DNA from: Flavobacterium sp. NRK F7 | Lineage (GTDB): Bacteria; Bacteroidota; Bacteroidia; Flavobacteriales; Flavobacteriaceae | DNA: 64,000 nt | Assembly: GCF_024054195.1 (NCBI RefSeq) | Contig: NZ_JAMXLB010000001.1 | Coordinates: 1,667,624 to 1,731,623 of the forward strand | Direction: 5' to 3' | Made by a program: the position numbers and the translations under genes | Shown: one piece after another, positions 1 through 64,000 of the stretch | Layout: each line of letters starts with the position of its first letter | Position numbering within the stretch: position 1 is the stretch's first letter | Notes under the pieces: model-generated | Told to the model about the DNA's origin: nothing | The model's input: the letters and a program-made list of their open reading frames with translations, nothing else | The model's database searches: none

Positions 1-1491
1 TCGACTGTCATTATTTTGAATATGCAATACAATTGTATGGCTCTTCTCTAAATCGGTTATCGTTTTCAAGACTTCTTTCTCGTTAGTTCCAGATTTTTTG
101 GCTACGAGACTTATGTTGATTAAAGTTTCTATTTCAAAAACGCCTGGATACGTTCTTAAAATACTCGTAATAATTTCTTCCGATTTTGGATGTAAACTCA
201 TGTATCGAATTACTTCCTTGCTGGGAACCGTAAATTGAAGGCTCACTTTTTCTGAATATTCATTTTGCAAGGTTATTACGCCTTGTCGGTCTAAATACTG
301 CAAGGCATTAAACGTTTTAAGTACGGGAAAGTTGTATAGCGAACAAAACTGATTTAAATTGAAATTAAAAGATTCATTAAAACCTTCTCCATAGGCAATT
401 TGAAAGTAGTTATTTAGCCTAATATATATATCTTTTAAAAAGGTTTTATCTGGAAGAGAAGATAAAAATTGTTTTTTGGCAATATCAATATCACCCACAC
501 TAACAAGAAGTATTCCAAATGCTTTCTCGCCGTTTCTTCCTGCTCTTCCTGCTTCTTGGTAATAATTTTCTAAACTCTCTGGAAGTTGAATGTGAATTAC
601 AGTTTTAACATCAGGTTTGTCAATTCCCATTCCAAAAGCATTGGTAGCCACCATGACTTGTACTTTGTTTTCTAACCAAAGTTGCATGTTACTTTCTTTT
701 TCTTTTGCTGGCAAACCACCATGAAAATAAGTGCTTTTTAGTCCTAATGACTGTAATTGACCTGCTATTTCTAAACAAGATTTACGATTGCGAACATAAA
801 TGATGCTCGATTGTGTATTTTTGCTTAAAATTTGCCTAACCTTGTATAATTTATCTTCTGTTTCAATTACATGATAGGCTAAGTTACTTCTTTCAAATGA
901 CTTTTGAAACCGAACAGGGTTTTCTAGAGCCAAATGTTCAATAATATCTTCTTTAACCCGTTGGGTTGCAGATGCAGTTAAAGCTAAAAAAGGGACTCTA
1001 GGAAAATGGTTTTTTAAATCTTTAATATTGAGATAGGAAGGTCTAAAATCATGTCCCCATTGACTCACACAATGCGCTTCATCAATAGCGATTAAATTGA
1101 TAGGCAATCGTTTTAGCCTTTCTATAATCCAATCTTGCTGCATTCTTTCTGGTGAAAGATATAAGAATTTGTAATTGCCAAATTCACAATTGTCTAATAA
1201 ATCAATGGTTTCATTTTGAGTTATGCCTCCTAATAAAGAAATGGCTTTTATGCCTTTGTTTTGTAAATTTTGTACTTGATCTTTAATAAGTGCAATTAAA
1301 GGTGAAATGACCAAACAAATTCCGTCCATTTGCATGCCTGGAATTTGATAACAAATCGATTTTCCTCCGCTGGTAGGTAATAATGCAAAGGTGTCTTTAC
1401 CTTCTAAAACAGCATGAATAATTTCTTCTTGAAGCGGTCTAAAAGAGTTATGCTTCCAATAGGTTTGAAGAATTTGTAAAGGCTTAGACAT
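1..1491 (-). CDS. recQ: ATP-dependent DNA helicase RecQ (C-terminus beyond window)
   Basis: This is a 3'-to-5' superfamily 2 DNA helicase acting in recombination and replication-fork repair. The ATG is at 1491 and 497 codons read without a stop to the window edge, so the gene is cut by the window rather than broken. The Walker A variant TSGGKS lies at residues 40-45 and the Walker B box DEAH at 137-140, followed by CVSQWGHDFRPSY. The second helicase domain has the RecQ signatures ATNAFGMGIDKPDV and YYQEAGRAGR. The RecQ-Ct winged helix starts before the edge. It is the first gene of a leftward run. The family call is very secure. Confidence 0.96.
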   Translation of the reverse strand, partial: MSKPLQILQTYWKHNSFRPLQEEIIHAVLEGKDTFALLPTSGGKSICYQIPGMQMDGICLVISPLIALIKDQVQNLQNKGIKAISLLGGITQNETIDLLDNCEFGNYKFLYLSPERMQQDWIIERLKRLPINLIAIDEAHCVSQWGHDFRPSYLNIKDLKNHFPRVPFLALTASATQRVKEDIIEHLALENPVRFQKSFERSNLAYHVIETEDKLYKVRQILSKNTQSSIIYVRNRKSCLEIAGQLQSLGLKSTYFHGGLPAKEKESNMQLWLENKVQVMVATNAFGMGIDKPDVKTVIHIQLPESLENYYQEAGRAGRNGEKAFGILLVSVGDIDIAKKQFLSSLPDKTFLKDIYIRLNNYFQIAYGEGFNESFNFNLNQFCSLYNFPVLKTFNALQYLDRQGVITLQNEYSEKVSLQFTVPSKEVIRYMSLHPKSEEIITSILRTYPGVFEIETLINISLVAKKSGTNEKEVLKTITDLEKSHTIVLHIQNNDSR

Positions 1492-1526
1492 TTTTTAATG
1501 GTAATTACTGGGGCTAAATTTACTAA

Positions 1527-2066
1527 TTATTTCTGAATGAAATCCATTAGAAAAGCCACGCGTTTTTCTACCGTATCTTTAGGCACATGAATTAATTCAT
1601 ACCCATATGTTTTGTAGGTTTTTTCTAAATGCAATTGAATTTGAACTGCTTCTTCAAAAGATTCATATCGCTCATTGTCACTGGTGTATATTTCTTTCCA
1701 AGGCGGTAATACAAAAACTTTAGTGTAGGTGTGTGCTAAACAAGCTTGATGAAATTGTTCGGGATAGCTGTCTCCAATAAAATTCATATAGGCAATTACA
1801 TCAGGTAAACCTCTGTCAATAAATACTACTTCGGCCTTTTCTTGAATGGCTTGATGGTATTGATGAATGCGTCCTTGTAATAATAATTCACTAAATAAAA
1901 GTGGGTTTTCAAGAAATAATTGCTCAATTCCATCTTGTTGTGCTTTTTGAATTACTTCTCTTGATATTTCTGGATAACAAATGTATCCTTTTTGAGTTAA
2001 TGCATTAATTAAAGTGGTTTTGCCAGAACTTGGGCCACCGATCAAAACAATTATTTCTTTCTCCAT
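1527..2066 (-). CDS. AAA family NTPase, NadR/Ttd14-like domain
   Basis: This 179-aa single-domain P-loop protein begins MEKEIIVLIGGPSSGKTTL, giving a Walker A GGPSSGKT at residues 11-18. A later VVFIDRGLPDVIAY segment fits the Walker B/DxG region of small kinase-like AAA_28 (NadR/Ttd14) proteins. The substrate is unknown; small-molecule phosphorylation is inferred from the family. A TTG codon 7 codons upstream is in frame, but it lies inside the TACTTTTG promoter box, so the ATG at 2066, preceded by AAGGGA, is preferred. It is separated from recQ by 35 bp and transcribed in the same direction. Confidence 0.8.
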   Translation of the reverse strand: MEKEIIVLIGGPSSGKTTLINALTQKGYICYPEISREVIQKAQQDGIEQLFLENPLLFSELLLQGRIHQYHQAIQEKAEVVFIDRGLPDVIAYMNFIGDSYPEQFHQACLAHTYTKVFVLPPWKEIYTSDNERYESFEEAVQIQLHLEKTYKTYGYELIHVPKDTVEKRVAFLMDFIQK

Positions 2067-2084
2067 TCCCTTAAAACTAAAACG

Positions 2085-2092
2085 CAAAAGTA
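2085..2092 (-). promoter_or_regulatory. Bacteroidota -7 promoter box for the AAA NTPase
   Basis: TACTTTTG on the minus strand matches the TAnnTTTG -7 consensus of Bacteroidota and sits about 20 nt before the ATG at 2066. No clear -33 TTG was assigned. Confidence 0.5.
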
Positions 2093-2164
2093 AGTTTTTT
2101 TTAAAAATCTAATCCATATTTCAAATTTATGTTCTTCAAAATATTTATTCTTAACTTAAAAAAG

Positions 2165-2172
2165 TATATTTG
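2165..2172 (+). promoter_or_regulatory. -7 promoter box upstream of the DUF493 gene
   Basis: TATATTTG matches TAnnTTTG exactly, 15 nt before the first ATG. It probably drives the DUF493-DUF4290-murA operon. It lies back to back with the leftward NTPase promoter. Confidence 0.6.
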
Positions 2173-2186
2173 CTACTCTAAAAAAA

Positions 2187-2477
2187 ATGAAGATGGATAA
2201 GAAAACGGAAGACTTTTACATTCGTTTGAAAGAAGAATTGGCAAATACTTCGATGTGGCCAACAGAATATTTATTTAAATTTATTGTTCCTTCAAATGCT
2301 GAAAAAGTAGAAATAGTTGAAAATGCTTTTAATGAAATGGGAGCAGTTATTAATACAACACAGTCAAAAACAGGAAAATACACTAGTGTTTCTATTAGTG
2401 TTCAAATGAAAAGTCCACAAAGCGTTATTGATAAATATCAAGAATTATCTGTTGTGGAAGGAATCATATCATTATAA
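2187..2477 (+). CDS. DUF493 family protein
   Basis: This small cytosolic 96-aa protein matches the DUF493 (YbeD-like) fold: a ferredoxin-like domain of about 90 residues with the KFIVPSNAEK strand, a hydrophobic helix and a C-terminal SVVEGIISL strand. YbeD-type proteins are thought to have regulatory roles through ACT-like folds, and no reaction is known. Two ATGs (2187 and 2193) are both usable. The stop is 2 nt before the next gene, so the two are probably co-translated. In related genomes DUF493, DUF4290 and murA are commonly adjacent. Confidence 0.85.
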   Translation: MKMDKKTEDFYIRLKEELANTSMWPTEYLFKFIVPSNAEKVEIVENAFNEMGAVINTTQSKTGKYTSVSISVQMKSPQSVIDKYQELSVVEGIISL

Positions 2478-2479
2478 TT

Positions 2480-3178
2480 ATGGAAGTAAAAACGGAAGCA
2501 GTATCACAATTGGAATATAATTCATTGCGTGAACCATTAATTATTCCTGAATATGGAAGACATTTACAGAAGTTAATCGATCAGGTTACTGAAATTAAAG
2601 ATAAAGAAGAACGCAATAAAGCCGCTAAATACGTAATTTCGGTGATGGGTTCTTTAAATCCTCATTTAAGAGATGTGCCCGATTTTCAACATAAATTATG
2701 GGATCAGCTGTTCATTATGTCTGATTTTAAATTGGATGTAGATTCTCCTTATCCTATTCCTTCACGAGAGGTATTAAATCAAAGGCCTGAGATATTAAAT
2801 TATCCGCAAAATTTTCCTAAATATCGTTTTTACGGAAATAATATTACCTATATGATTGATGTAGCCATGAAATGGGAAGAAGGCGACTTAAAAAGTGCTT
2901 TAATTCTGGTAATTGCTAACCATATGAAAAAATGCTATTTGAGTTGGAACAAAGAAACAGTAGAAGATGAGGTTATTTTTCAACATTTGTTAGAATTGTC
3001 AGATGGGAAAATCAATTTGTTTAAAACCAATGAAGAACTTTCTAATTCACATAATTTAATGAAAGTGAATAAAAAAGTATCTAATAAATCTCAATTTAAT
3101 TCTGGAAATAAGAATACGAACTCCAAAAATCACAAAAAGAAAACCAACAATAACACTAAAAACCACAAAAGGAATTAA
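2480..3178 (+). CDS. DUF4290 domain-containing protein
   Basis: This 232-aa protein belongs to the Bacteroidota-specific DUF4290 family, recognisable by the N-terminal LREPLIIPEYGRHLQKL and the MGSLNPHLRDVPDFQHKLWDQL-type segment. Residues 1-185 form the conserved, probably helical domain. The last roughly 40 residues are a low-complexity Asn/Lys tail that may bind nucleic acid or be disordered. The function is unknown. It lies between DUF493 and murA, 2 nt and 5 nt from its neighbours, which indicates one operon. Confidence 0.87.
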   Translation: MEVKTEAVSQLEYNSLREPLIIPEYGRHLQKLIDQVTEIKDKEERNKAAKYVISVMGSLNPHLRDVPDFQHKLWDQLFIMSDFKLDVDSPYPIPSREVLNQRPEILNYPQNFPKYRFYGNNITYMIDVAMKWEEGDLKSALILVIANHMKKCYLSWNKETVEDEVIFQHLLELSDGKINLFKTNEELSNSHNLMKVNKKVSNKSQFNSGNKNTNSKNHKKKTNNNTKNHKRN

Positions 3179-3183
3179 TTTTC

Positions 3184-4494
3184 ATGGGAACATTTAAAAT
3201 TGAAGGTGGAAAACCACTAAAAGGTGATATTACTCCACAAGGAGCTAAAAATGAGGCATTACAGGTTTTATGTCCGGTGTTGTTAACCTCAGAAAAAGTT
3301 AGGGTAACCAATATTCCAGATATTATTGATGTCAATAAATTAATAACCTTACTGGGGAATTTAGGTGTTAAGATTCAAAAAAATGGAGCAGGAGATTATA
3401 CTTTTCAAGCAGATGAGGTTAATGTTGATTATTTAAAGACTGAAGCATTTAAGAAAGAAGGTGGAAGTCTAAGAGGCTCGATTATGATTGTTGGCCCTTT
3501 GTTAGCGCGTTTTGGTTGTGGATATATCCCAAAGCCAGGAGGAGATAAAATTGGACGTAGACGTTTAGACACGCATTTTGAGGGCTTTATTAATTTGGGA
3601 GCCAAATTCAGATACGAAAGAGAAGATCATTTTTATGGTGTTGAAATCGATGGTAAATTACAAGGAACGTACATGTTGCTTGATGAAGCGTCAGTTACTG
3701 GAACGGCTAATATTGTTATGGCGGCTGTTTTAGCAGAAGGAACAACTACTATTTATAACGCAGCTTGCGAACCTTATCTACAACAATTGTGTAAAATGTT
3801 GAATTCTATGGGAGCCAAAATTCAAGGTATTGGTTCCAATTTATTAACCATTGAAGGTGTTGAAACTTTAGGGGGTTGCGAACATAGAATTTTGCCTGAT
3901 ATGATTGAAATTGGTTCGTGGATTGGTCTTGCTGCAATGACTCGAAGTGAAATTACCATAAAAAATGTTAGCTGGGATAATTTAGGACAAATTCCAAACG
4001 TTTTCCGTAAACTAGGAATTACATTAGAAAGAAAAGGAGATGATATTTATATTCCTGCTCATAAAGACGGTTATAAAATAAAAACCGATATTGATGGTTC
4101 TATTTTAACGGTAGCCGATGCACCATGGCCTGGTTTTACTCCTGATTTATTGAGTATCGTTTTGGTAGTGGCAACTCAAGCAGAAGGGGATGTTTTAATT
4201 CACCAAAAAATGTTTGAAAGTCGATTGTTTTTTGTGGATAAATTAATTGATATGGGTGCCAAAATTATGCTGTGTGACCCTCATAGAGCGGTTGTAATGG
4301 GACATAATTTTCAATCACAATTAAAAGCGACTACGATGAGTTCACCAGATATTCGTGCGGGAATTTCGTTATTAATTGCGGCCTTAACGGCTAAAGGATC
4401 GAGTACGATTCAAAATATTGAGCAAATTGATAGAGGTTATGAAAGAATAGACGAACGCTTAAGAGCGCTTGGAGCAGATATCGTGAGAGTCTAA
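3184..4494 (+). CDS. murA: UDP-N-acetylglucosamine 1-carboxyvinyltransferase MurA
   Basis: MurA transfers enolpyruvate from PEP to UDP-GlcNAc, the first committed step of peptidoglycan synthesis in the cytosol. The 436-aa length is normal. The N-terminal GAKNEAL box carries Lys22 and Asn23, which bind substrate. The active-site loop reads PKPGGDKIGRR, with Asp121 where E. coli has the fosfomycin-sensitive Cys115. Such Cys-to-Asp enzymes (Mycobacterium, Chlamydia) are active but do not react with fosfomycin, so intrinsic fosfomycin tolerance is predicted. The C-terminal SSPDIRAGISLLIAAL and GYERIDERLRALGA motifs are intact. It is the last gene of the operon, before a strong hairpin. Confidence 0.97.
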   Translation: MGTFKIEGGKPLKGDITPQGAKNEALQVLCPVLLTSEKVRVTNIPDIIDVNKLITLLGNLGVKIQKNGAGDYTFQADEVNVDYLKTEAFKKEGGSLRGSIMIVGPLLARFGCGYIPKPGGDKIGRRRLDTHFEGFINLGAKFRYEREDHFYGVEIDGKLQGTYMLLDEASVTGTANIVMAAVLAEGTTTIYNAACEPYLQQLCKMLNSMGAKIQGIGSNLLTIEGVETLGGCEHRILPDMIEIGSWIGLAAMTRSEITIKNVSWDNLGQIPNVFRKLGITLERKGDDIYIPAHKDGYKIKTDIDGSILTVADAPWPGFTPDLLSIVLVVATQAEGDVLIHQKMFESRLFFVDKLIDMGAKIMLCDPHRAVVMGHNFQSQLKATTMSSPDIRAGISLLIAALTAKGSSTIQNIEQIDRGYERIDERLRALGADIVRV

Positions 4495-4513
4495 TATCTT
4501 TTCTAGATAAAAT

Positions 4514-4552
4514 AAAAAAATCCAAATTCTTTTTTTGAATTTGGATTTTTTT
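4514..4552. terminator. Bidirectional rho-independent terminator
   Basis: An A-rich arm ending in TCCAAATTC at 4529 pairs with GAATTTGGA starting at 4537, with A-tracts and T-tracts on both flanks. It serves convergent murA and the DUF5686 gene. Confidence 0.85.
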
Positions 4553-4566
4553 ATGTTTTTTTTTGA

Positions 4567-7029
4567 TTAAAAACGCAAGCCAAATAAAATTCCGTCTCCT
4601 TGGTAACCATTTTGATAGGCTCTTACATAATCAATGCGTAAAAATCGGAATTTACCAAAACCAATATTATCAAAACCTACACTAAACTCCTGATACGGTT
4701 TTACGTTTGGAACATTAATTTGGTGAAAACCACCTACTAAATTCCATTGCAATTTGTTTAATAATGGAATTTTATTCATAATATATCCTTTAAAATTATG
4801 TTGTAGGTGCGTTTCTATATAAGCATCATTAGTAGAATGCGTATAATAAGGCAATAAATTAAAAGCATTCGTATAATTTCCTCTGAAATTCACGTGGGTT
4901 TGATTTCCATTGAAATGTTTGTAGTCGATAAAAGAAATATTGTCCGCATTAAAGAATTTTCCACCTCTAATGTTAAAGTCAAATTCTCCTTTGTTTCCAA
5001 AAGTTTTACTGTAATCTATTCGAGCCGCTACAAAATCATAATTGTAATTGGATGCACTACCTCCAAATGTTTTTTCGTAAGAAAAACTAAGAATGGGATA
5101 GTTATCATTTTGTATATTAATTTTCCCATCTGGTCTAGAAATATACTTTTGTCCAAAAAGAATACGAGTTGAAATTCCAGCTTTATACAAACTATGTTTA
5201 GTAAATCCAGAAGTATAGTCAAAAGGATTTAAAGGATCATTAGAAGTGTATACATCATCGTTTTTAATAAGTGTGTAATCAGTAGTATTAAAAAGAGAAT
5301 GTCGGTTTTCATAGGAAAGATTTGCGTTGATGAAAATTCCGTTGACCAATTCTTGTCCGTACTTAATTTCAGCAAATTCTTTATTGTACAATTTCATAAA
5401 GTTGTTTTTAAAGAAAAGGGTACTTACCGTATTTACAAAGTTAGGAATCGGTTCGTTGCTGTTAAATTGACTTACAGTGCTACCACCAGAAAGAGATAGG
5501 TTCGCGTAATTTTTAGTATTAAATCGGTGGAAATATCGACCCACAACGCGTAATCGATCTTCTGAAAAACCATAATTGAATTTTGAACTTATAGAAGTAA
5601 ATTTACCGGTTTCTTCGTTCCATTTTCTAAAAGAAAAACCACTATCTAAATTCCATCCTTGAACGGTATTAAAACTTATAGAAGAGAAGTTTAGTAGTCC
5701 GTCGTAGGAAAAATTCCAATTTTTAAACGAATTTTTATAAGTGTATCCAGTTATAATATCAAAAACTTTAAACGTATTTGATTTCGCATCGATAGAGTCT
5801 AAATACGTTTGAGATTTACGAATGGTTTGTATGCTGTCTTTTTTGGTATAATTACTTACTTCTTCATCTGTAAGCGGAACAGGTCGAGTCGTTTGCCAAA
5901 ACGTATCTTCTTTTTTATTTGCATTTTCAGCAAATGTGACAATTTCTTTACCAAAGGTTTTTTTGTCGAAGTTCTCTTTAAAGTTATAATTACTAAAAAC
6001 ATGAGTGAATTTCCCAGTGAATTTCATTCCGAAAATACCAGCATCAAAATCTAACGATTGTACATTTTTGACCCAAAGTTTTTCTTCCATATTATAGCTA
6101 AAATTTTGAAGGAGTTTCATGGTTTCTAAAATAGGTTGTTGCATGCGATATCCTTTAATATCTAGATCAATACCATAAATGGCCCAAGTATCTTCAACAA
6201 TATAAATATAACCTTCAAAAACAGGTTCTTTATCTCTTTTAGGTGTTACATTAATTTTATTGATTAATTGTTTTTTATCATCATAAAAAGAACTTTCTAA
6301 TTTGTATCGGTAATAATTAAAAGCGTTGTCAGCAATAGGTGAAATCATGTTAATGCCAAAATCTACATAATTTTCATAGAAATCATAATTGGTATTCAAT
6401 GCGGTGTTATAACTAAATCCGTTATCGTTACCAGCTATTTTGGAAGCAATGATTTCTTCTTTCAAATTATTAGGTTTCTCAAATTTAATTTTGGAAACCG
6501 TTTCTGATAAATAAATAACACCACTTCTTGTGGAATCTAAACTTCCATCTAAATCGCCAATTTCAACACCCATAAATTTTTCAGGTATATCTTTCACTCT
6601 AAAAATACCTCTAGAATAGAAATCGGCTTCGAATTTATCGGTTTTATCGGCATTGATTTTTTTATTTGCGATGGCTTTTTTGATAATCTCATCTGCTGGA
6701 TTGATACCATTTTGTACCACAACCTCATTCAATTGGAAATCTTCTTCTTGAAGGGTGACATCGTAGATAAAAGGGTTTTGCGTAATGTTTAAGACATGTT
6801 TTTGAGTTTTGTAACCAAGGTATTGAAAAAGCAAGGTGACATTTTTAGCCGTATTTACATTCAATTCATATTTACCATTTTCATTTGTAGTGGTGCCAAT
6901 GTACGTGTTTTCAATATAGATATTTACATAAGGAAGTGGATTGCCATTAGAATCAGTAACAGTTCCTTTAATTTGAGCTGAAAGAAAACTAGTTATTAAA
7001 ATGAAGGCTAGCGTAATTTTTTTTTTCAT
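4567..7029 (-). CDS. DUF5686 / carboxypeptidase-like regulatory domain outer-membrane protein
   Basis: This 820-aa protein starts MKKKITLAFILITSFLSAQ, a clear signal peptide that fixes the ATG at 7029; longer in-frame starts would run into aroQ. Residues about 20-105 form a CarboxypepD_reg-like beta-sandwich (IKGTVTDSNGNPLPYVNIYI...TNENGKYEL). The rest matches DUF5686, a large predicted beta-barrel ending in the aromatic LFGLRF typical of outer-membrane proteins. The family is abundant in Bacteroidetes; a role in envelope assembly or transport is inferred only. It lies directly downstream of aroQ. Confidence 0.85.
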   Translation of the reverse strand: MKKKITLAFILITSFLSAQIKGTVTDSNGNPLPYVNIYIENTYIGTTTNENGKYELNVNTAKNVTLLFQYLGYKTQKHVLNITQNPFIYDVTLQEEDFQLNEVVVQNGINPADEIIKKAIANKKINADKTDKFEADFYSRGIFRVKDIPEKFMGVEIGDLDGSLDSTRSGVIYLSETVSKIKFEKPNNLKEEIIASKIAGNDNGFSYNTALNTNYDFYENYVDFGINMISPIADNAFNYYRYKLESSFYDDKKQLINKINVTPKRDKEPVFEGYIYIVEDTWAIYGIDLDIKGYRMQQPILETMKLLQNFSYNMEEKLWVKNVQSLDFDAGIFGMKFTGKFTHVFSNYNFKENFDKKTFGKEIVTFAENANKKEDTFWQTTRPVPLTDEEVSNYTKKDSIQTIRKSQTYLDSIDAKSNTFKVFDIITGYTYKNSFKNWNFSYDGLLNFSSISFNTVQGWNLDSGFSFRKWNEETGKFTSISSKFNYGFSEDRLRVVGRYFHRFNTKNYANLSLSGGSTVSQFNSNEPIPNFVNTVSTLFFKNNFMKLYNKEFAEIKYGQELVNGIFINANLSYENRHSLFNTTDYTLIKNDDVYTSNDPLNPFDYTSGFTKHSLYKAGISTRILFGQKYISRPDGKINIQNDNYPILSFSYEKTFGGSASNYNYDFVAARIDYSKTFGNKGEFDFNIRGGKFFNADNISFIDYKHFNGNQTHVNFRGNYTNAFNLLPYYTHSTNDAYIETHLQHNFKGYIMNKIPLLNKLQWNLVGGFHQINVPNVKPYQEFSVGFDNIGFGKFRFLRIDYVRAYQNGYQGDGILFGLRF

Positions 7030-7087
7030 GTTTGTTATACGTTTATACAATAGAAGACGAGTTCGCTTAAAAAAAGGTTGTACGTTA

Positions 7088-7501
7088 TTATAAAAAAGAT
7101 TGAACGGCCAACTCGTAACTTTGTAAGCCAAAACCAATTATAACACCTTTTGCATTCGGGGAAATATAGGATTGATGTCTAAATTCTTCTCTTGAAAAGG
7201 TATTGGAAATATGTACTTCAATGACAGGAGTTGTAATTCCTTTAACGGCATCACCAATGCCTATTGAAGTATGTGTATAAGCACCAGCATTCAAAATGAT
7301 ACCATCATATGAAAAACCATAAGCATGAAGTTGATCTATGAGTTCGCCTTCAATATTACTTTGAAAATAAGTAAAAGATATTTTAGGAAATTTACTTTTT
7401 AAAGTAGAAAGATAAGTTTCAAAAGTTAAGTTTCCATAAATTTCAGGTTCTCTTTTTCCTAATAAATTGAGATTGGGACCATTAAGTATTGCTATTTTCA
7501 T
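7088..7501 (-). CDS. aroQ: 3-dehydroquinate dehydratase, type II
   Basis: This shikimate-pathway enzyme converts 3-dehydroquinate to 3-dehydroshikimate in the cytosol. The ATG at 7501 gives 137 aa beginning MKIAILNGPNLNLLG, the invariant N-terminus of type II enzymes. The flexible lid KREPEIYG supplies the catalytic Arg and Tyr, NAGAYTHTSIGIGDA supplies the Asn and catalytic-site segment, and VHISNTFSREEFRHQS supplies the His/Ser region. In many flavobacteria aroQ is divergent from xerD; here about 4 kb of beta-barrel genes separates them. Confidence 0.95.
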   Translation of the reverse strand: MKIAILNGPNLNLLGKREPEIYGNLTFETYLSTLKSKFPKISFTYFQSNIEGELIDQLHAYGFSYDGIILNAGAYTHTSIGIGDAVKGITTPVIEVHISNTFSREEFRHQSYISPNAKGVIIGFGLQSYELAVQSFL

Positions 7502-7529
7502 ATTTGCTTTAGATTTCAAGTAAAAATAA

Positions 7530-7557
7530 AAAAACCATTCGTTTGAAGAATGGTTTT
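7530..7557 (-). terminator. Leftward terminator-like hairpin in the aroQ leader
   Basis: AAAACCATTC (7531-7540) pairs with GAATGGTTTT (7548-7557). On the minus strand it is followed by a run of T, so it would stop leftward transcripts about 30 nt before the aroQ ATG. It could be an attenuator or a relic of an earlier gene order. Confidence 0.5.
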
Positions 7558-7900
7558 ATCAAAAGTTTATGATTTAATACATACAATTTTAAACTTTTAT
7601 TTGAATTTTATTTTCAGAGAATTCTAAAAGTTAAATAGAATAGATTAATATTTTTTCTAATTAATTTACCTCTTAATAGATTGTTTTATAGTGGTTTTCA
7701 CTTTTAAATAAAACCAACTTTAAATTAAAATTTGAAGTCTTTTTAACCCTTAAAAGTTAGAATTTTGTAAGATTTATAATGAAATTAGTGTTAAAAAAAG
7801 TTTATTTTTAGTAAATATCAATTCTAAATAAAAACACAACTAATTGATTTTCAATAATTAATATTTTTTTAAATAAAAAAAAAGTTAAATATGAAACAAT
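7558..7900. other. AT-rich intergenic region, no gene seen
   Basis: About 340 bp of extremely AT-rich sequence separates the divergent aroQ and the first barrel gene. No ORF, tRNA or repeat was recognised. Confidence 0.6.
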
Positions 7901-7901
7901 T

Positions 7902-7936
7902 TTTGTAAGAATCTTAAAAAAAATAATATAAATTTG
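7902..7936 (+). promoter_or_regulatory. Promoter of the first beta-barrel gene
   Basis: TTTG at 7902-7905 and TAAATTTG at 7929-7936 match the -33/-7 flavobacterial pattern with 23 nt between them, 23 nt before the ATG. Confidence 0.6.
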
Positions 7937-7959
7937 TTATATAACTAAAATTTAAAAAA

Positions 7960-8523
7960 ATGAAAAAATTATTATTTGCTGCTGTTGCAGTATTCGCATT
8001 TGGTGCTGCTAACGCACAAGAAGTGAAATTTGGAGCTAAAGCTGCTTTGAACTTGTCTAACGTAACTGGTGATGTTGAAGACAACTCTATGAAAGTTGGT
8101 TTTCAAATTGGTGGTTTAGTAGAAATTAAAATTTCTGATAAATTTGCTGTTCAACCTGAATTAGTTTATTCTGCTCAAGGTACTAAATATGATGGAGACG
8201 GTAATCCAAAATTAAATTTAGATTATTTGAATATTCCAGTAATGGCAAAGTTTTATGTAGCTGAAGGATTTAGTTTAGAAGCAGGACCACAAGTTGGTTT
8301 CTTAATGTCAGCAAAAGTAAAAACTGATGCTGGTGATACTGATTTTAAAGATTTCGTAAACTCAACTGATTTTGGTCTTAATTTTGGTGCTGGTTACGAT
8401 GTAGCTGAAAATATCAACTTAGGAGTAAGATATTCTTTAGGTTTAAGCAATATCAACAAAGAAGATGCTGTAGGTGATATTAAAAACAGTAACATTGCTT
8501 TAGCTTTTGCTTACAAATTCTAA
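7960..8523 (+). CDS. Outer-membrane beta-barrel (porin family) protein, copy 1
   Basis: This 187-aa protein has a signal peptide MKKLLFAAVAVFAFGAANA followed by QEVKFGAK and an 8-strand-type barrel of the OMP_b-brl_2 (PorT-like) family. The C-terminal residue is Phe (YKF), as expected for BAM-assembled proteins. The conserved core LDYLNIPVMAKFYV...LEAGPQVGFL is shared with copies 3 and 6. Function is unknown; such small barrels may be structural or bind ligands. It has its own promoter and terminator. Its signal peptide is nearly base-for-base identical to that of copy 4 although the mature proteins differ. Confidence 0.88.
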   Translation: MKKLLFAAVAVFAFGAANAQEVKFGAKAALNLSNVTGDVEDNSMKVGFQIGGLVEIKISDKFAVQPELVYSAQGTKYDGDGNPKLNLDYLNIPVMAKFYVAEGFSLEAGPQVGFLMSAKVKTDAGDTDFKDFVNSTDFGLNFGAGYDVAENINLGVRYSLGLSNINKEDAVGDIKNSNIALAFAYKF

Positions 8524-8542
8524 TTTTAGAATACAATATTTT

Positions 8543-8570
8543 AAAAACCCGCAATCTTGCGGGTTTTTTT
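8543..8570 (+). terminator. Terminator of barrel copy 1
   Basis: AAAAACCCGCAA pairs with TTGCGGGTTTTT across 2-3 nt, followed by T's. The terminator and its preceding 15 bp are nearly duplicated after copy 2. Confidence 0.9.
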
Positions 8571-8665
8571 ATTATCAATTTTTTTTGTATTTGTTTAAAA
8601 TTTTATTCTAATTTGCAGCAACGATAAAGAGAGATTAATTCGTTTTACAAACTAAAATTAAATGA

Positions 8666-9364
8666 ATGAAAAGAGCACTACTTATTGCTATCCTTTTTAG
8701 TATTGGATTTTCATATGCACAACAATTCAAATTTGGAACCAAAGTTGGGGGCAATTTAGCAACAATTCCTATTACCTTTTCAGGTACTGATCTTACATTG
8801 GTTACAGTTCCAGATAATAAAATGTTCATTGGTTTTCATGCGGGTGGTTTTATTGAAATGGGAATTTCAGAAAGGATAACTTTCCAATCTGAGTTATTGT
8901 TTTCATTTGAAGGTTCAAAATATGAATCCAATGCTTCTGGTTCAGATTTTGGATTTGATTATACTGAAAATTCGAAATCGACTATTAAAACGAGCTACAT
9001 TCATTTTCCTTTTTTGCTTAAATATTATCCTACATATACCTTGTATTTTAGTGCTGGACCTAAAGTGGGTGTCTTAGTTATGGCAAAACAAGATTCAAAT
9101 TATACGTATACCTCAAACGGGAATACTGAAATTGAATCTATAAAAGGAGAAGATGTTAAAGATCAATTGAACCGTTTAAATATAGCGGCGTCTTTTGGTG
9201 CCGGTTATTTCTTTACCGATACTATTTTTGCAGAGATACGATATGATCTGGGCTTGTCTAATGTTTATAAAGACATTAAAGAAGAATATAATGGTGTGCA
9301 GTATACTTTCGAACCAAAATCTAAAATAAATAATTTGCAAATTTCTTTAGGATATAGATTTTAA
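8666..9364 (+). CDS. Outer-membrane beta-barrel protein, copy 2
   Basis: This 232-aa protein has a signal peptide MKRALLIAILFSIGFSYAQ and a porin-family barrel with longer extracellular loops than copy 1. Shared features are FKFGTKVGGNLA, ITFQSELLFSFEGSKYE, FSAGPKVGVLV and the terminal LGYRF. An overlapping ATG 4 nt upstream is out of frame. The function is unknown. It probably arose by duplication, since the sequence after its stop codon mirrors that of copy 1. Confidence 0.87.
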   Translation: MKRALLIAILFSIGFSYAQQFKFGTKVGGNLATIPITFSGTDLTLVTVPDNKMFIGFHAGGFIEMGISERITFQSELLFSFEGSKYESNASGSDFGFDYTENSKSTIKTSYIHFPFLLKYYPTYTLYFSAGPKVGVLVMAKQDSNYTYTSNGNTEIESIKGEDVKDQLNRLNIAASFGAGYFFTDTIFAEIRYDLGLSNVYKDIKEEYNGVQYTFEPKSKINNLQISLGYRF

Positions 9365-9383
9365 TTTTAGAATACAATTTTTT

Positions 9384-9410
9384 AAAAACCCGCTATCTTG
9401 TGGGTTTTTT
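9384..9410 (+). terminator. Terminator of barrel copy 2
   Basis: AAAAACCCGCTA...TTGTGGGTTTTTT is a near copy of the terminator at 8543-8570. Confidence 0.85.
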
Positions 9411-9519
9411 TATTTTAAATGATGAAGTTAAAAACATAAGTGTTTTGTTTTTTGTATTTTAGTTATATAAAAACTTAGTTTTATTAGTCTTATAGTAAAA
9501 TTTTTAAAATTAAATAAAC

Positions 9520-10077
9520 ATGAAAAAAGTAGTATTTGCCGCAGTTGCAGTAGTTCTGTTTGGAATTTCTTACGCTCAAGAAGTAAAGTTTGGCGCTAAA
9601 GGAGGTTTAAATTTATCAACTCTTTCAGGTGATGATGACACTGCTATGAAAGTTGGTTTTCAAGTAGGTGGTTTTGCTGAAATTAGTGTTACTGAGAAGT
9701 TTGCTATTCAGCCTGAACTCTTATATTCTACACAAGGAACTAAATATGACGGAACCGGCGATCCATCCTTACATTTAGATTATTTAAACATTCCTGTCAT
9801 GGCTAAATTTTTTGTAACTGAAGGATTAAGTTTAGAAGCAGGACCACAAGTAGGGTTCTTATTGTCTGCAAAACTTAAAACGGATGCAGGAGATGCAGAT
9901 TTTAAAGAATATGTGAATTCTACAGATTTTGGTCTTAATTTTGGTGTAGGTTATGATGTAACAGACAACATTAGTTTAGGAGTAAGATATGGTTTTGGTG
10001 TTAGCGATGTAAATAAAGAAGGGAATAATTCCATTAAAAACAGCAACTTTTCATTTGCTTTAGGATACAAATTCTAG
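9520..10077 (+). CDS. Outer-membrane beta-barrel protein, copy 3
   Basis: This 185-aa protein is the closest paralog of copy 1. It has a signal peptide MKKVVFAAVAVVLFGISYAQ, then EVKFGAKGGLNLS, the LDYLNIPVMAKFFV core, LEAGPQVGFLLSAKLKTDAGDADF, and a terminal LGYKF. It lacks a few residues in one loop relative to copy 1. No strong hairpin follows the stop. The biological role is unknown. Confidence 0.88.
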   Translation: MKKVVFAAVAVVLFGISYAQEVKFGAKGGLNLSTLSGDDDTAMKVGFQVGGFAEISVTEKFAIQPELLYSTQGTKYDGTGDPSLHLDYLNIPVMAKFFVTEGLSLEAGPQVGFLLSAKLKTDAGDADFKEYVNSTDFGLNFGVGYDVTDNISLGVRYGFGVSDVNKEGNNSIKNSNFSFALGYKF

Positions 10078-10240
10078 TGCTTTTTTAATGCAAAAAAAAT
10101 AATCTCGTAATTTACGGTATTTTTTTGTGTTTGATAATTAGAGACTTGCGATTTTTATGTTTTTTTTAATACTTTTTTTCTTGCTCGAATGCATTAATTC
10201 TATAAATTCGCTTTCTCAAATTTCTAAAATTAAATAAAAA

Positions 10241-10825
10241 ATGAAAAAATTATTATTTGCTGCTGTTGCAGTATTTGCGTTTGGTGTAGCTAATGCACAA
10301 GAAGAATCAAACGGAGGTTTTTCTAATGGAGATCTTTATGCTACAGGTTCATTAAGTATTTCAAGTACTAAAATGGGAGATGTTAAATCTGATGGTTATT
10401 CTTTTGCTCCAGGTGTTGGATATTTTGTAAATGAGAACATTGCTTTAGAGGCTGGTCTTATTGTTAACAAAGCTACAATGGAATTTGAAGGTGATGAATT
10501 TGAAGCTAAAGGTTTCGGTGGTTCTGTTGCTGCTAAATACTACTTTACTCCATCAAACAAATTTTCTTTCTTTGCTGGTTTAGGTGTAGGATATTTAACT
10601 CAAAAAGTTGGTGATACTGATACAGTTGATTTTAATACTTTATCTGTTGCAGCTATCCCAGGTGTTAACTACTTCGTAAGTGATAATTTCGCTTTACAAG
10701 CTTCTTTAGGAGGAATTGGTTATTCATCTTCAAAATTTGATGTTGATGGAGCTGAATCAACAAATACTTTTGCTTTAGGTCTTGACTTAACAAATGTTAA
10801 CTTTTCATTAATTTATAAATTCTAA
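10241..10825 (+). CDS. Outer-membrane beta-barrel protein, copy 4 (OMP_b-brl type)
   Basis: This 194-aa protein has a signal peptide of the copy 1 type (MKKLLFAAVAVFAFGVANA), with about the first 35 nt of the two genes identical. The mature part belongs to a different small-barrel subfamily (YATGSLSISSTKMGDVKSDGYSFAPGVGYFV...FFAGLGVGYL...SLIYKF). This suggests a signal-peptide cassette moved between paralogs by recombination, or strong conservation. The function is unknown. Its own terminator follows. Confidence 0.87.
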   Translation: MKKLLFAAVAVFAFGVANAQEESNGGFSNGDLYATGSLSISSTKMGDVKSDGYSFAPGVGYFVNENIALEAGLIVNKATMEFEGDEFEAKGFGGSVAAKYYFTPSNKFSFFAGLGVGYLTQKVGDTDTVDFNTLSVAAIPGVNYFVSDNFALQASLGGIGYSSSKFDVDGAESTNTFALGLDLTNVNFSLIYKF

Positions 10826-10846
10826 TTTGTAAATTATTAAATAATT

Positions 10847-10875
10847 AAATCCCGCTTTTTAGCGGGATTTTTTGT
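10847..10875 (+). terminator. Terminator of barrel copy 4
   Basis: AATCCCGCT pairs with AGCGGGATT around a TTTT loop, followed by T's. Confidence 0.9.
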
Positions 10876-10907
10876 TTAAAATAGCTTTGTTTTTGTTTAA
10901 AATTTAC

Positions 10908-10937
10908 TTGCGTATATTAAATTTATCAATAGTTTTG
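10908..10937 (+). promoter_or_regulatory. Promoter of barrel copy 5
   Basis: TTG at 10908-10910 and TAGTTTTG at 10930-10937 with a 19-nt spacer match the flavobacterial consensus, 28 nt before the ATG. Confidence 0.6.
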
Positions 10938-10965
10938 CAGCCATAAATTTTTATAACGATTTCAA

Positions 10966-11547
10966 ATGAAAAAATTAATTTTTGTCCTGTTACTACTTGC
11001 TCTGAATTGCTTAAATGCACAAAAAAGAAGTAAGGATGATGTTGAGTTAACGCCAATTCTTGGAGTAGCATTTTCTAATTATTATGGAGAAGATAGATTG
11101 GAGAATCAAAATCTTTCTAGTACTCAATTTGGAGTAGATTTAGATTTCTTTTTTAATGATAGATGGAGTTTAAGATCGGGTTTGCTTTTTCAAACGATGG
11201 GTTCAAAAGTAACTAGAAATTATACAGAGAAATTACACTATGTAACTTTTCCAGTAAATGCGAATTGGCATTTTGGCTCCACTAGAAGATGGAATTTAAA
11301 TTTTGGACCTAATTTTAGTTTTTTAACTGCTGCAGAAGGAAATGGAGTAGATTTAAAAGACGAAGCAAATGGGTTTCAATTCGGATTAGCTTATGGTATT
11401 GGTTATAAAATTGAAATAAATGAAAAATTCAGTCTTTTGATTGATTACCAAGGTATAACAGGTTTAACTGAAGTTCCAAAAGATAATTATTATACGATTA
11501 AAAACACCTATGGTTCTTTTAATTTCGGAGGTGTTTTCAAATTATAA
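10966..11547 (+). CDS. Outer-membrane beta-barrel protein, copy 5
   Basis: This 193-aa protein has a signal peptide MKKLIFVLLLLALNCLNAQ followed by a basic linker and a porin-family barrel (FGVDLDFFFNDRWSLRSGLLFQTMGSKV...LNFGPNFSFL...FNFGGVFKL). It is the most diverged member of the cluster. It is separately expressed, from a strong promoter to a strong terminator. The function is unknown. Confidence 0.85.
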   Translation: MKKLIFVLLLLALNCLNAQKRSKDDVELTPILGVAFSNYYGEDRLENQNLSSTQFGVDLDFFFNDRWSLRSGLLFQTMGSKVTRNYTEKLHYVTFPVNANWHFGSTRRWNLNFGPNFSFLTAAEGNGVDLKDEANGFQFGLAYGIGYKIEINEKFSLLIDYQGITGLTEVPKDNYYTIKNTYGSFNFGGVFKL

Positions 11548-11551
11548 GTAT

Positions 11552-11584
11552 AAAAAATCTCAAGTTGAACTTGAGATTTTTTTT
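11552..11584 (+). terminator. Terminator of barrel copy 5
   Basis: AAAAAATCTCAAGTT pairs with ACTTGAGATTTTTTTT. The hairpin ends 26 nt before the xerD start. Confidence 0.9.
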
Positions 11585-11609
11585 GCAATTATTTTGATAC
11601 TTTTGAAGT

Positions 11610-12509
11610 ATGAATAATTGGAACACCTATATCAAAGAATATCAGCATTATTTAAAATTAGAACGTGGTCTTTCTCAAAATACTATTGAGAATTATACTT
11701 TTGATATTGAAAAATTAGTTTTATTTCTTTCTGAAAATTCAATTTCGGAAAGTCCTTTAACAATATCTGAAGAGACAGTACAACAATTCATTTATAAAAT
11801 AGCATCAGAAGTGAATGCTAGAAGTCAATCGCGTATTATTTCTGGATTGAAAAGTTTTTTTTCCTATTTGGTTTTCGAAGATTACAGAGTAGATACACCA
11901 ATGGAATTAATTGAAGTACCTAAAACAGGTAGAAAACTTCCCGATACGCTTTCAGTTCAAGAAATTGATGCTTTAATTCAAGCCATTGATTTGTCTACTT
12001 TAGAAGGTGAACGCAATAGAGCTATTTTAGAAACTTTATATAGTTGTGGTTTGCGTGTTTCTGAAATAGTAAACTTAAAGATATCAGACTTATTTTTTGA
12101 AGAGGGTTTTTTAAAAATCACAGGAAAAGGGAATAAGCAACGTTTTGTTCCCATTGGTAGTACAACTGAAAAATATATATCTATTTATAAAAATCAAATT
12201 CGAAATCAAATTAAGGTGCAAAAAGGGTATGAAGATACCTTGTTTTTAAACCGTAGAGGAAAACAATTAACAAGGGCTATGATTTTTACTATTATTAAGG
12301 ATTTAGCTTCTAAAATAAATTTGAATAAGGTGATTAGTCCACATACGTTTAGGCATTCCTTTGCCACTCATTTGTTAGAAAATGGTGCTGATTTACGTTC
12401 CATCCAATTAATGCTTGGTCATGAATCTATAACAACCACTGAAGTGTATATGCATTTAGATAGAAAATTTTTGACAGAAGTGTTACAAAATTATCATCCA
12501 AGGAAATAA
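11610..12509 (+). CDS. xerD: Site-specific tyrosine recombinase XerD
   Basis: This 299-aa recombinase resolves chromosome dimers at dif together with XerC and FtsK. The N-terminal SAM-like core-binding domain (residues 1-95) is followed by the catalytic domain with Arg149 (YSCGLRVSE), Lys173 (TGKGNKQR), His245 and Arg248 (SPHTFRHSFATHLL), His271 (MLGHESI) and the nucleophile Tyr280 (TTEVYMHL). Length and motifs are those of a housekeeping Xer rather than a mobile integrase. Only its separation from divergent aroQ by the barrel cluster is unusual. Confidence 0.94.
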   Translation: MNNWNTYIKEYQHYLKLERGLSQNTIENYTFDIEKLVLFLSENSISESPLTISEETVQQFIYKIASEVNARSQSRIISGLKSFFSYLVFEDYRVDTPMELIEVPKTGRKLPDTLSVQEIDALIQAIDLSTLEGERNRAILETLYSCGLRVSEIVNLKISDLFFEEGFLKITGKGNKQRFVPIGSTTEKYISIYKNQIRNQIKVQKGYEDTLFLNRRGKQLTRAMIFTIIKDLASKINLNKVISPHTFRHSFATHLLENGADLRSIQLMLGHESITTTEVYMHLDRKFLTEVLQNYHPRK

Positions 12510-12537
12510 AAAAGCATTACAAACGTAATGCTTTTTT
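12509..12537. terminator. Bidirectional terminator between xerD and barrel copy 6
   Basis: AAAAAGCATTAC pairs with GTAATGCTTTTTT around a 4-nt loop. The convergent genes on both sides can use it. Confidence 0.88.
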
Positions 12538-12546
12538 ATTTTAGGT

Positions 12547-13131
12547 TTAGAATCTAAAACCAACGCCAAGTTGGAAGACAGAATTTTTTGAATCAGTATT
12601 TTTAATTACTTCTTTTAAACTGTAAGTGTATCTAGCAGAAATAAGGAAATTATCTATATTGAAAGAAACACCTCCAGCTAATGCGGTATCGAAACTATTT
12701 ACATCGTTATTAATGCTAGCACTATTTTCAGATTTAATTTTTTCATTGATTTTAAATCCAAATTGAGGTCCAGCTTCCACGGAAAAAACTTTTCCAATGT
12801 GGATTTTGGCTAATACGGGTACGTTGATGTAATCGATGCGATACTCTTGTGTGTAATTTTCGCCTAAAAGCGTAGTGTAATTGTTTTCAAAACCTTGTCT
12901 GGAATAAATAATTTCGGGTTGCAAGGATAAAACTTTTTTAATTAACGGAACTTCACCGAAAAATCCAATGTAATAACTGGTTCTTGGATCGGCACCTTCA
13001 TTGAAATCTCCTTTAGTAACTGTAGAATAATTTAAACCACCTTTGATTCCGAAATTTTCTGAATCTCCGTTTTGAGCTAAAATTACCTGGGTCATAACGA
13101 ATGCAAAACATGCAAAAAGAACTTTTTTCAT
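12547..13131 (-). CDS. Outer-membrane beta-barrel protein, copy 6
   Basis: This 194-aa protein starts MKKVLFACFAFVMTQVILAQ, a signal peptide. The barrel is of the same type as copies 1 and 3: IKGGLNYSTVTKGDF, LSLQPEIIYSRQGFE, RIDYINVPVLAKIHI, VEAGPQFGFK and a terminal VGFRF. It lies on the opposite strand beyond xerD, so the paralog group flanks xerD on both sides. The function is unknown. Confidence 0.86.
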   Translation of the reverse strand: MKKVLFACFAFVMTQVILAQNGDSENFGIKGGLNYSTVTKGDFNEGADPRTSYYIGFFGEVPLIKKVLSLQPEIIYSRQGFENNYTTLLGENYTQEYRIDYINVPVLAKIHIGKVFSVEAGPQFGFKINEKIKSENSASINNDVNSFDTALAGGVSFNIDNFLISARYTYSLKEVIKNTDSKNSVFQLGVGFRF

Positions 13132-13206
13132 ATAAATTTGTTTTAATGTTGCATCTTTTTATACGTAAAAATCGTGCCAAAGGTTTTTGTTTCTGCATAT
13201 TTATAG

Positions 13207-13249
13207 AAAACCAAAAGCGCTTTTCGAACGAAAAGCGCTTTTGGTTTTT
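13207..13249 (-). terminator. Long perfect hairpin terminator after rny
   Basis: About 19 bp of uninterrupted pairing (AAAACCAAAAGCGCTTTTCG against its complement) has a 2-3 nt loop and a T-rich end in both directions. It lies 16 bp beyond the rny stop. Confidence 0.85.
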
Positions 13250-13264
13250 AAATGTTTTAGAAAA

Positions 13265-14827
13265 TTATTTTGCGATATTTACCGCTCTAGTTTCTCTAAT
13301 AACTGTTATTTTAACCTGACCTGGATATGTCATTTCCGTTTGGATTTTTTGAGAAATTTCAAAAGATAAATTAGAAGCTAGTTCATCGGATACTTTTTCA
13401 CTTTCTACAATGACACGAAGTTCTCTACCTGCTTGAATTGCATAGGCGTTTTTAACCCCATTAAATCCAAAAGCAATGTCTTCTAAATCTTTTAGACGTT
13501 GGATATAAGAATCTAATACTTGTCTTCTTGCACCAGGACGTGCTCCAGAAATGGCGTCACAAACTTGTATAATGGGAGAAATTAAATATTTCATTTCAAT
13601 TTCATCATGGTGAGCTCCAATAGCGTTGCATACTTCTTCTTTTTCACCATATTTCTCGGCCCATTGCATTCCTAAAATAGCATGTGGTAATTCACTTTCT
13701 GTATCGGGTACTTTTCCAATATCGTGTAGTAAACCAGCTCTTTTTGCCAATTTTACATTTAAGCCTAATTCAGCAGCCATAATACCACAAAGATTAGCTA
13801 CTTCTCTAGAGTGTTGTAATAAATTTTGACCATAAGAAGAACGGTATTTCATTCTACCGACAATTTTAATTAATTCAGGATGTAAACCATGAATTCCTAA
13901 ATCAATAACGGTGCGTTTACCAACTTCAATGATTTCTTCTTCTATTTGCTTTTGCGTTTTAGCAACAACTTCTTCAATTCTAGCTGGGTGAATACGTCCG
14001 TCAGTTACTAATTTATGTAAAGCCAAACGTGCAATTTCTCTTCTTACCGGATCAAAACAAGATAAGATGATAGCTTCAGGAGTATCGTCTACAATTATTT
14101 CTACACCAGTAGCCGATTCTAAAGCTCTAATGTTTCTTCCTTCACGTCCAATAATTCTTCCTTTAACATCATCTGATTCAATATTGAATACAGAAACACA
14201 GTTTTCAACAGCTTCTTCAGTTCCCACTCTTTGAATGGTGCTAATGATGATTTTTTTAGCTTCTTGTTGTGCAGTTAATTTAGCTTCTTCCATAGTGTCT
14301 TGAATGAAAGACATAGCGTTTGTTTTGGCTTCTGCTTTCAAGCTTTCTACCAACTGGTTTTTAGCTTCATCAGCAGATAAGCCAGAAATAACTTCAAGTT
14401 GCTCCACTTGGCTTTTGTGTAGCTTGTCTATTTCCTGTTGTTTCTTTTCTAGAAATTCAATTTTAGCATCATAGTCTGCTATTTTTTTCTCTAAATCTTC
14501 ATTTACTTTTTTGCTTTTCGCTAATTCATTAGAAATTTGAGATTCTTTATCTCTAGTTCTTTTTTCAGCTTCAGCCATTTTCTTATCTCTAGATAAGATT
14601 ACTTGTTCGTGTTCTGCTTTTAATTCTAAAAACTTTTCTTTTGCTTGTAGAATTTTATCTTTTTTAAGTGATTCCGCTTCTGTTTTAGCATCTTTTAAAA
14701 TGGAACCTGCTTCTTTTTTAGCATTTTTGATAAGGTTTGAAACATTGCTCTTTTCAAGAAATTTAGCAATTCCAAAACCTAAAGCAAGACCTGCGATGAT
14801 TCCAATTATTATACTTAGTATGTCCAT
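13265..14827 (-). CDS. rny: Ribonuclease Y
   Basis: RNase Y is a membrane-anchored endoribonuclease that starts mRNA decay. The 520-aa protein has an N-terminal transmembrane helix (residues 3-22), a long charged coiled coil to about residue 190, and a KH domain ([22 protein letters not shown]). Its HD domain carries the metal-binding pair in [10 protein letters not shown]. The C-terminal [16 protein letters not shown] is typical. The 6S RNA lies immediately upstream on the same strand, and zapA beyond it. Confidence 0.96.
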
Positions 14828-14847
14828 AGTTTGTTAAATAAATTATA

Positions 14848-15010
14848 TAAAAAAAGCCTACATTAGGTGTTTGTATAAACTCGTAAAGACAAGTTTTGAG
14901 CTAACTCGCATTTCATGCTTCCCACTGAAGGGCTTGCAATAGTTACGAAGATTCACTCATTTTAATTTGTTAGTGTTGAGTTTATCAAATATATACTAAT
15001 GTAGGCAGTA
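14848..15010 (-). ncRNA. ssrS: 6S RNA (6S-Flavo type), ssrS
   Basis: The 160-nt interval between zapA and rny folds into one long interrupted hairpin. The closing stem GCCTACATTAG/CTAATGTAGGC pairs 14856-14866 with 14998-15008, the next helix pairs ATAAACTC (14875-14882) with GAGTTTAT (14980-14987), an unpaired central bubble follows, and there is a small apical stem around CCCTTC. On the minus strand the closing stem runs into a T-tract, so it also terminates. 6S RNA mimics an open promoter and binds RNA polymerase. Position next to zapA is a well-known 6S context. No TAnnTTTG box was found upstream, so processing from the zapA transcript is possible. Confidence 0.75.
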
Positions 15011-15035
15011 TCTTTGTTTGTATGTAAGAACGTTT

Positions 15036-15329
15036 CTATTTATAGAGTAAATCACTCACTTTTTTATCTAAATTCCTTAAACGCTGTAATGCTATTTCAT
15101 ACTCTTGTGAGTTGTCAATTTGTTTCTGTTCTGTTTGTGATGCAAACTGTAGCGCACACATGGCTAAAACATCTTGTTTGTCTCTCACGGCATAGTTTTC
15201 TTCAAATTCTTTAATCATAGTATCGATTTTTTTAGAAGCTCTTCTTAATCCTTCTTCTTGCGATTCCTCAATGGTTAAAGGATACACGCGGTCTGCAATC
15301 GATATTTTAATTTTTAATTTTTCACTCAT
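15036..15329 (-). CDS. zapA: Cell division protein ZapA
   Basis: This 97-aa protein has the ZapA signature: N-terminal beta strands (KLKIKISIADRVYPLTI), a helix with EEGLRRASKKIDTMIKEF, then DKQDVLAMCALQFA and a C-terminal coiled coil. ZapA binds FtsZ at the mid-cell ring and promotes protofilament bundling. Its start is 6 nt after the stop of the upstream coiled-coil gene, so they are an operon. The 6S RNA begins about 26 nt after its stop. Confidence 0.9.
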   Translation of the reverse strand: MSEKLKIKISIADRVYPLTIEESQEEGLRRASKKIDTMIKEFEENYAVRDKQDVLAMCALQFASQTEQKQIDNSQEYEIALQRLRNLDKKVSDLLYK

Positions 15330-15335
15330 GCCTCT

Positions 15336-15629
15336 CTAATCAGAAAGTTGTGCTATGCAATAATCAATTTCTCGTATTAATGAATTTATTTTGAGTTTCG
15401 TTTCTCTTTTATTTTCTTCACTGCCTAATAGTGAATTTACCATCTTCAAATTATCAATATTATCTTTCAATTCAGTTATTTCAACCGCTTGTTGTTTTTG
15501 AATATCTTCAGAAACTTTAATTTTTTCAACTAATTCTTTGTTCATTTTTTCAAGATGCACCAATTTTTGGTTGAGCTTGAAAAATTTAATTTCAAGAGAA
15601 TCAATTAGTTCAGATAATCCATTCATCAA
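15336..15629 (-). CDS. Small coiled-coil protein, ZapB-like by position
   Basis: This 97-aa (or 96-aa, from the second ATG) cytosolic protein is almost entirely heptad-patterned coiled coil: LEIKFFKLNQKLVHLEKMNKELVEKI and then EITELKDNIDNLKMV. It is conserved upstream of zapA in flavobacteria as far as I recall. A ZapB-like role bridging ZapA is inferred from size, coiled coil and operon, not from a recognised domain. Confidence 0.65.
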   Translation of the reverse strand: MMNGLSELIDSLEIKFFKLNQKLVHLEKMNKELVEKIKVSEDIQKQQAVEITELKDNIDNLKMVNSLLGSEENKRETKLKINSLIREIDYCIAQLSD

Positions 15630-15819
15630 TGATAAAATTCATTTCTATTTCTACAAAATTAGTATTACTATTGGATAATAACAATACTTTTTGTAAAAAA
15701 TTATATTTTTATTTGTATTTTTTTTAATATTTTGATTATTAGTTACTTATAAAAAGCCTCTGTTTCCTTCTTAAGATATAAGATTTTTTATTATTTTAGC
15801 CTAAATATACTATACGCAC

Positions 15820-17505
15820 ATGAGACTTATTATTATCCTATTCTGTTCTGTTTCCCTATTTGGGCAAACTAATTATCCTGACGGCTTTATTTCTCCATTA
15901 TCTATTCCTATAGATGTATCTGGTTCTTTTGGAGAATTACGTTCCAATCATTTTCACGCTGGTTTAGATATTAAAACCAATAAAAAAGAAGGCTTGCCTG
16001 TTTTTGCGGTAGCCGATGGTTATGTATCGAGAATTAAAATTTCAACTTTTGGTTATGGAAAAGCAATTTATATAACACATCCTAATGGTTATGTTTCTGT
16101 GTATGGGCATTTACGAGAAGCAAATGGAGCCATTGAAGCATATATTAAAAAACAACAGTATGCTCAAAAATCCTTTGAAGTAGAAATGTTTCCAAACGCA
16201 AGTGAACTAAAGGTAAAACAAGGTGATGTGATAGCCTTTTCTGGAAATTCTGGTGGAAGTGGTGGGCCTCATTTGCATTTTGAATTTAGAGATGTTAAAA
16301 CAGAAAAAATAGTCAATCCTTTGCATTTTGGTTTTACTAAATTTGTTTCCGATAAAAGAGAACCTTTTTTACAAGGAATAATAGCGTATCCTATGGATAG
16401 TGCTTCCGTAAATAAATCCCAAAAACCGATTGCAATTTCGTATAGTAAACAAGTGGATGGCTCGTATTTAGCTTCTAAAGTGTTTACTAATGGGAAAATA
16501 GGTTTTGGAATTAATGCCTATGATTATTGTACTAATCCCTACAACAAAAATGGATTGTATAAAGTGAATGCTTATCTAAACGGAGTGTTGTATTATCAAT
16601 ATGACTTTGAAACGTTTTCATTTGACGAATCGAGATACATTAATAATTTAATTGATTATGAACGCTATAAAGAAATGAATCAAAGAGTACAACGATTATT
16701 TCATTATAGTCCATATCCTTTGTCTGTGATTAAGTTTAGTAAAAACAATGGCTTTATCAATACGCAACCTAATGCGAGTTATAATTATAAAATTGAATTA
16801 TTTGACTATCATGGAAATAAAACAACTATTATTATTCCCATTGAATATCAAAATCAACAAGCCACTATTTTAAAAACAGAAACTGCAAAACCGTATACCT
16901 TGCGATCCAAAGTTGAAAATAATTATACTAAAGACAATGTGTCTATCTATGTGCCAGAGAATGCTTTTTATGATGATTTTAAGTTTGATTTTGAAGTAAA
17001 AGATGGTGTATTGCGTTTTTCAGAGAAAAATATTCCTATTCAAAAAAATATTACCATCACTTTTAATGATGTCGAAGATATCCCTACTAATCTTTTGGAT
17101 AAAATGTTTATAGCATCTGTAGAAGGGTATAAATTGTATTATAATAAAACTTATAGAAAAGGAACTACTTTTTCCACTCGTGTAAGAGATTTGGATACTT
17201 ACAAATTGGCCGTTGATACGATAGCACCAAGAATTTATAATGTGAACTTTGTAGAAGGAAAAGATTTGAAAAATCAAAAAACCTTAAGTGTGTCTATTGC
17301 AGATAACCTATCGGGAATTGATACTTATAATGCCTATTTAAATGGAGAATGGATATTAATGGAATATGATTATAAGACTAAAAAGCTAATTCATACGTTA
17401 AGTGATAATAAGTATATAAAAGGTAAAAACGATTTTAAAGTTGTAGTAACCGATAATATGCAAAATTCAGCTACCTTTGAGTCGCATTTTTTTATGAATA
17501 ATTAA
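15820..17505 (+). CDS. M23 family metallopeptidase
   Basis: This 561-aa secreted protein has a signal peptide of about 15 residues (MRLIIILFCSVSLFG). The LytM-type peptidase domain sits near the N-terminus, with HFHAGLD (His46, Asp50), the GHLRE segment, and GGSGGPHLHFEFRD giving the HxH zinc/catalytic site near residue 155. Such domains hydrolyse peptidoglycan cross-bridges. The roughly 370-residue C-terminal part is beta-rich, ends with an Ig-like segment (SVSIADNLSGIDTYNAYLNG), and probably targets or regulates the enzyme. A TonB-receptor gene follows after 11 nt. Confidence 0.88.
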   Translation: MRLIIILFCSVSLFGQTNYPDGFISPLSIPIDVSGSFGELRSNHFHAGLDIKTNKKEGLPVFAVADGYVSRIKISTFGYGKAIYITHPNGYVSVYGHLREANGAIEAYIKKQQYAQKSFEVEMFPNASELKVKQGDVIAFSGNSGGSGGPHLHFEFRDVKTEKIVNPLHFGFTKFVSDKREPFLQGIIAYPMDSASVNKSQKPIAISYSKQVDGSYLASKVFTNGKIGFGINAYDYCTNPYNKNGLYKVNAYLNGVLYYQYDFETFSFDESRYINNLIDYERYKEMNQRVQRLFHYSPYPLSVIKFSKNNGFINTQPNASYNYKIELFDYHGNKTTIIIPIEYQNQQATILKTETAKPYTLRSKVENNYTKDNVSIYVPENAFYDDFKFDFEVKDGVLRFSEKNIPIQKNITITFNDVEDIPTNLLDKMFIASVEGYKLYYNKTYRKGTTFSTRVRDLDTYKLAVDTIAPRIYNVNFVEGKDLKNQKTLSVSIADNLSGIDTYNAYLNGEWILMEYDYKTKKLIHTLSDNKYIKGKNDFKVVVTDNMQNSATFESHFFMNN

Positions 17506-17516
17506 AGTTGGAATAA

Positions 17517-19979
17517 TTGAAAAAACGAATTTTTTTAGTCTTTTTTTGCTTTTTAGCGCAATTTATTTTGGCACAAACAGCAAGAATTAAAGGTGTTATT
17601 TTAGACGAGTTTAATAATCCTATCGAAAAAGTAACCGTAAGTGTTGGAGACAAAGGAACTGAAACCAATAAAAATGGTTTCTATTCTTTGGAAGTTCCCG
17701 CAGAAAAAGAAATTACCATCGTTTTTTCTCATGTATCCTTCAAAAGTGCTACTATTATTACCACTTTAAAAAAGAATGAAGATTTCGAATTTTATCCTGT
17801 TTTAAATGATCGTGTCAATCAAATAGGTCCGGTTACCGTAACAGGAACAAGTAAAAAAAGAGTAGAAGGGGTCACTTCTATTGATCCGGTTGTAATACGA
17901 ACAATTCCTGGAGCGAATGCTGGAATCGAAAATGTACTTAAAACATTACCTGGAGTGTATTCTAATAATGAGTTGAGTACTTCCTATGCGGTAAGAGGAG
18001 GGAATTATGACGAAAATTTAGTGTATGTAAATGAAATAGAAGTATATCGTCCGTTTTTAATTCGCTCTGGACAACAAGAAGGATTAAGTTTTACCAATAC
18101 CAATATGGTTGAAAATGTTGATTTTTCAGCTGGAGGATTTCAGGCTAAATATGGAGATAAATTATCTTCCGTTTTAGATATTACCTATCGTAACCCCAAA
18201 CAATTTGCTGCAGGTATTGAAGCTAGTTTAATGGGCGGAAGTGCTACCGTAGAAGCGGTTTCCAAAAATCAAAAATGGAGTAATATAACAGGTATTCGTT
18301 ATCGAGACAATAGTTTATTGGTAAACAGTAAAGAAACGGAAACTAATTTTAGACCTTCTTTTGCTGATGTGCAAACTTTAGTGAACTTTAATGCCTCTAC
18401 AAAATGGAGTTGGAGCTTTTTAGGTAATATTTCTCAAAATAAATACAATTACGAACCCTTAACACGACAAACTAATTTTGGAACTGTTAGCGAACCTATA
18501 GCTCTTGTGGTCGTTTATGACGGACAAGAAAAAGATAAATACTTGACTTTATTTGGAGCTCTGAAATCGGTATACCAATACAATGCAAACAATAAATTGA
18601 AATTCATTGCTTCAACCTATCATACGCAAGAACAAGAGTATTATGATATTTTAGCGCAATATCGTTTAGGTGAAGTGGATTCTAACATTGGTTCAGAAAC
18701 TTTTGGTGATGTAGTGTATTCTAGAGGAATTGGTTCGCAATTGAGTCATGCTAGAAATGATTTAGATGCTTTAATTTTTAATGCAGAAACCAAAGGATTT
18801 CATGAAATAAATGAAAAAACACAAATCGAATGGGGAATTAAATACACCAAAGAGGACATTCGTGATCGAATTGTGGAATGGGAAGTGATTGATTCTGCTG
18901 GTTTTTCTTTACCAGCACCTATTTTGGATTACCAAAACGATCAGCCTTATAATCCTTATGTTGGACCTTTAGCACCGTATCAAAATAGAAGAGCGACCAA
19001 TTATACTACCATCAATCGTATTTCAGGGTATGCACAATGGAATTATAAAGGTGCATTTGGCGAACATAAATACTGGATGAATCTTGGTGTAAGAGGACAT
19101 CAATGGCAAGTAAAGAATACTAATAGTGTAGACGGTGATAGTCAATTTGTGGTTTCTCCTAGAGCACAATTTGCGATTAAACCGAATTGGGAAAAAGATA
19201 TGTTGTTCCGAATTTCTGGTGGAATGTATTACCAACCTCCGTTTTACAGAGAATTAAGAGATTATGATGGTGTGGTACAACCCAATGTAAAAGCGCAAAA
19301 ATCAGTGCATTTTGTAGTAAGCAATGATTATAGTTTTAAATTGTGGACCCGACCTTTTAAATTGGTTAGTGAAGCCTATTACAAAAAAAATACGGATGTA
19401 AATACGTATACAATTGATAATGTAAGAATTCGCTATCTTGCCAACAATGATGCTGAAGCTTATGCGTATGGTTTTGATGCACGTTTGAATGGAGAATTTG
19501 TACCAGGGACTGAATCTTGGTTTAGTTTTGGGTACTTGAAAACTGAAGAAAATCAGAATGATAGAGGTTATATTGCTAGACCAACCGATCAAAGATTAAA
19601 ATTTGGTTTGTTGTTTCAAGATTATATGCCTAATATTCCCAATTTTAAAGTGTATTTGAATTTGGTATACAATACCGGTTTGCCAGGTGGTTCTCCATCT
19701 TATGCAGATCCATATGACTATCAATTGCGATTAAAAGATTACCGTAGAGCGGATGTTGGATTTTCATATGTTTTTAAAGATCAAGAGATTCAATCGAGTA
19801 AAAAATGGTTGAAACCTTTTACTGATTTTTCTCTAGGATTAGAAATATTCAATTTATTTAATAATCAGAATGCCATTACAAATACTTGGGTTAGAGATGT
19901 CTATACCAAATCTCAATATGGTGTGCCAAACTATTTAACGACAAGGGTTTTTAATGTAAAGTTAATCGCGCATTTATAA
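17517..19979 (+). CDS. TonB-dependent receptor with carboxypeptidase-like regulatory domain
   Basis: This 820-aa outer-membrane receptor probably imports an unidentified substrate using TonB energy. Translation appears to start at TTG 17517: the encoded MKKRIFLVFFCFLAQFILAQ is a perfect signal peptide and no in-frame ATG precedes the mature protein. Residues 21-110 form a CarboxypepD_reg-like domain, followed by a plug (VIRTIPGANAGIENVLKTLPGVYSNNELSTSYAVRGG) and a 22-strand-type barrel. It is co-directional with the M23 gene and 11 nt from its stop, so likely coupled. Confidence 0.88.
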   Translation: MKKRIFLVFFCFLAQFILAQTARIKGVILDEFNNPIEKVTVSVGDKGTETNKNGFYSLEVPAEKEITIVFSHVSFKSATIITTLKKNEDFEFYPVLNDRVNQIGPVTVTGTSKKRVEGVTSIDPVVIRTIPGANAGIENVLKTLPGVYSNNELSTSYAVRGGNYDENLVYVNEIEVYRPFLIRSGQQEGLSFTNTNMVENVDFSAGGFQAKYGDKLSSVLDITYRNPKQFAAGIEASLMGGSATVEAVSKNQKWSNITGIRYRDNSLLVNSKETETNFRPSFADVQTLVNFNASTKWSWSFLGNISQNKYNYEPLTRQTNFGTVSEPIALVVVYDGQEKDKYLTLFGALKSVYQYNANNKLKFIASTYHTQEQEYYDILAQYRLGEVDSNIGSETFGDVVYSRGIGSQLSHARNDLDALIFNAETKGFHEINEKTQIEWGIKYTKEDIRDRIVEWEVIDSAGFSLPAPILDYQNDQPYNPYVGPLAPYQNRRATNYTTINRISGYAQWNYKGAFGEHKYWMNLGVRGHQWQVKNTNSVDGDSQFVVSPRAQFAIKPNWEKDMLFRISGGMYYQPPFYRELRDYDGVVQPNVKAQKSVHFVVSNDYSFKLWTRPFKLVSEAYYKKNTDVNTYTIDNVRIRYLANNDAEAYAYGFDARLNGEFVPGTESWFSFGYLKTEENQNDRGYIARPTDQRLKFGLLFQDYMPNIPNFKVYLNLVYNTGLPGGSPSYADPYDYQLRLKDYRRADVGFSYVFKDQEIQSSKKWLKPFTDFSLGLEIFNLFNNQNAITNTWVRDVYTKSQYGVPNYLTTRVFNVKLIAHL

Positions 19980-20002
19980 ATAAAAGCAGTCAAAAAAATT
20001 AG

Positions 20003-20010
20003 TATATTTG
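20003..20010 (+). promoter_or_regulatory. -7 promoter box of the EF-hand lipoprotein gene
   Basis: TATATTTG matches TAnnTTTG exactly, 17 nt before the ATG at 20028. Confidence 0.55.
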
Positions 20011-20027
20011 ATTATATATTTCAGATT

Positions 20028-20747
20028 ATGAATCACATTATAAAATATCTCCCTTGTTTGATTATCGTTTTTTTAGTGAGTTGTAAACAAGAAAAAACAA
20101 CTCCTAAAGTTATCTATGAAGAAACGAAAAGACCTACGGAACAGAAAAAAATAGATACTTCTTCTATCAAGATAGCCGATTTACCCATATTAATGGAAGG
20201 AACAAAATTTTTGATTCATCCTGTTGGAGATGTTCGCGTATATGATGATTACAGCAAAGTCTATGGTTCTAGTAAAACCAATCAAGTAAGTTATGCTATT
20301 TCTAACTACAACCGTTTTGAATTGACTGGATATTTTGAAAATTTAAAATTTCAACATATCGATTCTACTTCGGTAAAAGAATTAACGGATAAAACTATTC
20401 AAATTCAAACGGTAACCTATTTGAATACTATTGCTGAAAAAACTAAAAAGCAAATTTTAGTCTATATTTTAGTAGATTCTGATACGAATATCGATGGAAA
20501 GGTAAATCAAAATGATATTAAATCCTTATATATCAGTAATATTGATGGGTCTGGTTTTACTAAATTATCAGAGCCTTTGCAAGAACTTATCGATTGGAAT
20601 ATCATCGAAGTGCAAAACCGACTGTATTTTAGATGTATTGAAGATATTAATAAAAACGGTGCTTTTGATAAGAACGATAAAGTACATTATCACTCAGTTA
20701 ATTTAATGGCAGACGAATGGAAAGTTGAGGAATATAGGCCTATTTAA
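20028..20747 (+). CDS. Lipoprotein with two EF-hand-like calcium loops
   Basis: This 239-aa protein has a lipoprotein signal (MNHIIKYLPCLIIVFLVSC; lipobox Cys19). I do not recognise a named family. Two 12-residue loops match the EF-hand/dockerin pattern exactly: residues 152-163 (DTNIDGKVNQND) and 206-217 (DINKNGAFDKND), each with acidic or Asn ligands at positions 1, 3, 5 and 12 and Gly at 6. Calcium binding is therefore predicted. It may dock on or regulate a surface partner. It lies between a TonB receptor and an unknown secreted protein. Confidence 0.72.
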   Translation: MNHIIKYLPCLIIVFLVSCKQEKTTPKVIYEETKRPTEQKKIDTSSIKIADLPILMEGTKFLIHPVGDVRVYDDYSKVYGSSKTNQVSYAISNYNRFELTGYFENLKFQHIDSTSVKELTDKTIQIQTVTYLNTIAEKTKKQILVYILVDSDTNIDGKVNQNDIKSLYISNIDGSGFTKLSEPLQELIDWNIIEVQNRLYFRCIEDINKNGAFDKNDKVHYHSVNLMADEWKVEEYRPI

Positions 20748-20766
20748 AAGATAGAAGTTTGAATTC

Positions 20767-20782
20767 AGAATTCAGAAATTAG
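20767..20782. repeat. Left inverted repeat flanking the 279-aa gene
   Basis: AGAATTCAGAAATTAG recurs in inverted orientation at 21632-21647 with one mismatch. Confidence 0.6.
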
Positions 20783-20809
20783 TTGTAGTATCAATTGAAA
20801 ATTTAAGAT

Positions 20810-21649
20810 TTGAAAAATATATTCTTTTCAATACTTTTTCCCATTATGATTTTCTCACAAAATGAGTTATGTGATACAAGTATTGAATTTTCAAATTTGT
20901 TTTATAACAATGATTATGAAACTCTTTTATTGAAATTAGAAACGCTAAAGTCTAACGAAAATGATGTTTCACTCAATCCAATTCTTGATTTTAATTTAGG
21001 TCGATTATATTTTTATTTGAAAAAATATAACGAAGCTGAAGAGTTACTTTTAAATCTAAATGCTTCTGATGAAGTTTTTCATTTTAATAGATTTATATGT
21101 GACAAGTCTGTTTTTGTCGATGAGTATGAAGTTGAAAATATTTTCAGTAATCTTTCAGGAAATCAATTGAAACAGAAAACTCAACTTTTATTATCTGATA
21201 TTTATTACGAAAAACAAGAATATAACAAATCGCTGCAATATTTAAAAGATTCCAAAAAAAATGAAAACTGTAAGTTCGTTTCTTATGGTTGTGGGAATGC
21301 AATGATTAGTGATATTCTTCAATATGAACACCGAAAGTTTGCTATATTGAATAAATTGGGTGAAATTGAAGAAGCAAATCAATCTGGTTTATCTATTTTA
21401 TTTTTAACTCAAAACGAAAACCTAATTAAAGAACTCAAAGCTAATTTATTGCAGCAATATTCAAACAAAGAAATTATCAAGGAGTTAAAAACACAGTTAG
21501 AAGAAATTAAAAGAGGAGATATTGTTGTTTGTGAAAACATAATAAATACCTCATATATTGATTTTTTTACCTATAAAGTTCTTTTTTGGAAATCAGATGA
21601 AAAAATAACGAAAAGTAAATCCTATGAAATTCTAACTTCTGAATTCTAA
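20810..21649 (+). CDS. Secreted TPR-like protein of unknown function
   Basis: This 279-aa protein reads from a TTG start at 20810; the resulting MKNIFFSILFPIMIFSQ is a signal peptide, and the next in-frame ATG would cut it off. The body is helical with TPR-like pairs (DFNLGRLYFYLKKYNEAEELLLNL; LLSDIYYEKQEYNKSLQYLKDSK), suggesting protein-protein binding. No enzyme motif is seen. The last codons (EILTSEF) are encoded by an inverted repeat whose partner precedes the gene, so it may have arrived as a cassette. It overlaps the convergent DUF2971 gene by 4 nt. Confidence 0.6.
   Translation: MKNIFFSILFPIMIFSQNELCDTSIEFSNLFYNNDYETLLLKLETLKSNENDVSLNPILDFNLGRLYFYLKKYNEAEELLLNLNASDEVFHFNRFICDKSVFVDEYEVENIFSNLSGNQLKQKTQLLLSDIYYEKQEYNKSLQYLKDSKKNENCKFVSYGCGNAMISDILQYEHRKFAILNKLGEIEEANQSGLSILFLTQNENLIKELKANLLQQYSNKEIIKELKTQLEEIKRGDIVVCENIINTSYIDFFTYKVLFWKSDEKITKSKSYEILTSEF
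21632..21647. repeat. Right inverted repeat flanking the 279-aa gene
   Basis: CTAACTTCTGAATTCT is the reverse complement of the sequence at 20767-20782 with one mismatch. Confidence 0.6.
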
Positions 21650-22347
21650 ATTAAAATATCACTTTCTAAATCGGATTTTTCAATAGCAATTTCGTAACCG
21701 AGTTTTTTCACCATTTGAACTACTAGGTTTTTATACCAATTTTCACTTTTGGGATGGATGTAAATTTTTTCAATCAATTCATTGATTATTACATCTATTT
21801 TTAACCCTTCATTAATTGATATTTGCGAATGGCTTACATCCGAAATTATGCGTATTTCACGTTCGTATTGAAAACTTTTTCGTTTGAATAAAAAAGGGAA
21901 AAACGTATCTTCAAAAGGAATATATTCTTTCTTGTAATCGATGTAATTGACTTCACCAATATATTGTTCAAAATGTTTTTCTACGGCTAATGCTTTTTTT
22001 AATCTTCCAATGGTCGATTGTATGGCTAAACCTTCATTGTTTTTAGTGAAAATTTGCCACATTGCAAAAGATTCATATTCATTGGCATGCCAACTACTCA
22101 CGACTACTTTTTCGCGATGTGATTTGTAATAATCTAAAAACTTGGGATTATTGGCCGCAATTTTTTTAATTTCTTCAAAGGTGGGTTCTGAAAAAGTACC
22201 TTCGTACTGATCTTCAAATTTATCTGAACGTGACATGAATAACTTTTGAGATAAAAGCATATCTAAAAACTTGGATAAATCCAAATATTTCCAAACCACA
22301 AGTTGGTCGTTATCAGATAATTTAATATCAGGACTATTTACATACAT
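21646..22347 (-). CDS. DUF2971 domain-containing protein
   Basis: This 233-aa cytosolic protein has the DUF2971 pattern: VWKYLDLSKFLDMLLSQKLFMSRSDKFEDQYEG near the N-terminus, SSWHANEYESFAMWQIF in the middle, and the KRKSFQYEREIRII block. The family is widespread, often in accessory or defence-linked loci, and has no established activity. An upstream in-frame TTG falls within a TACATTTG promoter box, so the ATG at 22347 is preferred. Confidence 0.8.
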   Translation of the reverse strand: MYVNSPDIKLSDNDQLVVWKYLDLSKFLDMLLSQKLFMSRSDKFEDQYEGTFSEPTFEEIKKIAANNPKFLDYYKSHREKVVVSSWHANEYESFAMWQIFTKNNEGLAIQSTIGRLKKALAVEKHFEQYIGEVNYIDYKKEYIPFEDTFFPFLFKRKSFQYEREIRIISDVSHSQISINEGLKIDVIINELIEKIYIHPKSENWYKNLVVQMVKKLGYEIAIEKSDLESDILI

Positions 22348-22402
22348 ATTGAAGTCGTTTCCTCTCAAATGTAGTAAATTTTTAAAATAGTTGTAGTAGA
22401 AA

Positions 22403-22855
22403 TTAAGCTACTTTTGTCCAAATTTCCGTACGGCCTAATAAGGAAATGCCAATATAACCTCTAACTTTTAATGTATTTCCCTCTTTTTTGATATGACAAC
22501 TATAGGTTTTACCCGATTGCGGATCGTATATTTTTCCGTTTTCCCAAATTTTATCTTCCGAATTGTATTCAAATCCAGAAATAATTTGTAATCCTATAAT
22601 AGGGTTGGTTCTCTTACTTTTATCAGGATTGTTTACATCCAAAGCTTTTTTACCTTCTCGAAGAGGATTTTTCAACCATACTATTTTTCCGTAGTATTTT
22701 GCATTGGATTCATAAATTTCAATCTTAGCATTGTCATCACCTGCCGTTAACCAAGTACCCACGATAGCATCTGCGGGATTGTTTTCCATTGGTAAAGAGG
22801 TAAAGCTTAAACTAATAAAAGCGGTTAAAATATATAAGAAAACACTTCTTTTCAT
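22403..22855 (-). CDS. DUF2147 domain-containing secreted protein
   Basis: This 150-aa protein starts MKRSVFLYILTAFISLSF, a signal peptide; a longer reading frame would run into the ABC transporter gene. The DUF2147 core is IVGTWLTAGDDNAKIEIYESNAKYYGKIVWLKNP followed by DPQSGKTYSCHIKKEGNTLKVRGYIGISLLGRTEIWTK. The domain is probably a small lipocalin-like beta-barrel in the periplasm with an unknown ligand. It is the last gene of a leftward run. Confidence 0.85.
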   Translation of the reverse strand: MKRSVFLYILTAFISLSFTSLPMENNPADAIVGTWLTAGDDNAKIEIYESNAKYYGKIVWLKNPLREGKKALDVNNPDKSKRTNPIIGLQIISGFEYNSEDKIWENGKIYDPQSGKTYSCHIKKEGNTLKVRGYIGISLLGRTEIWTKVA

Positions 22856-22865
22856 CGGGTTTTTT

Positions 22866-24695
22866 TTATTCAAAAGATTGCATTGAAACCAATTTGGCAT
22901 ACATACCCTCTTTGGCTAAAAGATCGGCATGCGTTCCTTGTTCGACGATTTCCCCTTTTTGCATTACTACAATAGTATCAGCTTTTTGAATAGTAGACAA
23001 ACGGTGTGCAATAACAACAGAGGTTCGGTTTTGCATCATGTTTTCCAATGCTACTTGAACAAGCTTTTCGCTTTCAGTATCTAAAGCTGAGGTCGCCTCA
23101 TCTAAAATCATGATAGGAGGGTTTTTTAAGACCGCACGAGCAATAGATAAACGTTGTTTTTGACCACCCGATAATTTTCCACCAGCATCACCTATATTGG
23201 TCTCAATGCCAAGAGGTAAATCTTTTACAAATTCGTAAGCATTCGCAATTTTTAAAGCTTCAATGATTTCTTCATCTGTTGCATCTGGTTTACCAATCAA
23301 AATGTTTTGTTTGATCGTATCGTTAAATAGGATAGAATCTTGCGTAACTAAACCCATTAAACTTCTTAAAGAATGAATGTCCCAGTCTTTAATATCGGTT
23401 CCATCAATTTTAATGCTGCCTTCGTTCACGTCGTAAAAACGCGTTAATAAATTTGCAATCGTACTTTTTCCAGAACCGGATTGTCCTACTAAAGCAACCG
23501 TTTTTCCTTTAGGTACTTTTATAGAGAAATTCTTAAGTACATTTTCATCTCCATATCTAAAGTTGATATTTTCAATAGAAATTTCGTTTTCAAAAGTATT
23601 TTTTACTAAAGCATTTTCTTTCGTATCAATGGTGTTTTCTTGTTCTAAAATTTCAAAAACACGATCAGCCGCAGCAATACCATTTTTTACTGCATAAGAA
23701 GCTTTAGATATGGCTTTGGCAGGTGTAAGGATGTTATAGGCTAATCCCATGAAAACCAAAAAGATGGCTCCGTCAAGAGTTTTATCTTCTAAAACTAGAG
23801 TTCCTCCATAAAAGAGAAGAATAGCAATGGTTATAATACCCATTACCTCGCTTAAAGGTCCTGCTAAGTTATTTTTTTTACCAATTTTATTGGAAAGATT
23901 TAATAAACGATCTATGGAACTAGCAAATTTATTTTTAAAAACAGGCTCTGCATTGTAGCTTTTTACCACTTTTAATCCTGTAAGTGTTTCTTCAACTAAA
24001 GAAATCATGTAACCACCTTCGTTTTGCGCGCGTAAGGATTGTGATTTTAAACTTTTACCAACTCTGGAAATAATTAAACCTGATATCGGTATAAAGATGA
24101 ATACAAAAAGGGTCAGTTTCCAGCTATAAACAAACATCATGGCTATCGAAAAAATGATTGTAAAAGGTTCTTTTACAATAAGTTCTAATAGCATAAAGAA
24201 GGAATTTTGTACTTCACCTACATCACCAAGCATTCTTGCCATTACATCTCCTTTTCGTTTTTCTGAGTAGAAAGAAACGGGTAAACTGATAACTTTTTTA
24301 TACATCACATTACGTAATTTAGCAGTAACACCATTCCGTAAATGCATCATATGATAAGAAGCTAAATAGCCAGATATGTTTTTGAGTAAAAATGTAAAAA
24401 TTACTATAGAAACCACTAAAAGTAGCGATTTTTGAGGTGTGCCACTATCACTAAATAGTGTTACTTTATAATAGAGTAAGTTTTCTAAATAACTTTTTAA
24501 ATGAAAGATATCTTGATAAATAGGTTCGATTGTAACTCTTTTTGTTTTATCAAATAATACATTCATCATGGGCAACAAAGTCACATAAGATAATGTACTA
24601 AATAAAGCATATAAAATATTATAGAATACATTCCAACCAATATGATTTTTGAAAGGTTTTAAATAAGGTCTAAGTTTTTGAATTATTTTTTTCAT
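22866..24695 (-). CDS. ABC transporter, fused permease and ATPase (MsbA-like)
   Basis: This 609-aa half-transporter of the exporter type works as a homodimer in the inner membrane. Six transmembrane helices occupy residues 1-320. The nucleotide-binding domain has Walker A GQSGSGKST, the signature LSGGQKQR, Walker B IMILDEATSALD and the H-loop AHRLST. Similarity to MsbA/lipid-A or multidrug exporters is general, so the substrate is not assigned. Its ATG overlaps the stop of the phosphomutase gene (TAATG), indicating translational coupling. Confidence 0.9.
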   Translation of the reverse strand: MKKIIQKLRPYLKPFKNHIGWNVFYNILYALFSTLSYVTLLPMMNVLFDKTKRVTIEPIYQDIFHLKSYLENLLYYKVTLFSDSGTPQKSLLLVVSIVIFTFLLKNISGYLASYHMMHLRNGVTAKLRNVMYKKVISLPVSFYSEKRKGDVMARMLGDVGEVQNSFFMLLELIVKEPFTIIFSIAMMFVYSWKLTLFVFIFIPISGLIISRVGKSLKSQSLRAQNEGGYMISLVEETLTGLKVVKSYNAEPVFKNKFASSIDRLLNLSNKIGKKNNLAGPLSEVMGIITIAILLFYGGTLVLEDKTLDGAIFLVFMGLAYNILTPAKAISKASYAVKNGIAAADRVFEILEQENTIDTKENALVKNTFENEISIENINFRYGDENVLKNFSIKVPKGKTVALVGQSGSGKSTIANLLTRFYDVNEGSIKIDGTDIKDWDIHSLRSLMGLVTQDSILFNDTIKQNILIGKPDATDEEIIEALKIANAYEFVKDLPLGIETNIGDAGGKLSGGQKQRLSIARAVLKNPPIMILDEATSALDTESEKLVQVALENMMQNRTSVVIAHRLSTIQKADTIVVMQKGEIVEQGTHADLLAKEGMYAKLVSMQSFE

Positions 24696-26422
24696 TAGGT
24701 AAGCTGCATTTCAGCAATAATATTTGTAATTTTTTGATCTAAAATCAATTCTGTTGCATTATAATCATCTACAGATGGTAATTCGGTATGTACACTAAAA
24801 TAAAATTTAATTTTAGGTTCTGTACCACTTGGTCTTGCACAAATTTTTGTTCCGTCTTCTAAATAATAAATTAATACATTCGATTTTGGAATCGTAATTT
24901 CATAGGTCTCATTGCTCATTACATCCAAAGCTTTTGAACTTTGATAATCTTCAATACAAACCACACGTTGACCGTTTATTTCTTTTAAAGGATGCTCGCG
25001 TAAATCAATCATCATTTTTTTAATTTCATTCGCACCTTCAATTCCCTTTTTAGTGATAGAAATAAGGTATTCTTTGTAAAAACCATAATCTAAAGAAAGG
25101 TTAATCAATTCTTTAAATAAGGAACTACCAGCCGCTTTTGCTTGAGCTGCAATTTCACAGACTAATAGAATAGCGGCAACAGCATCTTTATCGCGTACTG
25201 CATCGCCTACCATATAACCAAAACTTTCCTCACCACCTCCAATAAATTGTTGTTTTGGAAAATCTTTAATGAACTTCGCAATCCATTTAAAACCGGTTAA
25301 ACCTACTTTACATTCTACACCATAAGCAGAAGCTAAATCGAGCATCATTGGAGTGGATACAATAGTCGAGCCAATGAACTCATTTCCTGTTATTTTGTCA
25401 GCTCTTTTCCATTGTTCTAACAAAAAGGCAGTCATAATTACCATGGTTTGGTTTCCGTTAAGTAATTTAAGATTACCCTCTAAATCACGTACAGCTACTC
25501 CCAATCGATCGCTATCAGGATCGGTTCCCACTACAATATCAGCATCAATTTTATCTGCTAGTTCTAAAGCCATGGTTAACGCTTCAGGTTCTTCAGGATT
25601 TGGAGATTTTACAGTTGGGAAATTACCATCTGGAACCGCTTGTTCAGGAACAATATTCACATTTTTATAGCCTGCCAAATCTAAAACACTTGGAATAGAT
25701 TTAATAGAAGTACCGTGTAAAGAAGTATATACGATTTTTAACGCATCTTTTGCGCTTTGTGGTGTATTAAAACTCGCGTTTTCAATTGTTGAATTCCAAA
25801 AAGCAACATCAATTTCTTCGTCAATGTATTCAATTAAAGAATCATTTGCTTCAAAAAGAATATCGCTGTATTGCAGGTTTTCAATGATTTCAATAATCTC
25901 ACCATCTTGAGGAGGTACTAATTGTCCGCCATCTTGCCAATATACTTTATAACCATTGTATTCTGGTGGATTATGAGAAGCGGTTAAAACAATACCTGCA
26001 TGACATTTTAAATGACGTACAGCAAATGACAATTCAGGAGTAGGTCTTAAGTCTGAAAATAGATAGACTTGAATGCCATTTGCAGAAAAAACATCAGCCA
26101 CCACTTTAGCTAAAGTATTACTATTATGACGACAATCATAAGCAATAGCCACTTTAAGAGCTTCTCCTGCAAATACTTTCTTTAAATAATTGCTTAAACC
26201 TTGTGTATTTTTGCCTAAAGTATATTTGTTAATACGATTGGTTCCAACGCCCATAATACCACGCATTCCACCAGTACCAAATTCTAAATTTTTATAAAAA
26301 GAATCCTCCAGTTCTTTGGGAGAACTAGTCATCATTTTTTCAATTTCTTCTTTTGTTTTGGAATCAAATGTAGGGGTTAACCATTCATTTGCTTTTTCTA
26401 GAATTTGTTTGTCGATATGCAT
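24695..26422 (-). CDS. Phospho-sugar mutase (phosphoglucomutase/phosphomannomutase)
   Basis: This 575-aa enzyme of the alpha-D-phosphohexomutase superfamily interconverts hexose 1- and 6-phosphates. The catalytic serine loop is TASHNPPEYNGYK, the metal loop DPDSDRLGV, the sugar-binding loop GGEESFGYMVGD, and the phosphate-binding loop RPSGTEPKIKFY. Length fits the bacterial PgcA type. Domain order is complete. It is coupled to the downstream ABC exporter, with no obvious functional link. Confidence 0.93.
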   Translation of the reverse strand: MHIDKQILEKANEWLTPTFDSKTKEEIEKMMTSSPKELEDSFYKNLEFGTGGMRGIMGVGTNRINKYTLGKNTQGLSNYLKKVFAGEALKVAIAYDCRHNSNTLAKVVADVFSANGIQVYLFSDLRPTPELSFAVRHLKCHAGIVLTASHNPPEYNGYKVYWQDGGQLVPPQDGEIIEIIENLQYSDILFEANDSLIEYIDEEIDVAFWNSTIENASFNTPQSAKDALKIVYTSLHGTSIKSIPSVLDLAGYKNVNIVPEQAVPDGNFPTVKSPNPEEPEALTMALELADKIDADIVVGTDPDSDRLGVAVRDLEGNLKLLNGNQTMVIMTAFLLEQWKRADKITGNEFIGSTIVSTPMMLDLASAYGVECKVGLTGFKWIAKFIKDFPKQQFIGGGEESFGYMVGDAVRDKDAVAAILLVCEIAAQAKAAGSSLFKELINLSLDYGFYKEYLISITKKGIEGANEIKKMMIDLREHPLKEINGQRVVCIEDYQSSKALDVMSNETYEITIPKSNVLIYYLEDGTKICARPSGTEPKIKFYFSVHTELPSVDDYNATELILDQKITNIIAEMQLT

Positions 26423-26440
26423 ATTGTATGTTTTTTTTGA

Positions 26441-26532
26441 AGCTATTTCCTGCTATTCGCTATATCTTTTATTTTACTTCGACAAGCTCCGATAAAATAA
26501 AAGGATGCCGCTACTATCAGGGCTATTACGCT
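26441..26532. repeat. Imperfect palindromic intergenic element
   Basis: About 90 nt form a large imperfect hairpin between the phosphomutase and GT2 genes. The perfect inner arms CTTTTATTTTA (26466-26476) and TAAAATAAAAG (26493-26503) enclose a CTTCGACAAGCTCCGA core, and outer arms with CCTG...ATCTTTT / AAAAGGAT...CAGG also pair. I recall similar elements scattered in flavobacterial genomes. Confidence 0.55.
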
Positions 26533-27479
26533 ATTATTTTTGAAATTTTATATCGTTCTTCGTTATTTTTAGTTCTCAAAATGATTTCTCCTAAAAAACC
26601 TGCTAAAAACAATTGAGTACCTATAATCATAGTGGTTAACGCAATGTAAAACCAAGGATTGTTCGTTACTAAAATGGTAGGTTCGTGATGGTATAACTTC
26701 CATAACTTAAGAACACCAATACTTCCAGCTGCTAAGAAACCAATGAAAAACATTACAACGCCTAAGGCACCAAATAAATGCATAGGACGTTTCCCAAATT
26801 TAGATAAAAACCAAATAGTAATCAAGTCTAAAAAACCATTAATAAAACGACTCATACCAAATTTAGAGCTACCGTATTTTCGGGCTTGATGAATCACTAC
26901 TTTTTCACCAATTTTTGAATACCCTGCATTTTTCGCTAAAACGGGAATGTAGCGATGCATTTCCCCGGAAACTTCAATGTTTTTAATGACTTCGTTTTTG
27001 TAAGCTTTCAAGCCACAATTAAAATCATTCAATTTTACCCCTGAGGTTTTTCGGGCTGCCCAGTTGAATAATTTGGAAGGAATATTTTTAAACAGTACCG
27101 AATCATATCTTTTTTTCTTCCACCCAGAAATTAAATCAAAACCTTCTTTAGAAATCAAATGATACAATTCTGGAATTTCATCCGGGCTATCTTGTAAATC
27201 GGCATCCATAGTAATAATAACATCACCTTGAGCTTTAGCAAAACCAGCATGTAAAGCCTGACTTTTGCCATAATTTTTAAGAAAGCGAATACCTTTTACA
27301 TTTGGATTTTGCTCAGAAAGTTGTTCAATAGTACTCCAAGAAGCATCGGTACTTCCGTCATCTATAAACAGTATTTCATAAGAAAAGTTATGACTAGTCA
27401 TAACTTTTACAATCCAATTATGTAATTCGGGTAACGATTCTTGCTCGTTTAATAAGGGAATAACTATGGATAAATTCAT
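26526..27479 (-). CDS. Family 2 glycosyltransferase, polyprenyl-phosphate type
   Basis: This 317-aa membrane-associated glycosyltransferase has an N-terminal GT-A domain (LSIVIPLLNEQESLPELHNW; IDDGSTDAS; the DXD-like MDADLQDSPDEIPEL) and two C-terminal transmembrane helices around residues 232-255 and 270-295. The layout is that of DPM1/ArnC-like enzymes, which load a sugar from a nucleotide donor onto undecaprenyl phosphate for envelope glycans. The donor is not predictable here. Its stop region overlaps the palindromic element. It abuts the DUF4199 gene with no spacing. Confidence 0.9.
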   Translation of the reverse strand: MNLSIVIPLLNEQESLPELHNWIVKVMTSHNFSYEILFIDDGSTDASWSTIEQLSEQNPNVKGIRFLKNYGKSQALHAGFAKAQGDVIITMDADLQDSPDEIPELYHLISKEGFDLISGWKKKRYDSVLFKNIPSKLFNWAARKTSGVKLNDFNCGLKAYKNEVIKNIEVSGEMHRYIPVLAKNAGYSKIGEKVVIHQARKYGSSKFGMSRFINGFLDLITIWFLSKFGKRPMHLFGALGVVMFFIGFLAAGSIGVLKLWKLYHHEPTILVTNNPWFYIALTTMIIGTQLFLAGFLGEIILRTKNNEERYKISKIIA

Positions 27480-28025
27480 TTAGAATTGTTCTTTAGGTTT
27501 ACTTTTAAAAATTAAAGAAAATATAACTCCAAAAATAGAAAGAATTACAGTTTTAATAAAATAACCTTTAATTAAATTAATAATGCTATAGTTGTCAGGA
27601 GATGTTTTCATTTGTTCTACCGATGCTTTTATATCAGAAGATGATGCTCCAAGTTTTTTCATAAATTCAACTGTAGAATTAATAGTTAATTCCTTTACTT
27701 GTTCCCCAAGGGTTGGGTCAATCACATTAAAAATGAGAATTTGAAATAGAGTTGAAAACAGAAGACTTATAGTTAAGCTTATAAAAAAAGTTGTAAAAGC
27801 TTCTTTAAAACTAAAAACACCATTCAATGCTTTTTTGGTTTTGTTCAGTAAAACGATATTAATAATTATGAAAAAAAGAGTTAGAAAAAGAAGTAGCCAA
27901 AGCAATTTTAATATTGATCCAAATAAATTTAAATCAAATAGAAAAGCATAAAGATCAATGCTTAAATAAACTAGTCCGCAAATTATACCAAATTTAATCC
28001 CATTATTTTTAATAATTTCATTCAT
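27480..28025 (-). CDS. DUF4199 domain-containing membrane protein
   Basis: This 181-aa inner-membrane protein has four predicted helices (residues 11-30, 37-57, 77-100 and 152-175). The conserved FSFKEAFTTFFISLTISLLFSTLFQ and a periplasmic segment with QMKTSPDNYSIINLIKGYF match the DUF4199 family found beside GT2 genes in Bacteroidetes. No function is known. It is the first gene of the GT2 operon. Confidence 0.83.
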   Translation of the reverse strand: MNEIIKNNGIKFGIICGLVYLSIDLYAFLFDLNLFGSILKLLWLLLFLTLFFIIINIVLLNKTKKALNGVFSFKEAFTTFFISLTISLLFSTLFQILIFNVIDPTLGEQVKELTINSTVEFMKKLGASSSDIKASVEQMKTSPDNYSIINLIKGYFIKTVILSIFGVIFSLIFKSKPKEQF

Positions 28026-28114
28026 GGTTTGTTAGTTTTAAGAGTTTACAAATATAGAAATAATAAAGTTTTAGTGTATTAGTGTAAAAAAATAAAAAAA
28101 AGTTACACCAATGC

Positions 28115-28143
28115 TTGTGAATTAAAAATTTAGTGTAAATTTG
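28115..28143 (+). promoter_or_regulatory. Promoter of rpmE2
   Basis: TTG at 28115-28117 and TAAATTTG at 28136-28143, spacer 18 nt, followed by GCACTCTC. The leader is about 110 nt long, so translational control is possible. Confidence 0.7.
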
Positions 28144-28258
28144 CACTCTCAAAATAAAAGATTATAAACGAAAAGGTTATAAAGTGTTTACACCTTTTTT
28201 AATAAAATAAAAAAGCCGCGAAGCAATTTATAATCATTAATAAAAAAGATTTATCAAG

Positions 28259-28513
28259 ATGAAAAAAGGAATTCACCCAGAGAATTACAGATTAGTAGCT
28301 TTCAAAGATATGTCAAATGAAGATGTATTTATTACTAAATCTACAGTAGAAACTAAAGAAACGATTGAGCACGAAGGAGTAGAGTATCCAGTATTTAAAA
28401 TGGAGATTTCTAGAACATCTCACCCTTTTTACACAGGTAAATCGAAACTTATCGATACAGCAGGACGTATTGATAAATTCAAAAACAAATACGCTAAATT
28501 CGATAAAAAATAA
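28259..28513 (+). CDS. rpmE2: Large ribosomal subunit protein bL31, type B
   Basis: This 84-aa protein begins [20 protein letters not shown] and contains [24 protein letters not shown], the signature of L31. It lacks the CxxC zinc ligands, which makes it the zinc-independent B form; no A form is seen in this window. The long leader could hold autoregulation, but no motif was identified. Confidence 0.95.
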
Positions 28514-28531
28514 TCGATTGTATAGTATACC

Positions 28532-28563
28532 AAAAAAGCTCCATGAAAATGGAGCTTTTTTTA
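28532..28563 (+). terminator. Terminator of rpmE2
   Basis: AAAAAAGCTCCAT pairs with ATGGAGCTTTTTTT around GAAA. Confidence 0.92.
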
Positions 28564-28650
28564 TGCTTAAATTTTTGGTTTAAACAAATTATAGTAAATT
28601 TAGCCTCAAAACGCATTTGTGCAAAGAAAAACTGATAATAGCTACCAATC

Positions 28651-29826
28651 ATGAACTACATACTTTTTGATGGAACCGTTCGCAATGCCTTACTTCCATT
28701 TACTTTTACCCGACCCGTGGCCGATATTCGTATAGGGATTTTAACCATTAGAGAAAAGTGGGAAAAATATTTAGGGTATACTACCACAACGTTAACGGAA
28801 GAATATTTGATGGAAAAATTCCCTATGGTGGAAATGGAAGCGAACATTATGATTAATGCTTCTTTCTTTCCCAATGAAATAGTTGTGGAAATGATTCGTA
28901 ATTTGGAACCCAAACAAGCGATTATTGCTGGAGAAGAAATTATCGCCTTCTATTCTAATGAAACCCAAGAAGAAGTAGATTTTGACGATTATGAACTGAT
29001 TGATTATGAGGAAGAAATTTTGCGAATTGAAAATACATGGGATATTTTTTCTAAAAATGATGAAGCGATACGTGAGGATTTTCAATTGTTAACGGAAGAC
29101 AGACATTCACAACCTATTCCTAAAAGTGTAAATGTGATTGCACCCGAAAATATTTTTATTGAAGAAGGTGCAAAATTAGAATTTGTTACCTTGAATGCTT
29201 CTACTGGCCCCATTTATATTGGTAAAAATGCTGAGATTATGGAAGGTTCTGTAATTCGAGGGCCTTTTGCATTATGCGAATATGCTCAAGTAAAAATGAG
29301 CGCTAAAATTTATGGAGCCACTACCGTTGGTCCTCATAGTAAAGTAGGAGGAGAAGTTAATAATTCGGTATTATTTGGGTATTCTAACAAAGGGCATGAT
29401 GGTTTTTTAGGGAATTCAGTTTTGGGAGAGTGGTGTAATATAGGTGCAGATACCAATACTTCCAACTTAAAAAATAATTATGAAGAAGTACGCTTATGGA
29501 GTTATGAAACCGAAAGTTTTGCAAGAACTGGTTTACAATTTTGCGGATTAATGATGGGTGATCATAGTAAGTGTGGCATCGATACCATGTTTAATACTGG
29601 TACAGTAGTCGGTGTTTCTGCCAATATTTTTGGAAGCGGATTTCCAAGAAACTTTGTGCCTAGCTTTTCATGGGGCGGTGCATCTGGTTTTACTACTTAC
29701 CTCACCAAAAAGGCTTTTGAAGTAGCTAAAGTGGTAATGCAACGCCGACAAGTTGCATTTTCTGAACAAGATGCGAAAATATTAGAGCATGTTTTCGAAG
29801 AAACTAAAAAATATAGAAAGGAATAA
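28651..29826 (+). CDS. GlmU-family sugar nucleotidyltransferase-like protein
   Basis: This 391-aa protein has an N-terminal nucleotidyltransferase-like domain (MNYILFDGTVRNALLPFTFTRPVADIRIGILTIREKW) and a C-terminal left-handed beta-helix of hexapeptide repeats (residues about 165-340). Bacteroidetes genomes carry this GlmU-like protein of about 390 aa in addition to other sugar nucleotidyltransferases. It probably acts on a sugar-1-phosphate, but the typical GxGTRM loop is absent and the donor site resembles only part of the family. A small membrane protein gene follows after 3 nt. Confidence 0.82.
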   Translation: MNYILFDGTVRNALLPFTFTRPVADIRIGILTIREKWEKYLGYTTTTLTEEYLMEKFPMVEMEANIMINASFFPNEIVVEMIRNLEPKQAIIAGEEIIAFYSNETQEEVDFDDYELIDYEEEILRIENTWDIFSKNDEAIREDFQLLTEDRHSQPIPKSVNVIAPENIFIEEGAKLEFVTLNASTGPIYIGKNAEIMEGSVIRGPFALCEYAQVKMSAKIYGATTVGPHSKVGGEVNNSVLFGYSNKGHDGFLGNSVLGEWCNIGADTNTSNLKNNYEEVRLWSYETESFARTGLQFCGLMMGDHSKCGIDTMFNTGTVVGVSANIFGSGFPRNFVPSFSWGGASGFTTYLTKKAFEVAKVVMQRRQVAFSEQDAKILEHVFEETKKYRKE

Positions 29827-29829
29827 GCT

Positions 29830-30165
29830 ATGTTTGGATTTATATTTATTTTTTTTATTGGAAGGTTTTTTTATAGATTGGCAGAACAATACCATCAAAA
29901 CAAGTGGTTGTTTGGAATCTTAGGTGTAGTTATGTATTATGCTGGTACTCTTTTCGCTGGTGTGTGTGTAGGGTTAATAATGCTAATTTTTGATTGGGAT
30001 ATTGATACAAACGAAGGAACAATAACCTTAATTGCAATTCCATTTGGAATTGGAGCTTGTTGGCTGTTTCATTATCTTTTAGAAAAACATTGGAAATCAA
30101 AAAAAGTGGAGCCCATTGAAAATATTGATGATATTGGAAAAGATATTGATGAAATAGGGGTGTAA
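29830..30165 (+). CDS. Small membrane protein, unknown
   Basis: This 111-aa protein has two hydrophobic segments (roughly residues 33-60 and 70-92) and an acidic C-terminal tail ending VEPIENIDDIGKDIDEIGV. It starts 3 nt after the GlmU-like gene, so it is expected to be translationally coupled. No family was recognised. Confidence 0.65.
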   Translation: MFGFIFIFFIGRFFYRLAEQYHQNKWLFGILGVVMYYAGTLFAGVCVGLIMLIFDWDIDTNEGTITLIAIPFGIGACWLFHYLLEKHWKSKKVEPIENIDDIGKDIDEIGV

Positions 30166-30189
30166 TTTGTGATGCATTATAAAATATAT

Positions 30190-30456
30190 TTAATGTAAAT
30201 TAAAATAATAGGCTATTCCAAAATAGAATAAAGTGCCTAATAGAATTGTCAATAGTAATGGAATAAGAATGTTATTTCTTCTTTGCTTTTGGAATTTTTT
30301 TCTAATTTCTGCTAATAATTCAGGAGAAGCCTCTTTCTCCTTTAGAGCTTTTCTATAAGAGGTTTGCAAGCTTTTCCATTTATTGCGATCATGTTTTTTA
30401 AGTAGATTCCTATTGTTTTTCAGAATTGTTGCTGGTGATCCATAATAGCCTCCCAT
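30190..30456 (-). CDS. Small tail-anchored-type membrane protein, paralog A
   Basis: This 88-aa protein has a basic N-terminal region (residues 1-60) and one C-terminal transmembrane helix (residues 64-84). It shares LKNNRNL and an A-S-P-E-L-L-A-E-I-R segment with the next gene upstream, so the two are diverged tandem paralogs. No function is known. It is 23 nt from paralog B and in the same direction. Confidence 0.65.
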   Translation of the reverse strand: MGGYYGSPATILKNNRNLLKKHDRNKWKSLQTSYRKALKEKEASPELLAEIRKKFQKQRRNNILIPLLLTILLGTLFYFGIAYYFNLH

Positions 30457-30479
30457 ATTTTTTAATTTTAATGATACTG

Positions 30480-30752
30480 TTACAAATAGCGATTCAATGC
30501 AGCAAGAGTAATTAGAATAACGACTAGAATACTAAAGGTTAATGTAATTTTATTTTTTTGGATTGCTTTATTTTCTTGTTGTAGTCGTTGTCTAATAGCA
30601 GCTAATTCTTCAGGAGTTGCTGTATTTGGATCCACAAATTCAATATTATCATTTGTAGTGGTGTTGACAAATTTTTCTAGTTTAGAAGTTCTATTTCTTC
30701 TATTATTTTTTAAACTAGTATTGGCACTCATCATGGAACCTTCACCTGCCAT
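30480..30752 (-). CDS. Small tail-anchored-type membrane protein, paralog B
   Basis: This 90-aa protein has a Thr/Asn-rich basic N-terminus, the segment TATPEELAAIRQRLQQEN and a C-terminal helix (residues 66-86). It aligns with paralog A in layout and in the SPELLAEIR/TPEELAAIR motif. A membrane anchor with a cytosolic charged domain is predicted. No family was recognised. Confidence 0.65.
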   Translation of the reverse strand: MAGEGSMMSANTSLKNNRRNRTSKLEKFVNTTTNDNIEFVDPNTATPEELAAIRQRLQQENKAIQKNKITLTFSILVVILITLAALNRYL

Positions 30753-30842
30753 AATTTTATTTTTAGGGTTTTATAATTGTACGCTGAAAACAATAAAATA
30801 GTTACAAAACGTTCTTGATATTTTTTTGAATAATATTATTTA

Positions 30843-30888
30843 CAAAAGAAAAGAGAAGTAAATCTTGGAGTAGATTACTTCTCTTTTG
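30843..30888 (-). terminator. Terminator of the flavin-reductase-like gene
   Basis: AAAAGAGAAGTAAATCT pairs with AGATTACTTCTCTTTT with one bulge, located beyond the stop at 30917. Confidence 0.8.
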
Positions 30889-30916
30889 TATCTATAGAGA
30901 TCAATAAGTTTCTAGA

Positions 30917-31426
30917 TTAAATTTTAATTTTTCCTTCTACACCATCTTTATTATCAGTTTTTTTTCTGGTAAGAATTGATGAAACAAAATGCATCATGGA
31001 TATAAATTTTCCAGTTTTGGTATCCCAATAATATACATCTCTTGGTTCTACTCGAATGATGCTTACATTTGGATCTTCTTTACCATCAAACCAAGCATTT
31101 GCAAAAACAGACCATTTCTCTTCAATCGTATATTTATCGTCATAAATGAAGGCATTTCCTAGCACAGAAAGATATTCGTAATCGCCATTATTCATAAAGT
31201 ATAATTGTACTTCATTATTGCGTTCAATTTCCATGTTTTTATTACTTTCTTTACTGCTTATAAACCATAAATTTCCTTCTTCATCACACTCTTGTAGACT
31301 CATAGGTCGAGCGTTAAAAGGTGGTTTTGAATTTAAATTGGTCACAAACATACAAGTTCCTGCTTTCTCTGAAAGCTCTTTTAATTTTTCTATAGCATCT
31401 TTACTAAATAAGTTTTCCTTAGACAT
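30917..31426 (-). CDS. Pyridoxamine 5'-phosphate oxidase family protein (general stress type)
   Basis: This 169-aa protein from the ATG at 31426 begins MSKENLFSKDAIEKLKELSEKAGTCMF. The split-barrel flavin-binding fold is shown by PPFNARPMSLQECDEEGNLWFISS, NMEIERNNEVQLYFMN and the EEKWSVFANAWFDGKEDP segment. It matches the general-stress-protein-26-like branch, which binds FMN or F420-like cofactors, rather than true PdxH. The reaction is unknown. An upstream in-frame start would add 14 residues without conservation. Confidence 0.85.
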   Translation of the reverse strand: MSKENLFSKDAIEKLKELSEKAGTCMFVTNLNSKPPFNARPMSLQECDEEGNLWFISSKESNKNMEIERNNEVQLYFMNNGDYEYLSVLGNAFIYDDKYTIEEKWSVFANAWFDGKEDPNVSIIRVEPRDVYYWDTKTGKFISMMHFVSSILTRKKTDNKDGVEGKIKI

Positions 31427-31522
31427 AATGTTTTGATTTTTTATTATTTCAAATTTCTGAATAACCAACTAAAATTGTCTTACAGAATTATTTATAAATT
31501 TTATATAATTATAAAAATAATG

Positions 31523-31530
31523 TAAATTTG
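31523..31530 (+). promoter_or_regulatory. -7 promoter box of mtaB
   Basis: TAAATTTG followed by GCACCCTC matches the rpmE2 promoter context closely, 45 nt before the ATG. Confidence 0.6.
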
Positions 31531-31574
31531 CACCCTCAATTTTTTGACAACGATTTCATTAATTGAGCTGATAT

Positions 31575-32903
31575 ATGGAAAATAAAAAGAAAGTTGCCTT
31601 TTATACTTTAGGCTGTAAATTAAATTTCTCCGAGACCTCGACGATTGCGAGAAGTTTTCAAGACGAAGGTTTTGAACGTGTTGATTTTGAAGAAGTAGCT
31701 GATATGTATGTTATTAATACCTGTTCGGTTACTGAAAACGCAGACAAACAATTCAAGCAAATCGTAAAAAAAGCATTAAAATTAAATGAAAAGGCTTTTG
31801 TTGCAGCTGTGGGTTGTTATGCACAGTTGAAACCAGAAGAGTTAGCGGCAGTAGATGGTGTAGATTTAGTTCTTGGTGCTACTGAAAAATTTAAAATTAC
31901 CGATTATATTCAGGATTTGTCTAAAAACGACATGGGAGAAGTGCATTCTTGTGAAATTGAAGATGCAGATTTTTATGTAGGAAGTTATTCTATCGGTGAT
32001 CGTACCCGTGCTTTTTTAAAAGTGCAAGACGGTTGTGATTATAAATGTACCTATTGTACGATTCCATTAGCAAGAGGAATTTCTAGGAGTGATACAATGG
32101 AAGGTGTTCTAAAAAATGCCAAAGAAATTGCTGAAAAAGGAATTAAAGAAATCGTCTTAACGGGAGTGAACATTGGAGATTATGGAAAAGGGGAGTTTGG
32201 TAACAAAAAACACGAACATACTTTTCTAGATTTAGTAACTGAATTAGATAAAGTAGAAGGGATCGAACGTTTGCGAATTTCTTCCATTGAACCGAATTTG
32301 TTAAAAAATGAAACCATCGATTTAGTTTCAAAATCCAGAGCTTTTGTACCCCATTTTCATATTCCTTTACAATCTGGAAGTAACGACATTCTTAAAAAAA
32401 TGAAACGTCGTTACTTGAGAGAATTGTATGTAGATAGAGTCCATAAAATTCGTGAAGTAATGCCTCATGCGTGTATTGGTGTGGACGTAATTGTAGGTTT
32501 TCCTGGAGAAACTGACGAACATTTCTTAGAAACGTATCACTTTTTAAATGAATTGGATATTTCGTATTTACATGTTTTTACCTATTCAGAAAGAGATAAT
32601 ACAGAAGCGGCAACTATGGAAGGTGTTGTACCAAAAAATGTGCGTGCAAAACGAAGTAAAATGTTACGTGGGTTATCGGTTAAAAAGCGTAGGGCGTTTT
32701 ACGAAAGCCAAATAGGAACGCAAAGAACGGTACTGTTTGAAAGTGAAAATAAAGAAGGTTATATCCATGGTTTTACTGAAAATTATGTAAAAGTAAAAAC
32801 ACCATGGAATCCAGCATTAGCCAATACGTTACATGAGATAAAATTAACGCATATTGATGAAGATGGTAGTGTGCGTTTGGAATTTGTAGGGGTAGAGGTT
32901 TAA
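31575..32903 (+). CDS. mtaB: tRNA N6-threonylcarbamoyladenosine methylthiotransferase MtaB
   Basis: This 442-aa radical-SAM enzyme adds a methylthio group to t6A37 in tRNAs. The N-terminal UPF0004 domain has its three cluster cysteines (TLGCKLN, INTCSVT, AAVGCYAQ). The radical SAM motif DGCDYKCTYCTIPLARG binds the second Fe-S cluster and SAM. A C-terminal TRAM-like domain follows VLFESENKEGYIHGFTENYVKV. The MtaB subtype is chosen over MiaB from length and the short TRAM region. It overlaps the convergent LytTR gene by 4 nt. Confidence 0.92.
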   Translation: MENKKKVAFYTLGCKLNFSETSTIARSFQDEGFERVDFEEVADMYVINTCSVTENADKQFKQIVKKALKLNEKAFVAAVGCYAQLKPEELAAVDGVDLVLGATEKFKITDYIQDLSKNDMGEVHSCEIEDADFYVGSYSIGDRTRAFLKVQDGCDYKCTYCTIPLARGISRSDTMEGVLKNAKEIAEKGIKEIVLTGVNIGDYGKGEFGNKKHEHTFLDLVTELDKVEGIERLRISSIEPNLLKNETIDLVSKSRAFVPHFHIPLQSGSNDILKKMKRRYLRELYVDRVHKIREVMPHACIGVDVIVGFPGETDEHFLETYHFLNELDISYLHVFTYSERDNTEAATMEGVVPKNVRAKRSKMLRGLSVKKRRAFYESQIGTQRTVLFESENKEGYIHGFTENYVKVKTPWNPALANTLHEIKLTHIDEDGSVRLEFVGVEV

Positions 32904-33628
32904 AAAATAATTCCTTTCAAATTATCCATATAACTCAAGCTCACTTTTACTTTATCTGCATTAGTCATTGTTATTTCAAATGTTTTGCCATAACGTTGTA
33001 CTTCTTTAATTTGTTTTAAATTAACGATGGAACTGCGATGTACGCGAATGAAATTTTTTGGGTTGAGTTTTTCTTCTAAAGAAGAAATTCCATAATTACT
33101 AATGAAGTAGTCATTTGTGGTAAATAATTTTGAATAATCACCATAGGCTTCTATTCGTATAATGTTTGAAACGGATAAAGTGATGAGTTTTTTGTTTTTA
33201 TGTACCAGAATGCGTTCGGGATATGTTTGTTTTTCAATTAGAAGACTTTCTGCTAAAGGGGTAACACTATTGATTTCGTTATCCCATTTTAATTTTTCAA
33301 TTGCTTTTTTAAAACGTTCTTTGGTATACGGTTTTAAAAGATAATCAACAGCATGTACTTCAAAGGCTTGCAAAGCATAACTATCATAAGCTGTTGAAAA
33401 AATAATATTGGGAATTTCGTCTAAATAAGTCAAAACTTCAAACCCAGTTAACCCTGGCATTTGGATGTCTAAAAAAATTAAATCGGGTTTAAATTCGTTG
33501 CATATTTTAACAGCATCTACTCCATTATTAGCTTCCCCTAAAAGAATTAAATCAGGATATTCTTTAAGATATTCGTTAATCAATTGTCGACCCGAGCTTT
33601 CATCATCAATAAGAATTACTTTTTTCAT
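32900..33628 (-). CDS. LytTR-family response regulator
   Basis: This 242-aa regulator has a receiver domain (residues 1-120) with acidic Asp9/Asp10, phosphoacceptor Asp54 (LIFLDIQMPG) and Lys in YLLKPY. The C-terminal LytTR DNA-binding domain contains NKKLITLSVSNIIRIEAYGDYSKLF and FIRVHRSSIVNLKQI. The start directly abuts the stop of the upstream histidine kinase, so they form a LytS/LytR-type pair. The targets are unknown; the divergent receptor gene at 35411 is a candidate. Confidence 0.93.
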   Translation of the reverse strand: MKKVILIDDESSGRQLINEYLKEYPDLILLGEANNGVDAVKICNEFKPDLIFLDIQMPGLTGFEVLTYLDEIPNIIFSTAYDSYALQAFEVHAVDYLLKPYTKERFKKAIEKLKWDNEINSVTPLAESLLIEKQTYPERILVHKNKKLITLSVSNIIRIEAYGDYSKLFTTNDYFISNYGISSLEEKLNPKNFIRVHRSSIVNLKQIKEVQRYGKTFEITMTNADKVKVSLSYMDNLKGIIF

Positions 33629-34698
33629 TATATTGAAAATTTTACTTGTAAACCACTTGGAGTATTTTGTGAGAATTCCAGATTACTCCCATATATTTTT
33701 TCTAACCTTAGCTGGGTATTGGTTAAGCCAATTCCTTTTTGAAGAAGTTTCGTTTTGTCTGCTACTCCAATACCAGTATCTGAGATAATAAAATGTATTT
33801 TATGATTTTCTTTATAGATAGAAAGGCTTATTTTACCGCCTTTAATAACTGAAGCTAATCCATGTTTTATTGCATTTTCTACAATAGGTTGTAAAAGCAT
33901 AGGTGGAATTTTTTCAGAATATAATTTTTCTTCAACTTGTATTTCAATTTCTAAACGATCTTCAAAGCGAGCCTTTTCTAGTTGCAGATAATTGGTTACA
34001 AAATCGAGTTCTTCTCGAAGGGTTACAAAATCTTCTTGACTTGCTTTTAATTGGTAACGAAATAAATCTGAAAGTTGCGCAATCATGTGACGGGTCTTTT
34101 CATTTTCAGAAGGAATAGAAGCACTTATTGTATTGAATACATTGTAAAGAAAATGAGGGTTTAATTGTGCTTTTATGGCGGCTAGCTCACTTTTTAGTGC
34201 TGCTTCACGCAGTTCATTTTCTAATTGTAATTTTTTTTGGGTTTCAATAAAATAGGTGTAGGCAAAATAACAACCAAATTGAAACATTAAAAATAAGGAA
34301 GGGATATACAAATCCCAAACTTCTCCAGATCCTGTTAGTCGCGATAAGCTATAAAAATCATGAAATTCATAGCGTATTTTTCGAAAGAATAAGGTTACTA
34401 ATGGAATTAAAATAAAGACAATTATAATTTTAAAAGCAATACTTTTGTGCTTAAGAAAGTAATTGATTAGTGCCCAAATAAGTACAAAAGCTATAAAATT
34501 AAAGAAATATACAAAACCTGAAGAAAACCAAAAATCTCTCGCATCTAAAAAATCGGCTAGTCCTAATTTCCCTTCATAGTTTCTATTCCAAAACAAAACA
34601 GTGTAGTATAAAACGGAAAATAAAGCATAGAAAATGAGTACGGCTAAAATTTCTTTTTTAGTCGTTTTTGAAAATAAAGCAGTTAATTTTTTATTCAT
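33628..34698 (-). CDS. LytS-type membrane sensor histidine kinase
   Basis: This 356-aa protein has four N-terminal transmembrane helices (residues about 14-34, 52-75, 83-105 and 135-155), a coiled linker, and the His_kinase domain with the phosphoacceptor in LKAQLNPHFLYNVFNTI. The ATPase part has ENAIKHGL and IIVSDTGIG-like boxes. The ATG at 34698 overlaps the upstream gene stop by 8 nt. It is the partner of the LytTR regulator. Confidence 0.9.
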   Translation of the reverse strand: MNKKLTALFSKTTKKEILAVLIFYALFSVLYYTVLFWNRNYEGKLGLADFLDARDFWFSSGFVYFFNFIAFVLIWALINYFLKHKSIAFKIIIVFILIPLVTLFFRKIRYEFHDFYSLSRLTGSGEVWDLYIPSLFLMFQFGCYFAYTYFIETQKKLQLENELREAALKSELAAIKAQLNPHFLYNVFNTISASIPSENEKTRHMIAQLSDLFRYQLKASQEDFVTLREELDFVTNYLQLEKARFEDRLEIEIQVEEKLYSEKIPPMLLQPIVENAIKHGLASVIKGGKISLSIYKENHKIHFIISDTGIGVADKTKLLQKGIGLTNTQLRLEKIYGSNLEFSQNTPSGLQVKFSI

Positions 34699-35218
34699 CT
34701 TTGTTCTCAATTACATACCAAAATGCGCCATTATATGGATTAAAGCTAATTTTAAATAATCCTTCATGTGTAGCAACAAGATACTTATTTTTTACTTCTA
34801 ATATACGCTCTTTTTGTTTAGCAATTACTTTTCCTTCTTTGTATTCAAAGTGTAAGCTATTTGAAAATTCAATTTCCAAGTTATATGTACCATTAGTTAA
34901 TAGTGATTTTTCAATCTTTTTTAGAATTAAAGAGGGAGTGTTGTTATGGTCAAATGGCTTATCATTATGTTCTATAATATGAATAGTTGCATTTTGATAA
35001 ACCATCGGTTTTGTGTCCCAAGTAGTTACTACACTAATTTGATTGTATTTTTTTTCTAATTCAAAATTAGAAGAAATGCTATTTCCTTCTTTTACAGTTA
35101 TTTGGCATTTTTTAGGATAGTAGTATACTAACTGTTTTTCCGACTGAATGGCATAGTAATCTTGTGCCTGTAAAGGTACTACAAAGAGTAGGAATGCACT
35201 TATTAGTAGCGTTTGCAT
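34691..35218 (-). CDS. Secreted protein of unknown function, LytTR operon
   Basis: This 175-aa protein has a signal peptide MQTLLISAFLLFVVPLQAQ. The mature part is mixed beta-strand with no recognised family. Because it overlaps the sensor kinase gene, it may be a periplasmic accessory to that two-component system. It is divergent from the outer-membrane receptor at 35411. Confidence 0.65.
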   Translation of the reverse strand: MQTLLISAFLLFVVPLQAQDYYAIQSEKQLVYYYPKKCQITVKEGNSISSNFELEKKYNQISVVTTWDTKPMVYQNATIHIIEHNDKPFDHNNTPSLILKKIEKSLLTNGTYNLEIEFSNSLHFEYKEGKVIAKQKERILEVKNKYLVATHEGLFKISFNPYNGAFWYVIENKDE

Positions 35219-35410
35219 AGAATGTTTTTTTGATTGCTAGTTCGAATGTACATTTCCCTTTTGGATTACCCAATTAAAAAAAGACGAATTGGCAAATAAG
35301 ACGACGAATTGGAAAGATAAATTGAGCGGTTTATATTCCTTTTCAACAGTTTTCTATTTTATTAGGTTGGAGTTTGCATCAATTTTGTGTCCTAATCCAA
35401 TTCAAATAAC

Positions 35411-37819
35411 ATGAAAACAACAGCATTATCACTATTTCTTTTTTTATGTGTCGTATCAATAACAAGGGCTCAATCTTTTTCTGTTCAAGGTATCGTTTTA
35501 GGTAAAAATGATTTACCTCTCGTAAAAGAAACGGTATATTTATTAGGTAAAATAAATCATGAAATTGTAAAAATTAGCGTTACTGATGACAAAGGAGGCT
35601 TTATTTTGTCGGTTTCAGAAGCAAATTCGTATCTACTTACTATAGCAAATGCTGATTATGAGTTGTTTCAGGATACAATCTCAATTACTGAAACAAAGCA
35701 AGTGCTTTCACCCATTCGATTAATTGAAAAAATACAAGTATTAAATGAAGTGGTGGTTATTAAAGAAAAGCCTATGATTCAAGTATTGGCTGATAAAACT
35801 ATTTTTAATGTAAGTGCCTCTATTAGCACAACTGGAACCAATGCTTTGCAATTGTTACGCAAAGCTTCTGGAGTTAGTATTGATAATTCTGGAAGTATTA
35901 TTTTGGAAGGAAAAACTGGTGCTCAAATTTTTATAGATGGAAAACCAACTTTGCTCAACGGACAAGAATTGCAAGCCTATTTGGAAACCTTACAATCATC
36001 GGATATTGATAAAGTGGAAATCATTACTCAACCTTCTTCAAAATATGATGCAGCAGGTAATGCAGGAATTTTAAATATTGTATTTAAAAAAGATAAAAAT
36101 AGAGGGGTTAATGGCTCCCTAAGCAATGCTTTTACATTGGGCGATTATGCTCGAAATAACGCTTCTTTTGCTATGAATTATCGGAATAAAAAGAACAATT
36201 TATTTGGTAATGTAAGTCAGGGAATAGGTAAAAGCACTGGTTTCTTGTATTTGAAAAGACAGCAAAATAATACCGAATTTGATGCTAAAACAGAAAGTAT
36301 TTATACTCCTAAAACGACTAATTTGCGCTTAGGATATGATTGTTTTGCAACCGAAAAGAGTACATTTGGAATCTTGCTAAATTCAAACTGGAACCACAAT
36401 ACCAATCAAAGCAACTCCAGAACGCCTATACAAGCCTATACAAGTGCAACTATAGATAGTGTTTTGATAGCCAATACTATTTCGAAAAGCAATTCACAAA
36501 ATCTACTATTAAATGTAAATTACAAATACAGCGACACCTTAGATACGTATTTCAATGTAGATATTGATTATGGGAAGTTTAACAGAGAAGGTTATGCTTT
36601 CCAACCCAACTATTATTATGATACCACAGAAACTACAATAATAAGTCAAGCGCTAACAACACAAGAAACACCAATTGATATTGATATTGTTTCCTTACAA
36701 ACAGATTACGAACAAAGACTAGGAAAAGGTAAGATAGCAACGGGCATTAAAATGGCATCTGTAACTACTGAAAACACGTTTAATTTTTACAATCAAATGG
36801 GTAATGATTATGTTTTGAATTTGAATCGAAGCAATCAATTTCAGTATCGAGAAACCATATATGCAACCTATGGAAATTACAATATACAAAAAGAGAAATG
36901 GAGTTTTCAGTTGGGTATTCGAATGGAAAATACGATTTCAAGAGGGAATTTAATTCAAGATCAAAGTAATGCCAATAAAACTGTAAAACGAAATTATACC
37001 AATTGGTTTCCAAGTGGAGGTATTACCTATCAAATGAATGCCAAGAATCAATTGGCTTTAAACTACAGTAAACGAATCCAAAGGCCCAACTATTCTTCCT
37101 TAAACCCTTTTGAATATAAAATAGACGAATTATCTTCCAGTAGAGGTAATCCTTTTTTACAACCGCAATATACACATACTATCAAATTAACCAATACCTA
37201 TAATTATAAATTGTCTACCGCTTTAAGTTATACTTATGTTTCTGATTTTTTTGCCCAAATTACGGAAGCTGAAGGTACCAATAGAAATTATTTAAGTCCG
37301 CAAAATATAGCCAATCAAGAAGTTTTTAATTTAGGAATAGCACTTCCATATCAATTTACAAATTGGTGGTCGGTATATGTCAGTATTAATGCCTATACAA
37401 GTAAGTACCTCTCCAATAATCCAAATTTTATTCCTCTTAAACAAGAAACAGTAAGCTTCTACGGACAACAAACTTTTTCTCTACCTAAGGAACTTACTTT
37501 GGAACTTAGCGGATGGTTTAGTTCCCCTTCTGTTTGGGGAGGTACTTATGTTACCAAAAACATTGGAGCTCTAAATTTGGCTTTTCAAAAGAAATTTTTT
37601 CATAAATCTCTTCAAGCCAGTATTGCTTTTAATGACATATTGTATACCATTCCTTGGAGAGGTAACACTCAATATGGTGGCATACAAATACAAGGAACAG
37701 GTGGGAGCGATTCAAGAAATGTGGTTTTTAGTCTCAATTATACTTTTGGTAATTCAGAAATAAAAAAATCAAGAAACCGGAATACAAGTTTAGAAGATGA
37801 AAAAGGAAGAGTTAATTAA
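35411..37819 (+). CDS. Outer-membrane beta-barrel family receptor (TonB-dependent type)
   Basis: This 802-aa protein has a signal peptide (MKTTALSLFLFLCVVSITRAQ), a CarboxypepD_reg domain (residues 24-105), a plug domain (LRKASGVSIDNSGSIILEGKTGAQIFIDGKPTLL; ITQPSSKYDAAGNAGILNI) and an OMP_b-brl_3 barrel. The family resembles TonB receptors but is often regulatory or peptide-linked in Bacteroidetes. It ends with a charged tail rather than an aromatic residue. Its position opposite a two-component operon suggests control by it. Confidence 0.86.
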   Translation: MKTTALSLFLFLCVVSITRAQSFSVQGIVLGKNDLPLVKETVYLLGKINHEIVKISVTDDKGGFILSVSEANSYLLTIANADYELFQDTISITETKQVLSPIRLIEKIQVLNEVVVIKEKPMIQVLADKTIFNVSASISTTGTNALQLLRKASGVSIDNSGSIILEGKTGAQIFIDGKPTLLNGQELQAYLETLQSSDIDKVEIITQPSSKYDAAGNAGILNIVFKKDKNRGVNGSLSNAFTLGDYARNNASFAMNYRNKKNNLFGNVSQGIGKSTGFLYLKRQQNNTEFDAKTESIYTPKTTNLRLGYDCFATEKSTFGILLNSNWNHNTNQSNSRTPIQAYTSATIDSVLIANTISKSNSQNLLLNVNYKYSDTLDTYFNVDIDYGKFNREGYAFQPNYYYDTTETTIISQALTTQETPIDIDIVSLQTDYEQRLGKGKIATGIKMASVTTENTFNFYNQMGNDYVLNLNRSNQFQYRETIYATYGNYNIQKEKWSFQLGIRMENTISRGNLIQDQSNANKTVKRNYTNWFPSGGITYQMNAKNQLALNYSKRIQRPNYSSLNPFEYKIDELSSSRGNPFLQPQYTHTIKLTNTYNYKLSTALSYTYVSDFFAQITEAEGTNRNYLSPQNIANQEVFNLGIALPYQFTNWWSVYVSINAYTSKYLSNNPNFIPLKQETVSFYGQQTFSLPKELTLELSGWFSSPSVWGGTYVTKNIGALNLAFQKKFFHKSLQASIAFNDILYTIPWRGNTQYGGIQIQGTGGSDSRNVVFSLNYTFGNSEIKKSRNRNTSLEDEKGRVN

Positions 37820-37821
37820 TA

Positions 37822-38316
37822 TTACTCTTTAAGCGCTAATTTTTCTTTTACGAAGGATTGAAATTCCTCGATAGACGTAATTCGGTTTTCCATTTTTTCT
37901 AAAATAGATGCTATGGGAACGAATTGTTTTTCTTGAATTTCAATTTTTTCTTTTAGTGTTTTTATCAGTTCATCTTTTAGAAAGATAGTTTCTTTCAAAG
38001 TATCATAATTGTTGGCTAATGGATTCTTATTTTTTAAAACATATGTTTCGGTAGGTTCTTGTAAATGAGTTGTTTGAGTGTCGGTTTGGGAAAGTAATAC
38101 ATTTCCTTTTCCTGTAAGTAGCCAATGCATGTTAACGTCGGGAAATTGATTGGCAATATCCAAAATAATTTCTACTGAAGGTTTGTTTTTTTCATCTTTC
38201 AAACGGTTTAATTTACTAGAACTGTCATATTTTAATCCGTTTAAAGCAAAATCATTTATGTTTTTAAATCCTTGAAATTCAACAATATGTAATAATCTTT
38301 TAAAAAAAGTTTGCAT
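37822..38316 (-). CDS. HTH transcriptional regulator, phage CI-repressor-like
   Basis: This 164-aa protein has an N-terminal helix-turn-helix (FQGFKNINDFALNGLKYDSSSKLNRLKDEKNKPSVEIILDIANQFPDVNMHWLLTGKG), very like the CI-type HTH domain. The C-terminal half is a coiled coil for multimerisation instead of a peptidase. It is divergent from a 110-aa gene and faces a palindrome at 38419-38434. It may regulate itself and that gene. Such regulators are common in flavobacterial accessory loci. Confidence 0.78.
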   Translation of the reverse strand: MQTFFKRLLHIVEFQGFKNINDFALNGLKYDSSSKLNRLKDEKNKPSVEIILDIANQFPDVNMHWLLTGKGNVLLSQTDTQTTHLQEPTETYVLKNKNPLANNYDTLKETIFLKDELIKTLKEKIEIQEKQFVPIASILEKMENRITSIEEFQSFVKEKLALKE

Positions 38317-38418
38317 TTTTATTAAAATATGTTTGTAAAATAAAAACTTGTTTGTATATTAGCTACATCAAAACCAATCTAATATTCATTTGTAAACGAA
38401 TTGATAGGTAAAGCGAAT

Positions 38419-38434
38419 ATAGTAAAAATACTAT
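38419..38434. promoter_or_regulatory. Palindrome, candidate operator of the HTH regulator
   Basis: ATAGTA and TACTAT flank AAAA in the divergent intergenic region between the HTH gene and the 110-aa gene. Confidence 0.45.
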
Positions 38435-38548
38435 ATACTTTCCTATTGTATTCTAGCATTACAAATAAAAAAGTGATTTTTTAAAACCAAAACAAACTTC
38501 TATGCGTATATGCTTTTTAACCCACTAACCCAAACTAAATAATTCTGG

Positions 38549-38881
38549 ATGTACACCAATTATGAAATAGGTAAGATTTTGCATAAAGCAACTACCATAG
38601 AAGATTTTTTATGTATTCAAATTGAGTTATTAGAAAATGTAGATTGTTATTTACAACAGTTTACAGCTGATTATTTTAACTTTATTGGAAGGTATTGTAT
38701 GGAAGCCATTCCACAATTAATTGAAAAGAAAAATCCCAGCTTGGAAAAACTGGCTTGTTTTCATTTTCTAACCACACTTCTTTGCGATTTTGATCGGTTT
38801 TATAAGAATGGAGGCGCTTCTTATTTTAAAATGAGCGTAGCTTCTATAGAAGATCGATTAAAATATACTGTAAATACATAA
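38549..38881 (+). CDS. Hypothetical 110-aa protein
   Basis: This cytosolic, helical 110-aa protein begins MYTNYEIGKILHKATTIEDFL and has no recognised motif. It is divergent from the CI-like repressor, sharing a 232-bp intergenic region, so it is a likely target. It may be a small accessory or ligand-sensing protein. Confidence 0.6.
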   Translation: MYTNYEIGKILHKATTIEDFLCIQIELLENVDCYLQQFTADYFNFIGRYCMEAIPQLIEKKNPSLEKLACFHFLTTLLCDFDRFYKNGGASYFKMSVASIEDRLKYTVNT

Positions 38882-38891
38882 GGAACTGCAA

Positions 38892-39464
38892 TTAATGCAA
38901 ACATCCAACAAACATTTCTGTCTTTAGCTTAAATGTTTTGGGAAACACTTTTTGAATCTTTTTCAAAGAGCTGTCTGCTTTTTTTTCTTGTTCAAATATA
39001 CCGGAAACAACAGCAATTGTTTTGTCATTACTATTGTTTTTGTATAAAGATAAATATTCTAAACTCAAGGTTTCTGAAGGAAAACGTCTTGGAAAATAAT
39101 CACCTGCATACAATTCGTCTTCATCATCCTCTGGAAGTACAATTAAATCTTTTGTAGGATTGTAATATCTTCCCATGGTGTCAATCTCAATTTTAAATGC
39201 ATGCTGAACATCAAACATTTTTTTATGTAATTGAGCATAATTTAAACTGGTATCCACCACAATCACATAATAGGTTTCGGTTTCACTAAATTCTGAAAGG
39301 GTATCAGTTGGCGTTTCTTCTCTAGAAAATTCTTGTTGTGAAATGGTGTCAAATTTGTTTTGTACACTATCTAAAACCACTTCTTGTGTTTCGGTAGTAC
39401 TTTCATTCTTTTGGGTGCAAGAATAAAAGAAAAAAATTAAAAGGAAAATAAAATAGGTTTTCAT
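38892..39464 (-). CDS. Lipoprotein of unknown function
   Basis: This 190-aa lipoprotein has signal MKTYFIFLLIFFFYSC (lipobox Cys16), an acidic Thr/Glu-rich linker to about residue 60, and a C-terminal domain (YYVIVVDTSLNYAQLHKKM...GIFEQEKKADSSLKKIQKVF). The latter has the strand-helix rhythm of a SPOR domain, but the match is weak. It overlaps the next lipoprotein gene by 4 nt, so they are coupled. Confidence 0.68.
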   Translation of the reverse strand: MKTYFIFLLIFFFYSCTQKNESTTETQEVVLDSVQNKFDTISQQEFSREETPTDTLSEFSETETYYVIVVDTSLNYAQLHKKMFDVQHAFKIEIDTMGRYYNPTKDLIVLPEDDEDELYAGDYFPRRFPSETLSLEYLSLYKNNSNDKTIAVVSGIFEQEKKADSSLKKIQKVFPKTFKLKTEMFVGCLH

Positions 39465-40237
39465 AAGCTGCGATGATTATAACCATATACTCTTTTATTC
39501 GAGTTTATGGTTAGATAGTACATTTGATTTTTTTGATAACCACAATTTAGAATTTCTGCTTCTAATTTCGATAAAAATGATTGAGGTACATTTCTATCTG
39601 CATTTATTAGTATGACAATTTGCGAACCTTCGTTTCTTTCTAATGAGTCATAAAAAATAAATTCTTTGAAGTCTTTTATGTCAGAAATTTTATCATTTAA
39701 CTGAAGGTAATAATCATCTAAATTATACTTGTCGGAAAGCTGTAAAGTTAATTTTTTAAGTTTCCCAATCGCAATAAAAATCACATTTGAATTTTGTTTT
39801 AAGTCAAAATTAAATTTTGTCTGATTGGTTTCAAACGGATGAATGTCAACTAAAAGACCTAAAGAAAAATGCGATATAAAAGAGCTATTGTCGTCTTTTT
39901 GTTTTACCCAATATATGGAATCTTCAATGAATACTTTATTTTCTTTTACACTAAAGTCAGAAGTGAAAAAATCGTTTATGTCATAACCAAAAGCACCTTT
40001 CTTTTGCGGTGTAAACACTTGATTTTTTTGGATATCAATCCCTCTTTTTAAAATGGAATCTGCCATAAAATCAAATACATTCATCGTAATCGTATACGTA
40101 CTATCAGTGATGGTATGACAGCAGATAAAATCATCATTTCCTTTTTCAAATTCATGCCAATGCCCCACAAGTTGTTTTTCTTTATTTACACAAGAAGTAA
40201 ATAATAGGAAAATTAGAAATAAGAATATATTTTTCAT
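39461..40237 (-). CDS. Lipoprotein with ExbD-like C-terminal fold
   Basis: This 258-aa protein starts MKNIFLFLIFLLFTSC, a lipoprotein signal. The N-terminal part begins KQLVGHWHEFEKG, resembling small lipocalin-like domains. The C-terminal segment IVILINADRNVPQSFLSKLEAEILNCGY resembles the periplasmic domain of ExbD by pattern only. There is no membrane helix as in a true ExbD. Function is unknown. It shares an operon with the downstream lipoprotein. Confidence 0.6.
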   Translation of the reverse strand: MKNIFLFLIFLLFTSCVNKEKQLVGHWHEFEKGNDDFICCHTITDSTYTITMNVFDFMADSILKRGIDIQKNQVFTPQKKGAFGYDINDFFTSDFSVKENKVFIEDSIYWVKQKDDNSSFISHFSLGLLVDIHPFETNQTKFNFDLKQNSNVIFIAIGKLKKLTLQLSDKYNLDDYYLQLNDKISDIKDFKEFIFYDSLERNEGSQIVILINADRNVPQSFLSKLEAEILNCGYQKNQMYYLTINSNKRVYGYNHRSL

Positions 40238-40274
40238 GCAAACCAATTTCAACCACTAAAATACGTTAAAAACA

Positions 40275-40303
40275 AAAAAGTCTGTATAACAATACAGACT
40301 TTT
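40275..40303 (-). terminator. Terminator of the leucine-rich-repeat protein gene
   Basis: AAAAGTCTGTAT pairs with ATACAGACTTTT around AACA, with a T-rich tail on the minus strand. Confidence 0.85.
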
Positions 40304-40357
40304 CGTTCTTAAAAGTAACCAAATTATAATAAAGTCGGTTCTATAATTAAACTAAAA

Positions 40358-42613
40358 CTACTTTTTAATCAAGCGAACCACTTCTTGTTTGCCATCTTTG
40401 CTAATTTGTGCAAAATAAATACCATTTGGCATTTCAGACAAATCAATAGAAGCTGTTTGAGTCAATTGCAGTACTTCTTGACCGGTTAGGTTTATTACAC
40501 GTACAGCATCTACTACAATATCCAAATTAACCTTATCACGTGTTGGAACAGGATAAACTGCAAGACCATCAATAGTATGAGTTGAAGAACTTAATGTTCC
40601 ATCCACATCAATTACAAATTCATAAAAATCGAAATTGTTTGAAGCATCAAATACTTCTAAAGTGATGGTATGCAATCCGCTTGTTAAAGTCTGTCCTGGT
40701 GAAGGATATTGATCGGCAACTACAGACGAAGTACAGTTGTCAATTACCACAGTAGACACGGTAAAATCAGGTAAAATATAACCGTTATTGCTAGCATTAT
40801 TAAATCCTACTGTCATGTCTTGGGGTAATGTATTGGCATCAAAAACAGGTGGTAAATTGTCAGATACATGAATGGTGGTAGTACAAGTTGAAGTTAAATT
40901 GTTATTGTCTACTACTGTTAAAGTAATGGTTATTGGAGAACCAACATCAGAACAATTAAAATTATCTCGATCAATACTGATCGATTGAATCCCTGAAAGA
41001 TCATCTGAACCATTATTGATGTCAGCAGTGTCAATGGTATACGTTCCATATTCGTCTAAGTTCAACCAAGTTTCACCCACACAACTTGCAGTAGGTGGTG
41101 TGGTATCCACTACATTTACTGTACGAATCATTTGTTCTGCTTCATTTCCAGCTGCATCAGTAGCATTATAATAAATAGAATACGATCCCACTGCATCTAC
41201 AAATTCGGAAGCATCAATAACCACACTCGAACCATCATCGGTAGTAGCACCTAATTCAGTATAACCTGCACCTAATTCAATTTCTTGTGGATTAGCACCA
41301 GTTAACGTAATTACAGGAGCGGTACATTCCGTTCTAAAAGTAACTTGAGATGTAACAGTGGTCCAGTTGGTAGTACTATAAGCAGGATTATCTACTTCAA
41401 TACAGTATAAAAGTGGTGTTAAAGTGGCTTGGAAATCTGTAAAATTAGTATTGTTACCATTTTTTACATTTAATGCATATAAATACGGATTGTTTTTAAC
41501 CAATAGGTATTTTAAATTAGGTAAACCACTAAAATCCAATTCGGTAAATTCATTGCCATCTATATTCATCAACTGAATGCTCAATGGTAATGTAATAGAG
41601 GTTAAATCACAAAGTTCTGCTGCTAAATTAGTTAAATTAGTATTCGCAGATAAATCTAAAGTTGTAAGCGCATTGGCACCACAAATTAAAGAAGTTAGGG
41701 TAGGATTAGTAGAAAGGTCTAAGCTTGTAAATGAATTACCTCTACAGTTAAAAACTTGTAAAGACGCAAAGTCTTCAATACCTGTTAAATCAGAAATACT
41801 TCTATTGCTTATATTTAAAGTAGTAACTCCTGAAATATTGGCTGTTGGTACATAATCATCTAAAACCGTATCATAACCTAAATCGATTAGTCTTTGCTCA
41901 AAATTAGTATCGGGTACATAAGTGTCAGCAAAATGACAATTGGTACTGAAAGAATTGTTCGGATCTATATTGGTCCAATTGGCTTGACTATACGACACAT
42001 CATCTACTTCAATACACGTTAGTAACGGCGTATTAGTAGATTGAAAAGATACAATTCCTGTATTGTTCCCATTCTTTACAGAAATGCGCTCTAATACGGA
42101 ATTGTCTTTGATAAGAAAGTAGGTTAAGTTGGTTAACGCACTTAAATCAATACTTGTTAGTAAAGTAGCCGAAAGGTTTACTTCATAAATTCCAGTAGGT
42201 GCACTAGAAAATAACAATTCACTTAACGGATTTACTTCAAAAGCAATTCGAGTCAGACTAGTATTTGCGGATAAATCTACAGAAGTAAGATTGTTGTAAC
42301 CCGCATAGAAAGTGGTTAGGTTTACATTATTAGAAAGATCTACTTCGCTTAAATTATTACCTCTAACACGCAATACTTGTAAGGCAGCAAAACTTTCAAT
42401 GCCCGTTAAATCAGAGATATTTCTTCCGTCTAAATCTATGTTGACTACAGAAGCTACATCAGAAGTTAACACTAAACCGTTTAATGTTCCTTCTGTATCA
42501 ATTCCTAAATCGATTAAAGCTTGTTCAAAATTTGCGTCAGGAATAGCGGTATACTGACCAAAAACGGTAAGAGAAAAAAACAGGATCGTTACGTGTAAAA
42601 ATCTTTTCATCAT
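40358..42613 (-). CDS. Leucine-rich-repeat surface protein with T9SS sorting domain
   Basis: This 751-aa protein is exported by the type IX secretion system. It has a signal peptide (to about residue 19) and two tandem modules of about 210 residues, each starting IPDxNFEQxLIDLGxDT and holding SDS22-like leucine-rich repeats (LSANTSLTRIA; LSTNPTLTSLICGAN). A DUF5011-type Ig domain (EIELGAGYTELGATTDDG) and an HYR-like domain follow. The C-terminal type A sorting domain (LAVYPVPTRDKVNLD...GIYFAQISKDGKQEVVRLIKK) is cleaved on export. Adhesion is a likely role. The modules are an internal duplication. Confidence 0.9.
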   Translation of the reverse strand: MMKRFLHVTILFFSLTVFGQYTAIPDANFEQALIDLGIDTEGTLNGLVLTSDVASVVNIDLDGRNISDLTGIESFAALQVLRVRGNNLSEVDLSNNVNLTTFYAGYNNLTSVDLSANTSLTRIAFEVNPLSELLFSSAPTGIYEVNLSATLLTSIDLSALTNLTYFLIKDNSVLERISVKNGNNTGIVSFQSTNTPLLTCIEVDDVSYSQANWTNIDPNNSFSTNCHFADTYVPDTNFEQRLIDLGYDTVLDDYVPTANISGVTTLNISNRSISDLTGIEDFASLQVFNCRGNSFTSLDLSTNPTLTSLICGANALTTLDLSANTNLTNLAAELCDLTSITLPLSIQLMNIDGNEFTELDFSGLPNLKYLLVKNNPYLYALNVKNGNNTNFTDFQATLTPLLYCIEVDNPAYSTTNWTTVTSQVTFRTECTAPVITLTGANPQEIELGAGYTELGATTDDGSSVVIDASEFVDAVGSYSIYYNATDAAGNEAEQMIRTVNVVDTTPPTASCVGETWLNLDEYGTYTIDTADINNGSDDLSGIQSISIDRDNFNCSDVGSPITITLTVVDNNNLTSTCTTTIHVSDNLPPVFDANTLPQDMTVGFNNASNNGYILPDFTVSTVVIDNCTSSVVADQYPSPGQTLTSGLHTITLEVFDASNNFDFYEFVIDVDGTLSSSTHTIDGLAVYPVPTRDKVNLDIVVDAVRVINLTGQEVLQLTQTASIDLSEMPNGIYFAQISKDGKQEVVRLIKK

Positions 42614-42744
42614 AAAATGTTTGTTTATGTTTTCTAAGTTGTAAAATTGTGTAGTGCAAAGGAAAACATTTTAGGGTAGTAAGAAAAGAAAACAAGGGTA
42701 GCAAATGGGTAGCAACTCTCTAAAATAAGGGTGTTGAACCAATT

Positions 42745-44421
42745 TTAGGTAGTAGTTGGATAGTTGTCTATGTACGCAATGATATCCGCTTCAGAATCGA
42801 TTTCAAGTTTTTTTCTAATGCGATAACGAATCGATTTTACCGATGCCAAACTCGTATTTTGAAGGTCTTTAATTTCATTAGTAGACAACCCTAATTTCAT
42901 TAAATACAATAGCTTTTTTTCTTTCTCATTGAAAAATGGAAAATGGGTGTTGATTTTAATTTTAAATTCGTGACTAACCTGATCAATATATTCCGTTAAA
43001 TTTTGGGAAGGACCATAATCAGAGCTTTTCGATTTTACAGAAAGTAAAAGTGATTTAATGGCTTTAGTTCTTTCTTCTTCGCTCAATTTTAAAATAGCTT
43101 TCAATTCCTTTTCAAAATAATGCTGTACCTCTTCCTTAATCTTGTTATTAAGAAACTCCGTTTTAAGTTCGGCTTCTTTCAGTTGTAAAATTTGTTCGGC
43201 ATTTTTTCGCTGTAGATTTTCTTCTTCTAACTTTCTTTTGGAAAGATCCAATTGGTATTTCGTATTTTTTCGGACTAATACAAATATGGTCACGGCTGAA
43301 ACTGCAGTAAGCACAAACAAAATCAAATACAATTGTTTTTTAGAGCGTTCGGTTTCTAAATTGAAATTGGCTTGTAATTTTTCTTTTTCAAACTTGTAAT
43401 TCAATTCCAAAGCAGTTATGCGTTTGGCTTCTTCAGTATTATTTAAGGAATCGTTATAGGCTTTGTACAAACTAAAATCGGCTAATGCTTTTTTATAATC
43501 ACCTTTACTTTGGTAGGCCAAACTTCGGTTGAAATATTCCTTTTGCAACAAATCTTTGTGTTTTAATTTTTCAGCAATAGCAATGGCACTATCTAAATGT
43601 TGGATGGCTTTTTCATACAACCCCATATCTTGATAACAACCCGCTAGATTTTTATGGTAAATACTAAGCTCATTTTGTATTTGTAACTCTTTAAAAATTT
43701 GGATATTTTCTTTAAAAACAAAAATGGCTTTGTCATAGTCTTTAAGGGTATAATACAATAAAGCCAAATTGCCATTTACTTTCGATTTATCGTGCTTGGT
43801 AGTATATAAAGCTTCCGCTTTTTTATAATTGATTAATGCCGAATCGTATTGTTTGTTGTAAAAATACGTCACGCCAAGCATATTGTAAGACATGGCAATA
43901 TCACTGGATTTTTCTTTAATTTGATGACGAATGCGAAGGGCTTTTTGTAAATAGGCTTTGGCCTTTTCATACTCATGTTGTCTTCGGTAAAACATACCTA
44001 AATTGTGTATAGTTAAACCAATCATGGACGAATCTTTTATCGTTTCACTGAGTTCTAATGCTTGTAAATAGGTCGCTAAAGCCTCTTCCGACAATCCTTG
44101 CTTGGCATTGATAATTCCCCAATAGTTTAAGGCATCGGCTTTGTTGCGTTTCAAATATTGTGATGGGTTGGAAATTTGATTTAAAGCATGCAATACATCG
44201 TCTAAAATAATTCTTGAAGTATCGATGTTTTTATTTAAAAGATGTTTGGCTAATTCTACTTTGTAGTGAAGGCGTAAGGAGTCGGATTTTGTGTGTTGAA
44301 TATGGGAAAGTAATTCAACCGACATAGGATCTTTCGATTGTGCCTCTGCTACAGTCGATAAGATCAGTAAAAGGAATACCAGTTTGCCTAAGAATAAAGA
44401 AAATTTCCAAATTGAATCCAC
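42745..44421 (-). CDS. TPR-containing membrane regulator with LuxR-type HTH
   Basis: This roughly 558-aa protein has a signal/anchor segment, five or six tetratricopeptide repeats (DALNYWGIINAKQGLSEEALATYLQALEL and following), a transmembrane helix (LYLILFVLTAVSAVTIFVLV), a coiled coil and a C-terminal HTH (FNEKEKKLLYLMKLGLSTNEIKDLQNTSLASVKSIRYRIRKKL). It is a periplasm-sensing, cytosol-acting transcription regulator typical of Bacteroidetes. A GTG at 44421 is preferred because an upstream TTG lies in a TATTTTTG box. It is divergent from rtcB. Confidence 0.8.
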   Translation of the reverse strand: MDSIWKFSLFLGKLVFLLLILSTVAEAQSKDPMSVELLSHIQHTKSDSLRLHYKVELAKHLLNKNIDTSRIILDDVLHALNQISNPSQYLKRNKADALNYWGIINAKQGLSEEALATYLQALELSETIKDSSMIGLTIHNLGMFYRRQHEYEKAKAYLQKALRIRHQIKEKSSDIAMSYNMLGVTYFYNKQYDSALINYKKAEALYTTKHDKSKVNGNLALLYYTLKDYDKAIFVFKENIQIFKELQIQNELSIYHKNLAGCYQDMGLYEKAIQHLDSAIAIAEKLKHKDLLQKEYFNRSLAYQSKGDYKKALADFSLYKAYNDSLNNTEEAKRITALELNYKFEKEKLQANFNLETERSKKQLYLILFVLTAVSAVTIFVLVRKNTKYQLDLSKRKLEEENLQRKNAEQILQLKEAELKTEFLNNKIKEEVQHYFEKELKAILKLSEEERTKAIKSLLLSVKSKSSDYGPSQNLTEYIDQVSHEFKIKINTHFPFFNEKEKKLLYLMKLGLSTNEIKDLQNTSLASVKSIRYRIRKKLEIDSEADIIAYIDNYPTTT

Positions 44422-44434
44422 TCGACGTTTTTTG

Positions 44435-44442
44435 CAAAAATA
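44435..44442 (-). promoter_or_regulatory. -7 promoter box of the TPR-HTH gene
   Basis: TATTTTTG on the minus strand, 13 nt before the proposed GTG start at 44421. Confidence 0.45.
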
Positions 44443-44507
44443 CAATTTTTTAGTACTACGCGAAATAATTGCGTATGGATATAAAATCTTTGCAGTATCA
44501 AAATAAG

Positions 44508-44551
44508 AAGGTTTACCAATGCATCCAATACAAAAATACTTGGTTTACCAA
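44508..44551. promoter_or_regulatory. Two palindromic operator-like sites upstream of rtcB
   Basis: The 10-bp core GGTTTACCAA occurs at 44510-44519 and 44542-44551. The second lies in the palindrome TTGGTTTACCAA. The 32-bp spacing is three helical turns, placing both sites on one DNA face. They lie between divergent rtcB and the TPR-HTH regulator. Confidence 0.55.
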
Positions 44552-44571
44552 AATACATTAAATTTACAGTT

Positions 44572-45993
44572 ATGAACACAGCTATCAACGGAAACGATTT
44601 ATTAGCCTTAGGGTATGCAGAAGGAAGTTTAATTGGTATTGCTTTAAAATGCAACCGAAAAAGAACGGGTTTTACCAAAGAACAAATGCTGGATAACTAT
44701 ACTAAAGTCTTAGCACAACCCGAAACCTATTTGGATGATGCTTTATTCGGTGCATTGGCTCAAGCCATTATTGAAAAATCCAATGAAAAGCCAGAAGATT
44801 TCATTGCGTTAAACGATACCCCAGCTGCATTTGCAATGTATGGAGCCGATCATATTGAAGCAGGAGCAAGACAACAAATGGAAGTAGCGATGCAATTGCC
44901 AGTAACTGTTGCTGGGGCTTTAATGCCCGATGCGCACCAAGGATATGGATTGCCAATTGGAGGAGTGTTGGCTACCAATAATGCTGTAATTCCGTATGGA
45001 GTAGGTGTCGATATTGGATGCAGAATGGCATTATCGGTATACGATATTCCAGAATTATTTTATTACGAAAACGAAGCCAAGTTCCAACGAGAATTGGTTG
45101 CACATACCAAGTTTGGTGCGGGTCATGGATTTCACGGTCAGTACAAAGCCGATCACGAAGTGATGGAACGAAAAGAGTTTGCGAACCACAAATTCATCCA
45201 GCAATTGAAAGACAAAGCGTGGTCGCAATTAGGAAGTTCGGGTGGTGGTAATCACTTTGTCGAATTTGGAATCCTCCAATTTGAAAAAGACGATGCCGTG
45301 TTGAACATTCCAAAAGGAAACTATGTAGCCTTGTTAACACATTCGGGTTCGAGAGGTTTTGGTGCTACCATTGCCGGACAGTATACGAAGTTGGCCAAAG
45401 AACATTGCAAACTTCCTGAAAAAGCGAAAAACTTAGCCTATTTAGGTTTGGATACCGAATTAGGTCAGGAATACTGGATTGCCATGAATTTAGCTGGCGA
45501 TTATGCTTCCGCTTGTCATGAAGTAATTCATAACAAAATGGCTCAAGCATTAGGAGCCACCGTTTTAGCCAAAGTGGAAAACCATCATAATTTTGCTTGG
45601 AAAGAGATTCATAATGGAGAAGAAGTGATTGTGCATCGAAAAGGAGCTACACCAGCAGCCAAAGGTGTGATGGGAATTATTCCAGGAAGTATGACCGCAC
45701 CCGGATTTTTAGTACGTGGAAAAGGAGAAGCGGAAGCTTTGCATTCGGCATCGCATGGCGCAGGGAGACAAATGAGTCGAACACAGGCGATAAAAAACAT
45801 TACGAAAAAGGAGATGCAAGCGATTTTAAAAGACCATGGTGTTACCTTAATTGGAGCTGGTTTAGACGAAGCTCCAATGGCATACAAAGACATCAACCAA
45901 GTAATGGCAAGCCAAGAAGCCTTAGTCGATGTCGTTGCCAAGTTTACTCCTAAAATGGTACGAATGGCTGATGATGGAAGTAGGGAGGATTAA
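44572..45993 (+). CDS. rtcB: RNA ligase RtcB
   Basis: RtcB joins RNA ends carrying a 3'-phosphate or 2',3'-cyclic phosphate to a 5'-OH using GTP and Mn2+, the ends left by anticodon nucleases. This 473-aa protein has the metal site GVDIGCRM (Asp147, Cys150), GGGNHFVEFG, HSGSRGFG, VENHHNFAWKE, and the guanylylated His in HSASHGAGRQMSR. Compared with E. coli RtcB (Cys78), it has about 70 extra N-terminal residues. A palindromic operator pair precedes it. It lies upstream of a region with repeats, a tRNA array and a slipin gene, a grouping that resembles bacterial RNA-repair loci. Confidence 0.94.
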   Translation: MNTAINGNDLLALGYAEGSLIGIALKCNRKRTGFTKEQMLDNYTKVLAQPETYLDDALFGALAQAIIEKSNEKPEDFIALNDTPAAFAMYGADHIEAGARQQMEVAMQLPVTVAGALMPDAHQGYGLPIGGVLATNNAVIPYGVGVDIGCRMALSVYDIPELFYYENEAKFQRELVAHTKFGAGHGFHGQYKADHEVMERKEFANHKFIQQLKDKAWSQLGSSGGGNHFVEFGILQFEKDDAVLNIPKGNYVALLTHSGSRGFGATIAGQYTKLAKEHCKLPEKAKNLAYLGLDTELGQEYWIAMNLAGDYASACHEVIHNKMAQALGATVLAKVENHHNFAWKEIHNGEEVIVHRKGATPAAKGVMGIIPGSMTAPGFLVRGKGEAEALHSASHGAGRQMSRTQAIKNITKKEMQAILKDHGVTLIGAGLDEAPMAYKDINQVMASQEALVDVVAKFTPKMVRMADDGSRED

Positions 45994-46002
45994 TTTTTTA
46001 AC

Positions 46003-46210
46003 AAAACCCTTACCAGCCATGCGCTAGACCTAAACGTTTACGTCTCCCTACGTAAAACTTTGGGTATCTAGCGTAAAATTTTACGTCCCGGCACGTAAAA
46101 TTTTACGTAGGCAGACGTAAAACTTTGGCTTCCTAACCTAAAATTTTGGGTTCCTAACCTAAACGTTTCGGTCTGTAACGTAAAATTTTAGGTTATTGGG
46201 TTAAAATGGA
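46003..46210. repeat. Phased A4T4 palindrome array 1 (21-22 bp period)
   Basis: Nine units are centred on TAAAATTTTA-like cores whose TAAA begins at 46031, 46053, 46074, 46096, 46118, 46139, 46160, 46181 and 46202. Steps are 21 or 22 bp, that is two helical turns. The best units read ACGTAAAATTTTACGT. The array is preceded by a header (46003-46027; AAAACCCTTACCAGC plus TGCGCTA) that recurs before array 2. Phased A4T4 tracts bend DNA, so this is predicted curved DNA or a protein-binding array. It is not coding. Confidence 0.8.
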
Positions 46211-46228
46211 TATATAAAAGTTTTAGAT

Positions 46229-46812
46229 ATCCCATCAGAAACTAAAAATAGGATAGAGCAATTTATGAGACCCTTACAAGGTGACAATTTTGTGTGTATA
46301 CTTGTTTCATAAACGCTATCCTTAATCTTGTTATGCTGTCAAGCATCCCATCAAAAACTAAAAAATAGCATAAGGCAATTCATGAGATCCTTACAGGGTG
46401 ACAAGTTTGTGTGTATACTTATTTCATAAACGCTATCCTCAATCTTGTCATAAAGCCTGTACTGAGCTTGTCGAAGTATAAGCATCCCATCAGCAATTAA
46501 AAAATAGGATAAAGCAACTCATGTTCCCGAAGTTTCGGGATTACAGGGTGACAAGTTTGTGTGTATACTCATTTCAAATACTATCCACAATATTGTCATG
46601 CTGTCAAGCATCCCATCAGAAACTAAAAAATAGCATAGAGCAACTTATGAGACCCTTACAGGGTGACAAGTTTGTGTGTATACTTGTTTCATAACTCTAT
46701 CCTCAATCTTGTCATAAAGCCTGTACTGAGCTTGTTGAAGTATAAGCATCCCATTAGAAATTAAAAAATAGCATAAGGCAATTCATGAGATCCTTACAGG
46801 TTGACAAGTTAA
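46229..46812. repeat. Five tandem palindromic repeats (116-139 bp units)
   Basis: Five units begin ATCCCATCAG or near variants at 46229, 46345, 46484, 46610 and 46748. Each contains an AAAATAG(G/C)ATA segment, ACAGGGTGACAAG and, except the truncated last copy, TTTGTGTGTATAC. Within a unit, TTGTCA...ATCCCAT pairs imperfectly with ATGAGA...GTGACAA, a MITE- or REP-like palindrome. Two inter-unit segments carry CTGTACTGAGCTTGT(C/T)GAAG inserts. Confidence 0.8.
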
Positions 46813-46839
46813 CGCCCAAAATCCTCCTTCAAAATGACT

Positions 46840-47006
46840 AAAACCCATACCAGCAGTGCGCTAAGCATAAAATTTTAAGTCCCCGACATAAAATTTTAAC
46901 GCACCAACTTAAAATTTTAAGTCTCTAGGGTAAAATTTTACGTCCTACTACATAAAATTTTAAGTTCTCTACCTAAAAGTTTAACTTCTCGAGTTAAAAT
47001 TTTAGA
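46840..47006. repeat. Phased A4T4 palindrome array 2 (21-bp period)
   Basis: After a copy of the array 1 header (46840-46863), seven TAAAATTTTA-type cores begin at 46868, 46889, 46910, 46931, 46953, 46974 and 46995, steps of 21 or 22 bp. It mirrors array 1 on the other side of the tandem repeat. Confidence 0.8.
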
Positions 47007-47055
47007 GGGTTGAGGTTCACTGAAGTATTCTCAAGTTTTGGTATTTCATAAACGA

Positions 47056-47130
47056 GGTGCTTTTTTTAGGTGTTTATTCCTTTAACACCTAAAAAAAGCA
47101 CCCAATTCTTCCGAAGAAGAATAGGGTGCT
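47056..47130 (-). terminator. Terminator of the cytochrome-like gene, with nested hairpin
   Basis: On the minus strand AGCACCCTATTCTTC pairs with GAAGAATTGGGTGCT (47098-47130), followed by T's. The AGCACC arm can alternatively pair in a second 19-bp hairpin (47056-47074 with 47084-47102), so the two are mutually exclusive. Confidence 0.8.
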
Positions 47131-47157
47131 AGGTATAGAAGTTAGTTATTTACAAAA

Positions 47158-48657
47158 TTACTTTTTACCCTTCTTTTTAAATTTCATTGCGCTACCATTC
47201 TTAGGATACTGAGCCGCAGAAATGGCAAAACTAAAATCGCCAAATACATTATTATTTATGGTGTCTTTACTGTAGTCGGCAATCGTACTGTATTTATGAC
47301 AACTGTAACAGGTATTGCTATCTTGCACATAACTTTCCATAGTGGTATTGGCTACTATGGCTTTTCCACTCAACATGGAAGAGGCGTTAATATTTTGTGG
47401 TGCTTGAATGGGTTTGGTTGGATCGGGAATGGGCAGTTGCGACCAAATGACATCCACCAATTGGTAATACTGAAACACCGAATTCGGATAAAACGTTTTA
47501 ATGTTATTTTGCATTCTCGTATTAATAGGTACCGCATCTTCTGGATCGATACTGTTTACCCGCGTTACTTGTATGGGTGCCACTCTACCTTCTGATAAAT
47601 AATAGGGTGGTGGTGTGTTGGGCGTACACGGAACAGTCACCGTTTTCCCATTCTTTAATGCTACTTGTGTAGGCGTACAATTGGCATTGTAAAAATTATA
47701 ACCATAAGTTGGTGTGGGTGCATTGGCCACATCAGGTACATTATCGATATGCTCAAAGGTAGCCCATACCCAAGTGGGTTGGTTTTGGGTTTTATGCAAA
47801 ATATGCAGTCCTACTAAAGCCACAGTTGTATTGCGTAACTTCCCTGTATACGGATCCATTACAATGGCATTGGAAAGTTTGTACTGCTTCCATTTGGCCG
47901 AACTTGGAGTATCTACTTCCATCCAAGCGGCTTTCAGTTCTATAGCACCTACTTTACCATTGTACACACCTTGTGGAAAGTTAATAGGCACACCATTTCG
48001 AACACTATCATGCTGTGTAATGGCATTGTAATACCCATTATCTACTACAAACTTATAGTAATCGTAGTTCAATTTGATCTCATACCAAACATTGGTTTTG
48101 TTCTGTGCGCCTAGCCAATTGGGTTTCCCAAAAGGGGCAGCCTGATTCGGATTCAAACCTTTAACCGTGTCCTTTACATCAAACTTTGCGGCAAACGTAA
48201 GCAATTTGGTTTTGGATGGATTGAATTGTAAGCGACTGGTTTTAAACTTGGAAGCATACTCCTCCGACACTAATGTTCCCCATTCTGGAGGTGGAACACC
48301 TTCGGGTTGAAACAATACGTTTTCGGGCATATAGGTTTCCCATGCTACCGGATTGGTGTCTCCAGGATCTCCAAAAGAAGCACTTTTAGTGGTAGGCCAA
48401 TTCAAACTGATAAATTCTTGCCAAGCAAAACAATTGGCCTGAGATTGATTGGTAAACGAAAGTAAATCTCCCGGTACATTGCCATTAAAATTGATGACAA
48501 TTTTTGTTAAAGGAGATGTAGAGTAGCAATCACAAGAGTTGTCAACAGTAGCTATCTTCTGGTACGTGGCACTTTGACTACTCGTATTTCGTAAAGAGAG
48601 CCAACCAATGACAAATAAGCTTATCAAGATTGTAATTTTAAAATGAAGTAGTTTCAT
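47158..48657 (-). CDS. Secreted cytochrome c family-like protein
   Basis: This 499-aa protein has an N-terminal signal/anchor (MKLLHFKITILISLFVIGWLSL). The body holds several cysteines (NSCDCYST; NCFAWQEFISLNWP) and aromatic-rich segments. A single haem-attachment motif CYSCH lies at residues 450-454, suggesting a covalent c-type haem and an electron-transfer or oxidoreductase role. The family is not one I can name. It is transcribed with the 693-aa gene upstream, 28 nt away, suggesting a functional pair. Confidence 0.7.
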   Translation of the reverse strand: MKLLHFKITILISLFVIGWLSLRNTSSQSATYQKIATVDNSCDCYSTSPLTKIVINFNGNVPGDLLSFTNQSQANCFAWQEFISLNWPTTKSASFGDPGDTNPVAWETYMPENVLFQPEGVPPPEWGTLVSEEYASKFKTSRLQFNPSKTKLLTFAAKFDVKDTVKGLNPNQAAPFGKPNWLGAQNKTNVWYEIKLNYDYYKFVVDNGYYNAITQHDSVRNGVPINFPQGVYNGKVGAIELKAAWMEVDTPSSAKWKQYKLSNAIVMDPYTGKLRNTTVALVGLHILHKTQNQPTWVWATFEHIDNVPDVANAPTPTYGYNFYNANCTPTQVALKNGKTVTVPCTPNTPPPYYLSEGRVAPIQVTRVNSIDPEDAVPINTRMQNNIKTFYPNSVFQYYQLVDVIWSQLPIPDPTKPIQAPQNINASSMLSGKAIVANTTMESYVQDSNTCYSCHKYSTIADYSKDTINNNVFGDFSFAISAAQYPKNGSAMKFKKKGKK

Positions 48658-48685
48658 GTTTTCTAGTTTATTTTAAAAGGACTAC

Positions 48686-50767
48686 TTATTGTACTTCGAT
48701 AGCAACTGTAATTGCTCCCAAATTATCTACTAAACCTACTCCATATAAGGCATTCAAATCGTCGTTGATGCAAAGTTGAATTTCTCCCGAAACACCTGCT
48801 GGTACTGTTGCACCCATACCTACTAAGAAAACCGTATTCCCCACTTTACCAATAAGCGCACCTTCATTTTCACCAGGCATAGTGTACCCTGTTTTGGCAG
48901 GAATAAAGGTTGGGTTTCCTTTGGCATCGTATAATTTTCCGCCATTGTCATTGGGGTTTGCAGTCCATAATCCCGATTGATAGGTGATTTGAGCTTTATT
49001 AGATGACGTCAGTACAACACCTGTATTTTGCCATGCCAAATCCGCTTGAACCGATACGGGAGTTACTAAAAATAAAGCAGGCATTGCAGTACTCAGTTGC
49101 TGACCCACATTGGTTACAAAAACCCCTTGTTGACCTGTTTTGGCTCCACTACCTACCGTTACAGTGATATATAAAGCTGTATTCGTACTCGGTTGACTAT
49201 TTCCGGGAACGGCATAATACACATTTTCTTTTACTTCGGTGACTACTGCAGTAATGTTTGGATCGTTAAACGATATTTTAGGATACGTACTTGGTTGGTT
49301 TTCTTTTGCTGTACACGTTCCAGCAATAACTACCATTTTAGCACTTGTTGTTCCAACATTCACACTTAAAGGAACATACGTACTGTTACTTAAAAGCGAA
49401 ATTGGATTGTTTACTGGGTTGGGAACTGGAGTGTTATACATCTTATCAAAATAGTCTTTGTAGAAAATTTGTAAAGGTTGTGCCAAGGCATCTTTTTCAA
49501 TATCCGTTACCTGATTATATCCTTGAGGTGTAGTACCAGAATATCCTGCGGCTACAATTTGCATTTTAAAAGTTGCAGCAACCTGAGAGCCCCAATCAAT
49601 CGTTTCACCAGAAATTTTAATATCACTTACGGTATACGATTTGTCTTTTGGAACTTCAAAGACCGCATGTAAAATAAAATTACCGGGTAACGGATTGCCA
49701 TATTGATCATTTAAGGTTTTAGAGCCTCTTTTTATCGTCCAAAAATCCGAAGCTGGGGTATTATCTGGAGTTACATAATTTGAAAAATCAGGCATTTGAA
49801 TATATAATCCTGGTGGATCGGCTAAAGTTACTACGGTGCCTTGGGTAACCAAATTATTTACATTTCCTCCAATGTTTGGATCACTATTACGGTACCGTTG
49901 CCCAAATTGGCCCGCACAAATTAAATCATTGTATTGAGAAGAAGGCCACATCGTACTCGTTCCAGTGGAACCTGGTGGATTAAAACGTTGAACCGTTGAG
50001 GTGGTGGCTAAACCAATTTCCGTTTGAAGGGTATTGGGTGTACTGGTTAAATGAATCGCACCTCCTTTAGTACTATCTGAAACCGTTCCCGAGTTCCATT
50101 TGTTCAACGGATTATATACAGGTTGATTGGTAATCGGATTCGTAACACCTGGCAAACTCAAATCTTCTAAAGTAATTTGTGGTTTGTCCAATATCGTTTG
50201 ATACAGTTCTAACACTTTATTCGGATCGATTAACCATAAACTGTTCCAATATTCAGGATTTTCACAAGTAAAATCGATTCTAACGATGTTTCCTTTGGTA
50301 TCTCTTGTAATAGCCCATTCGCAATATTCATCTTGCCAACCTCTTGGTCCGTAAGGGAAATAAGCAACTTGTTGCCCTGTTGCACTACACGGACTGTTAG
50401 TAATTTTTCCTGGCATATTTCCTGTGTCTGCCATTTGATTCAATTGATCTTGAGAGGCATTGGGAAAGTTAAAAGCCAATCGCCCAGGAAAAGCATTCCA
50501 TTTGATATTTAAAGCACTACTTTGTGTGTTGTCATCTATAGGGTTAAAATAATTGGTGGTTTTAGGAGTATTGTTTGTATTCCAAGGATTGTTAAGCATT
50601 CCTTGTTGGGTAAAGCCGTCTAAATTAGAGCTCCAAAGCGCGTTCATGGCTTCTTGTTTTAAGGAGTTATCCGAAAAATCTTGAATGGCCGCAGGAGTTC
50701 TGAATTGAAAAGTAGAAGTTGCCGCACTGCTACTTTTGTCCGTTTGTTTTTTTTCTTTTGTTTCCAT
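48686..50767 (-). CDS. Large protein with LecA-like C-terminal domain
   Basis: This 693-aa protein starts METKEKKQTDKSSSAATS without a signal peptide. Residues 1-400 are unrecognised and Trp/Asn/Pro-rich (PYGPRGWQDEYCEWAITRD). The C-terminal roughly 120 residues (SGLWTANPNDNGG...EGALIGKVGNTVFLVG...GEIQLCINDD...DNLGAITVAI) follow the pattern of PA-IL/LecA galactose-binding lectins. It is the first gene of a two-gene operon with the cytochrome-like protein. Export without a visible signal is unexplained. Confidence 0.65.
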   Translation of the reverse strand: METKEKKQTDKSSSAATSTFQFRTPAAIQDFSDNSLKQEAMNALWSSNLDGFTQQGMLNNPWNTNNTPKTTNYFNPIDDNTQSSALNIKWNAFPGRLAFNFPNASQDQLNQMADTGNMPGKITNSPCSATGQQVAYFPYGPRGWQDEYCEWAITRDTKGNIVRIDFTCENPEYWNSLWLIDPNKVLELYQTILDKPQITLEDLSLPGVTNPITNQPVYNPLNKWNSGTVSDSTKGGAIHLTSTPNTLQTEIGLATTSTVQRFNPPGSTGTSTMWPSSQYNDLICAGQFGQRYRNSDPNIGGNVNNLVTQGTVVTLADPPGLYIQMPDFSNYVTPDNTPASDFWTIKRGSKTLNDQYGNPLPGNFILHAVFEVPKDKSYTVSDIKISGETIDWGSQVAATFKMQIVAAGYSGTTPQGYNQVTDIEKDALAQPLQIFYKDYFDKMYNTPVPNPVNNPISLLSNSTYVPLSVNVGTTSAKMVVIAGTCTAKENQPSTYPKISFNDPNITAVVTEVKENVYYAVPGNSQPSTNTALYITVTVGSGAKTGQQGVFVTNVGQQLSTAMPALFLVTPVSVQADLAWQNTGVVLTSSNKAQITYQSGLWTANPNDNGGKLYDAKGNPTFIPAKTGYTMPGENEGALIGKVGNTVFLVGMGATVPAGVSGEIQLCINDDLNALYGVGLVDNLGAITVAIEVQ

Positions 50768-50938
50768 GTTTATGATGTTGTTTGAATTAATATCGTATAA
50801 AATTACAGTTATCCTTTGGGAAAAAACAGCGTAGAATTACCTGTTTATGAAGGGGTGTAATTTTATTTTAGATACTTTTATTTGTGGAATAAGCTGTTGG
50901 GAAAAAGAAATTTAAAAGAATTCTTTCAAAATAAATCC

Positions 50939-50946
50939 TATATTTG
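50939..50946 (+). promoter_or_regulatory. -7 promoter box of small ORF 1
   Basis: TATATTTG lies 8 nt before the ATG at 50955, so the transcript would have almost no leader. Confidence 0.6.
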
Positions 50947-50954
50947 CCCTCGAA

Positions 50955-51065
50955 ATGAGAACACAAAACACACATAGTATAGCACTTGTAAAGTCAATTT
51001 ATCGCTTAGGAGGAGATTTTCCTCGTAAACGAAAAGGGTGTTTTGTATCATTATGTATGCGTTAA
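50955..51065 (+). CDS. Tiny ORF 1 (36 aa), possible leader or signalling peptide
   Basis: The ORF begins MRTQNTHSIALVKSIYRLGG and ends KGCFVSLCMR, basic and with two cysteines. It is flanked by a consensus promoter and a strong terminator, making a self-contained unit of about 170 nt. It shares an H-(S)-I-A-L-V segment near its N-terminus with tiny ORF 2. It could be a leader peptide, a small toxin or the coding part of a regulatory RNA; nothing establishes which. Nothing else is seen in 50768-50938. Confidence 0.5.
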   Translation: MRTQNTHSIALVKSIYRLGGDFPRKRKGCFVSLCMR

Positions 51066-51088
51066 AGTAAGCGATTATATCATATTTC

Positions 51089-51122
51089 AAAGCGTCCTTT
51101 TACTCAAAAGGACGCTTTTTTT
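51089..51122 (+). terminator. Terminator after tiny ORF 1
   Basis: AAAGCGTCCTTTT pairs with AAAAGGACGCTTTTTTT. Confidence 0.92.
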
Positions 51123-51348
51123 ATGTTCAAAAACGAAGTAAAAACAGTAATAATCATAAAAATGAGAAAAATTTTTAAAAAAATAGTGAATGCGAAGTAA
51201 ACCCGAGCTGAAATAAACAAAAATGAGTAACCAAATGAGAGACAGTCATTTGCAAAATTCGAAGTATCTGTTGTAAAACGGATCGGGATTGTATTGCTTA
51301 AATTTAGGTTTAACTAATTGAAAATCAATAAAATAAATTAAAAAAAGA

Positions 51349-51381
51349 TTTGGAAGTTCCGTTTTTTTCACTTTATCTTTG
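51349..51381 (+). promoter_or_regulatory. Promoter of tiny ORF 2
   Basis: TTTG at 51349-51352 and TATCTTTG at 51374-51381, 21-nt spacer, match the flavobacterial consensus. A leader of about 125 nt follows, containing GAATTACGAATTAG-type repeats. Confidence 0.65.
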
Positions 51382-51511
51382 CCTCAGAAAATTAGAAGAA
51401 ACAATATCAATATCAATTGCAATAACAATAATAAAGCAATAGCGATTAAGAATTACGAATTAGAAATTACGAATTAATAATAATTTAGAATTCATATAAT
51501 ATACAATAAAA

Positions 51512-51634
51512 ATGAAACGAGATTTTAAACAACATATAGCACTAGTAGACAGAAAAGCAAAATCAGCTTTCGTAGGATGCAATCTTCCGAGTTTTTATAG
51601 TGATTATAATTGGGTGTCTCCATTTAGGGAATAG
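51512..51634 (+). CDS. Tiny ORF 2 (40 aa), possible leader or signalling peptide
   Basis: The ORF begins MKRDFKQHIALVDRKAKSAF and ends WVSPFRE. A consensus promoter precedes it and a terminator lies 29 nt after the stop, the same arrangement as tiny ORF 1. The shared HIALV segment suggests the two are related. The segment 51123-51348 between the units holds no gene I can support. Confidence 0.5.
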   Translation: MKRDFKQHIALVDRKAKSAFVGCNLPSFYSDYNWVSPFRE

Positions 51635-51662
51635 TATGTAGTATACTATTATATAAATATGG

Positions 51663-51689
51663 AGCACCTTCAAAAGAGGTGCTTTTTTT
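51663..51689 (+). terminator. Terminator after tiny ORF 2
   Basis: AGCACCT pairs with AGGTGCT, followed by seven T's. Confidence 0.88.
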
Positions 51690-51696
51690 ATGTATG

Positions 51697-51724
51697 CTAG
51701 TGATTAGTACCTAGTGATTAGTAC
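51697..51724. repeat. 14-bp perfect tandem duplication
   Basis: CTAGTGATTAGTAC occurs twice in direct succession. The rest of 51725-51869 holds an inverted GTATCGAG/CTCGATAC pair (51792-51799 and 51832-51839) and no gene. Confidence 0.7.
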
Positions 51725-51869
51725 TTTGTAAATCGCAGTTCGTTAGTTTGAGTGTTTTTTATCAAATGTGAAGAGCAATTTTATAAAAAAGGTATCGAGA
51801 ACCTTTATTAGGAAAAAATGACTCGATACGCTTCGCTCTCAAAAGGATGAAGATTATACTATAAAAAAG

Positions 51870-51943
51870 AATGTCATAGCTCAACTGGAAAGAGCGTTCG
51901 CCTACGAATCGAAAGGTTGAAGGTTCAAATCCTTCTCGCATTA
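51870..51943 (+). tRNA. Diverged accessory tRNA-Arg(ACG)
   Basis: A 74-nt cloverleaf has acceptor AATGTCA/TCGCATT (one C-C mismatch), D-arm GCTC/GAGC with GG, anticodon loop CTACGAA (ACG), 5-nt variable loop, T-arm GAAGG-TTCAAAT-CCTTC and A73. Arg identity bases A20 and C35 are kept. CCA is not encoded, as for the ordinary tRNA-Arg at 61237, which is very different in sequence. It is the first of a tightly packed array. Confidence 0.8.
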
Positions 51944-51948
51944 CATCT

Positions 51949-52022
51949 AATTTCGTAGCTCAGTTGGTTAGAGCAATCGCCTTTTAAGCGATGGGTCTCA
52001 GGTTCAAATCCTGACGGAATTA
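51949..52022 (+). tRNA. Accessory tRNA-Lys(TTT)
   Basis: The cloverleaf has a complete acceptor stem AATTTCG/CGGAATT (one G-U), D-arm GCTC/GAGC, anticodon arm ATCGC-CTTTTAA-GCGAT (TTT), T-arm TCAGG-TTCAAAT-CCTGA and A73. A1-U72 is unusual for a lysine tRNA. The gap to tRNA-Arg is 5 nt. Confidence 0.88.
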
Positions 52023-52027
52023 CATGA

Positions 52028-52043
52028 GTCTTTAGAAAGGGAC
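52028..52043 (+). repeat. Array motif GTCTTTAGAAAGGGAC, copy 1
   Basis: This 16-nt hairpin-forming motif ends 1 nt before the tRNA-Asp start. It recurs with one change at 53177-53192 in the tail of the second permuted tRNA. Confidence 0.6.
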
Positions 52044-52044
52044 T

Positions 52045-52117
52045 GGCTTATTGGGGTTACTGGCTAACCTTCCCGACTGTCTCTCGGGAGAAACGGGTTC
52101 GATTCCCGTATAAGCCG
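52045..52117 (+). tRNA. Accessory tRNA-Asp(GTC)
   Basis: The acceptor GGCTTAT/ATAAGCC is perfect, with G73. The anticodon arm is CCCGA-CTGTCTC-TCGGG (GTC) and the T-arm ACGGG-TTCGATT-CCCGT. Asp identity elements G73, G34-U35-C36, C38 and G2-C71 are kept, but position 37 is a pyrimidine and the D-stem needs a G-U pair. Confidence 0.82.
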
Positions 52118-52122
52118 CAAAT

Positions 52123-52194
52123 GGTGTTTTTAGCTTATTTGGTAAAGCATTGAACTGTGAATTCAAAGAGCAGGGTTCGAATCCCGAAAACACC
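52123..52194 (+). tRNA. Accessory tRNA-His(GTG)
   Basis: G-1 pairs with C73, the hallmark of tRNA-His. The acceptor is GTGTTTT/AAAACAC, the anticodon arm TTGAA-CTGTGAA-TTCAA (GTG) and the D-arm GCTT/AAGC. The T-stem is weak, with only three sure pairs around TTCGAAT; a 1-nt register ambiguity in the A-run leaves the 3' end at 52194 or 52195. Confidence 0.8.
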
Positions 52195-52202
52195 CTAAAT
52201 AA

Positions 52203-52275
52203 CTGGGAAGATAACGATTGGTTGTTTACCTGCTTTGGATGCAGGAGGTTGTAGGTTCGAATCCTACTTCCCAGA
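52203..52275 (+). tRNA. Accessory tRNA-Pro(TGG)
   Basis: The acceptor CTGGGAA/TTCCCAG has the Pro-specific C1-G72 and A73. The anticodon arm is CCTGC-TTTGGAT-GCAGG (TGG) and the T-arm GTAGG-TTCGAAT-CCTAC. The D-arm is abnormal (3-bp AAC/GTT) and U8 is missing. Confidence 0.8.
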
Positions 52276-52281
52276 CATAAT

Positions 52282-52365
52282 GGAAGTACGTCAGAGTTGG
52301 AGAGCTGAGGCGGTCTGTAACACCGTTGTCTTTTGACTGAGTAGGTTCGAATCCTACTACTTCCA
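52282..52365 (+). tRNA. Accessory tRNA-Tyr(GTA), long variable arm
   Basis: The acceptor GGAAGTA/TACTTCC is perfect with A73. The D-arm is TCAG/CTGA, the anticodon arm GCGGT-CTGTAAC-ACCGT (GTA), the class II variable arm GTC-TTTT-GAC and the T-arm GTAGG-TTCGAAT-CCTAC. Position 8 is C instead of the near-universal U. Confidence 0.85.
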
Positions 52366-52369
52366 CTAA

Positions 52370-52714
52370 ATGAAGTTTAATTTAAAACAAAAGAAGATGA
52401 GACAAGACATTTTAAAACGATTTTTGACCAACACGGATGAGACGGGTAGATTTTTGATGAAGTCGAGAATTACTGGAATCATCTATTTTGTAGAACCCAT
52501 TTATACGGGTAAAACACCACAATGGGGCGATGTAGATGTGGTGACTAAAAAATTAACAGGTCAGTATGGTTCCAAGTATACAGGAGCCATAACCAAGAAA
52601 GAATCTCTTATAACGGAAGAAAACGGATTTGTGAATATTGGCTATTTCAAAGGAAGTCCGTTTGGAGCCATCGATGTACGCGATAAAGAACATCAAAAAC
52701 GCATGGGATTATAA
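52370..52714 (+). CDS. Unknown 114-aa protein inside the tRNA array
   Basis: This is a cytosolic, mixed alpha/beta protein of 114 aa, or 105 aa from the ATG at 52397. Its body reads TGRFLMKSRITGIIYFVEPI, PQWGDVDVVTKKLTGQYG and GFVNIGYFKGSPFGAIDVRDKEH. I do not recognise the family. It begins 4 nt after tRNA-Tyr and precedes the permuted tRNAs, so it is probably on the same transcript, linking a protein directly to this RNA array. Confidence 0.65.
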   Translation: MKFNLKQKKMRQDILKRFLTNTDETGRFLMKSRITGIIYFVEPIYTGKTPQWGDVDVVTKKLTGQYGSKYTGAITKKESLITEENGFVNIGYFKGSPFGAIDVRDKEHQKRMGL

Positions 52715-52998
52715 GTTTTTTTACAACGAAAAATAATTGCGCACACTGTTTTGAATCTTTGTTCAGCGATAAAGAAAAAACGTTCTTTTAATAAAAATGA
52801 TTATGAGATTTAGCTACGCTGAACTAAAGTTTCTCCTTACGTCGAAATGACAATATTAGGATAAAAATATCAAGCAAGTCCTGTTGGGTGTTTCTGTATA
52901 GCACTAATGTGATGCGTTTTGCACGAAGGTGTATGAAGTCGTATTATGCAACTTGGCTTGGAGGTTTTGGGTTGTTTTCCAAAAAATAATCCACCAAA
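52715..52998 (+). other. Non-coding segment and hairpin leader before the permuted tRNAs
   Basis: No gene is seen in this segment. It includes a fragment of a dispersed element (ACGTCGAAATGACA near 52840). A hairpin leader runs from 52957 to 52999: CTTGGAGG pairs with CCACCAAAG (one A-A mismatch and one bulge), enclosing TTTTGG/CCAAAA. It ends exactly where the first permuted tRNA begins. Confidence 0.5.
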
Positions 52999-53082
52999 GT
53001 TTTCGCAGGTTCGAATCCTGCTACAGCCACTTTGGCTGTATGGCGGAGTTGGTCAAACGCGCAAGATTGGGTTCTTGTAAAC
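52999..53082 (+). tRNA. Circularly permuted tRNA-like gene 1 (class II, Leu-like)
   Basis: The halves are in reverse order. The 3' half comes first: variable-arm strand GTTT, T-arm GCAGG-TTCGAAT-CCTGC, acceptor TACAGCC and A73. After only CTTT the 5' half follows: acceptor GGCTGTA (7 of 7 pairs with TACAGCC), TG, D-arm GCG-GAGTTGGTCAAA-CGC, anticodon arm CAAGA/TCTTG, then variable strand AAAC, which pairs with GTTT. The break is thus in the variable-arm loop. The D-arm resembles tRNA-Leu. The anticodon loop is only 6 nt (TTGGGT), so decoding is uncertain. In ordinary order the acceptor would have 1 of 7 pairs. Confidence 0.72.
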
Positions 53083-53162
53083 TGTAACTTTTGGATGTCA
53101 TCGGTTCGATTCCGATATACTCATCATGGAGTATTAGCTCAGCTTGGTTAGAGTGCCAAAAA
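53083..53162 (+). tRNA. Circularly permuted tRNA-like gene 2 (class I, Tyr-like GTA)
   Basis: This gene directly abuts permuted gene 1. The 3' half comes first: loop TGTAAC, anticodon strand TTTTGG, variable ATGTC, T-arm ATCGG-TTCGATT-CCGAT, acceptor ATACTCA. After TCAT the 5' half follows: GGAGTAT (6 of 7 pairs), TA, D-arm GCTC-AGCTTGGTTA-GAGT, G26, then CCAAAA, which pairs with TTTTGG. Spacing is canonical on both sides, so the break falls in the anticodon loop. The joined loop reads CTGTAAC (GTA) if C53082 belongs here; ends are uncertain by 1-2 nt. Without permutation neither half has a partner. Confidence 0.72.
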
Positions 53163-53192
53163 CAGACTGTAAATCTGTCTTTAGAAAGAGAC
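53163..53192 (+). other. Tail of permuted tRNA 2: Tyr-type hairpin and array motif copy 2
   Basis: A complete tyrosine-type anticodon hairpin ACAGA-CTGTAAA-TCTGT (53162-53178) is followed by GTCTTTAGAAAGAGAC (53177-53192), near-identical to the motif before tRNA-Asp. Beyond this, 53193-53476 holds hairpins such as ATTGGTTT/AAACCGAT but no gene I can support. Confidence 0.55.
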
Positions 53193-53476
53193 GTACGACT
53201 CTTAAAAAGGTACATCATTGAAAATATTTTGGTTTTTATCAGTTTCGTTATTTTTCAAAAAAAAGCGAAACACTTACGAAGAAACCTGAACAGGGCTTCG
53301 TTTTCAAAACCGTTCTTTTGCTTTGCTGTGTGACGATTGGTTTTTTATAAACCGATACCATAAAACAGTACACCATGAGAATGCTTCTGTTTACTAACCT
53401 TATTCCGTTTTGGGTGAAGGATAAAAACCAAAAATTTTCTTTTTAAAAGCAAATTAAAATTTAAAAATATAAAGAA

Positions 53477-54574
53477 ATGATTCGATTAATTACTATTAAT
53501 GCTTACCAAGTTGGTTTGGTATTTGAACGCGGTAAGTTGGTACAAATTTTAAAAGAAGGTAAATACTGGATTTGGGGAAAGAAAGAGGTTAAACTCTTTG
53601 AGATGAAACATTCTTTTGTGGCTCCAGTCGAATTGAATATTTTGTTAGAGAACCAAGAATTGGCTGCTATGCTAGAGATTGTTGAAGTAGGCGATACCGA
53701 AATGGCGTTGTACTTTACCAATGGTATATTTAAAGAAGTATTGCAAACCGGTCGTTATGCGTTCTGGAAAGGCTATTTGAAGAATGAATTCGTAAAGGTA
53801 GATTTAACAAAAGTTGAGATTACTGAAAAAATCGAAAGAGGTTTGTTAGAGAACATCAAATTGAAAGTATACACTCGAAAATTTCAAGTAGCAAGCTATG
53901 AGAAAGGGTTGTTGTTTATCAATGGTATTTTCAACAAAGAGTTAACCGCAGGAACCTACTACTTTTGGAACAATGCCATTCCAGTAGAAGTGGTTTATGT
54001 AGATATGCGTCAAAAGCAAATGGAAATTTCTGGTCAGGAATTGTTGACCAAAGATAAAGCAGCTTTGCGTATTAACTTCTTTGTGAATTTCAAAGTAACC
54101 AATATTATCAAAGCGGTTATCGACAACAAAGAGTATGAAAAACAATTGTATGTATTGATGCAGTTGGCGTTGCGTGCTTTTGTAGGCGGATTTACTTTGG
54201 ATGAATTGTTAAACAAAAAAGAGAGCATTACCGAAATCATTTTGGAAGACACACGAAATAAAGCTGCTGCTTTAGGGGTTGTGATTCAAGAAGCGGGTAT
54301 TCGTGATGTGATTTTACCAGGTGATATGAAAGAAATCATGAACCAGGTTTTGGTAGCAGAGAAAAAAGCACAAGCGAACAGTATTATGCGTCGTGAAGAA
54401 ACCGCAGCGATGCGTAATATGTTGAATACTGCCAAATTGATGGAAGAAAATGAAATGTTGTGGAAATTGAAAGAAATGGAATATGTAGAAAAGATTGCAG
54501 ATAAGATTGGAGAGATTACCATTTCTGGAGGTGGCAACGTTATCGGACAATTGCGCGAAATTTTTGTGAAATAG
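53477..54574 (+). CDS. Slipin / SPFH domain protein
   Basis: This 365-aa protein is of the stomatin/slipin type. Three related segments precede and enter the SPFH domain, at residues 10-35, 75-110 and 141-176, each with the pattern GL-x-F-x-x-G-(7-8)-L-x-x-G-x-Y-x-F/I-W followed by VD-type strands. The SPFH core (MEISGQELLTKDKAALRINFFVNFKVTN...LDELLNKKESITEIILEDTRNKAAALGV) and a C-terminal helical oligomerisation region (VLVAEKKAQANSIMRREETAAMRNMLNTAKLMEEN) follow. No clear transmembrane helix is seen. Slipins of this kind occur in RtcB RNA-repair gene neighbourhoods, consistent with rtcB and the tRNA array here. Confidence 0.86.
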   Translation: MIRLITINAYQVGLVFERGKLVQILKEGKYWIWGKKEVKLFEMKHSFVAPVELNILLENQELAAMLEIVEVGDTEMALYFTNGIFKEVLQTGRYAFWKGYLKNEFVKVDLTKVEITEKIERGLLENIKLKVYTRKFQVASYEKGLLFINGIFNKELTAGTYYFWNNAIPVEVVYVDMRQKQMEISGQELLTKDKAALRINFFVNFKVTNIIKAVIDNKEYEKQLYVLMQLALRAFVGGFTLDELLNKKESITEIILEDTRNKAAALGVVIQEAGIRDVILPGDMKEIMNQVLVAEKKAQANSIMRREETAAMRNMLNTAKLMEENEMLWKLKEMEYVEKIADKIGEITISGGGNVIGQLREIFVK

Positions 54575-54590
54575 TTTAGTTTAATTTGGG

Positions 54591-54625
54591 AAAGGCTTAT
54601 GGATGTAAATTCATAGGCTTTTTTT
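54591..54625 (+). terminator. Terminator of the slipin gene
   Basis: AAAGGCTTATG pairs with CATAGGCTTT allowing G-U pairs, followed by T's. Confidence 0.78.
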
Positions 54626-55733
54626 ATTGGATTTCATTAGGATGGCGAAATTCAAATGGATTGATATTTTGTATAAATTGAGGTGTCAGTGCTATTTTTC
54701 CTTCTGTACCAAAAAGTATAGAAGGTTGAAAAGGATCTTCCGTAAGGATGTAAGTACCAAAACCACCTTCTTGGTCTTTTAGATTAGGAAAAGCAGTTGC
54801 AAAAAGAATTCCCCAAAGTGAAAGCAAAGAAGTTTCACCCACATGACAACCCAATCGCACCGTTTTGTTTTGTTCTTGAAAAAGTTGGGCGATTTCCAAG
54901 GCACGAAAATAACCACCATTTTTGCTTATTTTCAGATTTACACCTGTGAAATATTCCTTTGTAGCATGAAACTGAGCAGAAGCTAAGGTGGTAACCGATT
55001 CATCCGCGATTAATTCGATAGTATCTCCAAAATGCTTGCGAAAAGCAGCACACGATGGATTATCTTTTTTATGAAAAAGTTGTTCAAAACAGCGAATACC
55101 TAAATCGACTAAAGCTTCTATTTCATGGTGGTTTTTATTCCATTCCCAAATTTCATTTCCGTCCAAACGAATCGAAGTGTGGTTCCCTAAAAGTTCCCGT
55201 ATTCTAAGAATACGTTGTTTGTTTATTTCGTTATCCGAATGAATTTTAAGTTTGGCACTTTTAAATTGCAATGCCGAATAAAATTGGCCCATTTTTTCAA
55301 AAGTAGTCGCTTCTCCTGAATCAAATGCAGCAGAATAGGTAAGCGTTTTTTGTTGGGGTAAACCCAAAACTTCAAACCCATTCTTCTGCTTTTTTCGCAT
55401 GAAATAGGTTAGTAAAGCCGTTTCAAAAAGACAACGTACCGAAGGGATTGTATCTGGAACGAATTGTAAGGCGTTTGGTATGCTGGCTAAACTTTCGTCA
55501 AAATGTAAAAAAATAGAAGGAGCTAATTCCTTTACATTTTCAATCACACTTTCATACGTTTCAAAAGTCACATAATCCCTTGGACAACATTCGCCTATAC
55601 CTTGAATACCGTTAGTGTCTTCAATAACCATAATGACTGAATCCGTAGTATTGCGTTTTGCCAAATGATGTTCGTAAGAACCTCCTTTAAAAGGAATTTG
55701 TAGGCGATATAGTTTTGTAATGGTTACTGTCAT
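54624..55733 (-). CDS. Enolase-superfamily enzyme (dipeptide epimerase-like)
   Basis: This 369-aa protein of the muconate-lactonizing/dipeptide-epimerase group has the two-domain layout: an N-terminal capping domain (residues 1-120) and a TIM barrel with AKLKIH (KxK base), metal ligands in IRLDGNEIW, CFEQLF and ELIADESV, and the second base in VNLKISKNGG. Reversible epimerisation of a dipeptide or acid sugar is likely; the exact substrate cannot be read from sequence. Its start overlaps the GNAT-like gene stop by 4 nt. Confidence 0.83.
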   Translation of the reverse strand: MTVTITKLYRLQIPFKGGSYEHHLAKRNTTDSVIMVIEDTNGIQGIGECCPRDYVTFETYESVIENVKELAPSIFLHFDESLASIPNALQFVPDTIPSVRCLFETALLTYFMRKKQKNGFEVLGLPQQKTLTYSAAFDSGEATTFEKMGQFYSALQFKSAKLKIHSDNEINKQRILRIRELLGNHTSIRLDGNEIWEWNKNHHEIEALVDLGIRCFEQLFHKKDNPSCAAFRKHFGDTIELIADESVTTLASAQFHATKEYFTGVNLKISKNGGYFRALEIAQLFQEQNKTVRLGCHVGETSLLSLWGILFATAFPNLKDQEGGFGTYILTEDPFQPSILFGTEGKIALTPQFIQNINPFEFRHPNEIQ

Positions 55734-56437
55734 TTTCTAGCTCTTTTAAATTTTCGGCCCACTAAATAATAGAATAAATTCCCAAAAGTAGCCGGTGAAA
55801 AAGTGATCAATCCGTTGCCTTCTATATAACCCGGATTCTTCTTTACGAAAAATTGAATGTATTCGTTTTGCAAATCTTTTTCCGTTAAGGTGATTTCATC
55901 TGCTAAAAGAACGCGATGTGCTTTAGATACGATACCCGTTTGCTTGTCATAACTTTCTGGATAATATTTCATACCCAATTCATCGCGAATGGCTTCAAAT
56001 TCTTTTTGTTCTGCTTTATTCGGATTCGGATAAAAATCCTTTAATCCTTTGGCCATCACTAAATACGGACGATAGCTAAGCGAATCATTCCAAATTACAA
56101 TTTTATGAAACGGATTTTTAAATTTGAGATGGAGCATAATGCGCATCACCGTTTTTTGAATGAGTTTTTTTCCACGATACTGGGGTAAAATAATGGTTTG
56201 ACCCAAATAAATTGCAATATATTTTCGAGAAGACGTTGTACAAGAATTTTTCCGAATACCAGTAAAACCAACCAATTCTTTTTTAGGATTGTAGTACATG
56301 GCATACAGGTCCAAACGTTGTTGTTTGTCAAGAAAAACCTCACGTTCCACAGTATAGGAAGTTTTGTAAATAGCCCAGATACGTTCTTGTTCGGGTTGGG
56401 TTAACGAACCAATAGTTCGAAATTGGATCTGCATCAT
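55730..56437 (-). CDS. GNAT-like acetyltransferase
   Basis: This 235-aa protein has the GNAT pattern in residues 1-140: ERIWAIYKTSYTVEREVF, KKELVGFTGIRK and the acetyl-CoA loop region IYLGQTIILPQYRGKKLIQKTVMRIML. The C-terminal part is unassigned. It is coupled to the epimerase gene by a 4-nt overlap (ATGA), suggesting modification of the same metabolite. The family assignment is moderate. Confidence 0.65.
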   Translation of the reverse strand: MMQIQFRTIGSLTQPEQERIWAIYKTSYTVEREVFLDKQQRLDLYAMYYNPKKELVGFTGIRKNSCTTSSRKYIAIYLGQTIILPQYRGKKLIQKTVMRIMLHLKFKNPFHKIVIWNDSLSYRPYLVMAKGLKDFYPNPNKAEQKEFEAIRDELGMKYYPESYDKQTGIVSKAHRVLLADEITLTEKDLQNEYIQFFVKKNPGYIEGNGLITFSPATFGNLFYYLVGRKFKRARK

Positions 56438-56694
56438 CTCAAATAAAACAGTTTAATGGTTACTAGCGAAAAATTTTATTTGGGGAATTTTTGCGAAATT
56501 TAATCGTGCAAATATAGAGGAAAGATTTGATTTGGGAGTTGATTTATTTCGTGAGAAGAGGCAGACTTTTGGATAATTATTAAAAATTTTGTTAGCATTT
56601 ATAGGAGTATTTCATTTATTAAATTGACTCTTAAAGTGGAAATAATTTACTATTATTGAAAAAAAATTTATTAACCTGTTTTTAAATTTCAATT

Positions 56695-57510
56695 ATGTTT
56701 GCCTCAATAATTTTAATTATTATAGTTTTTGCTGTCTTTGTTATTGGTTCCTATATTTTCATAAAAAGTATAAATTCTGAAAAGGGATTTGTTACGAAAT
56801 TAAAAAAGGAAAGCAAGTCAGATAAACAATATTTTAAAAACTTAAAAACCAGTTTAGAAGATGCGTACATTATTGATCCAGAAACTGGAGCTAAACTAAG
56901 TTTAGAACAAGCTGAATCTGGTAACTGGAATTCAGATGAAGTAGAATATTATGATGATGAAGAAGACCCTTTTCTATCCGATGAGTATCGATTTTTCAAA
57001 GAGAGCAGTTCCTACTATATTGAAAACCTTAAGTATGAATTCAAAGAGGTTGCTGATGATGCGATTGACTTAATTGAGTCATTACACATGTTTGCTAAGT
57101 ATAACGAATATTTTTTTTTCAAGACCTTTAGTAAGGTTGAAAAGAATACCCTGATTGGTTTTGTAGCCGTTAGTTTAGGAAATATAGAATACAGCAGGAC
57201 CAATCAATTATTTTGTTGGATAAAAAATTTAGGTTTTTCAGGGCATTATATTTTAATTGAAAAAAATAAAGTAGAAGAAAAGTTACTTCAGTTAAATGGA
57301 GTGAATTTGAAAACTTTTGGTTCGTATCATTGTGAACCCATTAAGAAGTCTACTTATGAACCCCAATTATTTGACTTGTTTTCTAAATTTTCAGAAATTA
57401 AAGGATTGGATATTGAATATAAAGAAGGTCATCTTTTCTTTAAAACAAAAAATGAAATGACTCAAGAAGATATAGATAGATTTGAAGCACTACTCGATCA
57501 ATTGACATAA
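56695..57510 (+). CDS. Membrane-anchored protein, unknown
   Basis: This 271-aa protein has one N-terminal transmembrane helix (residues 3-26) and a cytosolic or periplasmic domain rich in acidic residues (DEVEYYDDEEDPFLSDEYRFF). The C-terminal 100 residues form an alpha/beta domain (IKNLGFSGHYILIEKNKVEEKLL...MTQEDIDRFEALLDQL). No family was recognised. About 250 bp of AT-rich DNA without visible genes lies upstream. Confidence 0.65.
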   Translation: MFASIILIIIVFAVFVIGSYIFIKSINSEKGFVTKLKKESKSDKQYFKNLKTSLEDAYIIDPETGAKLSLEQAESGNWNSDEVEYYDDEEDPFLSDEYRFFKESSSYYIENLKYEFKEVADDAIDLIESLHMFAKYNEYFFFKTFSKVEKNTLIGFVAVSLGNIEYSRTNQLFCWIKNLGFSGHYILIEKNKVEEKLLQLNGVNLKTFGSYHCEPIKKSTYEPQLFDLFSKFSEIKGLDIEYKEGHLFFKTKNEMTQEDIDRFEALLDQLT

Positions 57511-57552
57511 AGAATAATTGAATTTCTGAACAATTCTATTTGCAAATAGAAT

Positions 57553-57589
57553 GAAAGTATAATTTTATGGCTAAGATTGCTAGCACGGA
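57553..57589. repeat. Dispersed repeat, copy 1
   Basis: GAAAGTATAATTTTATGG continuing to CTAGCACGGA is nearly identical to 59472-59507 (one indel and one substitution). Confidence 0.65.
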
Positions 57590-57700
57590 AATTGATTTAT
57601 TGGGAGACAAAAAGAAAGAAAAAAATTAGGTTTAATAATTTAAAATTTATTTTAGTATTAAAGAAAAATAGTATACTTTTCAATCCCTAAAACATTCAAA

Positions 57701-58426
57701 ATGAAATTAGATAAGAAAAAATGGATTTGGTTGGTTGTCCTTATAGCCTTATTTTATATAGACCCTATATACGCTGGCCCTGGAGGTTTCATAGCAAAAG
57801 GGTTGTTTAAATCCTTTTGGGGTAAGATTTTATTAGCCCTTTTATTTGTGGTCCTTTTCCCTTTAATTCTATATGTGAAAATTGTAGAATCTATTAAAGT
57901 GCGAAAGAATAAAAAGATTTTACAAAAAATAAGCATCAAGAATAAAGCGTTCAATTGGCTACAACTTGAAAAAGAATTTTCAAATAGTATCAGAAGAGTT
58001 TACAATGCTTGGTCCAATGAAGACATGGGCGAAGTAAGAGAATATGTCAATCATTGGTATTGGCAAAATCAACAAGCTGTTTTTATTGAACAATGGAAAA
58101 GAGATAATTTAAAAAATGTTAGTCGTTTAGAAAAACTTGAAAAAATAAGACCTTTATACTTGGAATTAACAGATAGTCCTGATTTTGAAGGATCACGTAT
58201 TGCGGTTGCTATCGATGTAGAAGCCGAAGATTATTTAAAAGAAAGAGATTCAGGTAAGATTGTTCAAGGAAAAAGTGGGGTACAGAGTTTAGATTATATT
58301 TGGTTTTTTGAATATACAGAAGGCAAATGGTTGTTAGATGAAATTAGAGAAGGCAGTTTATCTTTACAATTTGCGAAACTAGAAAATTCTATTCCAGACA
58401 GTTTAAAAGCTGGAATTTTAGCCTAA
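57701..58426 (+). CDS. Tim44-like domain membrane protein
   Basis: This 241-aa protein has two hydrophobic segments (residues 8-24, followed by GPGGFIAKG, and 42-64). The soluble domain FNWLQLEKEFSNSIRRVYNAWSNEDMGEVREYVNHWYWQNQQAVFIEQW matches the Tim44-like fold, here with a bacterial membrane anchor. Such domains bind membranes or lipids; the physiological role is unknown. It has its own terminator. Confidence 0.72.
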   Translation: MKLDKKKWIWLVVLIALFYIDPIYAGPGGFIAKGLFKSFWGKILLALLFVVLFPLILYVKIVESIKVRKNKKILQKISIKNKAFNWLQLEKEFSNSIRRVYNAWSNEDMGEVREYVNHWYWQNQQAVFIEQWKRDNLKNVSRLEKLEKIRPLYLELTDSPDFEGSRIAVAIDVEAEDYLKERDSGKIVQGKSGVQSLDYIWFFEYTEGKWLLDEIREGSLSLQFAKLENSIPDSLKAGILA

Positions 58427-58430
58427 TTTA

Positions 58431-58459
58431 AAAAGCCGATTCTTGTAATCGGCTTTTTT
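58431..58459. terminator. Terminator between convergent genes
   Basis: AAAAGCCGATT pairs with AATCGGCTTTTTT, with an A/T flank on both sides. Confidence 0.88.
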
Positions 58460-58904
58460 AATATCTTTTTTCGACTTCTATTCGATAACCGTGTTTGCTT
58501 TCGAGCCAAGTCCAATTTCTACCTTTTACATGCGAAAGAGCATCTTTTAAAGCGCTACTGCTTTCTTTTCCAAAACCCACACCATAAGTAACTCTTTGGC
58601 ATCCTTTGGAATCTGTAGTAACGGTGGAAATAATTACCAAGTAATTCCCCATGTAGCTACCCCAATCGATATTGTCTTTGCTTTCTACACTTTGCCAATC
58701 GGGATTATTTCGTTTTAATTCGGTAACCGCTTTCCTTTCCAATTCAGAGGAACTCGAAGCACCATAATACACTTGGTAACCTAAGTCGGTTGAATTACAA
58801 CTAGTTGCTTTTTTTGCAATGGATACCACAATATTGTTTTGTTGCGCTTTCACAGTCAATCCTAATAATAGTGAGATGACACTCATAAAAATCAATTTTT
58901 TCAT
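58458..58904 (-). CDS. Secreted protein of unknown function (148 aa)
   Basis: It has a signal peptide MKKLIFMSVISLLLGLTVKAQ and a mature domain with two cysteines that could form a disulphide (ATSCNSTDLGY and KGCQRVTYGVGFG). The WTWLESKHGYRIEVEKRY end is distinctive. No family is recognised. It lies alone between terminators and AT-rich DNA (58905-59182, no gene seen). Confidence 0.68.
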   Translation of the reverse strand: MKKLIFMSVISLLLGLTVKAQQNNIVVSIAKKATSCNSTDLGYQVYYGASSSSELERKAVTELKRNNPDWQSVESKDNIDWGSYMGNYLVIISTVTTDSKGCQRVTYGVGFGKESSSALKDALSHVKGRNWTWLESKHGYRIEVEKRY

Positions 58905-59182
58905 GCTTTTACAATTTAAGTTTTGCCTTAGCTCATTTTTGGTTTTGTAATATTTCGATCTTAACCAAAATGAGAAGATGCAAATGTTAGTATATCATAC
59001 TCAAATTTAGTCTTTTGAATTGCGGTCTACAATACAAACTTTTTGGTATTTTTTGAATATAGATTGTTTGTAGTTTAACACCTTAGATTGGAATTTTCGA
59101 GTTGCTTTTATAATGAAAAGCAGCAAGTATACGAACACATAAGAAGTAGAAGAGGAGATAGATGAGATAAATACTTGTTTGT

Positions 59183-59365
59183 TTAATAGTTTAATTTATT
59201 ATCCTTTTTATTCTTAATTATAATTAGCAAAACAATAAGTAAAAGATAAAGAATCGTTTCTCTTAAAAAATCAGTTGATGTGATTGTATTATTAATATAG
59301 GCAGAAATTGACCACATAAATAGAAATAATATTCCAAGAATTAGTATAAAAAAATATTTTTGCAT
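59183..59365 (-). CDS. Possible small two-helix membrane protein
   Basis: This 60-aa ORF encodes two hydrophobic segments (residues 4-23 and 36-50) with a basic tail. It is AT-rich and lacks a recognised family, so it may be spurious. Confidence 0.4.
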   Translation of the reverse strand: MQKYFFILILGILFLFMWSISAYINNTITSTDFLRETILYLLLIVLLIIIKNKKDNKLNY

Positions 59366-59471
59366 AAACTGTTTAGGCTTATTAATAATAAATTTTAGTG
59401 TTGAGGTTTTATTTCTTTGAAAAGTTGTTATTCAAAATCAATGATACGAATTGAATTTCTACAAATATAAC

Positions 59472-59507
59472 GAAAGATAATTTTATGGCTAAGATTACTA
59501 GCACGGA
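59472..59507. repeat. Dispersed repeat, copy 2, extending into a palindrome
   Basis: This matches 57553-57589 and continues into AGCACGGATT/AATCTGCGCT (59500-59522), an imperfect palindrome. Confidence 0.65.
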
Positions 59508-59576
59508 TTGTAAATCTGCGCTATCGGGGTTGTCTTCGTCTTTCCTTACAACTCCGCTTTGAAAATCCTATAAAAC

Positions 59577-59606
59577 AAAAAAAGAGCAAAATTACTTGCT
59601 CTTTTT
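59577..59606. terminator. Terminator-like hairpin
   Basis: AAAAGAGCAA pairs with TTGCTCTTTT, just outside the tRNA-Arg duplication. Confidence 0.7.
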
Positions 59607-59627
59607 CTCTTTTTATAGAATTTATTC

Positions 59628-59640
59628 GTGACCTCGACAG
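59628..59640. repeat. Duplicated tRNA-Arg 3' end (putative att site)
   Basis: GTGACCTCGACAG is identical to 61236-61248, the 3' end of tRNA-Arg(ACG), and bounds a 1.6-kb segment. The GGGCAGTTTTTGGGTA repeat at 59693-59708 also recurs at 61081-61096. The remaining intergenic sequence here holds no gene. Confidence 0.65.
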
Positions 59641-59757
59641 AAAAAAAACTTGAAGCGTGAGCCCTTTAAAATCAAGGGTTTTGTTCTTTATTGGGCAGTT
59701 TTTGGGTATTTTATACTCATACTTATATAAATATTTTTTTAAAATTATTAGGGTTAA

Positions 59758-60969
59758 TTATTCAATTTTTTTAAATGTTCCAAAATGTTCTTCAATATCA
59801 TTTATTTCCTCAAATTTTAATTTAGCAATTCCTAAACCTAATGGAAAATATGGATGAGCATTGTCATAATTATAAAAAAACTTTATAACCGATATTGAAG
59901 ATGAAATTATTTTGAAAATTTCTTTTTTTAATAACTTGTTATAAAGTTCCGATTCAAGTTCAGTTCCATTATCTATTGTTTTTTGATGCACGATATTGTT
60001 TCTTAGTTGTTCAAGATTTTCAAAGTCTTTCCAAAAAATCTCATCAACAATATTGCTAGTGTTTAAAATTTTAGGTAATAAATCTTTAATTTTTTTTGAT
60101 GTCGGCATCCATCTTTCAATATTTTCTTTTGACCAGATTTCTTTTATCTTTTTATCATTAATTTTTTCATAATTAAAATCTTCTGGAATAGCAGCATTTG
60201 CAAATGATTCTACAGCTATATATGCAAAGATAACACTAGTAGTTATTGATTCAAAATATTCATAGAGTATAGGTTTATCTATTGTTTCTAATTGAATAAG
60301 TTCATTTGGATATTTGTCAAATATATTTTTTAAAAGTTTTTTTGATTGTTTATAAGATTTTTTCATCAAACTAAGAGAAAGAGAAATATTATTTGGAGTG
60401 AAATATATTATTCTTTTGTTTGAATGTTGAGCTTCTTTACCTTTTTCCAAAAAATAAAATTTGTTTTTTTCTTTAGAAGAAAGTTTAATAGATCTTTCAT
60501 CTCTTATATCTTTGTCTAAATTATTTTCGTCCTTAAAAGCTCCAAATTCATATTTGTGATTGAAATCTTTATAATATTTGTTCTTCTTCAAAATTTCATT
60601 TGAAAAATATTCTAAAAGCTTAAATCTTTCCCATATCTTTTCATCTTCATTCATTTTACTCATTAAATCTTCTTCATTGACAAGATTTTTAACTTTAACA
60701 TCTAATAAAATGATACTATCATAAGTTAAGCCTAAAACTATTTCACCATAAAAGATTAAATCTTTTTCAGTTTTTTTGAAATATGGTGTTTTCAAAAATA
60801 TCGTTTCATTAATAAGAAAAAATGTTTTCACATCATCATATTCTTTATCTTTTAACCAAATCCATTTTTCTGGTAGATTTCGTTTGAGAGAGTCAAAGTA
60901 TTTTGATAGTCTAACTTTTTTATTTTTATTAGAAATAGTTAAATCTGTAAAAATTTCGTTTTCTTTCAT
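59758..60969 (-). CDS. Unknown protein with HEPN-like C-terminal motif
   Basis: This 403-aa cytosolic protein is very Lys/Asn/Ile-rich and more AT-rich than its neighbours, consistent with recent acquisition. The C-terminal half is helical and includes LEQLRNNIVHQKT, an R-x4-H match to the HEPN RNase motif, after IFAYIAVESFANAAI, which resembles the first helix of HEPN/Apea-like domains. A defence-type RNase is possible. It lies inside a segment bounded by a duplicated tRNA-Arg end. No integrase is present. Confidence 0.6.
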   Translation of the reverse strand: MKENEIFTDLTISNKNKKVRLSKYFDSLKRNLPEKWIWLKDKEYDDVKTFFLINETIFLKTPYFKKTEKDLIFYGEIVLGLTYDSIILLDVKVKNLVNEEDLMSKMNEDEKIWERFKLLEYFSNEILKKNKYYKDFNHKYEFGAFKDENNLDKDIRDERSIKLSSKEKNKFYFLEKGKEAQHSNKRIIYFTPNNISLSLSLMKKSYKQSKKLLKNIFDKYPNELIQLETIDKPILYEYFESITTSVIFAYIAVESFANAAIPEDFNYEKINDKKIKEIWSKENIERWMPTSKKIKDLLPKILNTSNIVDEIFWKDFENLEQLRNNIVHQKTIDNGTELESELYNKLLKKEIFKIISSSISVIKFFYNYDNAHPYFPLGLGIAKLKFEEINDIEEHFGTFKKIE

Positions 60970-61187
60970 ATAATAAATTATCTATCTCAAATGTATTAAT
61001 ATTGTTATTGTATCTTGTTGATATTTATTCAAATATAACTTTTTTTTAAATTAAAAGTCACTACCCATTCAGTTTTTTCTGGGCAGTTTTTGGGTAGTTA
61101 ATATATTTTTTAAAAATGTAACTTATTGAAAATCAAAAATTTAAAAATATTGGTTTTTGAGGTTTGAATACCAGTATTTTAAAAAAT

Positions 61188-61220
61188 AAAACCCTGTAAA
61201 TCAATTGTTTACAGGGTTTT
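61188..61220. terminator. Terminator near tRNA-Arg
   Basis: AAAACCCTGTAAA pairs with TTTACAGGGTTTT. It can stop leftward tRNA-Arg transcripts. Confidence 0.8.
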
Positions 61221-61236
61221 GTAAGAAAATTCTGAG

Positions 61237-61310
61237 TGACCTCGACAGGATTCAAACCTGTAACCTTCTGAGCCGTAATCAGATGCGCTATTCAGTTGCG
61301 CCACGAGGCC
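61237..61310 (-). tRNA. tRNA-Arg(ACG), ordinary
   Basis: A canonical cloverleaf has acceptor GGCCTCG/CGAGGTC, anticodon arm TCTGA-TTACGGC-TCAGA (ACG), T-arm ACAGG-TTTGAAT-CCTGT and A73, without an encoded CCA. Its 3' end is the likely integration target of the segment to its left. Confidence 0.95.
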
Positions 61311-61411
61311 TATTTGAGGGTGCAAATATAGGTATATTTGATTAATTTGCAAATCAAAAAATAAAAAAAATCAAAAAATGTTTGGGTTGCTTTTTTAGCC
61401 TTTTTTGAGTT

Positions 61412-61552
61412 TTAATCTAAACTCCTGATAGTGATGTAATAACGATATGCTAATAAGGCTTTTTGCCATTTGCTGGCTTTGGTAACATCTAGTTTTTGCT
61501 TGGTTAAACTAGGTAAAATTAGTTTGTTCAGTTTGGCCAAAAATTTATACAT
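61412..61552 (-). CDS. Small conserved basic protein (46 aa)
   Basis: The ORF begins MYKFLAKLNKLILPSLTKQK and ends KALLAYRYYITIRSLD. I recall homologous tiny proteins of this pattern (LAK-N-K-LPS, L-KA-KWQKA--RYY-T---LD) in many Flavobacteriaceae, sometimes labelled SsrA-binding protein without evidence. High basicity suggests RNA or membrane binding. It lies between tRNA-Arg and the BlaR1-like gene. Confidence 0.7.
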   Translation of the reverse strand: MYKFLAKLNKLILPSLTKQKLDVTKASKWQKALLAYRYYITIRSLD

Positions 61553-61577
61553 GCGTTTGTTTTTGACAAAGATACAT

Positions 61578-61608
61578 AAAAAAACATCCTGTGTGTACAG
61601 GATGTTTT
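61578..61608 (-). terminator. Terminator of the BlaI/BlaR1 operon
   Basis: AAAACATCCTGT pairs with ACAGGATGTTTT, with a T-run on the minus strand. Confidence 0.85.
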
Positions 61609-61618
61609 GATTAGCTTA

Positions 61619-63478
61619 TTATATTTTTTTTAATTCTTCCGCTCTTCTTTTTTGTTCGGCTTTGTCGCGTTCCATTTCAGCTTTCATTCTCATTTTCTCT
61701 GCTTCTAATTGCTGTTTCAATGCTTCTTTGTGCGCTTTCATTTCCATTTTATGTGCTTCCATCGCTTCTTTATGCGCTTTCATCATCGCTTCTTGATGCG
61801 CTTTGTCTTGCACTCGATACGCTTCTTTATCTTTTATTTTTTCTACGTAGACATAACGATTTTTCATCATTTTTTCTTGATAGGCTTCCATTTCTTTTTC
61901 AAACTTTTCCATTTCTTTTTCGAAAGCTTTCATATCGGGTTCAAAACCTTCCATTTCCATTTCGTACTTTTCCATTTCTCTTTCGAATTGTTTCATTTGA
62001 GGTTGCATTTTTTTCATGCTCATTTCAAAAGCAGCCATTTTTTCTTCAAATTCTTTCATGGCTTTTTCACTAGTTAAGTCGGAAGGAACTGCTGGTGGAG
62101 CAGGAAAATTAGGTGGACTTGGTGGAGCAGGTAAAGCTTTCATTTTGCCTAATGCAGGTGGTGCTGGTGGAGCAGGAGGCGCTGGTACCTCTTCGTCATC
62201 AAAAGCATACGCCACAACATCTTCATCCTCTTCATTCTCATCGTTGTTTCGGTACACGTATACTGCTGGTTTATTGCCAGAATTGCTTAGACTTTGGAAC
62301 CCCATATTTCTCTTGCCATTGTGGTTATTCATGAAAAACACAAAAGGTTTAATAGGTTCGTCTCCAGAAATTTGAGAAGATCCAGAATTTCCTTTACCAT
62401 CTTTATAATCTACTTTTAAACCAACAATTTCATTGGCAGCATTTCTTTTAATTTTAGAAACTTTAACCGTTACATCATATTTTTCTTGTAAGTAAGTCGT
62501 TTCTTTTTTGATTTGTTCATCGGTCGAATTTTTGTCAATACGAAGCTTCACTTTTTCTTGTGATTGTTGTGCTTTTTTAGGAGTTTGTTTTTGACTTTCT
62601 TTTACCTGAGCGATAGTTTCAATTTGGAAACAGAAAATAAAACCTAGTATTAGCGGTAAAGCAATACTGTATTTCCAAAGTTGTTTCTTTGAAGAAGGAT
62701 TGGTGTTTAACATAACGATTCGTTTTTTGATTAATGATTGATAAAATTGATTAGTAATTGATAATTGATTCGCACAAATAACCGCTTTCAATAAAGTTTT
62801 TTGGTATTCATACGTTTTATTGGTTTGTGCAGATGTTTGTTGGTCTGCAATAAATTCTAAATTTTCTAAAATGGCTTTTCGGTAACGCCAAACCATTGGG
62901 TTGACCCAAAAAAGCAAACACAAGAGTTTACTGATTAAGACATCTATTGAGTGTTTTTGTTGAATATGGATTTTTTCATGTACCAAAATCAATTCCAATT
63001 CTTCAGGCGAGAAGTTTTGCTTGTTGATTACTAAGTAATTAAAAAAGGAAAAAGGATTCTGACTTTCATTGGTTTCTACCAAAACAATTTTCTCCGATTT
63101 AATTTTTGTTCCTTTTTTTATGATTCTAAAGAAAGAGAAGAGCTCTATCAAGAGTTTGCCTAAAAAGAAAATACAGACTAGAATATAACAACTAAATAAG
63201 AACTGATTCCAGTTAAAGGGTTTGGTTTCAACTTGATTTTCAAAGGAACCTAAAGGTATGTTTTCATAAACATAACTGGTCGAAATAGGTTCTGGGTCTA
63301 CCCAAATAATAGTAGTAAATGAAAGGAGTGGTAAAACGAATGAAGTAGCAATACCTAAAAGTAAAAAAATGCGATTACTTTGAAAAAAAGTCTCTTTTCT
63401 TAACAGAAAATGATAAGCGAAATAGAAAACCAATAGTAATCCATTTACTTTTAGAATATATAACATCAGGTTTTCCAT
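61619..63478 (-). CDS. BlaR1-family M56 membrane metallopeptidase with long C-terminal extension
   Basis: This 619-aa inner-membrane sensor protease has transmembrane helices at residues 5-25, 36-58 and 88-112. The M56 zinc motif HEKIH lies near residue 168, with a LEFIADQQT segment after it, and another helix follows at about 268-288. Instead of a penicillin-binding domain it carries a periplasmic region with a Pro/Ala-rich hinge (PAPPAPPAPPALGKMKALP) and a highly charged Met/Lys/Glu coiled coil (about residues 450-619). It probably cleaves the adjacent BlaI-type repressor on an envelope signal that is not beta-lactam binding. Confidence 0.85.
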   Translation of the reverse strand: MENLMLYILKVNGLLLVFYFAYHFLLRKETFFQSNRIFLLLGIATSFVLPLLSFTTIIWVDPEPISTSYVYENIPLGSFENQVETKPFNWNQFLFSCYILVCIFFLGKLLIELFSFFRIIKKGTKIKSEKIVLVETNESQNPFSFFNYLVINKQNFSPEELELILVHEKIHIQQKHSIDVLISKLLCLLFWVNPMVWRYRKAILENLEFIADQQTSAQTNKTYEYQKTLLKAVICANQLSITNQFYQSLIKKRIVMLNTNPSSKKQLWKYSIALPLILGFIFCFQIETIAQVKESQKQTPKKAQQSQEKVKLRIDKNSTDEQIKKETTYLQEKYDVTVKVSKIKRNAANEIVGLKVDYKDGKGNSGSSQISGDEPIKPFVFFMNNHNGKRNMGFQSLSNSGNKPAVYVYRNNDENEEDEDVVAYAFDDEEVPAPPAPPAPPALGKMKALPAPPSPPNFPAPPAVPSDLTSEKAMKEFEEKMAAFEMSMKKMQPQMKQFEREMEKYEMEMEGFEPDMKAFEKEMEKFEKEMEAYQEKMMKNRYVYVEKIKDKEAYRVQDKAHQEAMMKAHKEAMEAHKMEMKAHKEALKQQLEAEKMRMKAEMERDKAEQKRRAEELKKI

Positions 63479-63479
63479 A

Positions 63480-63839
63480 CTACTTTTTCTTTTCTATGAT
63501 TTCTAAAATTTCACGAAGCTCGTCTGCTGAGATTTTTTCTTCTTCAGCAAAAAAAGAAACTAAATTTTTATACGAACTATTGAAATACGTATCAATAGCG
63601 GTATTCATGAATTTTTTTCTGTAGTTTTCAATACTTACAATAGGAAAATATTGATGTGTTTTCCCATAAGCGGTGTAACCTACATAGCCTTTTTCTTCTA
63701 AATTTCGTACTATAGTAGATAGCGTATTGTAATGGGGTTTATCTTCGATAATTTCTTCCATGATGTCTTTTACAAAAGCTTTCTTCAGCTTCCATAAAAT
63801 CTGCATGATTTCTTCTTCTTTATTCGTTAATTTTTGCAT
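63480..63839 (-). CDS. BlaI/MecI family transcriptional repressor
   Basis: This 119-aa protein starts MQKLTNKEEEIMQILWKLKKAFVKDIMEEI; the ATG at 63839 is preferred over an upstream start that adds 7 unconserved residues. The winged-helix domain (HYNTLSTIVRNLEEKGYVGYTAYGKTHQYFP) is followed by the dimerisation segment. It should bind the three palindromes just upstream and repress its operon until cleaved by the BlaR1-like protease, whose gene starts 1 nt after its stop. Confidence 0.92.
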   Translation of the reverse strand: MQKLTNKEEEIMQILWKLKKAFVKDIMEEIIEDKPHYNTLSTIVRNLEEKGYVGYTAYGKTHQYFPIVSIENYRKKFMNTAIDTYFNSSYKNLVSFFAEEEKISADELREILEIIEKKK

Positions 63840-63866
63840 AACTCTTTTTTTGTTACACAAACCTAT

Positions 63867-63922
63867 AACTATTTTTTTAGTTTAACAACTATTTTTTTAG
63901 TTATTTAACTATTTTTTTAGTT
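63867..63922. promoter_or_regulatory. Three phased operator palindromes of the BlaI-type repressor
   Basis: AACTATTTTTTTAGTT occurs at 63867-63882, 63887-63902 and 63907-63922, exactly 20 bp apart. Each is an AACTA/TAGTT dyad. They lie just before the blaI-type ATG and overlap the end of the upstream gene. Confidence 0.82.
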
Positions 63923-64000
63923 TTAAAGTAATTGCTTTTTCTTTTCGAAGTAATACTAAGGTGAAGTAGCCTAATAGTGTTCCTATAATACCAAGGCTTC
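63909..64000 (-). CDS. C-terminal fragment of a membrane protein (cut by window)
   Basis: The frame reads SLGIIGTLLGYFTLVLLRKE and then ends in KAITLKLKK before a TAG at 63909, a membrane helix with a basic tail. The gene continues beyond the window. Its stop codon lies within the third operator palindrome. Confidence 0.6.
   Translation of the reverse strand, partial: SLGIIGTLLGYFTLVLLRKEKAITLKLKK

Follow-up and report, generated by a model that had tools for sequence, protein, structure and literature searches.

Within a 64,000-nucleotide stretch of the Flavobacterium sp. NRK F7 genome (the window), positions 52999–53162 comprise two tRNA-like units, each arranged in the order T-arm, acceptor, and D-arm, as seen by direct reading and by script. 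The question raised by this locus is whether the units are tRNA genes with swapped halves, as proposed in a first-pass annotation of the window, or parts of a different RNA. Here, the locus is compared with its relatives, and the units are found to be probably not tRNA genes, being instead modules of a predicted noncoding RNA of ~570 nt.

RESULTS

Architecture of the tRNA-like modules

The features of the locus are listed in Table 1. In module 2, the acceptor strands ATACTCA (53117–53123) and GGAGTAT (53128–53134) form six of seven pairs. In module 1, an extra pair, A53029–T53033, extends the fully paired acceptor hairpin to 8 bp with a 3-nt loop. In the ordinary order, with GGCTGTA facing ATACTCA, one of seven acceptor pairs forms, and the Rfam tRNA model gives the middle piece, read in that order, 28.6 bits, short of the cut-off of 29. 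The first-pass annotation had described swapped halves with complementary acceptors (7/7 and 6/7 pairs, versus 1/7 in ordinary order) as well as GTTT/AAAC and TTTTGG/CCAAAA complements. Both sets of complements are present in the window sequence, and the acceptor pairing is conserved with compensatory changes, as described below. ARAGORN reports a "tRNA-???" at 53033–53125 that is a chimera of the 5′ part of module 1 and the T-arm of module 2; the same site is named Pro or Leu in L001, L003, L015, and other loci.

Table 1. Features of the locus and its neighborhood in window coordinates.
Feature	Position	Strand	Description
RtcB RNA ligase gene	44572..45993	+	PF01139, 276.6 bits
tRNA array, six genes	51870..52366	+	Arg-acg, Lys, Asp, His, Pro, Tyr; ARAGORN
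Small ORF, 114 aa	52370..52714	+	between array and RNA; relatives in 20/80 loci
Predicted noncoding RNA	52866..53437	+	ends approximate; 5′ motif, conserved 5′ domain, sequence kept to T-run at ~53435
5′ domain	52875..52960	+	stem CAAGTC 52875-52880 / GGCTTG 52955-52960, inner helices; motif GTTGGGTGTTTC at 52883
Hairpin, loop around TCCAAA	52969..52990	+	helix 4 of alignment A1; 92.2% paired, 3/6 pairs changed on both sides
tRNA-like module 1, Leu-like	52999..53082	+	closing GTTT/AAAC; YrlA model 21.2 bits on 52979-53081
Module 1 closing pair	52999-53002 / 53079-53082		GTTT / AAAC
Module 1 T-arm	53005-53021		T-stem GCAGG/CCTGC
Module 1 capped acceptor hairpin	53022-53040		TACAGCC 53022-53028 with GGCTGTA 53034-53040, 7/7 pairs
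Module 1 D-arm	53043-53060
Module 1 anticodon-like arm	53062-53077		6-nt loop
tRNA-like module 2	53089..53161	+	YrlA model 27.8 bits on 53092-53160, E 0.00098
Module 2 closing pair	53089-53094 / 53156-53161		TTTTGG / CCAAAA
Module 2 T-arm	53100-53116
Module 2 capped acceptor hairpin	53117-53134
Module 2 D-arm	53137-53154
Anticodon-like arm after module 2	53162..53178	+	ACAGA-CTGTAAA-TCTGT (GTA)
Possible pseudoknot	53187..53213	+	AGAG/CTCT + GTAC/GTAC; pair types at S2: CATC/GATG, GCAT/ATGC, GTAC/GTAC
Slipin / SPFH (Band_7) gene	53477..54574	+	PF01145, 92.4 bits

Conservation of the permuted layout in Flavobacterium

Scanning with the slipin protein gave 179 relatives. The 80 best-matching loci were retained, and their titles all read Flavobacterium or Flavobacteria. 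Two correctly spaced T-arms are located upstream of slipin in 76 of the 80 fetched loci and in the window (77/81), and these 77 loci constitute the set used below, with the T-arm pair of L071 and L076 set by hand. L027, L046, and L054 each have a single module, and L009 falls outside the set since its contig starts too near slipin.

An acceptor hairpin of at least five contiguous pairs is found for module 1 in 76 of the 77 loci and for module 2 in 70 of the 77, versus 13.1 and 12.0 expected from base shuffles. This criterion, which counts contiguous pairs from the base of the T-arm, was adopted after seeing the outcome of a fixed 7-bp, free-loop test, in which the best module-1 score was only 4/7 in 24/77 loci and many stems proved to be 5 bp. 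The hairpins are diverse, with 49 distinct versions in module 1 and 57 in module 2, and all five pair positions vary. Directly after the module-1 hairpin, TA or TG is present in 76/77 loci, followed by the D-arm. The ordinary order yields a mean of 1.97 of five pairs (69/77 loci); the corresponding value of 5.0 for the permuted order is uninformative, since the loci were chosen for five pairs.

Alignment A2 comprises 28 of the 77 loci and leaves out the Leu-like type of the window, which is not alignable. In A2, 98.5% of cells are paired, versus 29.6–43.6% in slid controls, and 19 of 31 pairs have changed on both sides. The Leu-like type itself is represented by ten loci including the window, all of which have both hairpins with at least five pairs. 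At the level of sequence, each module has the permuted fold, and this fold is conserved with compensatory changes.

Capped acceptors and a retained elbow

In 38 of the 77 loci, the acceptor of module 1 is 14 nt long and consists of a 5-bp stem with a 4-nt loop. These loops are GCAA (16), GTAA (16), CTCG (3), GAAA (1), CTAG (1), and TTCG (1), such that 33/38 are of the GNRA type. A 5-bp acceptor closed by a tetraloop cannot become a 7-bp acceptor. NCCA does not follow the 3′ acceptor strand of module 1 or module 2 in any of the 77 loci. Among 65 units outside the genus, NCCA follows the acceptor in three (L110, L119, and L129), which might be processed to tRNA as real permuted tRNAs are. The elements that build the tRNA elbow are kept: the T-loop reads TTCGANT nearly throughout, and the D-loop GG is present in 76/77 and 77/77 loci for the two modules. 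Given their closed ends and retained elbow, the modules should be bindable by tRNA-acting proteins and not chargeable. We infer that the closed acceptor ends are never opened.

A larger predicted noncoding RNA

The limits 52999–53162 assigned to the locus in the first-pass annotation are too narrow: conserved sequence extends from ~52866 to ~53437. Its suggestion that one cut would free both units likewise fits the conservation poorly, since the units are embedded in one larger conserved RNA. The fold z-score is −4.1 for 52861–53450; for the module stretch alone, it is −1.9, with 7 of 200 shuffles equally good. In single-sequence folding of the window, the minimum-energy fold lacks the permuted acceptor of unit 2, and the centroid has most of it.

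The 5′ motif sits 121–133 nt before T-arm 1 in 77/77 loci. In alignment A1 (45/77 loci), 96.0% of the cells of the 5′ domain are paired, versus 34.7–51.9% in slid controls, and 12 of 29 pairs have changed on both sides. After module 2, an anticodon-like arm with 5 bp and a loop of exactly 7 nt is found in 70/77 loci versus 26.7 in shuffled sequences, with other loop sizes near background, and 67/77 loci have both a T33-like and a purine-37-like residue. The anticodon-like triplets are CAA (24), GAA (19), GTA (7), TTT (7), AAA (5), and others. The arm of the window, with GTA, is nearest to that of the genome's own tRNA-Tyr.

Toward the 3′ end, the signals are less pronounced. A permissive search for the pseudoknot matches 76/77 loci versus 44.5 shuffled, which is weak, such that its support comes from the pair types at S2 (Table 1), and a long-range 3′ helix is also weak (mean pairs 10.7 within a locus, 9.5 between loci, and 8.1 shuffled). 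RNAalifold yielded little on the 3′ domain. Upstream of the RNA, a promoter-like AATCTTTG/AATATTTG element, picked after looking, is present in 64/77 loci versus 12.8 shuffled, and the strict motif TAnnTTTG is found in none of the upstream regions checked. Over 52700–53480, no Rfam 15 family reaches its cut-off, and no tmRNA match is listed at E values up to 10. A tRNA-mimicking noncoding RNA is very probably encoded at this locus, and we infer that it is made.

Occurrence outside the genus and number of modules

A hold-out model, R1, was built from the 5′ domain alone, without any tRNA-like part, and was used with stricter filters above 40 genomes. R1 matches 25 of 121 genomes of the genus, 25 of 249 of the family, and 13 of 395 of the phylum, with the window's own genome counted each time; the 13 phylum-level matches all lie within the same order. 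Among the 35 loci found with R1 (own locus excluded), two T-arms are present in 28, three in three, four in two, one in one, and none in one, and slipin is located downstream on the same strand in 34. Read from sequence, the number of modules per locus is one to four. The maximum of four T-arms per RNA was seen in L139 and L140, from two genomes of one genus (oriented locus 1501–1900). L126 has the 5′ domain at E 7e-16 without a T-arm and without slipin, and an RtcB-like frame (29% identity) is next to it instead; this locus is perhaps a broken copy.

The set from outside the genus consists of 32 loci, including four slipin loci from the same class that belong to different orders or families, and was scored with a T-arm pattern and hairpin length slightly wider than those used for the 77 loci. 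Of its 65 T-arms, 55 are followed by a hairpin of at least 5 bp versus 13.0 shuffled, and in 51 the hairpin is followed by TA or TG versus 1.8 shuffled. Thus, the recurrence of the layout in relatives that the first-pass annotation proposed to look for is borne out, with acceptor complementarity kept in the Flavobacterium loci and in loci beyond the genus. Of the four distant slipin loci, L151 (GCAA loop) and L155 have a clear capped module, and the remaining two have a T-arm with an imperfect hairpin only. No match was found in the phages and plasmids searched, and viral contigs gave none to one pattern.

Genomic neighborhood

The window and F. profundi TP390 (L001) share a slipin at 100% identity, though their tRNA arrays are different. 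Compared with the best chromosomal copy of the same anticodon, the array tRNAs of the window are identical in 55/78 (Lys), 48/77 (Asp), 50/76 (His), 55/78 (Pro), and 59/91 (Tyr) columns; for Arg-acg, the compared set holds no copy of the same anticodon. This divergent array possibly supplies spare tRNAs that escape nucleases. At least one tRNA is called by ARAGORN within 4 kb upstream in 57/77 loci, and three or more in 46/77. The 114-aa ORF has no match in Pfam, NCBIfam, or PADLOC, and a PADLOC run on five proteins gave no match. Upstream of the array, at 50940–51690, two short frames, each followed by a G+C-rich hairpin and a T-run, were noted by eye and are possible attenuators.

RtcB is encoded within the 10-kb flank in 24/80 loci (one being a 38-aa piece) and directly after slipin in L008, L029, L031, and L069. 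Among Flavobacterium genomes, it is present in 23 of 25 RNA-positive versus 7 of 20 RNA-negative genomes, the latter sampled from 96 negatives (Fisher p 8e-5, uncorrected for kinship), and it lies at most 35 kb from the RNA in 18 of the 25 RNA-positive genomes. The RtcB link drawn in the first-pass annotation is retained on these counts; the accompanying idea, that RtcB seals tRNA genes at this locus, is unsupported. Relatives of a WYL regulator are encoded in 24 fetched loci. Of 40 related genomes positive for the RNA or slipin, 38 lack a TROVE/Ro60 protein, as does the genome of the window. In L157, an 8.5-kb contig (G079:C21) holds a WYL regulator, tRNA array, RNA, slipin, tRNA-Leu, tRNA-His, and Ro60, and in G302, Ro60, RtcB, and WYL are encoded together, 32 kb from the RNA. 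By gene position, the predicted RNA is linked to slipin, the tRNA array, and RtcB.

Two further observations concern other parts of the window. The intergenic region after rtcB (46047–47004) contains two blocks of A+T-rich palindromic units (around TAAAATTTTA) with a 21-bp period, and repeats of ~117 bp separate the blocks. A Flavo-1 RNA (RF01705) is located at 26442–26528 on the minus strand (74.4 bits).

DISCUSSION

Relationship to known RNAs

The nearest known kind of RNA is the YrlA Y RNA (RF02553), which also has a T-arm, a hairpin-closed acceptor, and a D-arm, in the same order, in place of a tRNA. The YrlA model matches 12 of 12 further loci, with a best score of 46.1 bits; the scores there and in the window lie below its gathering cut-off of 69, and the model also matches one ordinary tandem tRNA junction (L132:431-492). 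YrlA-type genes are located near rtcB in some bacteria, according to the available parts of PMC8394870 and PMC7790460. In contrast to YrlA, the RNA described here is larger, has one to four modules, an anticodon-like arm, and a 5′ domain of its own, is linked to slipin with Ro60 mostly missing (38 of the 40 genomes searched), and scores below the YrlA cut-off. Short closing stems are seen (CTAT/ATAG; two pairs counted in A2), and no end-to-end Ro60 stem was identified.

Two other systems share individual traits. In Anabaena, as far as the available portions of the reports go, loss of TrcR derepresses the tRNA array of the L-array/trn operon jointly with rtcB and a slipin gene (PMC10272220). 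These genes, of the same three kinds as here, act together in the TrcR regulon (PMC10272220, PMC9938897). Unlike here, the Anabaena genes lie apart, and an RNA of this sort is not mentioned in those portions (PMC10272220, PMC9938897). Similar to tmRNA, including its permuted two-piece forms, the RNA holds a tRNA-like fold inside a bigger RNA. The ordinary tmRNA of this genome is encoded elsewhere (C1:2036112-2036510, 151.6 bits with RF00023), and the module stretch gives only partial or sub-threshold tmRNA matches. The module type was known already; what appears new is the multi-module RNA, its anticodon-like arms, and its link to slipin, mostly without Ro60, and priority for these is uncertain. 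In the open-licence PMC literature searched, which did not include the main Y RNA papers, no description of a multi-module, slipin-linked RNA was found.

Alternative explanations

The first-pass annotation read the units as true permuted tRNA genes that would be excised, circularized by RtcB, and cut open at the acceptor by RNase P to give usable tRNAs. Like the circularly permuted tRNA genes known from algae and an archaeon, the units place the 3′ half first with a short acceptor linker; the window acceptors are full length (7/7 and 6/7), RtcB is linked, anticodon-like arms are present, and a few relatives outside the genus, such as L119 and L129, have 7-bp stems with NCCA. The known pathway, however, relies on BHB motifs and a splicing endonuclease and is described for algae and one archaeon in the available part of PMC3978253. 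Here, several units lie inside one larger conserved RNA, many acceptors are too short and end in a tetraloop (38/77 module-1 units), NCCA is found in none of the 77 loci, and most loci have a module 1 without an anticodon hairpin of its own. Such a splicing endonuclease is not known from bacteria. Cleavage, ligation, and RNase P opening are unsupported, and tRNA genes of this kind are very improbable here. That the site is debris of a decaying tRNA array, with neighboring halves matching by chance, could be suspected from its position after an array and from the resemblance of its pieces to different tRNAs. Against debris, the 5′ motif keeps its fixed distance in all 77 loci, and the compensatory changes seen across these loci and in other genera contradict it, leaving it a negligible probability.

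A strict Ro60-type Y RNA, with a terminal stem that binds Ro60, would account for a module fold that is that of YrlA, and Ro60 does occur on the contig of the RNA in G079 and beside RtcB and the WYL regulator, 32 kb off, in G302. With TROVE in two of 40 genomes, the window's not among them, and scores below the YrlA cut-off, we regard this as improbable. The RNA could also be the leader of the slipin mRNA and act in cis, with a tRNA-like fold that would sense tRNAs, nucleases, or tRNA-binding proteins and switch slipin expression. Its position upstream of slipin on the same strand in 34 of 35 model-found loci fits such a leader, as does the T-run of the window, which ends ~40 nt before the slipin start. 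Against this stand the 3′ T-run itself, followed by a spacer variable in length and sequence, and the several capped modules, which a leader would not need; a leader is unlikely. The reading that we favor, and consider rather likely, is that the two permuted units belong, as modules, to a conserved, predicted noncoding RNA of ~570 nt that serves as a tRNA mimic in an RNA-repair island.

Proposed role of the RNA

The closed ends, the kept elbows, the island, and two published parallels together suggest a mimic that acts as bait or as a platform when tRNAs are damaged. The modules retain the elbow (T-loop and D-loop GG) together with anticodon-like loops, yet should not be chargeable. During attack on tRNAs by anticodon nucleases or under other translational stress, the RNA might serve as bait or docking site for proteins involved in tRNA cleavage, modification, or repair; RtcB would reseal cut tRNAs, the divergent array would deliver spare ones, and slipin may position the complex at the membrane. 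A comparable function, inhibition of an anticodon nuclease by the tRNA-like domain of YrlA, was put forward as a suggestion by Hughes in 2020, in the available part of PMC7790460. A decoy role for the RNA is proposed tentatively, by analogy. Counting against the favored reading are the fold of the module stretch alone (z −1.9), YrlA scores below the cut-off, the scarcity of Ro60, the loci with one module or none, the imperfect hairpins of two distant slipin loci, the three NCCA units outside the genus, and the presence of RtcB in 7/20 RNA-negative genomes. In its full form, the proposal is that accessory anti-ribotoxin islands of Bacteroidia, with spare tRNAs, RtcB, slipin, and sometimes WYL or Ro60, may carry a bait RNA composed of one to four permanently capped mimics with varied anticodon arms, which we hold to be possible, at somewhat less than an even chance.

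As a practical warning, gene finders report a chimeric "tRNA" at this locus. If the proposal is right, swapped-order tRNA mimicry would extend beyond the Ro60 Y RNAs into a larger, multi-module RNA and would be tied to RtcB and divergent tRNA arrays, and the function of bacterial tRNA-like RNAs encoded near rtcB during tRNA cleavage would become open to test.
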